From: Alphaproteobacteria bacterium
GTDB lineage: Bacteria > Pseudomonadota > Alphaproteobacteria > Sphingomonadales > Sphingomonadaceae
Assembly: GCA_018970445.1 (NCBI GenBank)
Contig: JAGWWF010000026.1
Coordinates: 1-46,009, forward strand
DNA: 46,009 nucleotides
Direction of reading: 5' to 3'
Shown piece by piece: positions 1 to 46,009 of the stretch; positions within the stretch are counted from its first letter, which is position 1, and each line of letters begins with the position of its first letter. Position numbers and translations under genes: made by a program. A model generated the notes under the pieces. The model was given only the letters and a program-made list of their open reading frames with translations, ran no database searches and was not told the origin of the DNA.

Positions 1-213
1 GGCGGTGGCTTTCCCCGTGTCCCGCCTGTCATGATGCGCCACGGGTGACGCATCGCGCGCCTGTGGCGCAGCGCGGCTGTGGGTGGGGTTGACGGTGGAA
101 AGAACGGGATCAGCATAACCGCATTTGCCCTGCGTAGGACAGGCAGTGGTTGCGGTGGTTGGGTTGGCACGGGGGAGCTTTGGAGCCTCCGGCCTGGATC
201 ACGTCCGGGGCGA

Positions 214-260
214 CGGGAAACAAGTGAATTTCCCTAATCGGGAAATTCACTTGTTTCCCG
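214..260. promoter_or_regulatory. Long perfect inverted repeat upstream of higB, probable autoregulatory operator
   Basis: Two 21-base arms (214-234 and 240-260) are exact reverse complements around a 5-base spacer, TAATC. The left arm begins CGGGAAACAAGTG. A further half-motif, CGGGAAA, follows at 264-270. The element ends 25 bases before the higB start. HigBA-type operons are commonly repressed by the antitoxin binding palindromes over the promoter, so an operator role is the likely reading. An RNA hairpin in the leader is the alternative. Confidence 0.7.
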
Positions 261-285
261 AAGCGGGAAATGATACGACGCCGCC

Positions 286-588
286 ATGAGGGTGATCGCC
301 CGCAATCATTTGGTGGCCTTCTGGACCAACCATCCTGAAACCGAAGCCTCGTTGCGGCATTGGTATGAGGTGACGGCGGCGGCCCGATGGCAAAGCCCAC
401 TGGATGCCGTGAACAGCTTCTCCAAGGCCAAGGCCCTGAACGGGGAGCGGGTGCGCTTTGAAGTGGCAGGCGGCGATTACCGGCTGGTGGTGGCGTTCGA
501 TTGGCGGCGCGGCATTGCCTTCATCAAGTTCATCGGCACCCACGCCGCCTATGACCGGATCGACGCCTTGAGCGTCAGCCTGTTCTGA
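286..588 (+). CDS. higB: HigB-family type II toxin (mRNA interferase)
   Basis: This 100-residue protein has the layout of HigB toxins of the RelE superfamily: an N-terminal stretch with FWTNHPETEASLRHWYE, a central RVRFEVAGGDYRLVVAFDW strand pair, and a C-terminal FIKFIGTHAAYDRID. The FIGTHAxYDxID ending is characteristic of this HigB group, which cleaves mRNA on translating ribosomes. Its length is normal for the family. It lies 13 bases upstream of an HTH antitoxin, so the order is toxin first, as is usual for higBA. A long palindrome just upstream is the probable control site. No strong ribosome binding site is visible before the ATG. Confidence 0.88.
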   Translation: MRVIARNHLVAFWTNHPETEASLRHWYEVTAAARWQSPLDAVNSFSKAKALNGERVRFEVAGGDYRLVVAFDWRRGIAFIKFIGTHAAYDRIDALSVSLF

Positions 589-601
589 AAGGATGCAGCC
601 C

Positions 602-967
602 ATGCAGATTCGCCCCATCCGCTCCGACGCCGATCACGAGGCCGCCCTGCGCGAAATCGAAACCCTGTGGGGTGCAGACGAAGGCAGCGAAGCCGGCGAC
701 CGGCTGGATGTTCTGGTCACGCTGGTGGAGGCCTATGAAGCCAAACGCTGGCCCATCGCCCCGCTCGATCCGGTGCAGGCCATCGAAGCCGCCATGGCCA
801 TGAACGGCCACACCCGCGCCGATCTCGCCGCGCTGGTCGGTCAATCCCGCGCCACCGAAATCCTGGCACGCAAGCGGGCGCTGACGCTGGGCATGATCCG
901 CAAGATTGCGGCGGCTTGGGCGGTGCCGGAGCGGGTGTTGGTGCAGGAATATGCGTTGGTGGGTTGA
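602..967 (+). CDS. higA: HigA-family antitoxin with helix-turn-helix domain
   Basis: The protein has 121 residues. The N-terminal half is acidic and helical (RSDADHEAALREIETLW), and the C-terminal half carries an XRE-type helix-turn-helix (roughly residues 68-110, including NGHTRADLAALVGQSRATEI). This arrangement is that of HigA antitoxins paired with HigB, where the N-terminal part neutralises the toxin and the HTH represses the operon. I chose the ATG at 602 rather than the in-frame ATG at 593, because AAAGGA lies at a proper distance from 602 but abuts 593. It follows higB closely and is surely co-transcribed. Confidence 0.85.
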   Translation: MQIRPIRSDADHEAALREIETLWGADEGSEAGDRLDVLVTLVEAYEAKRWPIAPLDPVQAIEAAMAMNGHTRADLAALVGQSRATEILARKRALTLGMIRKIAAAWAVPERVLVQEYALVG

Positions 968-997
968 GGATTAGACAAGGCTTGCTATTCGTGTCTG

Positions 998-1924
998 ATG
1001 GCCATTCCTGATTATCAGTCGCTGATGCTTCCGGTTCTCTCATTTGCTGCTGATGGAGAGACGCGCGTCCCACTGGCCGCTGAGATCATTGCAGATCGCT
1101 TGAAACTGTCTCCCGCTGAGCGTGAAGAGATGTTGCCGAGTGGCCGACAACGACTTCTTCACAATCGCGTGCATTGGGCAAAATTCTACCTGTCCAAGGC
1201 GGGATTGGTTGAATCGCCAAAGCGGGGCGTTTTCGTTGCGACATCGGCAGGAAGGGCGTTGCTTGCCAGTGCGCCTGGCCGGATTGATCTTCAGACACTG
1301 CTGGGAATCCCTGTCTTTGCTGAATATTATCAGCGGTTTGGCTCCTCGAAAGAGCCTGATCAGTCGGCGGCGCTGGAAGCGGTTGGAACGTCCACTGCGA
1401 CGCCTGAAGAGCAAATCGATGCGGCATATGCCGTGCTGACCAAGGCGCTGAAGGCCGATCTTTTGATGCGTGTTGTCGAGCAAAGCCCTGCCTTTTTCGA
1501 GCGTCTCATTGTCGAGCTCTTGGTCGGGATGGGATACGGCGGGTCGCAGGAGGATGCTGCCCGCCAACTCGGTCGAAGCGGTGACGGTGGTGTCGATGGC
1601 GTGATTGATGAAGACCGTCTTGGCCTGGATCGAATTTATGTGCAGGCAAAGCGCTATGGACAAGGATCAATTGTCGGCCGGCCAGACGTGCAGGGATTCG
1701 TTGGCAGCCTTGTTGGATTCGGAGCCAACAAAGGTGTGTTTGTCACCACATCGACATTCAGCCGCCAAGCCGTGGAATATGCCAAGGGCCTCCAACAACG
1801 GGTCATTCTGATCGATGGAGAGCGCTTGAGCGAATTGATGATTGAGTTCGGTGTCGGAGTGCGATTGCAGCGTACGGTTCAGATCAAGCGGCTCGATGAA
1901 GATTTCTTTGCTGACGAGACCTGA
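998..1924 (+). CDS. mrr: Mrr-type restriction endonuclease (type IV, modified-DNA specific)
   Basis: The product has 308 residues, close to the length of E. coli Mrr. Residues 1-90 match the N-terminal winged-helix Mrr domain (including RHxRVHWAKFYLSKAGL-like residues 55-70). The C-terminal catalytic domain has the PD-(D/E)xK signature: SGDGGVDG with Asp200, then QAK with Gln216 and Lys218, followed by GRPDVQGFVG and GVFVTTSTFS. Mrr enzymes cut DNA carrying methylated bases and act as defence nucleases. GC content is visibly lower than in neighbouring chromosomal genes, which suggests transfer. It starts 30 bases after higA and could share its transcript. The catalytic residues look intact, so the enzyme should be active. 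Confidence 0.9.
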   Translation: MAIPDYQSLMLPVLSFAADGETRVPLAAEIIADRLKLSPAEREEMLPSGRQRLLHNRVHWAKFYLSKAGLVESPKRGVFVATSAGRALLASAPGRIDLQTLLGIPVFAEYYQRFGSSKEPDQSAALEAVGTSTATPEEQIDAAYAVLTKALKADLLMRVVEQSPAFFERLIVELLVGMGYGGSQEDAARQLGRSGDGGVDGVIDEDRLGLDRIYVQAKRYGQGSIVGRPDVQGFVGSLVGFGANKGVFVTTSTFSRQAVEYAKGLQQRVILIDGERLSELMIEFGVGVRLQRTVQIKRLDEDFFADET

Positions 1925-2112
1925 TTTCCCTCACACCTTCCGCGGCATGCGCCACGGCAGCATCCAATGCGCCGCCCCGGTCGCGAAGCGCTTCATGTTG
2001 AGCGATTCGTGCACCGCCACCACGTCTTCGCCCCACAGGCGGGTGGCCAGGGCGGTGCGGCTGTAGAAGGGCGTGTCTTCCCAGGTGGCGGGAAGCCTCG
2101 CGGTGTCGCCGG
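1921..2112 (-). pseudogene. Duplicated 3' end of crtC (fragment)
   Basis: This stretch aligns without gaps to 2891-3082, the last ~180 bases of crtC plus about 10 bases beyond its stop codon. I count about 17 differences in ~192 positions, roughly 91% identity. Read leftward it encodes the CrtC C-terminus, from ATWEDTPFYSRTALATRLW to MPRKV and a stop (TCA at 1931-1933). Homology ends abruptly near 2112 and no upstream part of crtC follows, so it cannot make a functional protein. Many changes are silent, so the copy probably diverged while under selection, for example in another strain, before being brought here. Confidence 0.88.
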
Positions 2113-2406
2113 CCTCGGCATGTGGGCATGTCTCAACAAGTTCAGGATGCGACGTTCGGTCCGCGTTCCTGTCGCGCCCTTCTGGCTTGGGCAGTGGAGG
2201 TCATTGCAGACGATCTGCAGCGCCTGAGGTTCTGCGCCAATCGTTTCCGCATTCTGGGTGACGACCATCGTTGGCTGTGACCAAGGCACGTGATGCGGCC
2301 AACGCGAGCAATGAGAATATCTTCAACGCTGTCCGCACAGCCGGTGCCTGGCCTCACCATCAAACATTCAGGGGAGCACTCCGGCTCGCCCGACAGGAGA
2401 GGCAAG
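2113..2406. other. Non-coding stretch between crtC fragment and secreted-protein gene
   Basis: I see no convincing gene in this stretch. Open frames here have no recognisable protein features. The 3' end contains the ribosome binding site of the following gene (GACAGGAGAGGC at about 2393-2404). No repeat or mobile-element end was recognised. Confidence 0.5.
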
Positions 2407-2796
2407 ATGCGCACGAATCTGATGCTGGCTGCATTGTTGGCAGCCTTTGTTAGCTATCCAGCGAATGCGCAATTGAGGCGCACGATTTCCTTTGACAACA
2501 ATTGCGCGAAGGGGGTCCGTGTTTGGATCAGCCATGCAGATGGATACCGGAACTGGCATGTTCATGGACCGTTCAACTATTCGAGCATGGAAGGTCCGAC
2601 CCGGCTTGAAGACAATGGTGTGACCCTTACGCAAACCGATGATCATGCGGTGTATATTTATGCAGAGTCGGTTGATGGTCGAACTGTTTGGGAGGGTGAT
2701 TATCCTCAACAGTTTCAGGGTACACGGTTCAACATGATGAAGGCCAATACGAGCATCAGGAACGGGCAGCTGTATATCTCACTGACCTGTTCGTGA
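2407..2796 (+). CDS. Small exported protein, DUF1036-like
   Basis: The predicted protein has 129 residues. Residues 1-21 form a Sec signal peptide ending in YPANA. The mature part has paired cysteines far apart (NNCAKGV and the C-terminal LTCS), a WHVHG motif and VYIYAESVDG followed by VWEGDY. This pattern of conserved aromatics ending in W-x-G resembles DUF1036 proteins of alphaproteobacteria, but the match is by eye. The ATG at 2407 was chosen because AGGAGAGG precedes it at good spacing and it starts the signal peptide. GC content is low compared with the photosynthesis genes. It lies between two copies of the crtC 3' end, so it probably came with the accessory DNA. The function is unknown. 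Confidence 0.7.
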   Translation: MRTNLMLAALLAAFVSYPANAQLRRTISFDNNCAKGVRVWISHADGYRNWHVHGPFNYSSMEGPTRLEDNGVTLTQTDDHAVYIYAESVDGRTVWEGDYPQQFQGTRFNMMKANTSIRNGQLYISLTCS

Positions 2797-2900
2797 AGAT
2801 CACGTTCGCACACGTCGCCCAGTTGGAAGGCTGTTCGTTGGCGAATCCCTTGAAACTGCGTGAATGGACGCGGGTCTTTGGCCAGGGGTCCTGATCTTGC

Positions 2901-3908
2901 TCACAGCTTCCGCGGCATGCGCCACGGCAGCATCCACTGCACGGCGCCTGTCGCGAAGCGCTTCATGTTGAGGGATTCGTGCACGGCGACCACATCTTCG
3001 CCCCACAGGCGGGTGGCCAGGGCGGTGCGGCTGTAGAAGGGTGTGTCTTCCCAGGTGGCGCGAAGCCTTGCGGTGTAGCCGGGATCCGCGCGCGTCAGGC
3101 GGTCGAGGCGCCAGGCGGTCCTGGGCAGCACCACGGGGGCGGGCATTTCCATCACTTCGGCCTGGCCATCGGGGGTGATGCGCAGGGCCATGCCGAAATC
3201 GCTGCCGTCGGCCAATTGGCCTTCGTACATCACGGCGGTGGAGCCATCCTTGAGATGGGCGCGGCTCCACTGCCAGTCGGCAAAGCCGGCTTCCAGCGAT
3301 TCGCTGCCGTGGTTGGCATCGAGGTATCCGGTGCCGGCCCAGGTGACGGCGGGATCGGTGAAATTGGCCTCCACCCGGGCGCAGGGGGCCAGCGGTTCCC
3401 AGACGTGGCGGCCGGCGGGATCAAGCCGGAAGCGGCGCTGGCCATAGACCTGCGGCGTCACCCGCACCTGGCCGCGCACGTTCAGCGGCAGCACGGCGCC
3501 CTGTTCCTCGATGTCGATCACCAGGGTCTGCCCGTCCCAGCGCACCTGGCTGGGGCCGATGCGCAGCGTGTGGCGATCGCGCCACAGGGCGCCGGCACCG
3601 CGCTCCGTCATCGTCCAGCGGCGGACGCCCTTGCCATAGAGGGCGACGTTGAGGGAGACATGGTCTTCGGGGCGATCCCGGCCGGCGGCCTTGTAATAGG
3701 GGGAGAAGACCGAGCCGATGAAGGCGATGATGGTCAGGCCGAACTGTCCACAGTCGCTTTCGGCGTCGACATACCACCAGCGGTAGCCGCCGGGTGAAAG
3801 CTCCTGGTCGAAGCGCGGGCCGCAAGGATCGCTGCGCTCGCCAAGCGGCCGGACAAGGCCGCCATCGGCACGCCCGCCCCCGGATGCGCGCTGCCCGATG
3901 CCACCCAC
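2901..3908 (-). CDS. crtC: Hydroxyneurosporene 1,2-hydratase (carotenoid hydratase CrtC)
   Basis: CrtC adds water to the C-1,2 double bond of acyclic carotenoids, on the route to spheroidene or spirilloxanthin-type pigments of the photosynthetic membrane. Family features include GGYRWWYVDAESD, LTIIAFIGSVFSPYY, SLNVALYGKGVRRWTMTERG and the C-terminal HESLNMKRFATGAVQWMLPW. The nearest in-frame start before the conserved region is a GTG at 3908, giving about 335 residues. No ATG, GTG or TTG lies between it and the conserved FDQE near 3812. The gene therefore overlaps the end of crtD by up to 175 bases. A second, partial copy of its 3' end lies at 1921-2112. The start is uncertain. Confidence 0.85.
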   Translation of the reverse strand: MGGIGQRASGGGRADGGLVRPLGERSDPCGPRFDQELSPGGYRWWYVDAESDCGQFGLTIIAFIGSVFSPYYKAAGRDRPEDHVSLNVALYGKGVRRWTMTERGAGALWRDRHTLRIGPSQVRWDGQTLVIDIEEQGAVLPLNVRGQVRVTPQVYGQRRFRLDPAGRHVWEPLAPCARVEANFTDPAVTWAGTGYLDANHGSESLEAGFADWQWSRAHLKDGSTAVMYEGQLADGSDFGMALRITPDGQAEVMEMPAPVVLPRTAWRLDRLTRADPGYTARLRATWEDTPFYSRTALATRLWGEDVVAVHESLNMKRFATGAVQWMLPWRMPRKL

Positions 3909-5359
3909 AGCCCGGGCAGCTTCGTCCTGCTGCCCGGCCGGCGGAAGCTGGCCTGCCACCCGTGCGAGGCCCGACCATAAAGGGCCCCACCGCTCGAAGG
4001 GAAAAGCGCCTCGAACATCTTCGGCCCCACCGGATGAACGCTGTGCGGTTTCAGATGCAGCCCGCAGCGGGCCAGGACGGCCAGGGTAACTGTCTGACAT
4101 TGGGCCATCTCCTCGTCGGTTGGGGGCTGCCCGTCACCGGTGGGTGGGGCATTGACGATCAGTTGAAAACGCTCAAGCCCCGGCGGGGGCGGCGTGATGC
4201 CGCGGTCTTGCGCGCAGATGTAGATGCTGGGTTCGGCGGGCAGGCGGCGTTCGCCGAAGATGTGGCGGAATTCGGCGGCATAATCGCTGGAAAAGAACAC
4301 GTTGTGCCGATCCATCTCGAACCCGCTGGCTTCGGCCGTCATCATGGTGACCAGGGCGGAGAGCGAGCGTTCGTGGGGGCGCACCCCGGTGACGGCGTGG
4401 GCGGCACCGGTGCCGAAGCGGCCATCGGCAATCGCCGAAATGTCGCTGTTGGACAGCACGTCGCCGGCCGCAATCTCCTCGCCGCTGGCCAGACGCACCC
4501 CGGCGGCGCGGCCCTGGCGGACAAGGATTTCAGACACATGGGCGTTGTAGTGGAATTTCGCCCCCAGCCGCGTGGCCAGCGCCGCCAGCTGGCGCGCCAC
4601 CTCGTGCATGCCGCCATCCACCAGCCAGACGCCGCGGGCTTCGAGATGGGCGATGAGCATCAGCGTGGCGGTGGCCTGGAAGGGATCGGCGCCGGTGTAG
4701 GTGGCATAACGGCCATAGAGCTGGCGCAGGCGCGGATCGCGGAAATAGGTTCCCAGCGCCGTCCACAGCGTGGCGAACGGGTTGATCGCGAACATTTCAT
4801 GCAGGTGGAAGGGCGCATATTTCAGCGTGAGGCCCAGCGGGCCCATCGCCGGGCTTTCCATGAAGCGGGTTTCCAGCGCGCGGAAGATGCGCGCCGCCTC
4901 GGCCTGGAAGCGGGTCCAGCCGTCCGCCTCGCCCGCGCCGGCAAAGGCGGCGACGGCATCGCGGCTGCGGGCGTGATCGGCCCACAGATCAAGGCTGGAG
5001 CCATCGGGCCAGGCATGGCGGGCCAGGCGATCGGATTTGACCAGGGTGAGATGATCATCGAGCCGCGCACCGGCATCGGCAAAGATGCGTTCAAACACCG
5101 GGCGGTGGGTGAAGACGGTGGGGCCGGCATCGATGGCGCATCCGCCAACATCCACGGTGCGCAGCTTGCCGCCGGGATGGGCCATGCGTTCGACGACGGT
5201 TACGGCCAGGCCGCGCGCCGCCAGCAGCACGGCAGCAGCGAGGCCGCCCATGCCGGCGCCGATGATGACAATGCCGTCGTGCCCTGCCAAATCCCGTTTC
5301 CGAATCAATCCTGCCCGACGCGCGGCAAGGCCATGGCCAAAGCCGACCGTCAAGGTCAT
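3734..5359 (-). CDS. crtD: Hydroxyneurosporene (methoxyneurosporene) desaturase CrtD
   Basis: CrtD introduces the C-3,4 double bond into hydroxylated or methoxylated acyclic carotenoids. The 541-residue protein opens with a dinucleotide-binding motif, VIIGAGMGG (residues 31-39), followed by a conserved PGGKLRTVDVGG. It ends with the phytoene-desaturase-type signature HPGAGVPMAALSGRLA. The ATG at 5359 was chosen because upstream in-frame codons run into the divergent crtF gene and its control region. The conserved end lies only ~20 codons from where crtC homology begins, so the last part of crtD, down to the stop at 3734, overlaps crtC in another frame. It is transcribed away from crtF, with a PpsR-type site between them. 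Confidence 0.9.
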   Translation of the reverse strand: MTLTVGFGHGLAARRAGLIRKRDLAGHDGIVIIGAGMGGLAAAVLLAARGLAVTVVERMAHPGGKLRTVDVGGCAIDAGPTVFTHRPVFERIFADAGARLDDHLTLVKSDRLARHAWPDGSSLDLWADHARSRDAVAAFAGAGEADGWTRFQAEAARIFRALETRFMESPAMGPLGLTLKYAPFHLHEMFAINPFATLWTALGTYFRDPRLRQLYGRYATYTGADPFQATATLMLIAHLEARGVWLVDGGMHEVARQLAALATRLGAKFHYNAHVSEILVRQGRAAGVRLASGEEIAAGDVLSNSDISAIADGRFGTGAAHAVTGVRPHERSLSALVTMMTAEASGFEMDRHNVFFSSDYAAEFRHIFGERRLPAEPSIYICAQDRGITPPPPGLERFQLIVNAPPTGDGQPPTDEEMAQCQTVTLAVLARCGLHLKPHSVHPVGPKMFEALFPSSGGALYGRASHGWQASFRRPGSRTKLPGLWVASGSAHPGAGVPMAALSGRLASAAILAARASTRSFHPAATAGGMSTPKATVDSSA

Positions 5360-5380
5360 GATTGACCTTTGGACAGGCAC

Positions 5381-5398
5381 TGTCCAGAGAATTTGACA
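5381..5398. promoter_or_regulatory. PpsR/CrtJ-type operator between crtD and crtF
   Basis: The sequence TGTCCAGAGAATTTGACA fits TGT-N12-ACA, the established binding palindrome of the redox and light responsive repressor PpsR (CrtJ). It sits in the 54-base gap between the divergent crtD and crtF starts. It differs at only two positions from the site upstream of pufB (11704-11721). A short inverted repeat, GGACA-GGCAC-TGTCC (5371-5385), overlaps its left half. PpsR sites in such intergenic regions repress pigment genes under high oxygen, so joint control of crtD and crtF is likely. Confidence 0.78.
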
Positions 5399-5413
5399 CA
5401 TGCAGGCAGGGAC

Positions 5414-6583
5414 ATGACGGCAGGCAGCACAGACAGGACAGCACACAGCCTGCGGTTGCGCTGGCTCAATGCCCGCAACCGGGTGCTGGCCAGCCCGGCC
5501 TTCCAGCGCTTTGCCATGCGCAATCCCCTGTTCCGCCGCACGGCGCGGTTCCATGCCAACAGCATGTTTGCGGTGATCACCGGCTTTGTGCAGACGAAAG
5601 CGCTCACCGCCGCGGTGGATGCCGGGCTGATCCGGCGGCTGGCCGACGGGCCGGCGACGACGGCGGAACTGGCCACGGTGTCGGGGCTGGCGCTGGCGGC
5701 GGTGCAGCGGCTGCTGGGCGCGGCCAGGGCGATCGATCTGGTGGAACTGGCCGAGGATGATCTGTGGGTGCTCGGCCAGCGCGGCGCGGCGCTTTCAAGC
5801 AACCAGGGCGCGCTGGCGATGATCGAACATCACAAGATCTTCTATGATGATCTGGCCGATCCCATTGCCATGCTGAAAGGCGGGCGCGGCCAGGGCAAGC
5901 TGGCGGCGTTCTGGACCTATGCCCCGGCAGCCGGGCAGGGGCAGCCGGCGGCGGCCGATGCCGCCAGCTGGCAGGGCGGCGGTGATGGCATGGTTGCCCC
6001 CTATTCGGCGCTGATGGCGGCCAGCCAGCCGATGGTGGCCGAACAGCTGCTGGATGCCTATCCGTTTGGCCGGCACCGCTGCCTGATGGATGTGGGCGGC
6101 GGCCATGGCGCATTTCTGGCCGCAGTGGCAGGGCGTCACCCCGGCCTGGCGCTCAAACTGTTCGATCTGCCGGCGGTGGTGGACGGGGCGAAGGCGAAGC
6201 TGGCGGCGCGCGGGCTGGGTGATGTGGCGCTTCATGGCGGCAGTTTCCGCGATGATCCGCTGCCGCAGGGGGCCGATGTGATCAGCCTGGTGCGGATCTG
6301 CCATGATCATGATGATGATGTGGTGCGCGCGCTGCTGGCCAGGGCCCACGCCGTACTGCCGCCGGGCGGCCGGCTGCTGATTGCCGAACCGATGGCCGGC
6401 ACGGCGGGGGCCGAGGTGATGGGCGATGCCTATTTCGGCCTGTATCTGTGGGCGATGGGATCGGGGCGGCCGCGCACGGCAGCCGACTATCGGGCGCTGC
6501 TGGCCCAGGCCGGCTTTGCCGGTGCGCGCGAAGTGGCGACAGCGCTGCCGATGGTGACCAGGCTGGTGGTGGCGGAACGCTAA
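5414..6583 (+). CDS. crtF: Demethylspheroidene O-methyltransferase CrtF
   Basis: CrtF transfers a methyl group from S-adenosylmethionine to the 1-hydroxyl of acyclic carotenoids, after CrtC and CrtD act. The 389-residue product has an N-terminal dimerisation and winged-helix part (FVQTKALTAAVDAGL) and a C-terminal methyltransferase fold with the SAM motif DVGGGHG (residues 226-232), VRICHDHDDD and GRLLIAEPMAGT. I used the ATG at 5414, preceded by AGGCAGGGAC, because the longer in-frame start at 5369 would run through the PpsR operator. It begins the rightward arm of the cluster, 160 bases before bchC. Confidence 0.92.
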   Translation: MTAGSTDRTAHSLRLRWLNARNRVLASPAFQRFAMRNPLFRRTARFHANSMFAVITGFVQTKALTAAVDAGLIRRLADGPATTAELATVSGLALAAVQRLLGAARAIDLVELAEDDLWVLGQRGAALSSNQGALAMIEHHKIFYDDLADPIAMLKGGRGQGKLAAFWTYAPAAGQGQPAAADAASWQGGGDGMVAPYSALMAASQPMVAEQLLDAYPFGRHRCLMDVGGGHGAFLAAVAGRHPGLALKLFDLPAVVDGAKAKLAARGLGDVALHGGSFRDDPLPQGADVISLVRICHDHDDDVVRALLARAHAVLPPGGRLLIAEPMAGTAGAEVMGDAYFGLYLWAMGSGRPRTAADYRALLAQAGFAGAREVATALPMVTRLVVAER

Positions 6584-6743
6584 GCGCGCGCGAGGTCAAG
6601 TTAAATCGGACTGTCTTTGTCCAATTTTTTTCTTCCCCTGTCGTCAAGCGCGCTTTACAGGCTGGTATCGGGTTGGATATTTGACGCTGACGCCAATCGG
6701 TTCCGGGGCAGGGCAACCGCTTGGCGATGAGGGGTTGAACTGC

Positions 6744-7691
6744 ATGGAAACAATGGCCGTGGTTGTGGAGGCGCCGGAGCAGGTGACACTGCGCAGGCTT
6801 GCCCTCACGCCGCCCGCAGCCGATGACGTGGTGGTGTCGATCGACTGGTCGGGCATTTCCATGGGCACGGAAAAGCTGATGTACAATGGCAGCATGCCGA
6901 TGTTCCCCGGCATGGGCTATCCGTTGGTTCCCGGATATGAGGCGGTGGGCACGGTGGTGGACGCCGGCGAAAACGCCGCCGCCATGATCGGCCAGTGCGT
7001 GTTCGTGCCGGGATCATCGAAATTCGACGGCGCGCGCGGGCTGTTCGGCGGCCAGGCGCGCACGCTGATCACCGGCGCGGCGCGGGTGATTCCGGTGCCG
7101 GCGGCCATTGATGGCAAGCCGCTGGAAGAAAAGGCGGTGCTGATGAGTCTGCTGGCCACCGCGCAGCATGCGGTGGTGGGCGGTGCCATGCCGGATCTGA
7201 TCATCGGCCACGGCGTGCTGGGCCGCCTGCTGGCGCGCATCGCCCTGGCCGCCGGCGTGGAGCCGGTGGTGTGGGAAATCAACGACGCCCGCATGGCTGG
7301 GGCGCAGGGATATCGGGTCATCCGGCCCGAGACCGACGAGCGGCGGGATTACCGCTCGATCTACGACGCGAGTGGTGACCATCGCATTCTCGATACCGCC
7401 GTCATGCACATGGCGCGCGGGGGCGAGATCGTGCTGGCCGGCTTTTACAGCGAGCCGCTTTCGTTTCAATTCGCGCCCGCGTTCCGACGCGAAGCGCGCA
7501 TCCGCATCGCCACAGAGTTTCAGCCTGACGACCTCGCGAGCAGCCTCGCGATGGTGGGCAGCGGTAGGCTGTCGCTCGAGGGCCTTGTGACGCACAAGGT
7601 GCCGGCATCAGAGGCCGCGACCGCTTATGGTCAGGCCTTTTCGGACCCCAATTGTCTCAAGATGGTCTTCGACTGGAGAGATATCGCATGA
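6744..7691 (+). CDS. bchC: Bacteriochlorophyllide a dehydrogenase BchC
   Basis: BchC oxidises the 3-hydroxyethyl group of the chlorin ring to the acetyl group found in bacteriochlorophyll a. The 315-residue protein has the medium-chain dehydrogenase-like layout of the family, with DWSGISMGTEKLMYNG, PLVPGYEAVGTVVDAG and LIIGHGVLGRLLARIALAAG (nucleotide-binding region). The ATG at 6744 was chosen over the frame's first ATG at 6681 because family similarity begins at METMAVVVEAPEQV. Codon use changes sharply from about 7320 to the end: CTC and CTT replace CTG for leucine and GCG often replaces GCC. The stop overlaps the bchX start by four bases, so the two are translationally coupled. Confidence 0.92.
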   Translation: METMAVVVEAPEQVTLRRLALTPPAADDVVVSIDWSGISMGTEKLMYNGSMPMFPGMGYPLVPGYEAVGTVVDAGENAAAMIGQCVFVPGSSKFDGARGLFGGQARTLITGAARVIPVPAAIDGKPLEEKAVLMSLLATAQHAVVGGAMPDLIIGHGVLGRLLARIALAAGVEPVVWEINDARMAGAQGYRVIRPETDERRDYRSIYDASGDHRILDTAVMHMARGGEIVLAGFYSEPLSFQFAPAFRREARIRIATEFQPDDLASSLAMVGSGRLSLEGLVTHKVPASEAATAYGQAFSDPNCLKMVFDWRDIA

Positions 7692-8683
7692 GCATCAATC
7701 AACTTCTCGATCAGGTCGCCGCGCTTCGTGAAGAGGCGGCGATCGAGCCCGACCCGGTGCACACTGGCCCGGTGACCAAGGAAACCCAGATCATCGCCAT
7801 TTATGGCAAGGGCGGTTCGGGCAAGAGCTTCGCGCTCGCCAACCTGTCCTACATGATGGCGCAGCAGGGCAAGCGGGTGCTGCTGATCGGCTGCGATCCC
7901 AAGAGCGACACCACCAGCCTGCTGTTTGGCGGCAAGGCGACGCCGACGATCATCGAGACCAGCTCGAAGAAGAAGCTTTCGGGCGAGGAGCTGACCATCG
8001 AGGATGTGTGCTTCCAGCGCGACGGCGTGTTCGCCATGGAACTGGGCGGCCCGGAAGTGGGTCGCGGCTGCGGTGGCCGCGGCATCATCCATGGCTTTGA
8101 AACCATCGAGAAGCTGGGCTTCCACGATTGGGGCTTTGATTATGTGCTGCTCGATTTCCTGGGCGACGTGGTGTGCGGCGGCTTTGGCCTGCCGATCGCC
8201 CGCGACATGTGCCAGAAGGTGATCGTGGTCGGTTCCAACGATCTGCAGTCGCTGTATGTCGCCAACAATGTCTGCAAGGCGGTGGAATATTTCCGCAAGA
8301 TGGGCGGCAATGTCGGCGTGGCCGGCATCCTGATCAACAAGGATGATGGTTCGGGCGAAGCCCAGGCCTTTGCCAAGGCGGTGGGCATCCCGGTGCTGGT
8401 CAGCATCCCGGCGCACGAGGATATCCGCAAGAAGTCGGCGAATTACCAGATCATCGGCACGCACGAGAGCCAGTGGGGCCCGCTGTTTGCCGAACTGGCC
8501 GATGCCGTGGAAAACGCCCCGCCGGTGCGCCCGACCCCGCTGGATCAGGATGGCCTGCTGGGCCTGTTCAAGCCGGAAGACACGGGCGGCAACTTCACCC
8601 TGAAGCCGGCCAGCCAGGCCGACATGCGCGGCGGCGTCTATGAGACCAAGCCCAGCCTGGAAGTGGTGTACGACCATGTCTGA
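7688..8683 (+). CDS. bchX: Chlorophyllide a reductase iron protein BchX
   Basis: BchX is the ATP-dependent, NifH-like electron donor of chlorophyllide a reductase (COR), which reduces ring B to make the bacteriochlorin. The 331-residue protein has the P-loop GKGGSGKS (residues 40-47). The two [4Fe-4S] ligands appear as Cys128 in EVGRGCGGRG and Cys163 in DVVCGGFG. Their 35-residue spacing equals that of NifH. Switch motifs GCDPKSD and LLDFLGD are present. The first ~25 codons share the unusual codon choice of the end of bchC. It overlaps bchC by four bases and bchY by eight, which implies one polycistronic message. Confidence 0.95.
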   Translation: MSINQLLDQVAALREEAAIEPDPVHTGPVTKETQIIAIYGKGGSGKSFALANLSYMMAQQGKRVLLIGCDPKSDTTSLLFGGKATPTIIETSSKKKLSGEELTIEDVCFQRDGVFAMELGGPEVGRGCGGRGIIHGFETIEKLGFHDWGFDYVLLDFLGDVVCGGFGLPIARDMCQKVIVVGSNDLQSLYVANNVCKAVEYFRKMGGNVGVAGILINKDDGSGEAQAFAKAVGIPVLVSIPAHEDIRKKSANYQIIGTHESQWGPLFAELADAVENAPPVRPTPLDQDGLLGLFKPEDTGGNFTLKPASQADMRGGVYETKPSLEVVYDHV

Positions 8684-10175
8684 GGATCTGGCGATTCCCC
8701 CCGCAGACGGGGCCGGCTGCCACGCCGGTGCCGACACGATGCGCGATGCCGCCGCCAAGGCCGGCAAGTCCGAGGTGCTCGATCGCTATGCGGCCGATTA
8801 TCCCAAGGGCCCGCATGATCAGCCGCAATCCATGTGCCCGGCCTTTGGCTCGTTGCGCGTTGGCCTGCGCATGCGCCGCACCGCCACCATCCTGTCCGGC
8901 TCGGCCTGCTGCGTCTATGGCCTCACCTTCACCTCGCACTTCTACGGGGCGCGGCGCACGGTGGGCTATGTGCCGTTCAATTCCGAAACCCTGGTCACCG
9001 GCAAGCTGTTCGAGGATATCCGCGAGGCCGTGCACGACATGGCCGATCCGGAAAAATACGACACGATCGTGGTGACCAACCTGTGCGTGCCCACCGCATC
9101 GGGCGTGCCGCTGCAGCTGTTGCCCGACACGATCAACGGCGTGCGCATCATCGGCATCGACGTGCCGGGCTTTGGCGTGCCCACCCACGCCGAAGCCAAG
9201 GACGTGCTGGCCGGCGCCATGCTGAAATATGCGCGCGAGGAAATCATGGCCGGGCCGGTCGCCGCCCCGGCGGTGATGCCCGACAAGCCGACCGTTACGC
9301 TGCTGGGCGAGATGTTCCCGGCCGATCCGGTGGGCATTGCCATGCTGCTGGAACCGCTGGGCCTCACCACCGGCCCGGTGGTGCCCACCCGCGAATGGCG
9401 CGAGCTCTATGCCGCGCTGGCCTCGCCGGTGGTGGCCTGCATCCACCCCTTCTACACCGCGGCCGTGCGCGAATTCGAAGCCGCCGGCCGCACCATGGTC
9501 GGCTCCGCCCCGGTGGGCCGCGATGGCACGGCGGCCTGGCTTGCCGCCATCGGCGATGCCTTCGGCCTGTCGGCCGACACGGTGGCCGCCGCGCAGAACA
9601 AGTGGCTGCCGGCCATTGCGGGCGCGCTGGCGGGCACGCCGATCAAGGGCCGCATCACGGTTTCGGGCTATGAGGGTTCGGAACTGCTGGTGGCGCGCCT
9701 GCTGATCGAATCGGGCGCCGATGTGCCCTATGTCGGCACCGCCTGCCCGCGCACCAGATGGTCTGATCCCGATCGCGAATGGCTGGAAGCGCGCGGCACC
9801 CGCATCCAGTATCGCGCCAGCCTGGAACAGGACATTGCCGCGGTGGAGGAGTTCGGCCCCGATCTGTCGATCGGCACCACGCCCGTGGTGCAGCACGCCA
9901 AGACGCGCGCCATCCCCGGCCTCTATTTCACCAACCTCATCTCGGCCCGGCCGCTGATGGGCCCGGCCGGTGCTGGCAGCCTGGCCACCGTGATCAACGG
10001 TGCGCTGCGCAACAAGGGCCGGTTCGACATGATGAAGGGCTTCTTCAACGGGGTTGGCGAAGGCCATGCCGCCGGCATCTGGGAAGATGTTCCGCAGGAC
10101 CGCCCGGAATTCAAGAAGAAGTTTGCCGGCAAGATGATCGCCGCCGCCAAGGCGAGCGAAGCGATCGGGAACTGA
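8676..10175 (+). CDS. bchY: Chlorophyllide a reductase subunit BchY
   Basis: BchY is the NifD-like subunit of the COR catalytic protein (BchY2BchZ2). The 499-residue sequence shows the expected cluster cysteines: Cys54 in QSMCPAFGSLRVG, the SGSACCVYGL pair near residues 78-79, and TNLCVPTASGVPL. Family motifs GTACPRTRWSDPDREWLEAR and IGTTPVVQHAKT are present toward the end. The ATG at 8676 lies within the end of bchX. The gene is followed after three bases by bchZ. Codon use is typical of the host (CTG and GCC rich). Confidence 0.95.
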   Translation: MSEDLAIPPADGAGCHAGADTMRDAAAKAGKSEVLDRYAADYPKGPHDQPQSMCPAFGSLRVGLRMRRTATILSGSACCVYGLTFTSHFYGARRTVGYVPFNSETLVTGKLFEDIREAVHDMADPEKYDTIVVTNLCVPTASGVPLQLLPDTINGVRIIGIDVPGFGVPTHAEAKDVLAGAMLKYAREEIMAGPVAAPAVMPDKPTVTLLGEMFPADPVGIAMLLEPLGLTTGPVVPTREWRELYAALASPVVACIHPFYTAAVREFEAAGRTMVGSAPVGRDGTAAWLAAIGDAFGLSADTVAAAQNKWLPAIAGALAGTPIKGRITVSGYEGSELLVARLLIESGADVPYVGTACPRTRWSDPDREWLEARGTRIQYRASLEQDIAAVEEFGPDLSIGTTPVVQHAKTRAIPGLYFTNLISARPLMGPAGAGSLATVINGALRNKGRFDMMKGFFNGVGEGHAAGIWEDVPQDRPEFKKKFAGKMIAAAKASEAIGN

Positions 10176-10178
10176 ACC

Positions 10179-11627
10179 ATGCTCGTTTTGGATCATGATC
10201 GGGCCGGCGGCTATTGGGGTGCCGTCTACAGCTTCACCTCGGTGAAGGGGTTGCAGGTAGTGATCGACGGCCCGGTGGGCTGCGAGAATCTGCCCGTCAC
10301 TTCGGTGCTGCACTATACCGATGGCCTGCCGCCGCACGAACTGCCCATCGTCGTCACCGGCCTGGCCGAAGAGGAACTGGGCAAGACCGGTACCGAAGGC
10401 GCCATGAAGCGGGCGTGGAAGACGCTTGATCCGGCGCTGCCGTCGGTGGTGGTCACTGGCTCCATCGCCGAAATGATCGGCGGCGGCGTGACGCCGGAAG
10501 GCACCAGCATCGTGCGCTTCCTGCCGCGCACCATCGATGAAGACCAGTGGCAATCGGCCGACCGGGCGCTGACCTGGCTGTGGAAGGAGTTCGGCCCCAA
10601 GAAGATGCCGGCCCCCAAGCTGCGCAAGGAGGGCGAGAAGCCGCTCGTCAACATCATCGGGCCGCAATATGGCACCTTCAACATGCCATCCGATCTGGCG
10701 GAAATCCGCCGCCTGATCGAAGGCATCGGGTGCGAGGTGAACATGGTGTTCCCGCTGGGCACCCATCTGGCCGACATCCGCCGGCTGGCCGATGCCTCGG
10801 TCAACGTGTGCATGTACCGCGAATGGGGCCGCAACCTGTGCGAAACGCTGGAACGGCCCTATCTGCAGGCGCCGATCGGCCTGGCCAGCACCACGGCCTT
10901 CCTGGAAAAGCTGGGCGAGCTGACCGGCGTTGATCCGCAACCGTTCATCGGACGCGAAAAGCACACCACGCTGAAGCCGCTGTGGGATCTGTGGCGGTCG
11001 GTGACGCAGGATTTCTTTGCCACCGCCAGCTTCGGCATCGTGGCGACGGAAACCTACACGCGCGGCATGAAGGTGTTCCTGGAAGAGGACATGGGCATGC
11101 CCTGCGTGTTCGCCTTCCAGCGCAATGCCGGCGTGAAGCCCGACAATGAAGCGGTGCGCGAGGCGATTCGCACCACCAGCCCGCTGATGGTGTTCGGCAG
11201 CTACAACGAGCGCCTGTACATGGCCGAAACCAACAGCCGGGCGATCTATCTCAACGCCAGCTTCCCCGGTGCCGCCATCCGCCGCCACACCGGCACGCCG
11301 TTCATGGGCTATGCCGGCTGCACCTGGATGATGCAGGAGGTGTGCAACGCCTTGTTCGACGCGCTGTTCTTCATCCTGCCGCTGTCCACCCAGATGGACA
11401 GGGCCGATGCCACCCCGTCGCGCCTGCTGGAAGCGGTGATCTGGGAAGACGCGGCGCGTTCCGAGCTGGACCGCATGGTGGAAAAGGAACCGGTGCTGGT
11501 GCGCATTTCGGCGGCCAAGCGGCTGCGCGATGCGGCCGAGCGGGCGGCCCGCGACGCTGGCGAGAAACAGGTGACACTGGATCGGCTGCACGCTGCGGCC
11601 CGGCTTTATGAAAGCCAGGCGGCATGA
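10179..11627 (+). CDS. bchZ: Chlorophyllide a reductase subunit BchZ
   Basis: BchZ is the NifK-like partner of BchY and completes the COR catalytic core. The 482-residue protein begins [17 protein letters not shown] and carries Cys35 in [20 protein letters not shown], matching the family's cluster region. The C-terminal part holds [20 protein letters not shown] and the conserved [21 protein letters not shown], a segment shared with protochlorophyllide reductase subunit BchB. It starts directly after bchY and ends 185 bases before pufB. Readthrough into puf is possible, because no terminator was seen after its stop. Confidence 0.95.
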
Positions 11628-11703
11628 GCTGTGATTTCCCTCTTTTCATATGGTTACAAAATTGCCATGAGGGATATTGGAGGAATTTGGCTTGACGGAT
11701 GCG

Positions 11704-11721
11704 TGTCCAGAGAGCTTGACA
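11704..11721. promoter_or_regulatory. PpsR/CrtJ-type operator upstream of pufB
   Basis: TGTCCAGAGAGCTTGACA fits TGT-N12-ACA and is 16/18 identical to the crtD-crtF site. Its 3' end contains TTGACA (11716-11721), which could serve as a -35 element. A weak -10 candidate, ATCCTA, follows after 17 bases (11739-11744). An operator overlapping the -35 box is a classic arrangement for PpsR repression. The operator lies about 90 bases before pufB, so the puf genes likely have their own oxygen-repressed promoter as well as any readthrough from bchZ. Confidence 0.75.
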
Positions 11722-11812
11722 GTCTTTGCGGTGGAATCATCCTACGCCGCGAAGCCGCCGGTCGGGCGGGGCCAGATTGGCTCCGTGCGGCGGAACCATC
11801 GGAGGAAAAGGC

Positions 11813-12043
11813 ATGAGTGACAACAAGATTGGTCCGGGTACCTACCTGACCGACGCCGAAGCGAAGGAGTTCCACCGGGGCTTCGTCGTCTCGATGGCGT
11901 TCTTCGTGATCGTGGCTGTGATTGCCCACTGGCTGGTTTGGGTGTGGCGCCCGTGGTTTGGTTCCAAGCGCCCGTATGCGGCCGTGGAAATCCACCAGAT
12001 CCAGCAGGCCGACGCCGCCAGCGTCGCTGCGCCCCGCGCTTAA
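11813..12043 (+). CDS. pufB: Light-harvesting complex 1 beta subunit PufB
   Basis: The 76-residue polypeptide has the LH1 beta layout: a polar N-terminus with [17 protein letters not shown], one membrane helix, and the bacteriochlorophyll-ligating histidine in [14 protein letters not shown]. The start is set by GGAGG nine bases before the ATG at 11813. The C-terminus continues about 27 residues past the conserved RPWF, which is a long tail for this family. The polypeptide pairs with PufA around the reaction centre. It lies downstream of a PpsR-type site and 12 bases before pufA. Confidence 0.95.
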
Positions 12044-12055
12044 GGAGCAACGACA

Positions 12056-12235
12056 ATGTGGAAGATCTGGCAGACCTTCAACCCGCAGCGCATCTGCACT
12101 GCTCTGGCTGTGTTCCTGTTCACGCTGGCCATCCTGATCCACTTCATCCTGCTCAGCACCGACCGCTACAACTGGCTGGACGGCGCCGAGCCGAAGTCGG
12201 CAGCGGCCGTTTCGGAAGCGTCGCAGGCCGCCTGA
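12056..12235 (+). CDS. pufA: Light-harvesting complex 1 alpha subunit PufA
   Basis: This short gene encodes 59 residues. It begins [20 protein letters not shown], typical of LH1 alpha, and carries the BChl-binding histidine in the membrane helix motif [11 protein letters not shown], followed by YNWLDG at the periplasmic side. The C-terminal tail (about 15 residues rich in Ala, Ser and Glu) is less conserved. A ribosome binding site, AAGGAGCAACGAC, precedes the ATG. Two hairpins follow before pufL, as in other puf operons, where they stabilise the pufBA message. Confidence 0.96.
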
Positions 12236-12249
12236 CATCCGTCAGGCTG

Positions 12250-12306
12250 CCGGGACGTTCCCGGTCAAGCGCGCGATGGGCGGGCCGGTTCCGCCGCCCG
12301 CCCATC
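12250..12306 (+). promoter_or_regulatory. pufA-pufL intercistronic hairpins (mRNA segment stabilisers)
   Basis: Two inverted repeats follow pufA. The first is CCGGGA (12250-12255) and TCCCGG (12259-12264) around a 3-base loop. The second is stronger: GATGGGCGGGC (12275-12285) and GCCCGCCCATC (12296-12306), eleven exact pairs. No T-run follows, so these are unlikely to be full terminators. In purple bacteria, hairpins at this place protect the 5' pufBA segment from decay, giving an excess of antenna over reaction-centre protein. The same role is inferred here. Confidence 0.8.
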
Positions 12307-12372
12307 CGCACCCTTGCAACGGGCCCAAGCTGCTGATCCTGGTGATCCGCGGCGATATGGGGGAGGTGCGCC

Positions 12373-13197
12373 ATGGCAGTGTTGAGTTTTGAACGCAAAT
12401 ATCGAGTTCGAGGGGGCACGCTGATTGGCGGTGATCTCTTCGATTTCTGGATTGGTCCTTTCTACGTCGGGTTCTTCGGGGTCACGACGATCTTCTTCGC
12501 TGCGCTGGGTACGGCACTGATCCTGTACGGAGCCGCCATCGGCCCGACCTGGAATCCGTGGCTGATCAACATCGCGCCGCCCGACATTTCCTATGGTCTG
12601 AAACTTGCTCCGCTGAAGGAAGGCGGGCTGTGGCAGATCATCACCATCTGCGCGATCGGCGCCTTTGGCAGCTGGGCGCTGCGCGAGGTGGAAATCTGCC
12701 GCAAGCTCGGCATCGGCTATCATGTGCCGGCCGCCTTCGGCATGGCGATCTTCGCCTATGTCACGCTGGTGGTGTTCCGGCCGCTGCTGATGGGGGCCTG
12801 GGGCTATGGTTTCCCCTATGGCATCTTCCCGCACCTCGACTGGGTGTCGAACACCGGCTACCAATATCTCCACTTCCACTACAACCCGGCCCACATGCTG
12901 GCGGTGAGCTTCTTCTTCACCACCACGCTGGCGCTCGGCCTGCACGGCGCGCTCGTGCTGTCGGCGGTGAACCCGGCCAAGGGTGAAGCGGTGAAATCGC
13001 CGGAGTATGAAGACACGTTCTTCCGCGATCTGATCGGCTATTCGGTCGGCACGCTGGGCATCCACCGCGTTGGCCTGCTGCTGGCGATGAATGCCGGTTT
13101 CTGGAGCGCGGTGTGCATCATCATCTCGGGTCCCTTCTGGTCGCGTGGCTGGCCGGAATGGTGGACCTGGTGGCTCAACCTGCCGATCTGGCGTTGA
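12373..13197 (+). CDS. pufL: Photosynthetic reaction centre L subunit
   Basis: The 274-residue membrane protein matches RC L chains of purple bacteria throughout: [23 protein letters not shown] at the start (two parts), five hydrophobic helices, and the pigment and iron ligand histidines in [19 protein letters not shown] and [10 protein letters not shown]. It carries the special-pair and quinone environment with PufM in the inner membrane. A strong site, GGGGGAGG, precedes the ATG. It is co-transcribed with pufM, which follows after 15 bases. Confidence 0.97.
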
Positions 13198-13212
13198 GGA
13201 CGGACACGCACC

Positions 13213-14184
13213 ATGGCTTATCAGAACATCTTCACGCAGGTTCAGCTCCGCGGTGAGCTGGAAGCCGGCGTCCCGCTTGGTCCGCACAACGACCAGCGCA
13301 TCGGTCCGTTCGGCACGTCGTGGCTGATGGGCAAGCTGGGCGGTGCCCAGATTGGCCCGGTCTACCTCGGCACGCTGGGCGTCGCTTCGCTGCTGTGCGG
13401 CTTCATCGCCATCGAGATCATGGGCCTGAACATGCTGGCCTCGGTCAACTGGGATCCCGTCCAGTTCGTCCGCCAGCTGTTCTGGCTCAGCCTTGAACCG
13501 CCGTCGGCCAAATATGGCTTCACCTTCAACGTGCCGCTGGCCGAAGGTGGCTGGTGGATCGCGGCGGGTGGCTTCCTCACCGCCTCCATCCTGCTATGGT
13601 GGGCCCGCACCTATGTCCGCGCCCGGGAACTGGGCATGGGCAGCCATGTCGCCTGGGCCTTTGCCTCGGCGATCTGGCTCTATCTGGTGCTCGGCTTCAT
13701 CCGCCCGATGATGATGGGCAGCTGGGCCGAAGCGGTGCCGTTCGGCATCTTCCCGCACCTCGACTGGACGGCGGCCTTCTCCATCCGCTACGGCAACCTG
13801 TTCTACAACCCGTTCCACGCGCTCAGCATCGTCTTCCTCTATGGCTCGACCCTGCTGTTCGCCATGCACGGCGCCACCATCCTGGCCGTCGGCCGCTATG
13901 GCGGCGAACGCGAAATCGAGCAGATCACCGATCGCGGCACCGCATCGGAACGCGCGGCGCTGTTCTGGCGCTGGACCATGGGGTGGAACGCCACCATGGA
14001 ATCCATCCACCGTTGGGCCTGGTGGTTCGCGGTGCTGACCACCCTCACCGGTGGTATCGGCATCCTGCTCACCGGCACCGTTGTCGACAACTGGTATCTG
14101 TGGGCCGTGCAGCACGGGTTCGCGCTGGAATATCCCGCCACCGGTGTCGTTGATCCCGCCACTCTTCCGGGAGCGCCGCAATGA
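13213..14184 (+). CDS. pufM: Photosynthetic reaction centre M subunit
   Basis: The 323-residue protein has the RC M pattern: [17 protein letters not shown] at the start, [20 protein letters not shown], the ligand-bearing [20 protein letters not shown], and [11 protein letters not shown] near the non-haem iron site. Its C-terminal extension past the last helix ([16 protein letters not shown]) is typical of M chains that bind a cytochrome subunit, which agrees with the adjoining pufC. The stop overlaps the pufC start by four bases. Confidence 0.97.
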
Positions 14185-15305
14185 ACAGGCTGAACAAGCT
14201 GGTTGCCATCGCCCTGCCGGCCCTGCTGCTGGCCGGTTGCGAACTGGGCACGAAGGAACAGGAACAGGTCGGCTATCGCGGCACCGCGATGGTGCAGATC
14301 AACGATCCGGACTCCAAGGCCAAGGTGGGCGAAATCCCCGCCCCGCCCTATGAACTGACCGCCGAAATGGTGGCCGGTGACAAGGCCGGCACCGCCTACG
14401 AGAATGTCCAGGTGCTGGGCGACACCTCGGTGGACGAGTTCAACTATCTGATGCAGGCCATGACGACATGGATTGCACCCGATGGTTCGGCCATCAAGGA
14501 TGCCGGCTGCACCTATTGCCACAATCCGGAAAACATGGCCTCGGACGAGAAATACACCAAGGTCGTGGCGCGCAAGATGCTGCAGATGACGCGCACCATC
14601 AACGCCAACTGGAAGCCGCACTTCGGCAACCAGGACAATGGCGGCGTCACCTGCTGGACCTGCCACCGCGGCAATCCGGTGCCGGTGAACAACTGGTCCA
14701 CCGCCGTGCCCGAACCCGGCAACATCACCGGCAACAAGCGCGGCGGCAACACGCCGGCGGCTTCGGTGGCCTATGCCAGCCTGAATTATGATCCGTTCAC
14801 GGATTATCTGGCCGGCAAGGAGAGCATCCGCGTTGGCGGCAAGGCCTTCCCGACGGCGGCCAGCAACGCCTCCATCCAGTCCACCGAAAAAACCTATGGC
14901 CTGATGATGCACATGAGCCAGGGCCTGGGCGTGAACTGCACCTATTGCCACAACTCCAACAATTTCGCGAAGTGGGAGGACAGCCGGCCCCAGCGTGTCA
15001 ACGCCTGGTACGGCATCCGCATGGTGCGGGACATCAATAACAACTACATCACCGCGCTGGGCGATGTGTGGCCCCAGAACGGCGCCGGCCCCTATGGCAA
15101 CCGCCGTGGCCCGCATGGCGATCCGCTCAAGGTCAACTGCGCCACCTGCCACCAGGGCGTGAACAAGCCGCTGGGCGGATACAAGATGCTGAAGGATTAT
15201 CCGGCGCTCAAGGGCAGCACCCCGGCTCCGGCCGTGGCGGCGGCTCCGGCCCCGGCCCCGGCCGAAACCGCTGCGGCCGCAGCGGTGGTCAAGCCGGCGG
15301 CCTGA
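14181..15305 (+). CDS. pufC: Reaction centre tetrahaem cytochrome c subunit
   Basis: PufC is the periplasmic cytochrome that re-reduces the special pair. The 374-residue protein starts with a lipoprotein signal sequence whose lipobox LLAGC predicts lipid anchoring. Four CxxCH motifs are visible: CTYCH, CWTCH, CTYCH and CATCH, so all four haems should be bound. The C-terminus is a short Ala/Pro-rich tail beyond the last haem. Translational coupling to pufM (ATGA overlap) and a terminator 26 bases downstream mark it as the last gene of the operon. Confidence 0.96.
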
Positions 15306-15330
15306 TCCGCCTTCCCAGCAAGGGGACAAG

Positions 15331-15361
15331 GGCCCGGCAGTTCGCGCTGCCGGGCCTTTTT
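15331..15361 (+). terminator. Rho-independent terminator after pufC
   Basis: A perfect 10-base-pair stem, GGCCCGGCAG with CTGCCGGGCC (15331-15340 and 15347-15356), encloses TTCGCG and is followed by five T. It is the strongest terminator candidate in the window and closes the crtF-bch-puf transcription direction. Confidence 0.92.
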
Positions 15362-15469
15362 CCTGTCTGGCCCCTGCTGTCGCACCCATTATTCCCAGCT
15401 TGGCCGCGCTGGCCGGCATGATAGCGTCTCCCCGTCGCCCGCAACGCCGGGCCGCATGGGGAGGATGAC

Positions 15470-17197
15470 ATGGCCGACCGCCTGGATGTGCTGATTGTCG
15501 GGGCCGGCTTTTCCGGCATGTACATGGCGCTGAAGGCGCGCGAGCAGGGCCTGTCGCATCAGGTGATCGAGGCCGGCAGCGGCGTGGGCGGCACCTGGTA
15601 CTGGAACCGCTATCCCGGTGCCCGTGTCGACATCCAGAGCCTGGAATACAGCTTCGGCTTTGACGAACGGCTGGAACAGGAATGGCGCTGGACCGAACGC
15701 TATGCGCCGCAGGCCGAGCTGCTCGCCTATGCCAACCATGTCGCCGACCGGTTTGATCTGCGCCCCGCCATCCGTTTCAACACCCGTGTCACCGCCGCCC
15801 ACTGGGATGCCGCCGTCGATGGCTGGACCGTCACGCTTGACAGCGGCGACGTGATCGCCGCCCGCTTTGTCGTGCTTGCCACCGGCTGCCTGTCGGTGCC
15901 CACCGATGTCACCTTCCCCGGCATCGAGGCCTACACCGGCGCAATCTACCGCACGTCGCGCTGGCCGCATGACGGCGTGGATTTCAGCGGCCAGCGGGTG
16001 GGCATCATCGGCACCGGATCATCGGCCATCCAGTCGATCCCGATCATCGCCCAGACTGCCGCCCACCTCACCGTGTTCCAGCGCACGCCCAATTATTCGA
16101 TGCCGGCGCACAATGGCCCGATCCCGGAGGCCGACTGGCAGGAATGGCTGGCCTCCCCCCGCGCCTATCGTGCGCGCAGCCGCGCCACGGTCGGCGGCTT
16201 CTGGAACGAGGCGCGGGAGGATGCGATTGCCATCCACACCCCGCCAGAGGAGATCAGCGCCGAGCTGGAACGGCGCTGGGCCTGGGGTGGCTTCCGCATC
16301 CTGTCCGGCTTTGCCGATCAGGGCATTGATCCGGCCGCCAACAAGATCATCGCCGATTTCGTGGCGGCCAAGATCCGCGAACAGGTGCAGGACCCGAAGG
16401 TGGCTGATCTGCTGACGCCCAGGGATCACCCGTTCGGCACCAAGCGCCCCTGCGTCGACACCGGCTATTACGCCACCTACAACCGCGAAAATGTCAGCCT
16501 GGTCGATCTCCGGTCTGATCCGCTGGAGCAGTTCACCGCCACCGGCATCAAGACGGCGCACAACAGCTTCGAGTTCGATGCCGTGGTGCTGGCCACCGGC
16601 TTTGACGCCATGACCGGCGCCATCGAACGCATCGACATCCGCGGCGTGAACGGAGAGACGATCAAGGAGCATTGGGCGGCCGGGCCGGAAACCTATCTGG
16701 GCCTGATGGTGGCCGGATTCCCCAATCTGTTCATGATCACCGGCCCGGGCAGCCCCAGCGTGCTGACCAACATGATCCACAGCATCGAACAGCATGTCGA
16801 ATTTGTCGCCAGCATCATCGCCGATCTGAACGCCAACCAGGCCGGACGCATCGAGGCGACGCGCGAGGCGGAGCAACTGTGGACCGACCACTGCGACCAG
16901 ACCGCCGCCATGACCCTGCTGCCCCAGGCCAACAGCTGGTACATGGGCGCCAATGTGCCCGGCAAGCCGCGCCGGTTCATGGCCTATGCCGGCGGTCTGC
17001 ACACCTATACCGATATCTGCAATGCGGTGCGCGACAAGGGCTGGGAAGGCTTCCGCATCGCGCGGGGCGACCAGCTGCTGCGCGACAGCGCCACCTTCAC
17101 CTCATACCCGCCGCCGCCGGAGAATATGGCCCCGCACCTGCTGGAGATGGCGACGGGCCGGGTGATGGCCTGGATGCAGGAACATGGGCGGGTTTGA
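15470..17197 (+). CDS. Flavin-containing monooxygenase, Baeyer-Villiger type
   Basis: The 575-residue protein has the two dinucleotide-binding motifs of class B flavoprotein monooxygenases: GAGFSG (residues 11-16) for FAD and GIIGTGSSAIQ for NADPH. Other family motifs are GGTWYWNRYPGARVDI and RTPNYSMPAHNG. Baeyer-Villiger enzymes oxidise ketones to esters or lactones. The fingerprint between the two domains reads YTGAIYRTSRWP, where the usual histidine is arginine, so the substrate and reaction type should not be assumed. It starts after the puf terminator with GGGGAGG before the ATG and appears to be an independent unit. A link to photosynthesis is not supported. Confidence 0.85.
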   Translation: MADRLDVLIVGAGFSGMYMALKAREQGLSHQVIEAGSGVGGTWYWNRYPGARVDIQSLEYSFGFDERLEQEWRWTERYAPQAELLAYANHVADRFDLRPAIRFNTRVTAAHWDAAVDGWTVTLDSGDVIAARFVVLATGCLSVPTDVTFPGIEAYTGAIYRTSRWPHDGVDFSGQRVGIIGTGSSAIQSIPIIAQTAAHLTVFQRTPNYSMPAHNGPIPEADWQEWLASPRAYRARSRATVGGFWNEAREDAIAIHTPPEEISAELERRWAWGGFRILSGFADQGIDPAANKIIADFVAAKIREQVQDPKVADLLTPRDHPFGTKRPCVDTGYYATYNRENVSLVDLRSDPLEQFTATGIKTAHNSFEFDAVVLATGFDAMTGAIERIDIRGVNGETIKEHWAAGPETYLGLMVAGFPNLFMITGPGSPSVLTNMIHSIEQHVEFVASIIADLNANQAGRIEATREAEQLWTDHCDQTAAMTLLPQANSWYMGANVPGKPRRFMAYAGGLHTYTDICNAVRDKGWEGFRIARGDQLLRDSATFTSYPPPPENMAPHLLEMATGRVMAWMQEHGRV

Positions 17198-17255
17198 GGA
17201 AGACAGGCCTTCGCCGTGGACGTGATCCGGGGCGAAGGCAGATTTTCCCTGTTGT

Positions 17256-18350
17256 TCAGGCCCGCGCCGTGCCGGCGCTGGCCCACAGCCGGGCGATGAC
17301 GCCGGCCAGCGTTGGGTGGTTGCCGCCGTGATAGGCGTTGCCGGCCGGCAGTTCGGCGGCAAGGCGGCGGTGGGCGGCCGGCAGCGCGTGATAGGGCAGG
17401 CCGGGCAGCAGATGGTGCAGCGCGTGGTAACGCAGGCCGACGGGTGCCCACAATTCGGGCAGCAGCGCCGGCGGCGGCACGTTCACGCTGTCGAGATACT
17501 GGCCGGTGATGGTCATCACCGTGCCGTCATTCTCCCACAGATGGGCGGCGAGCGTGCGGATCTGGTTGAGCACCATGGAGGCCGACAGCACGGCGAGCCA
17601 GATGCCGAAGGCCCGCAGCGGAATCAGCCCCGTGGCAACGCCGGCCAGCACGGCGAGCACGAAGACACTGGTTGCCGCCTCCATGATGTTCCAGCGCGTG
17701 GCATGCGGGCCGGCCGGCGGATCGCGGCGGAAATCCGGGTTGATCGACAGGGCCGAAAGCCGCGCGCGCACAAAGGCGCGCACCGGCGGCAACAATGACA
17801 GCGGCGCCAGCAGGCCCCAGCGGATGAGCAGGCCAACCGGCCCCAGCGCCGCCACCATCACGAACAGCGGCACGCTCAGCTTGGGCTTGAGCGCGAGAGC
17901 CATATATTCGGGATCGCGCACCGTGCCGTAACGGTTGCGGGCATGGTGCAGATTGTGCACGCCTTCATACATGAAGCTGGGGATCATCAGCGGAATGCCG
18001 GCGATCAGATTCCAGCCCAGGCGATAGCCCGGCACGCTGTCATCCTTCATGTGGGTGATTTCGTGGATGAAGCTGCCCAGGCGATAGAGCGCCAGCACGG
18101 CGGCGACGGCCAGCGCGGCCATGGCGACGGGCGGCAGACCGGGCGCGCCGATCAGCGCGGCCAGCGCGCCCCAGCCGAGCCCGGCACTGGCCAGCGTGTC
18201 CGCCCAATAGATGGCGGGCTTGTAGGCGCCCAGCTCGCGGCCCAGCGTGGCGGCCAGCCGGATCATGGCCACATCCTCCCCGGCCAGCGCGCCATTATGC
18301 TCGCGCGGCGGGGCTGATTCTGGCGGGCGGGCGGCAGTCGCAATCATCAT
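17256..18350 (-). CDS. Membrane fatty acid desaturase
   Basis: The 364-residue protein has the three histidine boxes of membrane di-iron desaturases: HEITH, HNLHH and HALHH. The hydrophobic segments between them suit a four-helix membrane enzyme. Such enzymes insert double bonds into acyl chains of lipids, though related hydroxylases and ketolases use the same boxes. The substrate is not clear from the sequence. It faces the monooxygenase tail to tail. The start is probably one of two adjacent ATGs at 18350 and 18347. Confidence 0.85.
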   Translation of the reverse strand: MMIATAARPPESAPPREHNGALAGEDVAMIRLAATLGRELGAYKPAIYWADTLASAGLGWGALAALIGAPGLPPVAMAALAVAAVLALYRLGSFIHEITHMKDDSVPGYRLGWNLIAGIPLMIPSFMYEGVHNLHHARNRYGTVRDPEYMALALKPKLSVPLFVMVAALGPVGLLIRWGLLAPLSLLPPVRAFVRARLSALSINPDFRRDPPAGPHATRWNIMEAATSVFVLAVLAGVATGLIPLRAFGIWLAVLSASMVLNQIRTLAAHLWENDGTVMTITGQYLDSVNVPPPALLPELWAPVGLRYHALHHLLPGLPYHALPAAHRRLAAELPAGNAYHGGNHPTLAGVIARLWASAGTARA

Positions 18351-18452
18351 GGCACCGGTTATGGCAGAGGATTGCGACCGGTTAAGGGCAGAAAGCGGGC
18401 AGGGAAAGTCCGGGATTTGCCGCAGTGGCCCCCGGGGAGCGACCAGCGCGCC

Positions 18453-19748
18453 TCACCCCGGCCCCAGGCGCAGCCGGATCGAAGCGGCGTGCGCCGCCAG
18501 CCCTTCCACATCGGCAATGGCCGCCCCTGCCGGGCCAATGGCGGCCATCCCGGCCGGGCCGCAATCAAGGAAGGTCGTGCGCTTCATGAAATCGGCCACC
18601 GACAGGCCAGAGGCAAAGCGCGCGCGCCGGCCGGTGGGCAGCACATGGTTGGGCCCGGCCAGATAATCACCGGCCGCTTCCGGCGTGTGCCGGCCCAGGA
18701 ACACCGAACCGGCATGGCGCATCCGCGCGAACAGCCAATCGGGTTCATCCACCATCAGTTCGGCATGTTCGGGCGCCAGCGCATCCAGCAGCGGCAGCGC
18801 CTCGGCCAAATCACCAATCACGATGATCGCGCCATGATCGCGCCAGCTGGCACCGGCGACGGCCGCAGTGGAAAGGGTTGCCAGCTGGCGGGCGACGGCG
18901 CGTTCCACCGCATCGGCTTCGGCCGCGCAGGTGGTGATCAGGATGGATTGCGCCACCGGATCATGTTCGGCCTGAGCCAGAAGATCGGCGGCGATCCAGT
19001 CGGGATTGGATTTCCCGTCCGACACGATCACCACTTCCGATGGCCCGGCCACCATGTCGATGCCGACCACGCCATACAGCTGCCGCTTGGCTTCGGCCAC
19101 GAAGGCGTTGCCGGGGCCGGTGATCACGTCCACCCGGGGGATGCGGGCCGTGCCAAGGGCCAGCGCCGCCACCGCCTGCGCCCCGCCCACGCGGAACACG
19201 CGGCTCACCCCGGCCACGCGGGCAGCGGCCAGCACCAGCGGATTGGCGGTGCCGCCTGGCGTTGGCGTGACCATGATCAGATCGCGCACGCCGGCAACCA
19301 CGGCCGGAATGGCGTTCATCAGCACCGATGATGGATAGGCCGCCCGCCCGCCCGGCACATAGAGGCCGGCGGCGTCCACCGGCGTCCAGCGCACGCCGGT
19401 GCGCACACCGGCGGCATCGGTGGCATCATTGCCGGCCGGTTTCTGCCGTTCGTGAAAATCGTGGATGCGGGTTGCCGCCAGATCGAGCGCGGCGCGCAGA
19501 TCGGGGGCCAGCCCGGCCAGCGCCGCATCCAGGGCGGCCGGGCCGATCTCCCAGCCGGCCGCATCCAGATCGACGCCGTCAAAGCGCGCCGTCAGTTCCG
19601 CCAGCACCGCATCGCCACGCATCCGCACATCGGCGACGATCGCAGCCACCGTGGCCGAAACATCGGCGGCATCATCGCGCTTGGCATCCACCAGCGCGGC
19701 AAATCCGGCGGCGAAACCGGGGCTGGCCGCATCAAGCCGCTGCGGCAT
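18453..19748 (-). CDS. hisD: Histidinol dehydrogenase HisD
   Basis: HisD performs the last two steps of histidine synthesis, oxidising L-histidinol to L-histidine with NAD and a zinc ion. The 431-residue protein has [61 protein letters not shown] and the zinc-site region [11 protein letters not shown] chose the second of two adjacent ATGs because GGAGG lies about six bases before it. It overlaps the end of hisG by 17 bases, so the two are coupled. Confidence 0.95.
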
Positions 19749-20409
19749 CATCGGCCTCCACCAGGCGGCGCATCGCGCCCACCAGCTCCACCACGCGGCC
19801 ATCGGTCTTGAAGGCGGCGCGGTTGGCGATCAGGCGGCTGCTGATCCGGGCGATCACCTCCACCTCCACCAGGCCGTTTTCGGCCAGCGTCTTGCCGGTG
19901 GAGACCAGATCGACAATCCGGCTGGACAGGCCGACCAGCGGCGCCAGCTCCATCGCCCCGTTCAGCTTGATCACTTCGGCCTGGCAACCACGGGCGGCGA
20001 AATGCCGGCGGGTGAGGCCGGGATATTTGGTCGCCACCCGCACATGGGACAGGCGGGTGAGATCGGGATCCAGCCCGGCCGGCTGCGCCACCGACAGCCG
20101 GCAATGGCCGATGCCCAGATCAACCGGCGCATAGAGTTCGGAAAAATCAAATTCCATCAGCACATCATTGCCGGCAATGCCCAGCTGCGCCGTGCCAAAG
20201 GCCACGAAGGTTGCCACATCGAAGCTGCGCACCCGGATCACCCGCACATCGGCGCGGGAGGTGGCAAAGGTGAGCTTGCGGCTGTTCTCGTCGGAAAAAT
20301 CCGCCTCCGGCACGATGCCGATGCGCGCCAGCAGCGGCAGCGCTTCCTTCAGGATGCGGCCCTTGGGCAGGGCGAGCGTGATAGGACTTGGGGTGATCGG
20401 CTGGGTCAT
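19732..20409 (-). CDS. hisG: ATP phosphoribosyltransferase, short form HisG
   Basis: HisG starts histidine synthesis by joining ATP and PRPP. The 225-residue length and absence of the C-terminal regulatory domain mark the short form, which needs the HisZ regulatory subunit for activity. Motifs include [17 protein letters not shown] and the PRPP-binding-type [17 protein letters not shown]. No hisZ is present in this window, so it should lie elsewhere. An ATG four codons further upstream (20421) is a possible alternative start. Confidence 0.94.
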
Positions 20410-20491
20410 GATGGGCGGCATTTAGCGCGGGCAGCAGCAAATTGCCACCAGCCCGCGTCCTGCAGTGTGCCGCATCACGGCGGCAACGAAA

Positions 20492-21133
20492 TCAGGCCAA
20501 AGCGGCTCTGCGACGGCGGGCCATCGCACCCACCAGGCCAAACCCAGCGATCAGCAGCGCCCAACTGTGAGGCTCTGGCACAGCCTGGGCCAGCACCAGA
20601 TTGTCTACCGAAGGCCAGCGGAACAGGGGGGCAGGCTGCTGCGCCGAAAAGGTGAGTTCGGTAATCGGTGCGCTGGCCACAAAACCAAAGAAGCTGCTGA
20701 TCGTCGGATTGCTGAATATTTCCGTCCGGGTCAGGCTGCCAGCGCTGACTTTCACCGTGATGGAAGGCACGGAAGCCAAATTGCCGTTGACGTCACTGCC
20801 AAATACAAGGCCGGCAATCGCGTTGGCACCGCCACTGAAATTGTTGAAGACCATTGTATCTGTGGACGTACTGGTGGACATGAAGATCGATCCGGCAAAG
20901 CCGGGGTAGATTCCGTTGGTGGCAGAGACGCGATAGCCGAACGGACCCTCAGTGCGGTTCAACGGTCCATAGAATGTCATGCTCAGTTCGTTGAAATCGT
21001 CCGTGACAGCAGCGTTGGTTGCGGCGTCAAAGGATGCGGCGGAGGTGAAAAACTGGATAGCGGCCTGCGCTGGTGCCGATGCCAAAGAAATCACTCCGAG
21101 ACTGGCAGCCATCAAAAGCCTGAATTGCATCAT
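20492..21133 (-). CDS. PEP-CTERM sorting domain protein
   Basis: The protein has about 213 residues. It starts with a signal peptide (hydrophobic run ending APAQA) and ends with a PEP-CTERM sorting signal: VPEPHSWALLIAGFGLVGA followed by ARRRR. Such proteins are exported and processed at the inner membrane by an exosortase, often for outer-surface or exopolysaccharide roles. The middle part is rich in Ser, Thr, Asn and Phe without a domain I recognise. GC content is clearly lower than neighbours. No exosortase gene is in this window. The start could be either of two adjacent ATGs (21133, 21130). Confidence 0.88.
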   Translation of the reverse strand: MMQFRLLMAASLGVISLASAPAQAAIQFFTSAASFDAATNAAVTDDFNELSMTFYGPLNRTEGPFGYRVSATNGIYPGFAGSIFMSTSTSTDTMVFNNFSGGANAIAGLVFGSDVNGNLASVPSITVKVSAGSLTRTEIFSNPTISSFFGFVASAPITELTFSAQQPAPLFRWPSVDNLVLAQAVPEPHSWALLIAGFGLVGAMARRRRAALA

Positions 21134-21345
21134 ACAGCCCATTCTTGACCGCCAAGCATAAATCCAAATTCCCGCTTAATCGCCTGTCAAGCGTGATATT
21201 GTTGGGTTCAATTTGGCGGATTACGCTTCAGCAGGAACGCCATCTGCGCTTCCAGCATGGCGATGCGGGTGGCAGGGCGAGGCGGAACAGCCCATGGTTC
21301 TCGCCGGGCGGCTGAGACAATATTTTTAAAAAAATTCATGGCCAG

Positions 21346-22230
21346 TCAAGCCGATGATCCACGCAACAAATTGATGATGCCGGAAAAATCCGTGGCGGCA
21401 CCGCCGTTGTTGACGAACAGCTGATACAGGCCTTGCGCCGCCGCCCCCATCGGCACGGTGGCGCCGGCGCCCTGGGCTGCCTCACAGGCCAGTTTCAGAT
21501 CCTTCAGCATCAGCGCGGCAGCGAATCCCCCGGCATAATCCCGGTTCGATGGCGCGGCGGGCACCGGGCCGGGGACGGGGCAATAGCTGGTCATGCTCCA
21601 GCTTTGCCCGCTGGCCTTCGACGAAATGTCAAAGAATGTTTGCGCGCCCAGCCCCAGTTTTTCGGCCAGCACAAAGGCTTCGGCGGTGGCGATCATCGTG
21701 GCGCCCAGGATCATGTTGTTGCAGATTTTCGCCGCCTGGCCCGTGCCTGCGCCGCCGGCGTGGATCACCGCCTTGCCCATCGCCGCCAGGATCGGCTGCG
21801 CGGCGGCAAAGGCGGCCGCCGGCCCGCCCACCATGAAGGTGAGGGTGCCGGCATCAGCCGCCGCGGTGCCGCCCGAAACCGGCGCATCCACCATGGCCAG
21901 CCCGCGCGTGGCCGCCGCTTCGCCCAGCGCCCTGGCCGTGCCCACATCAATGGTGGAACAATCGATCAAAATCGCATGTCGCTGCGCGGCGGCGAACAAT
22001 TCGCCTTCATAAGCGGCGCGCACATGGCTGCCGGCCGGCAGCATGGTCAGAATCGCATCCGCACCAGCCACCGCCGCCACCGCGCTGGCCGCCGCCTGCG
22101 CCCCGCCGGCCACCACCCGATCCAGCGCCGTGGCCGAAAGATCGAAGGCGCGCACGTCATGCCCGGCCTTCACCAGGTTCAACGCCATGCCGCCGCCCAT
22201 GTTGCCGACACCGATGAATGCAATGTGCAT
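21346..22230 (-). CDS. mmsB: 3-hydroxyisobutyrate dehydrogenase
   Basis: The enzyme oxidises 3-hydroxyisobutyrate to methylmalonate semialdehyde in valine breakdown. The 294-residue protein has the NAD motif FIGVGNMGGGMA, the substrate motif DAPVSGGTAAADAGTLTFMVGG (in two parts), and the catalytic lysine in GTGQAAKICNN. The ATG at 22230 is preceded by AGGAGGG and begins the Rossmann fold, so it was preferred over longer starts. It shares its pathway with mmsA and the enoyl-CoA hydratase downstream in the window, but one opposite-strand gene separates them. Confidence 0.93.
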   Translation of the reverse strand: MHIAFIGVGNMGGGMALNLVKAGHDVRAFDLSATALDRVVAGGAQAAASAVAAVAGADAILTMLPAGSHVRAAYEGELFAAAQRHAILIDCSTIDVGTARALGEAAATRGLAMVDAPVSGGTAAADAGTLTFMVGGPAAAFAAAQPILAAMGKAVIHAGGAGTGQAAKICNNMILGATMIATAEAFVLAEKLGLGAQTFFDISSKASGQSWSMTSYCPVPGPVPAAPSNRDYAGGFAAALMLKDLKLACEAAQGAGATVPMGAAAQGLYQLFVNNGGAATDFSGIINLLRGSSA

Positions 22231-22315
22231 CTGCTTCCCTCCTGCTGCGTGTTTCTGCGCCTTGCCATGCGGCCCCGACCTTGCCAAATGCCGGCACCAA
22301 AAAAGGCAGGCAGCG

Positions 22316-22828
22316 TTGCGCACTTTGATCAATCGGCTGGTGATCGGCGGCGATATCCGCGCCTGGCGCAATCGCCACACCGCGCTGGCCACCCGCGCCT
22401 TTCAGGATCTGGCCGCCCGCGCCGTCGAAGTGGCGGAACGCGAGGCCGCCCGGCTGGACCTGGGCAGCCTGGCCTTTGGCCAGCGCGATTTCCTGGCAGA
22501 TCGGGTGAAGACCCTGCTGCGCGACAATGCCGAACCGCTGGCCGATGAACTGATCGCGGCGGCCAATGACGATCTGGCCCTGCTGGCCGATGCCGAGGTG
22601 GTGCGCCTGCGCGGCGATGATTATGCCGTGCCGTCCAGGGGCCTGATCGTCGACTTTTCCGAAGCCATGCTGGCGATGCTGCCGATGAACCGCACCGCGT
22701 TGCTGCACGAACGATTGCGCGATTATGTGAACACCAGCCTGATTGCCGGGCCCAAGGGCAAGCCGGCGATCCTGGAACAGCTGATCGCCGCCTATGCCGA
22801 GGCGGCGAAACGGGCACTGAAGGGCTGA
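22316..22828 (+). CDS. Conserved-looking hypothetical protein
   Basis: I do not recognise this family. The predicted protein has about 170 residues, is mostly helical and strongly charged, with many Ala, Arg and Glu (for example AVEVAEREAARLDLGSLAFG), and no signal peptide or membrane segment. Base composition and codon use are those of the host, which supports a real gene. No ATG precedes the helical region in frame. TTG at 22316, with AGGCAGG just upstream, is the best start. A second TTG at 22325 or a GTG at 22340 is possible. It is divergent from mmsB and ends at a bidirectional hairpin. Confidence 0.65.
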   Translation: MRTLINRLVIGGDIRAWRNRHTALATRAFQDLAARAVEVAEREAARLDLGSLAFGQRDFLADRVKTLLRDNAEPLADELIAAANDDLALLADAEVVRLRGDDYAVPSRGLIVDFSEAMLAMLPMNRTALLHERLRDYVNTSLIAGPKGKPAILEQLIAAYAEAAKRALKG

Positions 22829-22851
22829 ATCCTCCCCCAGAGGGGGAGGAT
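22829..22851. terminator. Bidirectional hairpin between convergent genes
   Basis: ATCCTCCCCC (22829-22838) and GGGGGAGGAT (22842-22851) pair exactly around AGA. It lies directly between the stop codons of convergent genes at 22828 and 22856. There is no clear T-run, so factor-independent termination is uncertain. The core matches the repeat at 43941-43959. Confidence 0.6.
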
Positions 22852-22855
22852 CACT

Positions 22856-23629
22856 TCAGTTCCCCGTCCAGTTGCCCGGGCGCTTTTCGATGAAGGCGGC
22901 CATGCCTTCCTTCTGGTCGGCGCTGCCGAACAGGCCGTGGAAGAGGCGGCGCTCAAAGCGGACGCCGTCCTTCAGGCTCATTTCAAAGGCGGCATCGATC
23001 TGCTCCTTCACGGCGATGCTGGCGAGCGGTGCCATGCCGGCGATGGTTTCGGCGAGCTTCAGCGCTTCATCGAGCAGCGTCTCTGTCGGCACCACCCGCG
23101 CCACCAGGCCCGATCGTTCGGCTTCGGCCGCATCCATCATCCGCCCGGTCAGGCACATTTCCATCGCCTTGGCCTTGCCGATGGCGCGCACCAGCCGCTG
23201 CGAACCGCCCATGCCGGGCGTCACGCCCAGCTTGATTTCCGGCTGGCCGAATCTGGCGTTGTCGGCCGCGATGATGATATCGGCCATCATCGCCAGCTCG
23301 CAGCCGCCGCCCAGCGCAAAGCCGCTCACCGCCGCGATCCACGGCTTCCTGGTCGCCGTCACCTGATCATAGCCGGCAAAGAAATTGCCGCCATACATCT
23401 GGGCAAAGCTCTGCCCGCTCATTTCCTTGATGTCCGCCCCCGCCGCGAACGCCTTCTCGTTGCCGGTGATGACAAGGCAGCGCTGGGAAGCATCGGCATC
23501 ATAGGCGCGGAACGCCGCAATCAGATCGGCCAGCACCTGGCTGTTCAGCGCATTGAGCGCCTGCGGGCGATTGAGGCGGACGAGCGTGACCGCGCCATGC
23601 TGTTCGACGAGGATGGTCTCAAGGCTCAA
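22856..23629 (-). CDS. Enoyl-CoA hydratase (crotonase family)
   Basis: The 257-residue protein is a complete crotonase. It has the oxyanion-hole segments [11 protein letters not shown] and [13 protein letters not shown], and both catalytic glutamates appear conserved (in GGGCELAM and in [15 protein letters not shown]). It hydrates trans-2-enoyl-CoA esters. Its place next to mmsA suggests work in valine or related branched-chain acyl-CoA degradation, for example on methacrylyl-CoA, but the exact substrate cannot be read from the sequence. The start overlaps the preceding small gene by four bases, so translation is coupled. Confidence 0.92.
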
Positions 23630-24072
23630 CTCAGGTCTCCCTGCAGGAATCCGGCGTGACGCGCGGCGATGCGCGGGGCCAGAAGGTCGAAATCGGCCCA
23701 GTCACCGGCAACATCGAACATCTCGCCGGTGGGGAAGGCATCGCTGTAATCGTCGAAATAGGGGCCAAGATCGTCGGCCTCGCCAATCTCGGCATCATAG
23801 CCGATCACATAATAGGCCTGCGTGAAGCGCTGGCCGGCCGGTGTCAGATCTTCCGGGTGGAAGCTGTTGGCAAAGCGATCCCAATACCAATCGAGCGGGG
23901 TGATGCGGCGCGCGGCCAGATCGGCATCGATGGCATCGTTGTCGTCGCCCCGTGCCACCATGCCATGGCTGGCCAACCAGGCGAGATAGAGCGCGGCATG
24001 GGCCATCAACGCCTCCTCGCTCACCCCGTCGGGCTGCGCGACATGCCAGTTTTCAACGCGATCATAGGCCAT
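23626..24072 (-). CDS. Small hypothetical protein, DUF7832-like
   Basis: The 148-residue acidic protein has [20 protein letters not shown] and [15 protein letters not shown] near the N-terminus, and tandem Tyr/Asp-rich segments later ([19 protein letters not shown]). The combination of Tyr-Asp, Trp-His and H-x-x-x-Y-L-A-W resembles DUF7832 proteins, whose role is unknown. This is recognition by eye and moderately sure. It is inserted between mmsA (3 bases away) and the enoyl-CoA hydratase (4-base overlap), so it is part of the same operon. Confidence 0.75.
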
Positions 24073-24075
24073 GCC

Positions 24076-25575
24076 TCACCCCATCGTCGGGATGACAAAC
24101 GCGCTGCCGGCATCGCCAACGCCGCCATCCGGCCAGCGCCCGGTCACGGTCTTGCGCTTGGTCCAGAATTGCACGCCTTCCATGCCGTGCTGGCCGATGT
24201 CGCCAAAGGCCGAACGCTTCCAGCCGCCAAAGCTGTGATAGGCCACCGGCACCGGGATCGGCACGTTGACGCCCACCATGCCGACATTCACGCGCGCCGC
24301 GAATTCGCGCGCGGCGTGGCCGTTGCGGGTGAAGATGGCGACGCCATTGCCATATTGGTGCTGGCTGGGCAGCGCCAGGGCGGCTTCGAAATCGGCGGCG
24401 CGCACGATCTGGAGCACGGGGCCAAAAATCTCCTCGCGATAGCTTTGCATTGCGGGCGTGACATGATCGAACAGCGTGGGGCCGACGAAAAACCCGCCTT
24501 CATGGCCCTGCAGGGTGAAGCCGCGGCCATCCACCACCAGTTCGGCGCCTTCATCCACGCCCATCTGGATATAGCTCTCGATCTTCGCCTTGTGCGCGGC
24601 CGTCACCACCGGGCCATAATCGGCTTGCGGATCGGTGCTGGTGCCGATCCGCAGCCTGGCAATCGCCGGCAGCAGTTTCGCCCGTAGCGCATCGGCCGTG
24701 GCTTCGCCCACCGGCACCACCACCGGCAACGCCATGCAGCGTTCGCCGGCCGAACCAAAGGCTGCGCCGGCCAGATCGCGCACCACCTGATCCAGATCGG
24801 CATCGGGCATCACCACGGCGTGATTCTTGGCCCCGCCCATCGCCTGCACCCGCTTGCCGCGCGCGCAGCCCTGGGCATGGATATATTCGGCCACGTCGGA
24901 TGAACCGACAAAGCTGATTGCGGCAATGTCGGGGTGGGCGATGATCGCATCCACCATTTCCTTGTCGCCATTGACCACGCCGAAAATGCCTGTCGGAAGG
25001 CCGGCCTCGCGGAAGATGTCGCCCAAAAGGTGCGGCAGGGTGGGATCGCGTTCGGATGGTTTCAGGATGAAGGCGTTGCCGGTGGCAATGGCCACGCCGG
25101 CCATCCACATCGGGATCATTGCCGGGAAATTGAACGGCGTGATGCCCGCCCCGATGCCGATCGGTTGACGAAACGCCCAGATATCGATGCCCGGCCCGGC
25201 GCCGTGGCTATATTCGCCCTTCAGCACATGCGGGATGCCGCAGCAGAATTCGATCACCTCCAGCCCGCGCTGGATATCACCGCGGCTGTCCGCCAGCACC
25301 TTGCCGTGCTCGGCGCTGAGCACGTGGGCCAGCTCGTCCATGCGGGCTTCGACCAGTTCCTTGAAGCGGAACATCACGCGGGCGCGGCGCTGCGGGTTGG
25401 TGGCGGCCCAGGCCGGCTGCGCGGCGCGGGCGGCGGCCACCGCCTGTTCCAGCAGATCGGCCCCGGCAAGCCTCACTTCGGCCTGGACCTGGCCCGAATT
25501 CGGATCAAACACCGGGCTGGTGCGGGTGCCGGCGGCGAAGGCCTGGCCGGCGATATGATGATCGATGATGCGCAT
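24076..25575 (-). CDS. mmsA: Methylmalonate-semialdehyde dehydrogenase (CoA-acylating)
   Basis: MmsA converts methylmalonate semialdehyde and CoA to propionyl-CoA, the last committed step of valine and some pyrimidine breakdown. The 499-residue protein has the aldehyde dehydrogenase fold with PFNFPAMIPMWM, ILKPSERDPTLPH, FVGSSDVAEYIH, NHAVVMPDADLD and the nucleophile region GSAGERCMALPVVVPVG, where the cysteine is present. The SAGERCMA motif is typical of the CoA-dependent subgroup. It leads a three-gene operon with the small hypothetical gene and the enoyl-CoA hydratase. Confidence 0.95.
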   Translation of the reverse strand: MRIIDHHIAGQAFAAGTRTSPVFDPNSGQVQAEVRLAGADLLEQAVAAARAAQPAWAATNPQRRARVMFRFKELVEARMDELAHVLSAEHGKVLADSRGDIQRGLEVIEFCCGIPHVLKGEYSHGAGPGIDIWAFRQPIGIGAGITPFNFPAMIPMWMAGVAIATGNAFILKPSERDPTLPHLLGDIFREAGLPTGIFGVVNGDKEMVDAIIAHPDIAAISFVGSSDVAEYIHAQGCARGKRVQAMGGAKNHAVVMPDADLDQVVRDLAGAAFGSAGERCMALPVVVPVGEATADALRAKLLPAIARLRIGTSTDPQADYGPVVTAAHKAKIESYIQMGVDEGAELVVDGRGFTLQGHEGGFFVGPTLFDHVTPAMQSYREEIFGPVLQIVRAADFEAALALPSQHQYGNGVAIFTRNGHAAREFAARVNVGMVGVNVPIPVPVAYHSFGGWKRSAFGDIGQHGMEGVQFWTKRKTVTGRWPDGGVGDAGSAFVIPTMG

Positions 25576-25623
25576 GGCGGCTTCCTATCGCGCGGCGGGC
25601 GGCCATGCCACCCGCAAAAGCCA

Positions 25624-26571
25624 TCAGCCCGCGCATGCCTCGGGCACGGCCTGGCGGCAATGATCGGCACCGGTTTCCACCTGCAACGTGGCATGGCCGA
25701 TGGCAAAGCGGTGGTGCAGGGCGTGGGCGATGTTGGCCAGCGCCTCGTCGCCCGGATGGCCGGCGGGCATCACCAGATGCGCGGTCAATATCGCGCCGCT
25801 GGTGCCCTGCGGCCAGATGTGCAGATCATGCACGGCGGCCACGCCATCCAGCCCGGTCAGCCAGCCGCGCACGGCGGCCGGATCGATGCCGGCCGGCACC
25901 GCATCCAGCGCCAGCGCCAGCGATTCGCGCAGCAGCCCCCAGGTGCCGCGCAGGATCACCGCCGCAACGCCCAGGCCCAGCAGCGGATCGATCCAGGCCC
26001 AGCCGGTCTGCCGGATCAGCAGCCCGCCCGCCACCACCGCGGCCGACACGCCGGCATCGGCCAGCATGTGCAGATAGGCGCCGCGGATGTTCACATCGCC
26101 CTTGCGCCCGCGCAGGAACAGCAGCGCCGTGCCCATGTTGATGAATATGCCAACGGCCGCCACCGCCATCACCACCACGCCCGAAACCGCCAGCGGCTGG
26201 GCCAGGCGGTGCAGCGATTCAAAGATGATGCCGCCGCAGGCCGCCACCAGAATCAACGCATTGGCCAGCGCCGCCAATATGGGGGAACGGGAAAGACCCC
26301 AGGTGAAACGATCACTGGGCGCGCGCCGGGCCAGCGCCAGCCCGCCCCAGGCGATCAAAAGCCCGGCGACATCCGACAGATTGTGCCCGGCATCGGCAAG
26401 CAGCGCCATCGAATCAAACCACAGGCCGGCGCCGGCTTCGATGCCGACATAGGCCAGGTTGAGCAGCACGCCGATGGCAAAGGCCCGGCCGAAATCCGGC
26501 GGCGCATGGGTGTGGCCGTGGCCATGATGATCATGGCCGCCCAGCGGGTGCGAATGGGCGTGGCTGTGCAT
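25624..26571 (-). CDS. Cation diffusion facilitator metal efflux transporter
   Basis: The 315-residue protein has a histidine-rich N-terminus (MHSHAHSHPLGGHDHHGHGH), six hydrophobic segments, and the paired metal-site motifs of the CDF family: DAGHNLSD in TM2 and HMLADA in TM5. The C-terminal cytoplasmic domain includes VHDLHIWPQG and HHRFAIGHATLQVE. The His/Asp composition of both sites points to zinc, with related divalent metals possible. It exports metal ions in exchange for protons. The ATG at 26571 begins the His-rich stretch. It is divergent from the globin-like gene. Confidence 0.92.
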   Translation of the reverse strand: MHSHAHSHPLGGHDHHGHGHTHAPPDFGRAFAIGVLLNLAYVGIEAGAGLWFDSMALLADAGHNLSDVAGLLIAWGGLALARRAPSDRFTWGLSRSPILAALANALILVAACGGIIFESLHRLAQPLAVSGVVVMAVAAVGIFINMGTALLFLRGRKGDVNIRGAYLHMLADAGVSAAVVAGGLLIRQTGWAWIDPLLGLGVAAVILRGTWGLLRESLALALDAVPAGIDPAAVRGWLTGLDGVAAVHDLHIWPQGTSGAILTAHLVMPAGHPGDEALANIAHALHHRFAIGHATLQVETGADHCRQAVPEACAG

Positions 26572-26625
26572 GCCCCCCGTTATGCACAGGTGCGCTGCCC
26601 CAAGTCGAGGGGCAGGCTTGCCTGC

Positions 26626-27126
26626 ATGATCGATCATCGTCCCGCCCTGGATGCCAGCCTGGCGCTGGCCGTGGCGCGCGCCGGCGACCCGCAGGCCGCC
26701 ATCTATGCCCGGCTGTTTGCGCGGCATCCGGCGATGGAGGCGGAATTCTGGCGCGACACCTCGGGCCGCATCCGGGGCGAGATGCTGGCGCGCACCTTCG
26801 AGATGATTGGCGATCTGGCCGCCCCGCATGCGCCCGATGGTGGGTGGGGCGCGGCGTTTCTGGGCACAGAGGCGGTGACGCACGATGCCTATGGCATTGC
26901 CCGCGCCGTGTTTGCCGATTTCCTGCCGATCGTGGCCAGCGTGGTGGCCCAGGCGGGTGGCGACGGCTTCACCCCGGCGATGGCGGCGGCGTGGGACCTG
27001 GTGCTGGCACGCGCGGCCGCCGTGCTGGCCGCCCTGCCCGGCAGCAGCATGGCGGCGCGGGTGATCGATGTGGATGATGTGCTGCCGCCGCCAGATCAGC
27101 GCGGCGCGTTCTTTCCGATGCGCTGA
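26626..27126 (+). CDS. Globin-like protein
   Basis: The 166-residue protein has a globin-like order of helices: an N-terminal SLALAVARAGDPQAAIYARL with LFARHPAMEAEFWRD, then RGEMLARTFEMIGDLA, a candidate proximal histidine in TEAVTHDAYGI, and FTPAMAAAWDLVLARAAAVL at the G-H helix region. Such single-domain globins bind haem and may sense or detoxify oxygen or nitric oxide. The assignment is by pattern only. It starts 54 bases from the CDF gene in the opposite direction. Confidence 0.65.
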   Translation: MIDHRPALDASLALAVARAGDPQAAIYARLFARHPAMEAEFWRDTSGRIRGEMLARTFEMIGDLAAPHAPDGGWGAAFLGTEAVTHDAYGIARAVFADFLPIVASVVAQAGGDGFTPAMAAAWDLVLARAAAVLAALPGSSMAARVIDVDDVLPPPDQRGAFFPMR

Positions 27127-27140
27127 TCGGGCCGGTGGGT

Positions 27141-27323
27141 TCAGGCCGGCGGCAGCGCCCGCCGGGCGCGTTCGGCCTGCACCGTGGCTTCGGCCGTGGC
27201 CAGTTTCTGCCAGGCGGCCTGGGCGCGCAGATACATGGCGCGCTGGTTGTCCAGCCCGGCCGCGGCGGCCTGATCACCGCACAGACCGATCTGGATGGCA
27301 TAGAATTCGGCGGTTCCGCGCAT
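27141..27323 (-). CDS. Small hypothetical protein (60 residues)
   Basis: The 60-residue product is helical and soluble, with MRGTAEFYAIQIGLCGDQAA and an Ala, Arg and Gln-rich second half. The start is supported by AGGAGC upstream of the ATG at 27323. I do not recognise the family. It lies downstream of the cold shock gene on the same strand, 74 bases away. Confidence 0.6.
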   Translation of the reverse strand: MRGTAEFYAIQIGLCGDQAAAAGLDNQRAMYLRAQAAWQKLATAEATVQAERARRALPPA

Positions 27324-27397
27324 GATCGTCTGCTCCTGCTGGTGGCCGATATCCGGCGCGTGGAACGGGCGGCCCGGCTGGGGCCGCCCGCACCGCA

Positions 27398-27604
27398 TCA
27401 GGCGCTCTGGAGGTTGACGGCCGAGGTCTTGCCGCGGCGATCGGTTTCCAGTTCGTAGCTGATGCGCTGATCCTTGTTCAGCGTGGCCATGCCGGCGCGT
27501 TCGACGGCGCTGATGTGCACGAAATTGTCATCGCCGCCATTTTCGGGCGAGATGAAGCCATAGCCCTTGTCGGCGTTGAAAAACTTGACGGTTCCGGTGA
27601 TCAT
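27398..27604 (-). CDS. Cold shock domain protein (CspA family)
   Basis: The 68-residue protein is a single cold shock domain. The RNA-binding motifs are present as GTVKFFNADKGYGFI (RNP1-type KGYGFI) and DNFVHIS (RNP2-type FVHIS). Such proteins bind single-stranded RNA and act as RNA chaperones. Length and composition are normal for the family. A GGAAA-rich ribosome binding site precedes the ATG at 27604. A long non-coding stretch upstream fits the long leaders typical of csp genes. Confidence 0.95.
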   Translation of the reverse strand: MITGTVKFFNADKGYGFISPENGGDDNFVHISAVERAGMATLNKDQRISYELETDRRGKTSAVNLQSA

Positions 27605-27860
27605 GATTGGTTTCCTTTCAGGAAAACACAAATATCCACTCACAAGAGCGTGAGCGGAGCTGGTAGCGATTGAAAGGAAGAAGAGCTGATCAGCGAAGCT
27701 GATGGAGAGCAACATTTTCCGTCGAAGGCGACGATAGCAACTCTCGCTTGGGCGCTATTTGTGGAGGAGTCAAGCGTGATGGCCCGCCGCGCCCCTGATT
27801 GACCGCGCGGGCGCAGCTGTGCACCAATGGCGCGGGGCACGGGCAACAGGGGGATCGGCC
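27605..27860 (-). other. Leader and intergenic region of the cold shock gene
   Basis: This 256-base stretch holds no supported gene. It is more AT-rich than the surroundings. Read leftward it should contain the csp 5' leader. A short hairpin, ATCAGC-GA-AGCTGAT-like, lies near 27688-27701. I could not fix a promoter. The rightward aquaporin-like gene also starts at its edge. Confidence 0.45.
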
Positions 27861-28508
27861 ATGCGAATCTTGTGGGCGGAAGCGGTGGGCAGCTTCTTCC
27901 TGTTTGCCGCCGTGATCGGATCGGGCATCCTGGCGCAGGGGCTGATGGCCGGCAACGTGCTGCTGGGTGTGCTGGCGGTGACGGCGGCAACCGTGATGAT
28001 GCTGCAACTGCTGGTGACGATGCTGGGCCCGGTGTCGGGCGCGCAGTTCAACCCGGTGGTCAGCCTGGTGCTGCGGCTGCGCGGGGCCAGCAGCTGGGGC
28101 GCGATGCTGGTGATGATCGCGGTGCAGGTGGCGGCCGGCGTGGCGGCGGTGATCTGCGTGCACGCCATGTTCGAACAGCCGCTGGTGCAGGTGGCAACCA
28201 ACGCGCGCGGCGGCCTTGGCCTGATGCTGGGCGAATTCGTGGCGACCTTCGGCCTGATCCTGACCGTGCTCTTGACCGGCCGGCACGCGCCGCAATCGGG
28301 CGCGACCAGCGTGGCGCTCTATATCGGCGCGGCGATCCTGTTCACCTCGTCCACCTGCTTTGCCAACCCGGCCATCACCATCGCCCGCGCGCTGACCGAC
28401 AGTTTCACCGGCATCGCCCCCGCGCATGTGCCCGGCTTCATCGCGGCGCAATTCGCCGGCGGGCTGGCGGCGCACTGGCTGGAGCGGATGTTGTATCCGC
28501 ACGGCTGA
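27861..28508 (+). CDS. Aquaporin/glycerol channel family protein (MIP)
   Basis: The 215-residue protein has six hydrophobic segments and two half-helix motifs of the major intrinsic protein family: SGAQFNPVVS (an NPV variant of the first NPA) and CFANPAITIARALTDSF (the second, with the conserved Arg after NPA). Similar short bacterial MIP proteins occur in arsenic loci, but no arsenic gene is nearby, so the solute is unknown. The ATG at 27861, starting MRILWAEAVGSFFLF, was preferred to an upstream ATG because it begins the first membrane helix. Confidence 0.85.
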   Translation: MRILWAEAVGSFFLFAAVIGSGILAQGLMAGNVLLGVLAVTAATVMMLQLLVTMLGPVSGAQFNPVVSLVLRLRGASSWGAMLVMIAVQVAAGVAAVICVHAMFEQPLVQVATNARGGLGLMLGEFVATFGLILTVLLTGRHAPQSGATSVALYIGAAILFTSSTCFANPAITIARALTDSFTGIAPAHVPGFIAAQFAGGLAAHWLERMLYPHG

Positions 28509-30251
28509 TCAGGCCACCGCCAACCCCTCCTCCGGGATTGCATAGAACAGGCTCGCCCCGCGCATCGCCGATGCCGCCAGTGCCTGCACCTGCGGCAGCA
28601 ATTGTTCGGCGAAGAAGCGCGCCGTGGTGCGTTTGGCGGCGGCGAATTGCGCGTCCGGGTGGCTGCGGCTGGCCAGCGCCTGCTTGGCCAGCAGCCAGCC
28701 GCCGATGGTGAGGCCCATCAGCCGCAGATAGGGCGTGGCGCCGGCGGCGATATCGTCGGGGTTGTTGTGCCCGGCCAGCCACAGCGACGTGGTTTGCGCC
28801 GAATCAGCTGCATCCTGCAGCCAGGGCACGATCAGCTTCAGCTCCTCATCCTCCGCCAGATCAGACAGGGTGGCGCGCACCTCGCCGAGCAGATCCTTCC
28901 AATGCTGGCCGCCGTCCATGCTCAGCTTGCGGCCGACAAGGTCCATGGCCTGGATGCCGTTGGTGCCTTCATAGATGGGGGCAATGCGCGCATCGCGGAA
29001 ATACTGCGCCGCGCCGGTTTCCTCGACATAGCCCATGCCGCCGAACACCTGCACGCCCAAGGACGCGACCTCGACGCCGATATCGGTGGCCCAGCTTTTG
29101 GAAATCGGGGTGAGCAGATCGGCCAAGCCCTGGCCGGCCTTGTCGCCCGTGTGGGCGCGGTCCACCGCGGCGGCGTTCAGATAGACCAGCGCGCGGGCGG
29201 CTTCGGTGAGCGATTTCATCGTCATGATCGTGCGGCGCACATCGGCATGTTCGATGATGCGCACGGGTTCGCGCCCGCCACCGAATTTGGCGGACTGCAC
29301 CCGTTGCCGGGCGTAATCCAGCGCGTGCTGGGTGGCCGCTTCGGCAATGGCCACGCCTTGCAGGCCCACCTGCACGCGGGCGTTGTTCATCATGGTGAAC
29401 ATGGCGCGCATGCCGCCGCCTTCATTGCCGACCATCCAGCCGATGCACTGGCCGTTGTCACCAAAGCGCATGGTGCAGGTGGGGGAGGCGTGGATGCCCA
29501 ATTTATGCTCCAGCCCGATGCAGGTGACATCGTTGCGGCGGCCATCGGGCAGAAGCTTGGGCACCAGGAACAGGCTGATGCCCTTGGTGCCCGCCGGGCT
29601 GTTCGGCGTGCGGGCCAGCACGAGATGGACGATATTCTCGGCCGCATCATGCTCACCCCAGGTGATGTAGATCTTGGTGCCCTCGATGCGCCAGCTGCCG
29701 TCGGCATTGGGCTCCGCCCGCGATTTCAGCGCGCCAACGTCGCTGCCGGCGGTGGGTTCGGTCAGGTTCATCGTGCCGGTCCACTCACCGGTGACGAGTT
29801 TGGAGAGATAGCGCGCCTGCAATTCCGGGCTGGCGTGGGCGGCCAGCGCCTCGATCGCGCCCTGCGACAGCATCATGCACAGCGCGAACGCCATGTTGGC
29901 GCTGGTCAGCTGTTCCTGCACTGCCACCGCCACGGCAAACGGCAGGCCCTGGCCGCCATGGACTTCGGCCACGCCCAGCCCGGCCCAGCCGCCCTCGACA
30001 TACTTGGCATAGGCCTCGGCAAAGCCTGGCGGCAGAGTGACGACGCCATCGGCCAGCCTTGCATGGGTGCGGTCGCCAACCATGTTCAGCGGCGCAAAGA
30101 CAGTGGCGGCCAGCTTGCCGGCCTCGGCCAGGATGGCATCGACCATGTCGGAGCTGGCGTTGGCGTATTGCGGCAGCGCGGCCAGGCCGGGCAGATCGGC
30201 AATCACATCCAGCGCGAACCGCTGTTCGGTGGTGGGCGCAGTGTAGGGCAT
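28509..30251 (-). CDS. Acyl-CoA dehydrogenase (long form, FadE type)
   Basis: The 580-residue protein has the acyl-CoA dehydrogenase fold, with FAD and substrate contacts in MNLTEPTAGSDVGALKSRAEP (two parts) and TWGEHDAAENIVHLVLAR, and the catalytic glutamate in APIYEGTNGIQAMDLVGRKL. The extra C-terminal domain makes it longer than the ~380-residue short type and matches the group acting on longer acyl chains. It performs the first step of beta-oxidation. The ATG at 30251 is the start of MPYTAPTTEQRFALDV. It is divergent from the threonylcarbamoyl-AMP synthase. Confidence 0.92.
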   Translation of the reverse strand: MPYTAPTTEQRFALDVIADLPGLAALPQYANASSDMVDAILAEAGKLAATVFAPLNMVGDRTHARLADGVVTLPPGFAEAYAKYVEGGWAGLGVAEVHGGQGLPFAVAVAVQEQLTSANMAFALCMMLSQGAIEALAAHASPELQARYLSKLVTGEWTGTMNLTEPTAGSDVGALKSRAEPNADGSWRIEGTKIYITWGEHDAAENIVHLVLARTPNSPAGTKGISLFLVPKLLPDGRRNDVTCIGLEHKLGIHASPTCTMRFGDNGQCIGWMVGNEGGGMRAMFTMMNNARVQVGLQGVAIAEAATQHALDYARQRVQSAKFGGGREPVRIIEHADVRRTIMTMKSLTEAARALVYLNAAAVDRAHTGDKAGQGLADLLTPISKSWATDIGVEVASLGVQVFGGMGYVEETGAAQYFRDARIAPIYEGTNGIQAMDLVGRKLSMDGGQHWKDLLGEVRATLSDLAEDEELKLIVPWLQDAADSAQTTSLWLAGHNNPDDIAAGATPYLRLMGLTIGGWLLAKQALASRSHPDAQFAAAKRTTARFFAEQLLPQVQALAASAMRGASLFYAIPEEGLAVA

Positions 30252-30294
30252 GGCAGTTTCCGTTTTGGCGTTTGCCCCGGTATAGACGCCCACC

Positions 30295-31233
30295 ATGGCC
30301 GACAAAAGCCGCATCCTTGCGCCCGACGCCGCCGGCATTGCCGCAGCGGCCGCGATCCTGCGCGCCGGCGGGCTGGTCGCGGTGCCGACCGAAACCGTCT
30401 ATGGCCTCGCCGCCCGTGCCGATCAGCCGCACGCGGTGGCGGGCATCTATGCCGCCAAGGGCCGGCCCAGCTTCAACCCGCTGATCGTGCATGTGGCGGA
30501 CGTGGCCCAGGCGCACGGGCTGGCATCGTTGCCGCCGCTGGCGCTGCGCCTCGCCGCCGCCTTCTGGCCCGGCCCGCTCACCCTGGTGCTGCCGCGCCGC
30601 CCCGATGCGGCGGTGGCATCGCTGGTGACGGCCGGGCTGGACACGATCGCGCTGCGCTGCCCGGCCCACCCCGTCATGCAGCAGCTGGTGCGCGCCGTCG
30701 GCCCGCTGGCCGCGCCATCGGCCAACGCCTCCGGCCGGATCTCGCCCACCCGCGCCGCCCATGTGCTGGCATCCCTGGCGCAGGTGCCGGTGATCGATGC
30801 CGGGCCGTGCGCGGCCGGGGTGGAATCGACGATCGTCGCGGTGGATGGCGCAGGCTGGCGGCTGCTGCGGCCTGGCGCGGTGGCGGTGGAGGCAATCGCG
30901 GCGGTGGCTGGTGCCCCACTGGCGGCCGCCCCGCCCGCCACGGTGCAGGCCCCCGGCATGCTGGCCAGCCATTATGCCCCGGCCCAGCCGGTGCGGCTGG
31001 AGGCCCGCACCGCCATGCCACAGGAATATCACATCGGCTTTGGCCCGGTGGCCGGCGATGCCAGCCTGTCGGCCAGCGGCGATCTGGCCGAAGCCGCCGC
31101 CCGCCTGTTCGATCTGCTGCACGCCGCCCAGGCCAGTGGCCGCACCGGCATTGCGGTGGCACCGGTGCCGCGCCACGGGCTGGGGCTGGCGATCAACGAT
31201 CGGCTGGCGCGCGCGGCGGCCCCGCGCTTGTAG
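30295..31233 (+). CDS. Threonylcarbamoyl-AMP synthase (Sua5/YwlC)
   Basis: This enzyme makes threonylcarbamoyl-AMP from threonine, bicarbonate and ATP, for the t6A37 modification of tRNA. The 312-residue protein has the YrdC domain first (GLVAVPTETVYGLAARA, AAKGRPSFNPLIVHV, TIALRCPAHPVM, SANASGRISPT) and then a C-terminal Sua5 domain (APGMLASHYAPAQPV near residue 220). The two-domain form is the Sua5 rather than the short TsaC type. It faces the PadR gene, with 9 bases between stops. Confidence 0.94.
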   Translation: MADKSRILAPDAAGIAAAAAILRAGGLVAVPTETVYGLAARADQPHAVAGIYAAKGRPSFNPLIVHVADVAQAHGLASLPPLALRLAAAFWPGPLTLVLPRRPDAAVASLVTAGLDTIALRCPAHPVMQQLVRAVGPLAAPSANASGRISPTRAAHVLASLAQVPVIDAGPCAAGVESTIVAVDGAGWRLLRPGAVAVEAIAAVAGAPLAAAPPATVQAPGMLASHYAPAQPVRLEARTAMPQEYHIGFGPVAGDASLSASGDLAEAAARLFDLLHAAQASGRTGIAVAPVPRHGLGLAINDRLARAAAPRL

Positions 31234-31242
31234 GGCCGGGCC

Positions 31243-31854
31243 TCACGCGTCCAGCGCGGCCACTGCCCGCGTGGCGGTGGCGATGATTTCGGCGATGCGG
31301 GCGGCGCGCTCGCTGTTGTCGTCCTGATCGGCCAGCTGGCTGCGCACGGCGGCCTTCAGATCGGCCATGGCATCGCGCACCGCGCCATGGCGGCGGCGGC
31401 TGGCCATGCCGGCCAGATCGGCCAGCCGGGCCAGGGCCGCCTTCAGCTCGGCCTCGGCGGCGGCCAGCGCGGCTTCGCCATCGGGCGTGATGGCATAACG
31501 GCGCTTGGCATCGTCGCCCGGCAGTTCGCTGATCAGCCCCTGTTCGGCCAGCAGCGTGAGCATCGGATAGATCATGCCCGGTGACGGCGTGTAGAATCCG
31601 GCCGACAGCGCCTCGATCGCCTTGATCAGCTCATAGCCGTGGCGTGGTTCGGCCTTGACCAGGTGGAGGATCACGACCTTCAGCGCTTCGGCGCCAAAGC
31701 GGCGGCGCGGGCGCGGCGGGCCATCGCTGCCGTCCCCGCCGAATTCATCGGCAAAGCGCTGTGCAAAGGCCGCCCAGCGCGCGCCGCGGCCCGACCAGCC
31801 GGTGCCGAATTCCTTGTGGAAACCATCGCGGTCAAAGCGGAAACGAAAATGCAT
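31243..31854 (-). CDS. PadR-family transcriptional regulator
   Basis: The 203-residue protein has an N-terminal basic extension, then a PadR winged helix (LKVVILHLVKAEPRHGYELI, IEALSAGFYTPSPGMIYPML, LLAEQGLI, KRRYAITPDGEAAL), and a C-terminal helical dimer region. PadR proteins are usually repressors of nearby genes and respond to small molecules. The ATG at 31854 was chosen because it gives the family-like N-terminus. Two palindromes at 31889-31930, just upstream, are likely binding sites. It is divergent from the exported amidohydrolase. Confidence 0.92.
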   Translation of the reverse strand: MHFRFRFDRDGFHKEFGTGWSGRGARWAAFAQRFADEFGGDGSDGPPRPRRRFGAEALKVVILHLVKAEPRHGYELIKAIEALSAGFYTPSPGMIYPMLTLLAEQGLISELPGDDAKRRYAITPDGEAALAAAEAELKAALARLADLAGMASRRRHGAVRDAMADLKAAVRSQLADQDDNSERAARIAEIIATATRAVAALDA

Positions 31855-31888
31855 GGGGGCGACTCCAGTGGGGGGCAGTGGAGGCCTC

Positions 31889-31930
31889 AAGATATATCTT
31901 CAAACACTGTATTGCAAGGCCGATACAGTG
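31889..31930. promoter_or_regulatory. Two palindromes in padR-amidohydrolase intergenic region, probable PadR operator
   Basis: AAGATATATCTT (31889-31900) is a perfect 12-base palindrome. CACTGTAT (31905-31912) and ATACAGTG (31923-31930) are exact inverted repeats 10 bases apart. Both are AT-rich against a GC-rich background and lie between the divergent padR and amidohydrolase genes. Autorepression by PadR is the simplest reading. Confidence 0.68.
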
Positions 31931-31991
31931 GCCGGCTTGTTGCCGCGCGCAAGCCGCCTTAAGCTTCCAGCCGACAATGGGGGAGCATGAC

Positions 31992-33674
31992 ATGACACGC
32001 ACGATGGCCGTGGCCGCCTTGCTGATGGCCGGCACGGCGCTGGCGAAACCGGTGGTGATCGGCAATGGCCTGATCGTCGATGGCAATGGCGGGGCCCCCT
32101 TTGCCGGCTGGCTGGCGATGGATGGTGACCGGATCACCGCCATGGGTGCCGGCGCGGCCCCGGCCAGCATCACGGCGGCGGCCGATGTGGTGGATGCACG
32201 GGGCCAGGCGGTGGCGCCCGGCTTCATCAACATGCTCAGCTGGGCCAACGAGGATCTGATCGTCGATGGCCGCGGGCTTTCCGATCTGAAACAGGGCGTC
32301 ACGCTGGAGGTGATGGGCGAAGGCAGCAGCATGGGGCCGTTCACCCCGGCGATGAAGGCGCTGCGCGAGGCCCGGCAGGACGACATCAGGTACAAGGTGA
32401 CCTGGACCAGCCTGGCCCAGTATCTGGACATGCTGGAGGCCAGGGGCATCGCGGTGAATGTCGCCAGCTTTGTCGGCGCCTCCACCGTGCGCGTGCACGA
32501 ACTGGGGGAGGACAATGTGCAGCCCACCCCGGCGCAGCTGGCCGCGATGCAGCGGCTGGTGAAGACCGCCATGCACGAAGGCGCGCTGGGCGTGGCCTCC
32601 GCGCTGATCTACACGCCGGGGGCCTATGCCACGACCGCGGAGCTGACGGCGCTGGCCAGGGCGGCGGGCGATTGTGGCGGGATGTACATCAGCCACATCC
32701 GGAACGAAGGCCCCACCATCGAGGCGGCGCTAGACGAGATCATCGCCATCAGCCGGAACAGCGGCGCGCGCGCTGAAATCTATCATCTCAAGCAGGCCGG
32801 GCGCAGCAGCTGGGGCAAGTTCGATGCGGTGATCGCCCGGATCGAGGCCGCCCGCACCGCCGGCGTGGCGCTGACGGCGGACATGTACACCTATGCCGCC
32901 TCGTCCACCGGGCTGGATGCGTCCATGCCCTTGTGGGTGCAGGAAGGCGGCATCGAAAAATGGGCGGCGCGGCTGCGCGATCCGGCGGTGCGCGCGCGGG
33001 TGATTGCCGAAATGAAGGCGCCGCCGCCGGGCGAGACCAATTCGATGCTGGAAGCCGGCGGGCCGGACAAGGTGCTGCTGCTGGGTTTCCGCAGCGAAGC
33101 GCTGAAGCCGCTGACCGGCAAGACGCTGGCCGAAGTGGCGGCCGCGCGTGGCCGTTCCGCCGAGGACACGGCCATCGATCTGGTGATCGAGGATGGCAGC
33201 CGCATCCAGGTCGCCTATTTTTCGATGAACGAGGCCAATGTGCGCCGCCAGGTGGCGATCCCGTGGATCAGCTTTGCCAGCGACGCCGGGGCGCAGGCCC
33301 CCGAAGGCGTGTTCCTGAAAAGCTCCACCCACCCGCGCGCCTATGGCAATTTTGCCCGCGTGCTGGGCAAATATGTGCGCGACGAAGGGGTGATTTCGCT
33401 GGCCGAAGCCGTGCGCAAGCTGGCGGCCCAGCCGGCCGACAATCTGCGCATCACCGGGCGCGGGCGGCTCAAGCCCGGCAATTTTGCCGATGTGGTGATT
33501 TTCGATCCCGCCACCATCGCCGATACCGCCAGCTTCGCCAGACCGCAGCAGCTCGCCGTGGGCGTGTCCAGCGTGTGGGTGAACGGGGTGCAGGTGCTCA
33601 AGGGCGGCGAACCCACCGGGGCTGCGGCCGGCCGCCATGTGAAGGGGCCAGGCACCGGCAAGTGCCCGGCGTGA
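31992..33674 (+). CDS. Exported D-aminoacylase-like amidohydrolase
   Basis: The 560-residue protein begins with a signal peptide (MTRTMAVAALLMAGTALA) and matches the N-acyl-D-amino-acid deacylase group of the amidohydrolase superfamily: TAAADVVDARGQAVAPGFIN, MYISHIRNEG, EIYHLKQAGRSSWGK, WISFASDAGAQAPEG and HPRAYGNFARVLG. The first metal motif H-x-H, which should follow APGFI, is replaced by NMLSWAN, so the metal site must differ from the classical one. Other ligand histidines and Asp are kept. The substrate is unknown, probably a peptide-like or acyl-amide compound in the periplasm. The ATG at 31992 is preceded by GGGAGC. Confidence 0.85.
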   Translation: MTRTMAVAALLMAGTALAKPVVIGNGLIVDGNGGAPFAGWLAMDGDRITAMGAGAAPASITAAADVVDARGQAVAPGFINMLSWANEDLIVDGRGLSDLKQGVTLEVMGEGSSMGPFTPAMKALREARQDDIRYKVTWTSLAQYLDMLEARGIAVNVASFVGASTVRVHELGEDNVQPTPAQLAAMQRLVKTAMHEGALGVASALIYTPGAYATTAELTALARAAGDCGGMYISHIRNEGPTIEAALDEIIAISRNSGARAEIYHLKQAGRSSWGKFDAVIARIEAARTAGVALTADMYTYAASSTGLDASMPLWVQEGGIEKWAARLRDPAVRARVIAEMKAPPPGETNSMLEAGGPDKVLLLGFRSEALKPLTGKTLAEVAAARGRSAEDTAIDLVIEDGSRIQVAYFSMNEANVRRQVAIPWISFASDAGAQAPEGVFLKSSTHPRAYGNFARVLGKYVRDEGVISLAEAVRKLAAQPADNLRITGRGRLKPGNFADVVIFDPATIADTASFARPQQLAVGVSSVWVNGVQVLKGGEPTGAAAGRHVKGPGTGKCPA

Positions 33675-33713
33675 GACCATGATGTTCGCCCGTCCCGGCC
33701 GGCGCGGCGGCGA

Positions 33714-35126
33714 TCAGAACTGGTAATAGATGAAGGCCGCGACGCCTTCGAAGCGCAGGGCATCGATGATCAGCACGGCCGCGCCCACGGCCAGCCCCAG
33801 CAGCGGGGCGGGCCAGGCGGCGATGCGGCGGGTGAGGCCGGCGAACAGGCCGGGCGGGGTGAAATGGACCGCCATGCCCAGCGCAATCAGCCCGCACATC
33901 AGCGGCCCGGCCAGCGCCACGCCGGGGCGGAACTGCGCCAGCTGGGCGAAATAGGCCAGCGCCGCGGCCAGGCTTTCGGCGCGGAAGAAGATCCAGCCCA
34001 GCACCACGATGTGGAAGATCAGCAGCACCGCTAGCGGCGTGGGCAGGCTGGGCACACCGGCCGGGCGAAATTCCCGCCACAGCCGTTCCAGCGCCAGCAC
34101 GCCGCCGTGCAGCGCGCCCCAGATCAGGAAGGTCCATTTCGCGCCGTGCCACAGGCCGCCCAGCACCATGGTGAGCATCAGGTTGCGGCAGATGTACCAG
34201 ATGCCGCCACGGTTGCCGCCCAGGCTGATGTAGAGATAGTCGCGCAGCCAGCTGGACAGGCTGATGTGCCAGCGCCGCCAGAAATCCTGCAACGAGGCGG
34301 CACGATAGGGTTGATCGAAATTGCGCGGAAAGCGATAGCCGAGCAGCGCCGCCAGCCCCACCGCCATGTCGGAATAGGCGGAAAAATCGCAATAGATCTG
34401 CACGGCATAGCCATAGGCCCCGGCCAGCAGATCAAGCCCGGTCTGGGCCGATGGATCGAAGAACACCGGATCGACCAGCCGGGTGGCCAGTTCGCTGGCG
34501 ATCACCGCCTTCTTGAACAGGCCCCAGACGATCAGGATCAGCCCGCCGGCCACCATGGTGCGCGACAGGCGCGGCACCGCCTGGAACTGCGGCACCAGAT
34601 GGCTGGCGCGCACAATCGGCCCGGCGACGAGATGGGGAAAGAAGCTCATCAACAGCGTGATGTCGAGGAAACGGGCCGGCTGGGTCTTGCCCCGCGCGAT
34701 GTCGATCAGATAGCTCATGCCCTGGAAGGTGAAGAAACTGATGCCGACAGGCAGGATCACCTCGATCACCGGCAGATCGCGGCCAAGACCGGCGGCGACC
34801 AGGATGGGGGCCAGTTCGTCGAGGAAGAAGCCGAAATATTTGAAGAAGCCCAGGATGAGAAGATTGGCGGCGACGCCCAGCGCCAGCCACGGCTGCACGC
34901 CGGCCCCATCGTCAAGCCGGCGCTGGATGCGTGCCGCCAGCAGCCAGTTGATCGCCGCCGACGCGATCAGCAGCGCGACAAAACGCCAATCCCACGCGCC
35001 GTAAAACACCCAGCTGGCCAGCAGCAATATGATCTTGCGCCATTCGTTGCTGGCGTGCCCGACCGTCCAGACCAGGATCAGCACGGGCAGGAAGAAGATG
35101 CCGAAATCCAGCGTGGGGAACAGCAT
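33714..35126 (-). CDS. MBOAT family O-acyltransferase (AlgI-like)
   Basis: The 470-residue protein is a multispanning membrane O-acyltransferase. Family features are FFKYFGFFLDEL, LPVGISFFTFQGMSYLIDIARG, FCDFSAYSDMAVGLA-like residues (seen as YCDFSAYSDMA), FWRRWHISLSSWLRDYLY, and the catalytic histidine in GGLWHGAKWTFLIWGALHG. AlgI-type proteins pass acetyl groups across the inner membrane to a periplasmic partner that modifies a polysaccharide. Two SGNH-type genes directly upstream on the same strand supply that partner. The start overlaps the stop of the upstream gene by one base. Confidence 0.93.
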   Translation of the reverse strand: MLFPTLDFGIFFLPVLILVWTVGHASNEWRKIILLLASWVFYGAWDWRFVALLIASAAINWLLAARIQRRLDDGAGVQPWLALGVAANLLILGFFKYFGFFLDELAPILVAAGLGRDLPVIEVILPVGISFFTFQGMSYLIDIARGKTQPARFLDITLLMSFFPHLVAGPIVRASHLVPQFQAVPRLSRTMVAGGLILIVWGLFKKAVIASELATRLVDPVFFDPSAQTGLDLLAGAYGYAVQIYCDFSAYSDMAVGLAALLGYRFPRNFDQPYRAASLQDFWRRWHISLSSWLRDYLYISLGGNRGGIWYICRNLMLTMVLGGLWHGAKWTFLIWGALHGGVLALERLWREFRPAGVPSLPTPLAVLLIFHIVVLGWIFFRAESLAAALAYFAQLAQFRPGVALAGPLMCGLIALGMAVHFTPPGLFAGLTRRIAAWPAPLLGLAVGAAVLIIDALRFEGVAAFIYYQF

Positions 35127-36439
35127 CAGTGTGCCGCCTCTGCGCGCGCTGCATCCAGATCGGCCAACAGCAGCCGGGCGATTTCAGCGCCGCCGGCCGG
35201 GGAATAATGGATGAAATCCGGGCCCATCAGATAGGATTGGGTCCATTTCACCGCCGCGCACCGGCCGCCCTGCCGCGCCTGCCAATCCCAGAAGGCGATG
35301 CCAAGATCGGCCGCCACCCGCCGCTGCACGGCGGCCACCTGGGCCAGGGCCGGCGGCGTGAACAGCAGGCCGCCGCGCCGCACCCAGCGCAGCGCCGGCC
35401 CGGCCAGGGTGACCGGATCGGGCGCCAGCGTGCCTTGCGCATCATTCCAAAACGGAATGTCGATGCCGTCCACCGGCAGGCGGCCCGGCCCGGCCATGAT
35501 CGCCGGGTTGCAATCCACCGCCGCGCCGGGCGCATTGCCCATCAGCGCGCCATTGCGGCTGGCGGCATCGGGCGGCCCCAGCAGCAGGATCGGCACCGGC
35601 CCCGCCAGCGCACGCAGCCGCGCCACCTGCTCGCGGATCTGGCCGTCCAGCCGGGCGGCATCCAGCGTGGGCGCAAAACCTTCGTTGGTGCCAAAGGCCA
35701 GGATGATCAGATCGGGCGGCAGCGCTGCCAGCTGGGCGGCCATGGTGGCGGTATCGGCGCGGCCGAGGAATTGCAGCTGGCTGCCCGGCACACCCAGATT
35801 GGAAACGATCACGCCGGCCGGGCGTTCCAGCCACCAGCCGGTGATGATGGCCCGGCCCGACAGCAACTCCAGCCGGGCGCTGCGAGCCGGCGTTTCGGCC
35901 AAGAAGCGCTGGCATTTCGGCGCTTCGGTTTCGGCGGTGAAATCCACCTCTTGCGTCTCACCGCCCACACTCACCGAAAGGCGCGGGCCTGATGGACTGG
36001 CGGCCACGCACAGGCCAAAAGCGGTGAACGCATTGTTCGCATCGGCACTGAGCGACAGCGATGCACCGCGCCTGGCCGATGTGAGCGTGTATCCCGTCAG
36101 CCCGCGCGGCGGCCAGGCTTCGGACGCACCGCTGCCAAACAGGCCGCGCGCCTGCCAGCCGCCGCTCATCGCGGCTTCCACCCCGCGCGTGCGCACCCCG
36201 GCATGGGGGCGCCCGGCCGGCATCAGGCCGCGCCCGCCATTGCCCAGCCGGGCTTGCAGCGCATCGCGCAGCGCGCCGGTGATCGAGTCGCCGGCGGTGT
36301 GGGAATCGCCGATGGCCAATATGTGCAAGGGCCGGCCCGCTGGCATGGCGGCGGCAGACAGCGGCACGCTGGCCAGCGTTTCGGCCCCGCACAGCGCGGC
36401 CAGGCAGGGTGCCGCCAGCAGGGCCAGCCCGGCCAGCAT
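35126..36439 (-). CDS. Exported SGNH-type hydrolase/acetyltransferase partner
   Basis: The 437-residue protein starts with a hydrophobic export signal (MLAGLALLAAPCLAALCGAE). It has SGNH blocks: LHILAIGDSHTAGDSITG (block I with GDS), LIILAFGTNEGFAP (GxN block) and a C-terminal DFIHYSPAGG, where the catalytic Asp and His would be. Such proteins move or remove acetyl groups on polysaccharides or cell-wall polymers. It sits between the MBOAT and another SGNH gene with one-base overlaps on both sides, so all three are translated together. Confidence 0.85.
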   Translation of the reverse strand: MLAGLALLAAPCLAALCGAETLASVPLSAAAMPAGRPLHILAIGDSHTAGDSITGALRDALQARLGNGGRGLMPAGRPHAGVRTRGVEAAMSGGWQARGLFGSGASEAWPPRGLTGYTLTSARRGASLSLSADANNAFTAFGLCVAASPSGPRLSVSVGGETQEVDFTAETEAPKCQRFLAETPARSARLELLSGRAIITGWWLERPAGVIVSNLGVPGSQLQFLGRADTATMAAQLAALPPDLIILAFGTNEGFAPTLDAARLDGQIREQVARLRALAGPVPILLLGPPDAASRNGALMGNAPGAAVDCNPAIMAGPGRLPVDGIDIPFWNDAQGTLAPDPVTLAGPALRWVRRGGLLFTPPALAQVAAVQRRVAADLGIAFWDWQARQGGRCAAVKWTQSYLMGPDFIHYSPAGGAEIARLLLADLDAARAEAAH

Positions 36440-37563
36440 CAGGCACCCTTTGGCGGTTGCGGTTCGGCCGGGGGCGGTGTGGCCGGATCGGCGGCGGGCG
36501 GCAGCAGATTGGTGGGCGCGTCGGCCGGCGGCGCGGCGGCCGGTTCGGCCGCGGCTGGCACAGGCGCTGCCGGCGCTGGCAGCAGCACATCGGGCACGAT
36601 GGTTTCAGGCGGATCGCCCACCTGGCCTTCGGCGGGCACGGGCGGCGGCTGATCCACCACCGGCGGCGGCACCAGATCGGGCGTCACCGGCGTGTCGCCC
36701 CGCGCCGCCGCGCCCCACGCCCGCACCCGCGCGGCAATATCGGCGGTGAGCAGGCGATAGCCTTTCATGCTCATGTGGATCCCATCGCCCGCCCGCACCA
36801 GCCATGGCGCACCGGTCTTGGGATCGATCAAATGGCTGGCATAGCCACCATCCGGCCCGGCGGCATTGCGGCGCGTATCGACGAACGGCACGCCAAGCTC
36901 GCGCATCAGGCCGGCATGAAAGGCGTTGAGCGCCTGCACCTGGCCATCGAAATCCTTGTCCCGCATCAACGGCAGGCCCACCCAGAACACCTCCGCCCCC
37001 TGCCCCTGCAGGCGTTTGACATAGCGGGTGATGCGCGCGCCAATTTCCGCCTGCCATGCCGCCGACAGGAAGGGCGCGACCTTGCCATTGGCAAAAATGC
37101 CCTGAATATCGTTGGCGCCAAAGCTGATCACCGCCACATCCACCGGGCCGCCGGCGAGGTGGGTTTCCAACTGGTCTTCCAGATCGAGCTGGCGATAGCG
37201 GGTGAAGCCGGTGGCCTGCTGGGCATGGCGCAGCACCTGAAACGCCTCGCGCCGGGGCAGTTGGCTGTACAGCGCCGCCCACAGACCATCGCCGAAACTG
37301 TCGCCAAACACGCCGATGCGAAAGGCGCGCTTTTCCGCCACGGCGCGGCGCATGGCGGCCGGGGCATCCGCGTCACCGGCCACGGCCTGCGGCAGGCCGG
37401 CCGCCGCCGGCGGCAGCACGCTGCCCACCACGGCCGCATCATCGCCCAGCAGGCCATTGATCTGCGGCGCAAAGGCCAGGCCAATGGCGATGCCGGCCGC
37501 CACGCCGCAAAACAGCACGGCGGTGCGATCGATGAGCAGGAAGGCGGGATGCGGGCTGGTCAT
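36439..37563 (-). CDS. SGNH/DUF459 family membrane-anchored protein
   Basis: The 374-residue protein has one N-terminal membrane segment (about residues 15-30) and a periplasmic SGNH domain of the DUF459 type: FRIGVFGDSFGDGLWAAL (block I), VAVISFGANDIQGIF (block III with Asn) and DGIHMSMKGYRLLTADIA (catalytic Asp and His). The C-terminal ~70 residues are Pro and Ala-rich and low in complexity. With the following SGNH gene and the MBOAT it forms an O-acetylation operon. The ATG at 37563 was chosen for the membrane anchor; one 14 codons further upstream is possible. Confidence 0.85.
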   Translation of the reverse strand: MTSPHPAFLLIDRTAVLFCGVAAGIAIGLAFAPQINGLLGDDAAVVGSVLPPAAAGLPQAVAGDADAPAAMRRAVAEKRAFRIGVFGDSFGDGLWAALYSQLPRREAFQVLRHAQQATGFTRYRQLDLEDQLETHLAGGPVDVAVISFGANDIQGIFANGKVAPFLSAAWQAEIGARITRYVKRLQGQGAEVFWVGLPLMRDKDFDGQVQALNAFHAGLMRELGVPFVDTRRNAAGPDGGYASHLIDPKTGAPWLVRAGDGIHMSMKGYRLLTADIAARVRAWGAAARGDTPVTPDLVPPPVVDQPPPVPAEGQVGDPPETIVPDVLLPAPAAPVPAAAEPAAAPPADAPTNLLPPAADPATPPPAEPQPPKGA

Positions 37564-37611
37564 GGCGGGGAGCCCGGCTGATACACGCGCCGCCGGCCGG
37601 CGCAAGACCCA

Positions 37612-38652
37612 TCAGCCGCCGGTGAGCGCCGAGGACCGCCCCAGCCCGGCCAGCCTGACCTTGAGCAGGGCCATGCCCACCACGGTGAGCGGCACCGCCA
37701 GGATCACCCCCAGCGGGCCGAGCAGCGTGCCGGCGGCAATCAGGCTGAAGATGGTGAGCACCGGCGGCAGATCGCCAAAGGTCTTCTGCGCCAGCGGCAT
37801 CACCACATTGCCCTGCAACTGCTGCACCACGGCCAGCGCGAGAATCGTGAAGATGCCGGTATCCACCCCCTGGCCAAAGCCAAGGATGATGGTGGGCACC
37901 GCCACCAGCACGACGCCCAGATAAGGCACGAATTCGCACAGGCCCGCCACCAGCCCGATGGCCAGCGGCGACGGCAGGCCGACCAGCCACAGGCCGGCCG
38001 AGGTGCCCACCGCCACAAAGGCCATGCCGATCGCCTGGCCCTTGAGCCAGGCGGTGAGCGCCGCCCGCACCGCCGCCAGCGCCGCCGCCGCGCGCGGGCG
38101 GGTTTCGGGCGCCAGCATGTCGATCAGGCCATCGACATAGAGCCGGGGCTGCGCCGCCAGATAGAGCGCGGCGACCAGCACCACGGCAAGGCCAGTGAGC
38201 GCCGAGCCGACATTGGCCAGCGCCGACTGGGCGAAATCCACCACCTGCGACACCTTGGGGGCATAGCCGGCGGCCTGCGCCATCACATCGGCCCCCACCG
38301 GCGTCGCCCGGATCCAGCCTTCCACCGTGGCCATCGCCGCCGGCAGCCGTTGGGACAGGATCAGGAATTGTTCGGCCATCATGGTGCCGAACAGGCTGAA
38401 GATGCTGGCCAGCGCGAACAGCGGAATCAAAACCGCCGCCGCAATCGCCAGCGCGAACGGCAGCCGCAGCACCCGTTGCAGGAAGGCGGCAAAATCGCCG
38501 ATCATCAGGCCGACCAGCGCACTGGCAAAGATCACCAGCACCAGCTGCTGCAACTGCCAGATGGATATGGCCAGCGCGATGCCCGCCATCACGGCCAGCG
38601 TGCGGCGGAACCAGCGGCCACTGTCGTCAAGGGGTGGGGGCACCGTGGTCAT
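37612..38652 (-). CDS. AI-2E family transporter (PerM-like permease)
   Basis: The 346-residue membrane protein has the AI-2E transporter layout: two N-terminal helices (LAVMAGIALAISIWQLQQLV), a central extracellular loop region, and conserved C-terminal helices with GLPSPLAIGLVAGLCEFVPYLG, QQLQGNVVMPLAQKTFGDLP and LLGPLGVILAVPL. Members export small molecules or exchange ions, and few have known substrates. It precedes the DUF459-SGNH-MBOAT genes on the same strand with a 48-base gap, so it could be in the same transcript. Confidence 0.92.
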   Translation of the reverse strand: MTTVPPPLDDSGRWFRRTLAVMAGIALAISIWQLQQLVLVIFASALVGLMIGDFAAFLQRVLRLPFALAIAAAVLIPLFALASIFSLFGTMMAEQFLILSQRLPAAMATVEGWIRATPVGADVMAQAAGYAPKVSQVVDFAQSALANVGSALTGLAVVLVAALYLAAQPRLYVDGLIDMLAPETRPRAAAALAAVRAALTAWLKGQAIGMAFVAVGTSAGLWLVGLPSPLAIGLVAGLCEFVPYLGVVLVAVPTIILGFGQGVDTGIFTILALAVVQQLQGNVVMPLAQKTFGDLPPVLTIFSLIAAGTLLGPLGVILAVPLTVVGMALLKVRLAGLGRSSALTGG

Positions 38653-38713
38653 GTCCCACCATCATGGCGGGGCGGGCAAGAGAAGGAAAGAGGCTCCGCC
38701 GCCCGAAACGCAC

Positions 38714-38748
38714 GGCGGCGGCGCTGCCGTGCCAGCAACGCCGCCGCC
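38714..38748 (-). terminator. Hairpin downstream of dabA, possible terminator
   Basis: GGCGGCGGCG (38714-38723) and CGCCGCCGCC (38739-38748) are exact complements around a 15-base loop, 18 bases past the dabA stop. There is no T-run on the leftward strand, so termination would have to be weak or factor-assisted. Confidence 0.5.
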
Positions 38749-38765
38749 CTGTCGTCAGGCGCGGA

Positions 38766-41330
38766 TTACAGCGCCGTCCATTCCCCGTCGCGGTGGTAGC
38801 GGTGGGAGACCTGACCGTCATCGCCGATGGCCCAGAGGTGGATCCACTGGTGGTCGACCAGCTCGCGCACCGTCTGGCTGGCCATGATCACGGCCGTCAT
38901 CGCGTCCAGCGGGGCTTCGATGAAGACGTTGAGGCGCAGCGGTTCGTGCAGCAGCTTCTCGCCGTCGTGCACCGATTGCCAGGCCAGGCCGGTCTTGAGG
39001 TCGCCGGCGTTGCCTTCCAGCACGCCCAGCGTGCCCACCACATTGTGCAGCACCTTGTTGCCGGCGCCCCACACCTTGTTGTTCACGGTGGAGCCGTAAT
39101 ATTGCAGGTTGATCCAGCTGGCCACCACCATCGGCGCGGTCATGATCAGGGTGAGCACGCCGAAGCCATTGTCCTGCGTCCAGTCATAGCTGTGCAGGAA
39201 GCTGCGGCCGCCCAGATCGATGCCGGCGGTGCGGTGGCGCGGCGCGGCGATGAAGGCACCGTTGCCGGCCAGGCCCCATTCGGGCCGCACCTGCGCCCAA
39301 TCGCGGCTGCGGCGCAGCACCTGGGCATCGATATCGCCATCGGGCGCATCCAGATCGAGAAGCCGTGCGCGTTCGCGCCGGGTGAGCGCCGAGGCGCGAT
39401 CAAGCCAGCCATCCAGTTCGGCGACATCGGCGCGCAGGGCCGGCGGCACCCGATCCCGATCAAAGATGCTGATCTGATCGGTGGTGGTGTCGTGCATGGC
39501 GCCCAGGAACCAGCAATCATCGGGAATGTGGATGCCGCGGCTGCGCAGGCCGATGCGCACGGCGGGATCGTTCAATATGTCGGCCGCGATACGGGCATTG
39601 GCTTCGCCGGTGTGGCCGCCGCAGGCCCCGCAATCCAGGCCCGATGCATGCGGGTTGTTGGCGGTGGTGCTGCCATGGCCGGCCAGCAGGACCAGCCGGG
39701 CGAAATCGCTGGTCAGGCTCATGGCGCGCAGCACGGCTTCGGCCTGGCTGAGCCGCTGATCGGCGTTCAGGCCGGTCATGCGGCCGCCCACCGTGACCGG
39801 ATCCAGCCGCGGGCCCAGCTTGCCGATCACGGCCGCATCCAACCCATCGGTGTTGGGATCGGACACGGTGCGGGTGAGGCCCAGCGCATCGCTGACCAGC
39901 TTGGGCGCAAAGGCCAGGCCCAGCGCCTCGACATAGGTGAAGCTGGAGACGGCGGATTGCTTGAAGCTTTTCCACGCCTTGGCTGCACGGCGGCGCAGCA
40001 GGCGCAGGCCCAGCACTTCGGTTTCCAGCGCCGGATCGGCGCCGTTGACCATTTCGGTGATGGTGAAGGCCGGGGTGAGCAGCACCGGGCAATGCGCCCC
40101 GCCGCTGGTGCGGCCGATGGGCACATATTCGATCGGATAACCGAAGAAGCCGGCAAAGCCGATGGTTTCTCCGCCCGGCACCACCTGTTCCAGCGCCCGG
40201 CGATAGACTTCGGAACGGACATCGATGCAGAAGGCGGCCTGCAGCGGCTTGCGGCCACGCCGGGCCGGGATGGCAAAGGGCTGGGCGGCGGCTTCGTCGC
40301 GCGCCAGCTTGCCCAGCAATTGGGCTTGCCAGGCGATTTCATAGGCTTCCTGAAACACCAGATCGATTGCCAGATCGGGATCGGCCGACAGGCCGGCATC
40401 ATCGGGCAATTGCGCGGCCTGCTGCATTTCGGCGGCCCAGGCGGCCTGGAATTGCGCATCGGTGCGCTGGCGGAAAAGGGCATAACCCCAGGCCATGCGG
40501 ATGGCGAGCAGTTCGACCAACCGGTTGTCGGGCCGGCCGTAGAGGCCATTGTCCCACACCAGATAGCGCACATAGGCGGCCCAGCCGCCGATATCGAACA
40601 GGGCGCGGTGCAGATAATCGGTCTGCGCGCTTGTCGGGATGCCGATCGCCTCGACGATCAGGCCGATGGCCGCCACCGGATCGGCGGGCAGGCCGGCAAC
40701 GATGCGGCGGAAATCCTTGATGCCCATCGCTTCGGCGTTGCGATCGTGGACCATGGTTTCGCGCCACGCCGCCCACGGGCCGGCCCCGCGCTGCGGCATC
40801 TGCCAGCTGGCCTGGCCTTCATCGAAATAGGCCGCGCACCAGCGCGAGATTTCATCCACCATGAAGGCGGTGCGGCTGGCCTGGCGATCGCCGGCCGACA
40901 ATTTGTCCAGCACTTCCGCGATGGTGGCCACCACGGCGGGGCCGCTGCGGGCGCGTTCGGCCGGATCGCGGGCCAGCGCCGCCCTGGCCAGCGCGACATC
41001 GGCCGGGATCGGCGCATTGGCCGGGGCGCGGGCCAGCGCCTGGGCGATATGGGCATCCGTGATGATGCCGGCGGCCAGCGCCTCGCGGTAGAAGGGGCGG
41101 GCCATCAGCATGTCCACCTTGGCGACGCGGCGCAGGGTGGCGGCGGTGGCGGCAAAGCTCTGCCCCGAAAAGCCCAGATAGGGATTGACGGCAACGAAAT
41201 GCTTCAGCGGCCACAGCGGCGCGATGCGCTGGCAGGCGGTTGCGATCGCCATGTCCAGCGGGCCGGGCAGCGGCGCGGCCGGCGGGGCGGCTGCGCTGCT
41301 GGTCGGGGCGGGGGCGGTTTCGGTCATCAT
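38766..41330 (-). CDS. dabA: DabA, carbonic anhydrase-like subunit of an inorganic carbon pump
   Basis: The 854-residue protein belongs to the DabA (DUF2309) family. DabA is a zinc protein resembling a beta-carbonic anhydrase that hydrates CO2 one way, coupled to cation flow through DabB. The zinc and active-site residues are present: Cys368 and Asp370 in FCIDVRSE, His552 in LLAGHGSTTANNP, and Cys567 in SGLDCGACGG. The His-Cys spacing of 15 equals that of characterised DabA2. Other motifs are HFVAVNPYLGFSGQSF and the GNAGDLKTGLAWQSVH end. It is cytoplasmic and bound to DabB, whose gene lies 54 bases upstream. Confidence 0.95.
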   Translation of the reverse strand: MMTETAPAPTSSAAAPPAAPLPGPLDMAIATACQRIAPLWPLKHFVAVNPYLGFSGQSFAATAATLRRVAKVDMLMARPFYREALAAGIITDAHIAQALARAPANAPIPADVALARAALARDPAERARSGPAVVATIAEVLDKLSAGDRQASRTAFMVDEISRWCAAYFDEGQASWQMPQRGAGPWAAWRETMVHDRNAEAMGIKDFRRIVAGLPADPVAAIGLIVEAIGIPTSAQTDYLHRALFDIGGWAAYVRYLVWDNGLYGRPDNRLVELLAIRMAWGYALFRQRTDAQFQAAWAAEMQQAAQLPDDAGLSADPDLAIDLVFQEAYEIAWQAQLLGKLARDEAAAQPFAIPARRGRKPLQAAFCIDVRSEVYRRALEQVVPGGETIGFAGFFGYPIEYVPIGRTSGGAHCPVLLTPAFTITEMVNGADPALETEVLGLRLLRRRAAKAWKSFKQSAVSSFTYVEALGLAFAPKLVSDALGLTRTVSDPNTDGLDAAVIGKLGPRLDPVTVGGRMTGLNADQRLSQAEAVLRAMSLTSDFARLVLLAGHGSTTANNPHASGLDCGACGGHTGEANARIAADILNDPAVRIGLRSRGIHIPDDCWFLGAMHDTTTDQISIFDRDRVPPALRADVAELDGWLDRASALTRRERARLLDLDAPDGDIDAQVLRRSRDWAQVRPEWGLAGNGAFIAAPRHRTAGIDLGGRSFLHSYDWTQDNGFGVLTLIMTAPMVVASWINLQYYGSTVNNKVWGAGNKVLHNVVGTLGVLEGNAGDLKTGLAWQSVHDGEKLLHEPLRLNVFIEAPLDAMTAVIMASQTVRELVDHQWIHLWAIGDDGQVSHRYHRDGEWTAL

Positions 41331-41384
41331 CGGGGGGGGACCTTTGCGAATGAAACGGGGGGAAGCGGGGGATCAGCGGCGGGA

Positions 41385-42956
41385 TCAGCGGCGGCTGGGC
41401 AGGCCGGTGGGCCACAGCGCCAGCACCAGCCGGTTGGCCAGCGTGTTCACATACAGGCCGTTCTGGACATGGACGTAGAAGGCGCGCGCCCAGGCCGGGG
41501 TATCGGCCCCCTTGGCGGTGATGAAGCTGGCCTGGCCGATGGTGAGGGCGGCAAAGCCGGCGACGATGATGGCCACCGCAATCAGCGCCACCGCATCGGT
41601 GCGCGCCGCTTCGGCCGGCAGGGTGCCGGCCATCAGCGCCGCCATCCCGGCCTGCAGGGCAAACCAGCCGGCCGCCACGGCGACCGCCGCCACCATGGTG
41701 CGGGCAATCACGAAGCCGGTGGGGCGTTGATCGATCGACTGGGCGATATAGTGGGTCAGGCCCATCAGCAGGATGGCGCCCAGGGCGAACACGCCGGGTT
41801 GCACCGCGATGGCAAAGCCGGACAGCGTGCCGGCAACGCCCACCGCGGCCAGCACCAGCGCCACCGCCATCGCCAGCCGCGCCGGATGCGGCGCGCCGCC
41901 GGGGCTGGGCGACCAGCTGGCGCGCGCGATGTCGATCACGCTGCCCGACGACAGGAAGGCATGCGCCTTGTACAGCGAGTGGGCAACGATGTGCAGCAGC
42001 GCCGCTGCCCACGCCCCCAGGCCGCATTGCAGCAGCATGAAGCCCATCTGGGCAATGGTGGACCAGGCCAGCGACACCTTGATGGCGTTCTGGGTGAGCA
42101 TCACCACACTGGCGAACAGCGCGGTGAAGCCGCCCACCACCAGCAGCAGATCCATGGCCGGAGTGGACAGTTCGAGCAGCGGCGCAAAGCGCAGGGCCAG
42201 GAAGCCGCCGGCGTTGATGATGCCGGCGTGCAGCAGGGCGGACACCGGCGTGGGGGTTTCCATCACTTCGGTGATCCAGCCGTGCAGCGGGAACTGTGCG
42301 GATTTCAGCAGCGCGGCCAGCGCGATCAGGCCGCCGGCCAGCACCAGCGCGGGCGAGGCCGCCCCTTGCGCCTTGAGCGCGGCGAACATCCCGGCGAATT
42401 CCAGCGTGCCACTGGCCTGCCAGAGGATGCCGATGGCCAGCGCCAGCGCCAGATCGCCGATGCGGCTGGCGATGAACTTCTTGCGGGCCGCCAGGATCGC
42501 CGCCGGCCGATCGGAATAGAACAGCAGCAGCTGGTTCAGCGCCAGCGAGGTTGCCACCCAGGCGGCCAGGAACATCGCCATGTTGCCCGACAGGATCAGC
42601 AGCAACACGCTGGCCAGCGTGGCCGACAACAGGCGCGTGAACCGGGCATGGCCGGGATCGCCCGCCATGTAATTGCGCGAAAACTGCACGACGATGGTGC
42701 CGACAAAGCTGACCAGCAGGAACATCACGGCAGTGAGGCCATCGAACAGGATCGACACGCCGGGCAGCGCCGGGCTGGCGAACGGGCCGGCCAGCGCCAC
42801 CGCGCCGGCGGCGAGGGCAGCGGTGATCAGGCCGATCACGGCGGCGATGCGGGCGCGGGCGGCCAGCGCCTTTGGCCGGGCGGCCGGCAACAGCGCCACG
42901 GCCAGCAGGGCAATCGGCCCGGCAAGGGCGCTCCAGGCAAGGGGGGTGATGGTCAT
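41385..42956 (-). CDS. dabB: DabB, NuoL-like cation-conducting membrane subunit
   Basis: The 523-residue membrane protein has many hydrophobic segments and antiporter/NuoL-type motifs, including LVSFVGTIVVQFSRNYMAGD, the PLHGWITEVMETPTPVSALLHAG segment (as two parts) and KVSLAWSTIAQMGFM. DabB proteins feed a proton or sodium gradient into DabA to drive bicarbonate build-up. It leads the dabB-dabA operon. I chose the ATG at 42956 (MTITPLAWSALAGP), which begins the first membrane segment; the longer frame start at 43016 lies in the control region shared with the LysR gene. Confidence 0.93.
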   Translation of the reverse strand: MTITPLAWSALAGPIALLAVALLPAARPKALAARARIAAVIGLITAALAAGAVALAGPFASPALPGVSILFDGLTAVMFLLVSFVGTIVVQFSRNYMAGDPGHARFTRLLSATLASVLLLILSGNMAMFLAAWVATSLALNQLLLFYSDRPAAILAARKKFIASRIGDLALALAIGILWQASGTLEFAGMFAALKAQGAASPALVLAGGLIALAALLKSAQFPLHGWITEVMETPTPVSALLHAGIINAGGFLALRFAPLLELSTPAMDLLLVVGGFTALFASVVMLTQNAIKVSLAWSTIAQMGFMLLQCGLGAWAAALLHIVAHSLYKAHAFLSSGSVIDIARASWSPSPGGAPHPARLAMAVALVLAAVGVAGTLSGFAIAVQPGVFALGAILLMGLTHYIAQSIDQRPTGFVIARTMVAAVAVAAGWFALQAGMAALMAGTLPAEAARTDAVALIAVAIIVAGFAALTIGQASFITAKGADTPAWARAFYVHVQNGLYVNTLANRLVLALWPTGLPSRR

Positions 42957-43066
42957 GTCGATGCTCCAGCAAGGGGCCAGGGGTGGAAGCGGCCATAGGG
43001 GCTTGCCGGGGTGCACGTAAAATAGATATATTCAACTATATCGTTCTATTTTCTGAAAGTCATGCA
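42957..43066. promoter_or_regulatory. Divergent dabB-lysR control region
   Basis: The stretch 43015-43055 is strikingly AT-rich (for example AATAGATATATTCAACTATA) in otherwise ~67% GC DNA. It contains an imperfect inverted repeat, TAGATATA then TATATCGTTCTA. LysR regulators usually bind T-N11-A motifs between themselves and a divergent target, so this is the probable binding site and the promoter region of both genes. Exact boxes cannot be fixed by eye. Confidence 0.6.
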
Positions 43067-43936
43067 ATGGCGGCGCTGAATTACAACCATCTGCGCTATT
43101 TCCACGCCGTCGCCCACGCCGGCAGCCTGACCCGCGCCGCCGCTCAGCTGAACCTGTCGCAATCGGCGCTGAGCGTGCAGCTGAAATCGCTGGAAGCGGC
43201 GCTGGGCCATGATCTGTTCGATCGTGGTCCGCGCCGCATGGCCTTGACCGAGGCCGGGAAAATCGCGCTGGATTATGCCGATACGGTGTTTGCCGCGGGC
43301 GATGCCCTGCAGCAGACTCTGGCCGGGCGCGTGCGCATCGATCAGCAGGTGCTGCGCATCGGCGCCCTGCCCACGCTGTCGCGCAATTTCCAGGCCGAAT
43401 TCATCGCGCCGCTGATCGGCCGCCGCGATGTGGAGCTGGTGATGCTGTCGGGCACCATGCGCGACCTTGTGGCGCAGCTGGAAGCGCACGAACTGGACGT
43501 GGTGCTGGCCAACCAGACACCGCACGGCAGCATCGCGCCCGACATATTGTGCCGGCGCATCGCCCAGCAGCCGGTGGGCCTGGTCGCGCCGCCCGGCCTG
43601 CTGCGGCGGCCGCTGGCGTTTCCGCAGGATCTGGCGAAATTGCCGGTGCTGCTGCCCACACGCGGCACCGATATCCGCACCGGGTTCGATCAATTGCTGG
43701 ATGCCGCCGGCATCCAGCCGATCATCCTGGCCGAGGTGGACGACATGGCGATGCTGCGCCTGCTGGCGCGGGGTTCGGACGCGTTGACGCTGGTGCCGCC
43801 GATCGTGGTGAAGGACGAACTGGCCGCCGGCTCGCTGGAAGCGGTGTTCACCATCCCCGGCCTGACCGAGGATTTCCACGCCATCACCCAGCGGCGGCGC
43901 TTTCCCAATCCGTTGCTGGCGGAATTGATCCGGTGA
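43067..43936 (+). CDS. LysR-family transcriptional regulator of the dab operon (inferred)
   Basis: The 289-residue protein has an N-terminal LysR winged helix (NYNHLRYFHAVAHAGSLTRA, then AAQLNLSQSALSVQLKSLEA and LFDRGPRRMALTEAG) and a C-terminal effector-binding domain. It is divergent from dabB, and regulators of the LysR type such as CbbR-like proteins often adjoin inorganic carbon genes. Control of dab by CO2 supply is an inference from position. The ATG at 43067 was chosen because it gives the standard LysR start. A hairpin repeat follows its stop at once. Confidence 0.93.
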   Translation: MAALNYNHLRYFHAVAHAGSLTRAAAQLNLSQSALSVQLKSLEAALGHDLFDRGPRRMALTEAGKIALDYADTVFAAGDALQQTLAGRVRIDQQVLRIGALPTLSRNFQAEFIAPLIGRRDVELVMLSGTMRDLVAQLEAHELDVVLANQTPHGSIAPDILCRRIAQQPVGLVAPPGLLRRPLAFPQDLAKLPVLLPTRGTDIRTGFDQLLDAAGIQPIILAEVDDMAMLRLLARGSDALTLVPPIVVKDELAAGSLEAVFTIPGLTEDFHAITQRRRFPNPLLAELIR

Positions 43937-43940
43937 TGAT

Positions 43941-43984
43941 CCTCCCCCTTTGGGGGAGGTGGCGCCGAAGGCGACGGAGGGGGC
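43941..43984. repeat. Sphingomonad-type GGGGGAGG intergenic repeat with hairpin
   Basis: CCTCCCCC (43941-43948) and GGGGGAGG (43952-43959) pair exactly around TTT, followed by TGGCGCCGAAGGCGACGGAG and more G. The CCTCCCCC-GGGGGAGG core also occurs at 22831-22849. Such dispersed elements are common after genes in sphingomonads (recognised by eye). It may help end lysR transcription and appears to be interrupted by the incoming prophage DNA to its right. Confidence 0.65.
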
Positions 43985-44446
43985 CAGAGCCGGGCGCGTG
44001 CCGCCTGTTAGGGGACAAGAGTGATTAGAGGCCGGGATTGACCGGCACGACCGGGTATCATCCGGGATTTGTGTAGCATTATGAAGGCCTTCAAGAGGGT
44101 GTCAAACCGGTGGGCCGCGCGTTTCACTGTCTAAAGTGAAGGCCGATTTAGACAGCAGATCGACAAGACCGTCTGGAGTCAACGGGTTGCGCGTGTTTGG
44201 CTCTGAGAAGCCTCTTATCGATGGTGGAGAGGTGCCCTGGAAGCCTCTTAGGCGGCGCGGCGGGGCGGCGTGGATCATGCGGAAGTGGGCCCTGGGATGG
44301 CCCAGTTCCGCCCAGTTCCGAAAATTCAGCGATGTTATTGAATTGGAGGGATAATCGCCTAACTCAGCAGCGTCATGCGGGCCGGGTGTGGGCGCTGGAA
44401 GTGGGCCCGTGGCAGATGGGCCACATTGTGGCCTGGCAGACACAGA
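43985..44446. other. Gene-free left end of the prophage
   Basis: No gene is supported here. The stretch holds short repeats: GAAGCCTCTTA at 44207-44217 and 44240-44250, GGAAGTGGGCCC at 44281-44292 and 44397-44408, and a tandem CCCAGTTCCG at 44301-44320. An inverted GTCTAAA pair lies at 44129-44153. Repeated short motifs of this kind suit transposase binding sites at a Mu-like left end, but no outer boundary can be fixed from this sequence alone. Confidence 0.5.
44129..44153. repeat. Inverted GTCTAAA repeat in prophage left end
   Basis: GTCTAAA (44129-44135) and TTTAGAC (44147-44153) are exact inverted repeats, 11 bases apart. The sequence just left, CGTTTCACT (44120-44128), matches the first nine positions of the Mu end-site consensus YGTTTCAYT. 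It may be a transposase or repressor site. A direct copy of GTCTAAA also occurs at 45372-45378 near the end of the Ner-like gene. Confidence 0.5.
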
Positions 44447-45100
44447 TCAGGCAGGCTTGAGGCCGAAGGTGCCGAGGATGCGAGCGGCGATGCGCATTCC
44501 GGGCGGCTCATCGGGTTCCCAGGTGCCAGGTGGGGGCGGCTGTTTGTCTTCGGGGAAGTTGCGGACGATGGGTTTGCCTTCAAGAAACCACAGATAAAAT
44601 CCCTGCGCGGCCCAGCTTTCGGTATCTTCGCAGAGGATCAAATCGCCTGCGATGCCCAGGGCGGGGAACTTGCTGGTTGGCAGTTCCGCCAGCCAGAGAT
44701 TTTTCGAGCGGCGAACGTGGCTGTAAAGCCAATCGCGGCGGATAGGAATCACCTCGGCCGGCTCCGGCTTCCCTTCCGGGGTGAAGGCGTGGAGATCGTA
44801 GCGGGGCAGATCGACCCATTCGGCGTCATCGGCGCTGCGCAGCGACCCGCGCGGTCGGCGTTCCTGCCCGGTTATCAGCCATTCTACTGAAACATCAAGG
44901 GCTTGGGCAATGCGTACGGCTGGTTCGGCACCGGGTGACACCTTGTAGACCATGTCGCGAAATGAAGTCGGGTTCAGCCCGGCTTCCTTGGCAAAAGTAG
45001 TCAGCGGCTTGCCCCCGAGGCGTGCCAAAATGCGCTCACCCCATGGCGTAGGCGTTTTTTCACTTGCATCTGCAAGAATTTTCGTGTTTTTCGGCGTCAT
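44447..45100 (-). CDS. Prophage repressor (XRE HTH with S24-like C-terminal domain)
   Basis: The 217-residue protein has an N-terminal HTH (LTTFAKEAGLNPTSFRDMVY and ALDVSVEWLITGQ) and a C-terminal domain like those of LexA/CI-type repressors (AGDLILCEDTESWAAQGFYL). The usual Ser of the S24 peptidase S-M-x-P motif is not visible: the matching stretch reads TSKFPALGIAGD. Self-cleavage is therefore doubtful. It is transcribed away from the early genes, with only 27 bases to the divergent start at 45128. The ATG at 45100 was preferred over the longer frame start at 45148, which would run into the Ner-like gene. Confidence 0.82.
   Translation of the reverse strand: MTPKNTKILADASEKTPTPWGERILARLGGKPLTTFAKEAGLNPTSFRDMVYKVSPGAEPAVRIAQALDVSVEWLITGQERRPRGSLRSADDAEWVDLPRYDLHAFTPEGKPEPAEVIPIRRDWLYSHVRRSKNLWLAELPTSKFPALGIAGDLILCEDTESWAAQGFYLWFLEGKPIVRNFPEDKQPPPPGTWEPDEPPGMRIAARILGTFGLKPA
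45063..45076. promoter_or_regulatory. Candidate phage operator palindrome at the repressor start
   Basis: CTTGCA-TC-TGCAAG is a perfect inverted repeat inside the first codons of the repressor, in an AT-rich stretch (45060-45095). The gap between repressor and Ner-like gene is only 27 bases, so the early operator probably lies within coding sequence. This is the best palindrome there. Confidence 0.5.
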
Positions 45101-45127
45101 GACACCACATGATGCGGAATAACGGCC

Positions 45128-45394
45128 ATGAGCTACCACTCCTTCCACGCCGAAGACGTGAAGGCGGCTATTCGCAAGCGCTTCGGTTCATTGGCAAAAT
45201 TCGAGATGGAGCACGGCTTTCCGCCGAAAAGCGTTTCGGCGGTTCTGCGCGGAGCAACGAGCGCGCGTATCGGCGCGGCGCTGGACGCTGTGATGGTGCT
45301 GGAACGGGCCACGGTGCTCCTCAAGTCGTCGGAATTTTCAGGTTCTACCGCAATGCGCCGTGGCGCGCATCGTCTAAATCGAGAGGCCGCTTGA
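45128..45394 (+). CDS. Ner-like DNA-binding protein
   Basis: The 88-residue protein matches the small Ner/Nlp winged-helix proteins of Mu-like phages: HAEDVKAAIRKRFGSLAKFE, EMEHGFPPKSVSAVLRG and a following RIGAALDAVM helix. Ner represses early transcription after induction. The C-terminal ~25 residues are basic and not conserved. It is divergent from the repressor and first in the early operon. Confidence 0.82.
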   Translation: MSYHSFHAEDVKAAIRKRFGSLAKFEMEHGFPPKSVSAVLRGATSARIGAALDAVMVLERATVLLKSSEFSGSTAMRRGAHRLNREAA

Positions 45395-45396
45395 AC

Positions 45397-45918
45397 ATGG
45401 CTGGCCGGTCGGGTCGCGGCTCTGAAATGGGCGCGCGCATTTTGCAGGCTTTGGACGGGCGGCCGCTGAAGTGGCTGAGCGTTCGGTCTGGCGTGGCAAC
45501 GCAAACTTTGAGCAACACCACGGCGTTGGGCAGCATGATGGCGGCCGACAAGGCAGCGCGGGTGGCGCGCGCGTTGAAGGTTTCAGCCGAATGGCTGATC
45601 CTGGGTGAGCAGCCCGATTTGACAGCGACGCCGCCGCCGCCAGCGCCGGAAGATCGCAGCCGGGACAGCGCCGCGACCGCGATGGTCGCCCGGCTGATGC
45701 CGCCGGCTGGCCCTGATGGTCGCAAGCGCTGGCCGGTGTGGTTCCATGACAAGCCGGTGCTTGAGGCCGTGCTGGAAACCCATCGCCGGGCCGAAATGGA
45801 CCGGGTGCTGGCCGATCTGCAGGAACGGTTTGGCAGCCGCGCGCCGTCGCGATCCTCGCTGGGCCGGTTCTGGTTGCGGCTGGATGCGATGTTTGCCGCC
45901 GGACAGGAGAAAATCTGA
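45397..45918 (+). CDS. Phage HTH regulator with DUF3486-like C-terminus
   Basis: The 173-residue protein has an XRE-type HTH at residues ~14-70 (LKWLSVRSGVATQTLSNTTA, then VARALKVSAEWLILGE), a Pro-rich linker, and a C-terminal helical part with LADLQERFGSRAPSRSSLGR, which resembles DUF3486 proteins of Mu-like phages. The role is unknown; regulation of early genes is likely. The ATG at 45397 starts two bases after the stop of the Ner-like gene. The stop overlaps the next start by one base. Confidence 0.75.
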   Translation: MAGRSGRGSEMGARILQALDGRPLKWLSVRSGVATQTLSNTTALGSMMAADKAARVARALKVSAEWLILGEQPDLTATPPPPAPEDRSRDSAATAMVARLMPPAGPDGRKRWPVWFHDKPVLEAVLETHRRAEMDRVLADLQERFGSRAPSRSSLGRFWLRLDAMFAAGQEKI

Positions 45919-46009
45919 TGGCTGCCGCTCCAAAACCCGCTGGCGAAGCCATCCTGCGCCTGCCCGTCGATCAGATCGACATCCCGGCCGACCGGCTGCG
46001 CGCGCTGAA
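45918..46009 (+). CDS. ParB-like nuclease domain protein (partial, cut by window end)
   Basis: Only the first 30 residues are in the window. They include ILRLPVDQIDIPADRLRAL, the start of a ParB N-terminal (ParB/Srx) domain, where the text usually continues into a D-x-x-x-x-L/I-x-x-S-I motif. ParB-domain proteins precede the transposase genes in several alphaproteobacterial Mu-like phages. The start overlaps the preceding stop (TGATG). Confidence 0.75.
   Translation, partial: MAAAPKPAGEAILRLPVDQIDIPADRLRAL

Follow-up and report, generated by a model that had tools for sequence, protein, structure and literature searches.

At the crtC stop codon, inside the photosynthesis gene cluster of the Sandarakinorhabdus limnophila group of freshwater bacteria, sequence comparison places the left-hand wall of a slot with hypervariable content. 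The slot has conserved walls, cassettes that are dissimilar from one another, an enrichment in defence families, and two alleles in the assembly of one genome (G018). We interpret it as a compact, integrase-free defence hotspot whose cassettes probably swap by homologous recombination via the flanking genes, with a doubled crtC end as a stacking scar (probability roughly 0.7). The doubled end lies in the analysed window, a 46,009-nt stretch that corresponds to C6:1-46009 of genome G000 (3.03 Mb, 45 contigs, low estimated contamination of 0.36).

Walls of the slot and its place in the photosynthesis gene cluster

A DNA search for crtC ends in 24 genomes of the genus identified them in 23, with exactly one copy in 21 genomes, none in one, two in G018, and three in G000. 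Slot content was readable for 11 alleles from nine genomes of the S. limnophila group. S. cyanobacteriorum (G001) was excluded as unreadable, its contig stopping 103 nt past the crtC stop codon. The outgroups were also excluded, two for having another gene after crtC (G007 and G017) and one for its short spacer (G010). Within the group, crtC itself is 84–95% conserved, and only a few nucleotides from its stop codon the sequence becomes entirely different. The right wall is located at the higA stop codon in C6, G018b (one of the two G018 alleles), and G019, and ~6 nt inside higA in G020. Right-hand similarity resumes in a cut higA in C22 (a second G000 contig), G018a, and G008, and at an S41-peptidase gene in G006, G011, and G021. 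All alleles have crtC on the left and most have higA or S41 on the right, the exceptions being G004 and G019. The region is deleted in G004, where 161 nt remain and are followed by unrelated conserved genes. The slot contig of G019 stops just after higA, in sequence that we take to resemble the start of an IS30-type transposase, and its S41 gene is not at the slot but at L141 (G019:C154:30500-34815). There it adjoins an ORF, recognised by eye and presumably gyrB-like, instead of a cassette; either the gene has moved or the neighbourhood has been rearranged.

The original prediction treated Mrr, HigBA, and the repeated crtC end as one accessory block and expected a single crtC end in genomes without Mrr/HigBA. 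Single ends do prevail, and they are also found next to HigBA; such a block is not supported: intact HigBA in G018b and G020 and HigA in G019 adjoin a single crtC end. HigBA is therefore the right wall of the slot and not cargo of the repeat. Half-sites (TTTCCC/GGGAA) resembling the palindrome upstream of higB in the window precede higB in G018b and G020 as well.

Contig C22 (199,957 nt) continues after the slot with the S41 gene, bchD, bchI, the 5-aminolevulinate synthase gene, and acsF, and C6 carries crtD and bchX, which places the slot inside the photosynthesis gene cluster. The location in G000 agrees with the published cluster order of strain AAP62, bchIDO-5xORFs-crtCDF (PMC3587927). At the right end of the window (44005-46009) there are phage-repressor-like ORFs, and this end is 84% identical over 448 nt, and 98% over the last 92 nt, to contig C43 of the same genome (L145, G000:C43), in which there is a Mu-type transposase. 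It seems that a Mu-like prophage adjoins the photosynthesis cluster and that the genome has another one. A REP-like word, GCTGAACTTGTTTCAG, recurs in G000 contigs C22, C29, C39, C42, and others, often in inverted pairs ~75 nt apart, with copies close to the slot's right-hand side in C22 and G018a among them (listed site L110, about 2550-2720).

Cassette content

Cassettes range from 161 to 4,056 nt across the 11 alleles, and no similarity between any two of them was detected by blastn (E ≤ 1e-3) or tblastx (E ≤ 1e-4). Strong PADLOC matches were identified in six of the 11. These are Mrr in C6, where it is accompanied by an orphan secreted protein; a type II methyltransferase with an HNH nuclease in C22; PDC-S19 in G021, also a Pfam DUF3644 match; a D12 methyltransferase beside a DGQHR protein in G006; HEC-08 in G018b, which also matches a PADLOC DUF3644 model; and PD-T7-1 in G019. 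The DUF3644-type proteins of G021 and G018b have no BLASTP similarity to each other (E 0.19). The G006 genes (L115:7249-11074) are consecutive and code for the DGQHR protein (NCBIfam 1.7e-19), a 449-aa unknown, and the D12 adenine methyltransferase, possibly an undescribed modification-based defence operon. The five alleles without a strong defence match are G004, which is empty and has no gene; G008, with helix-turn-helix and M78 peptidase pieces that have only weak PADLOC matches; G011, with no recognised gene; G018a, with two unknowns (a 189+167-aa pair); and G020, with an RDD membrane protein.

PADLOC matches at E ≤ 1e-15 were found for 7/17 cassette proteins and 0/33 flanking proteins (best flanking match 3.6e-9; one-sided Fisher p 1.9e-4), a cut that was chosen after the matches had been seen; at 1e-5 the counts are 10/17 and at most 4/33. 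The 33 control ORFs were chosen by high third-position GC, which under-samples accessory genes. Classified by PADLOC family, the slot appears enriched in anti-phage systems, family membership not being proof of defence. New defence genes might be sought first among the unnamed cassettes, which make up a short candidate list.

The doubled crtC 3' end

Features of the locus are listed in Table 1. The gene at the left wall is one that we take to be crtC; the adjoining crtD was assigned by NCBIfam.

Table 1. Features at the crtC end of the analysed window (positions in C6; candidate functions are predictions).
Feature	Position	Strand	Evidence
Contig end of C6, common to C22:2857-2999 (C22 continues to the S41 gene)	1..143	.	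142/143 identical, with no mismatch in the 132 nearest the contig end
Perfect palindrome, 47 bp, 21-bp arms, upstream of higB; candidate HigA operator	214..260	.	Repeat search
higB, toxin gene	286..588	+	Pfam HigB_toxin 5.5e-22; PADLOC PD-Lambda-2_A 3.3e-31
higA, antitoxin gene; its stop codon forms the right wall	593..967	+	PADLOC PD-Lambda-2_B 7.6e-30, residues 4-119 only
mrr, type IV restriction enzyme; probable older cassette	998..1924	+	Pfam Mrr_cat 2.9e-35, Mrr_N 6.6e-28; PADLOC mREase_IV 2e-101
Outer copy of the crtC 3' end, apparently displaced and decaying	1928..2119, stop codon 1931-1933	-	Repeat search, codon comparison, tree, BLAST
REP-like word, imperfect (one mismatch), where the outer copy joins the newer cassette	2131..2146	-	Sequence
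Probable newer, truncated cassette between both crtC ends	2120..2890	.	54.7% GC; no similarity to any other cassette
Putative secreted protein, 129 aa, orphan	2407..2796	+	No family match
In-frame tail, stopping 6 nt short of the crtC stop codon (complement), as the mrr end does	2793..2894	+	Frame +1
Inner copy, the 3' end of intact crtC	2898..3089	-	Repeat search, homology
crtC, carotenoid 1,2-hydratase; left wall of the slot	2901..3860 (ORF 2901-4100)	-	319/319 residues match Sandarakinorhabdus crtC loci, up to 93%
crtD	3734..5554	-	NCBIfam CrtD 1.7e-195

The crtC end is indeed present twice, as originally described. A repeat search of the window found a single long direct repeat of 215 nt (1905-2119 / 2875-3089, spacing 970). 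When the outer copy was compared with the window by BLAST, the solid part of the repeat came to 183 nt, 92.4% identical to 2900-3082. The next best match of the outer copy in the window is only 23 nt, which excludes chance. The outer copy comprises only the last ~63 codons of crtC, and the inner copy closes an intact gene. When the 63 codons were compared (stop included), 10 differed silently and seven changed an amino acid, so the earlier description of mostly silent changes is right only in part. The fragment was also said to begin exactly at the mrr stop codon; the two stop codons (1931-1933 for the outer crtC copy, 1922-1924 for mrr) are within a few bases of each other and do not coincide.

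The gene between the copies was correctly picked out as low in GC (50.3%, compared to 55.4% for mrr and 66.5% for the window). Its 129-aa product has no Pfam, PADLOC, NCBIfam, or PHROG match and, outside G000, one weak match among 298 genomes of the family (27% identity, E 1.7e-5). The tail that follows may be the remnant of a lost convergent gene; a homology search with its peptide found no relative. Mrr has both the Mrr_N and the Mrr catalytic domain, as a type IV restriction enzyme should (Pfam, PADLOC). Homologs occur in 4/24 genomes including G000, and in the other three they are never on the crtC-bearing contig.

Relative to 11 other crtC ends, five of the seven amino acid changes are private to the outer copy. 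They include R to P, V to A, and Q to H at otherwise non-varying sites, the one exception to this invariance being a neighbouring V to A change in L004. Private changes at invariant sites suggest that the outer copy was once a working end and has since decayed, and it looks like a displaced former end of the gene. The same changes bear on the idea of an assembly chimera that joins two strains at crtC. Contig ends do occur at the locus and strains may be mixed, but decay at sites invariant in the other ends is at odds with such a join, the repeat lies far within C6, ~1.9 kb in from its end, and a k-mer join is improbable since the copies differ at 15/183 sites. We consider a chimera very unlikely.

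A tree of 15 crtC ends (183 nt), in which no fork passes both support limits, joins the inner copy to S. cyanobacteriorum (support 89/76); the outer copy has no resolved position within the same broad group. The inner copy differs from S. cyanobacteriorum at 9/183 sites, fewer than separate it from the outer copy. The copies are not sisters in this weakly supported tree, and a recent duplication within the genome is disfavoured. A simple tandem duplication of the crtC end, with the secreted-protein gene inserted later, would explain why the copies are adjacent, on the same strand, and 970 bp apart, but given these distances and this topology it is a most improbable origin. The tree supports the earlier proposal that DNA with its own crtC end recombined at crtC; the accompanying claim of another, identifiable lineage as the source of the outer copy was not borne out, and no donor was found in this tree. 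A mosaic break within crtC was considered and rejected: the inner end and the upstream part differ from S. cyanobacteriorum at 9/183 and 78/777 sites (Fisher p 0.03), which is too weak after many comparisons. The outer copy stops abruptly near 2124, at the imperfect REP-like word. A REP element at the junction was rejected, the word there being imperfect and its perfect form occurring elsewhere in the genome.

Islands such as icd/e14 and rlmH/SCC integrate at gene 3' ends, and phages and islands of the icd/e14 type bring a replacement end with them. They duplicate the gene end with divergent sequence, as at crtC. Site-specific integration of this kind, with the repeat as attL/attR around a decayed element, would account for breakpoints that lie, in every allele, only a few bases from the crtC stop codon, and for the direct repeat of the gene end on both sides of 778 nt in C6. 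It is nonetheless quite unlikely. No integrase or transposase was found by Pfam among the 17 cassette proteins (ORFs from 70 aa up), the cassettes are only 0.2-4 kb, and the target-gene end is repeated at the far side only in C6. In the other slot stretches, blastn-short detected no second crtC-end copy of >17 nt, and hence no distal att copy.

We instead favour cassette stacking through homologous recombination. The outer crtC stop codon and the higA stop codon are 963 nt apart, an interval filled by mrr and close to the 1,114-1,598 nt in G020, G018b, and G019, so the mrr cassette fits the slot by itself. The extra piece in C6 is a crtC end plus a truncated cassette of about 0.77 kb. An older allele, crtC-mrr-higBA, would have received a piece of DNA that recombined homologously in crtC, with an illegitimate join inside the old crtC end at about codon -63, near the REP-like word. 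The product would have the order crtC(new end) - truncated new cassette - old crtC end - mrr - higBA. The doubled end looks like the scar of one cassette swap and, judged from the alleles compared, is a single event at a locus where no two readable alleles have the same content. The integration footprint originally proposed is, taken as a whole, partly supported.

Coexisting alleles and comparison with known hotspots

Contigs C66 and C29 of G018 have exactly 119 bp in common at each end. These 119-mers recur at C40:1-119 (a contig end) and C48:9548-9666, which closes an assembly bubble with one chromosome context and two alternative 6.8-kb middles that have different cassettes. The middles are 92.5% identical on the crtC side (1,047 nt) and 90.1% on the S41 side (3,793 nt). 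Diverged arms between identical outer flanks are the trace that homologous import of a whole allele would be expected to leave, and we infer import of the RecA type. A mixture of two close species sharing the 119-mers is a weaker alternative.

In G000, C6 and C22 each span the slot between the same walls; their cassettes differ, and the two contigs overlap at either end. C22:1-274 carries the third crtC end of this genome (94% to C6), with C22:1-53 identical to crtC of C6, and C6:1-143 is 99.3% identical to C22:2857-2999 (X), with 93.4% identity in the adjacent higA. The simplest reading is that the sample contained two alleles. The contigs could also lie in series on one chromosome, as a tandem array (crtC end - A - crtC end - mrr - higBA - X - gap - crtC end - MTase/HNH - X' - S41). 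Such an array would fit three crtC ends in one assembly of low estimated contamination, and each of C22:1 and C6:1 is the end of a contig, in sequence that the other contig also carries. We regard it as unlikely: G018 gives the same picture as a proven bubble, only one S41 gene is present in G000, the two photosynthesis-cluster halves joined by C6 are also those joined by C22, and X is more similar than the adjacent higA.

Under the favoured hotspot reading, each allele would hold a different small cassette, often an anti-phage system, and incoming DNA would be exchanged by RecA-type homologous recombination through crtC and higA/S41. No element-encoded integrase would be needed, and phages may drive cassette turnover. 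With an exchange site for phage defence amid anoxygenic photosynthesis genes, crtC and the pigment genes around it could travel along when phages drive exchange. A further reading, tentative and at somewhat less than even odds, is an MHC-like polymorphic immune slot in the photosynthesis cluster, with one small cassette per allele, coexisting alleles, integrase-free swapping via crtC and higA/S41, and undescribed anti-phage systems in the family-less cassettes. If so, the candidate systems are the G018a 189+167-aa pair, the G020 RDD protein, the G006 449-aa protein, and the secreted protein of the window.

The HigB-like and HigA-like proteins match the PD-Lambda-2 A and B models, a system that has a HigA domain fused to a peptidase and a third component (PMC9519451). 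We rejected this assignment: the HigA match (4-119) is confined to residues 1-120 of the 402-aa model and lacks the peptidase part, and there is no third component, the next gene being mrr. The proposed crtC product, crtC(new) - foreign DNA - crtC(old end), is what one homologous and one illegitimate junction would yield in homology-facilitated illegitimate recombination, a process described in transformation or conjugation experiments (PMC3240628); here, a product of this kind is all that is seen.

Flank-defined defence hotspots are already known. The core defence hotspots cDHS1 and cDHS2 of Pseudomonas aeruginosa have fixed flanking genes, highly variable content rich in anti-phage systems, and no tie to one mobile element, and transfer by homologous recombination in the flanks was proposed (PMC10250203). 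The crtC slot resembles them in its conserved flanks and variable, defence-rich content. Homologous swapping has only been proposed for other hotspots; the G018 bubble, two versions of the slot in one population, makes plain swapping of defence alleles testable. Among the literature matches listed, none described such a slot in Sandarakinorhabdus; this does not prove that no description exists. What is new about the crtC slot is its location, walls fixed to the base at stop codons, cassettes of small size, and a bubble within a population whose arms have recombined. With walls this exact, PCR can read the slot across strains. The cassettes of 161-4,056 nt compare with a median of 26 kb given for cDHS1, and both cDHS flank tRNA or tmRNA genes (PMC10250203), of which none was found within the 46-kb window; a tRNA landing site was thus rejected. 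Unlike the cDHS as presented there, the slot has the stop codons of convergent genes as its walls and is located inside a photosynthesis gene cluster.
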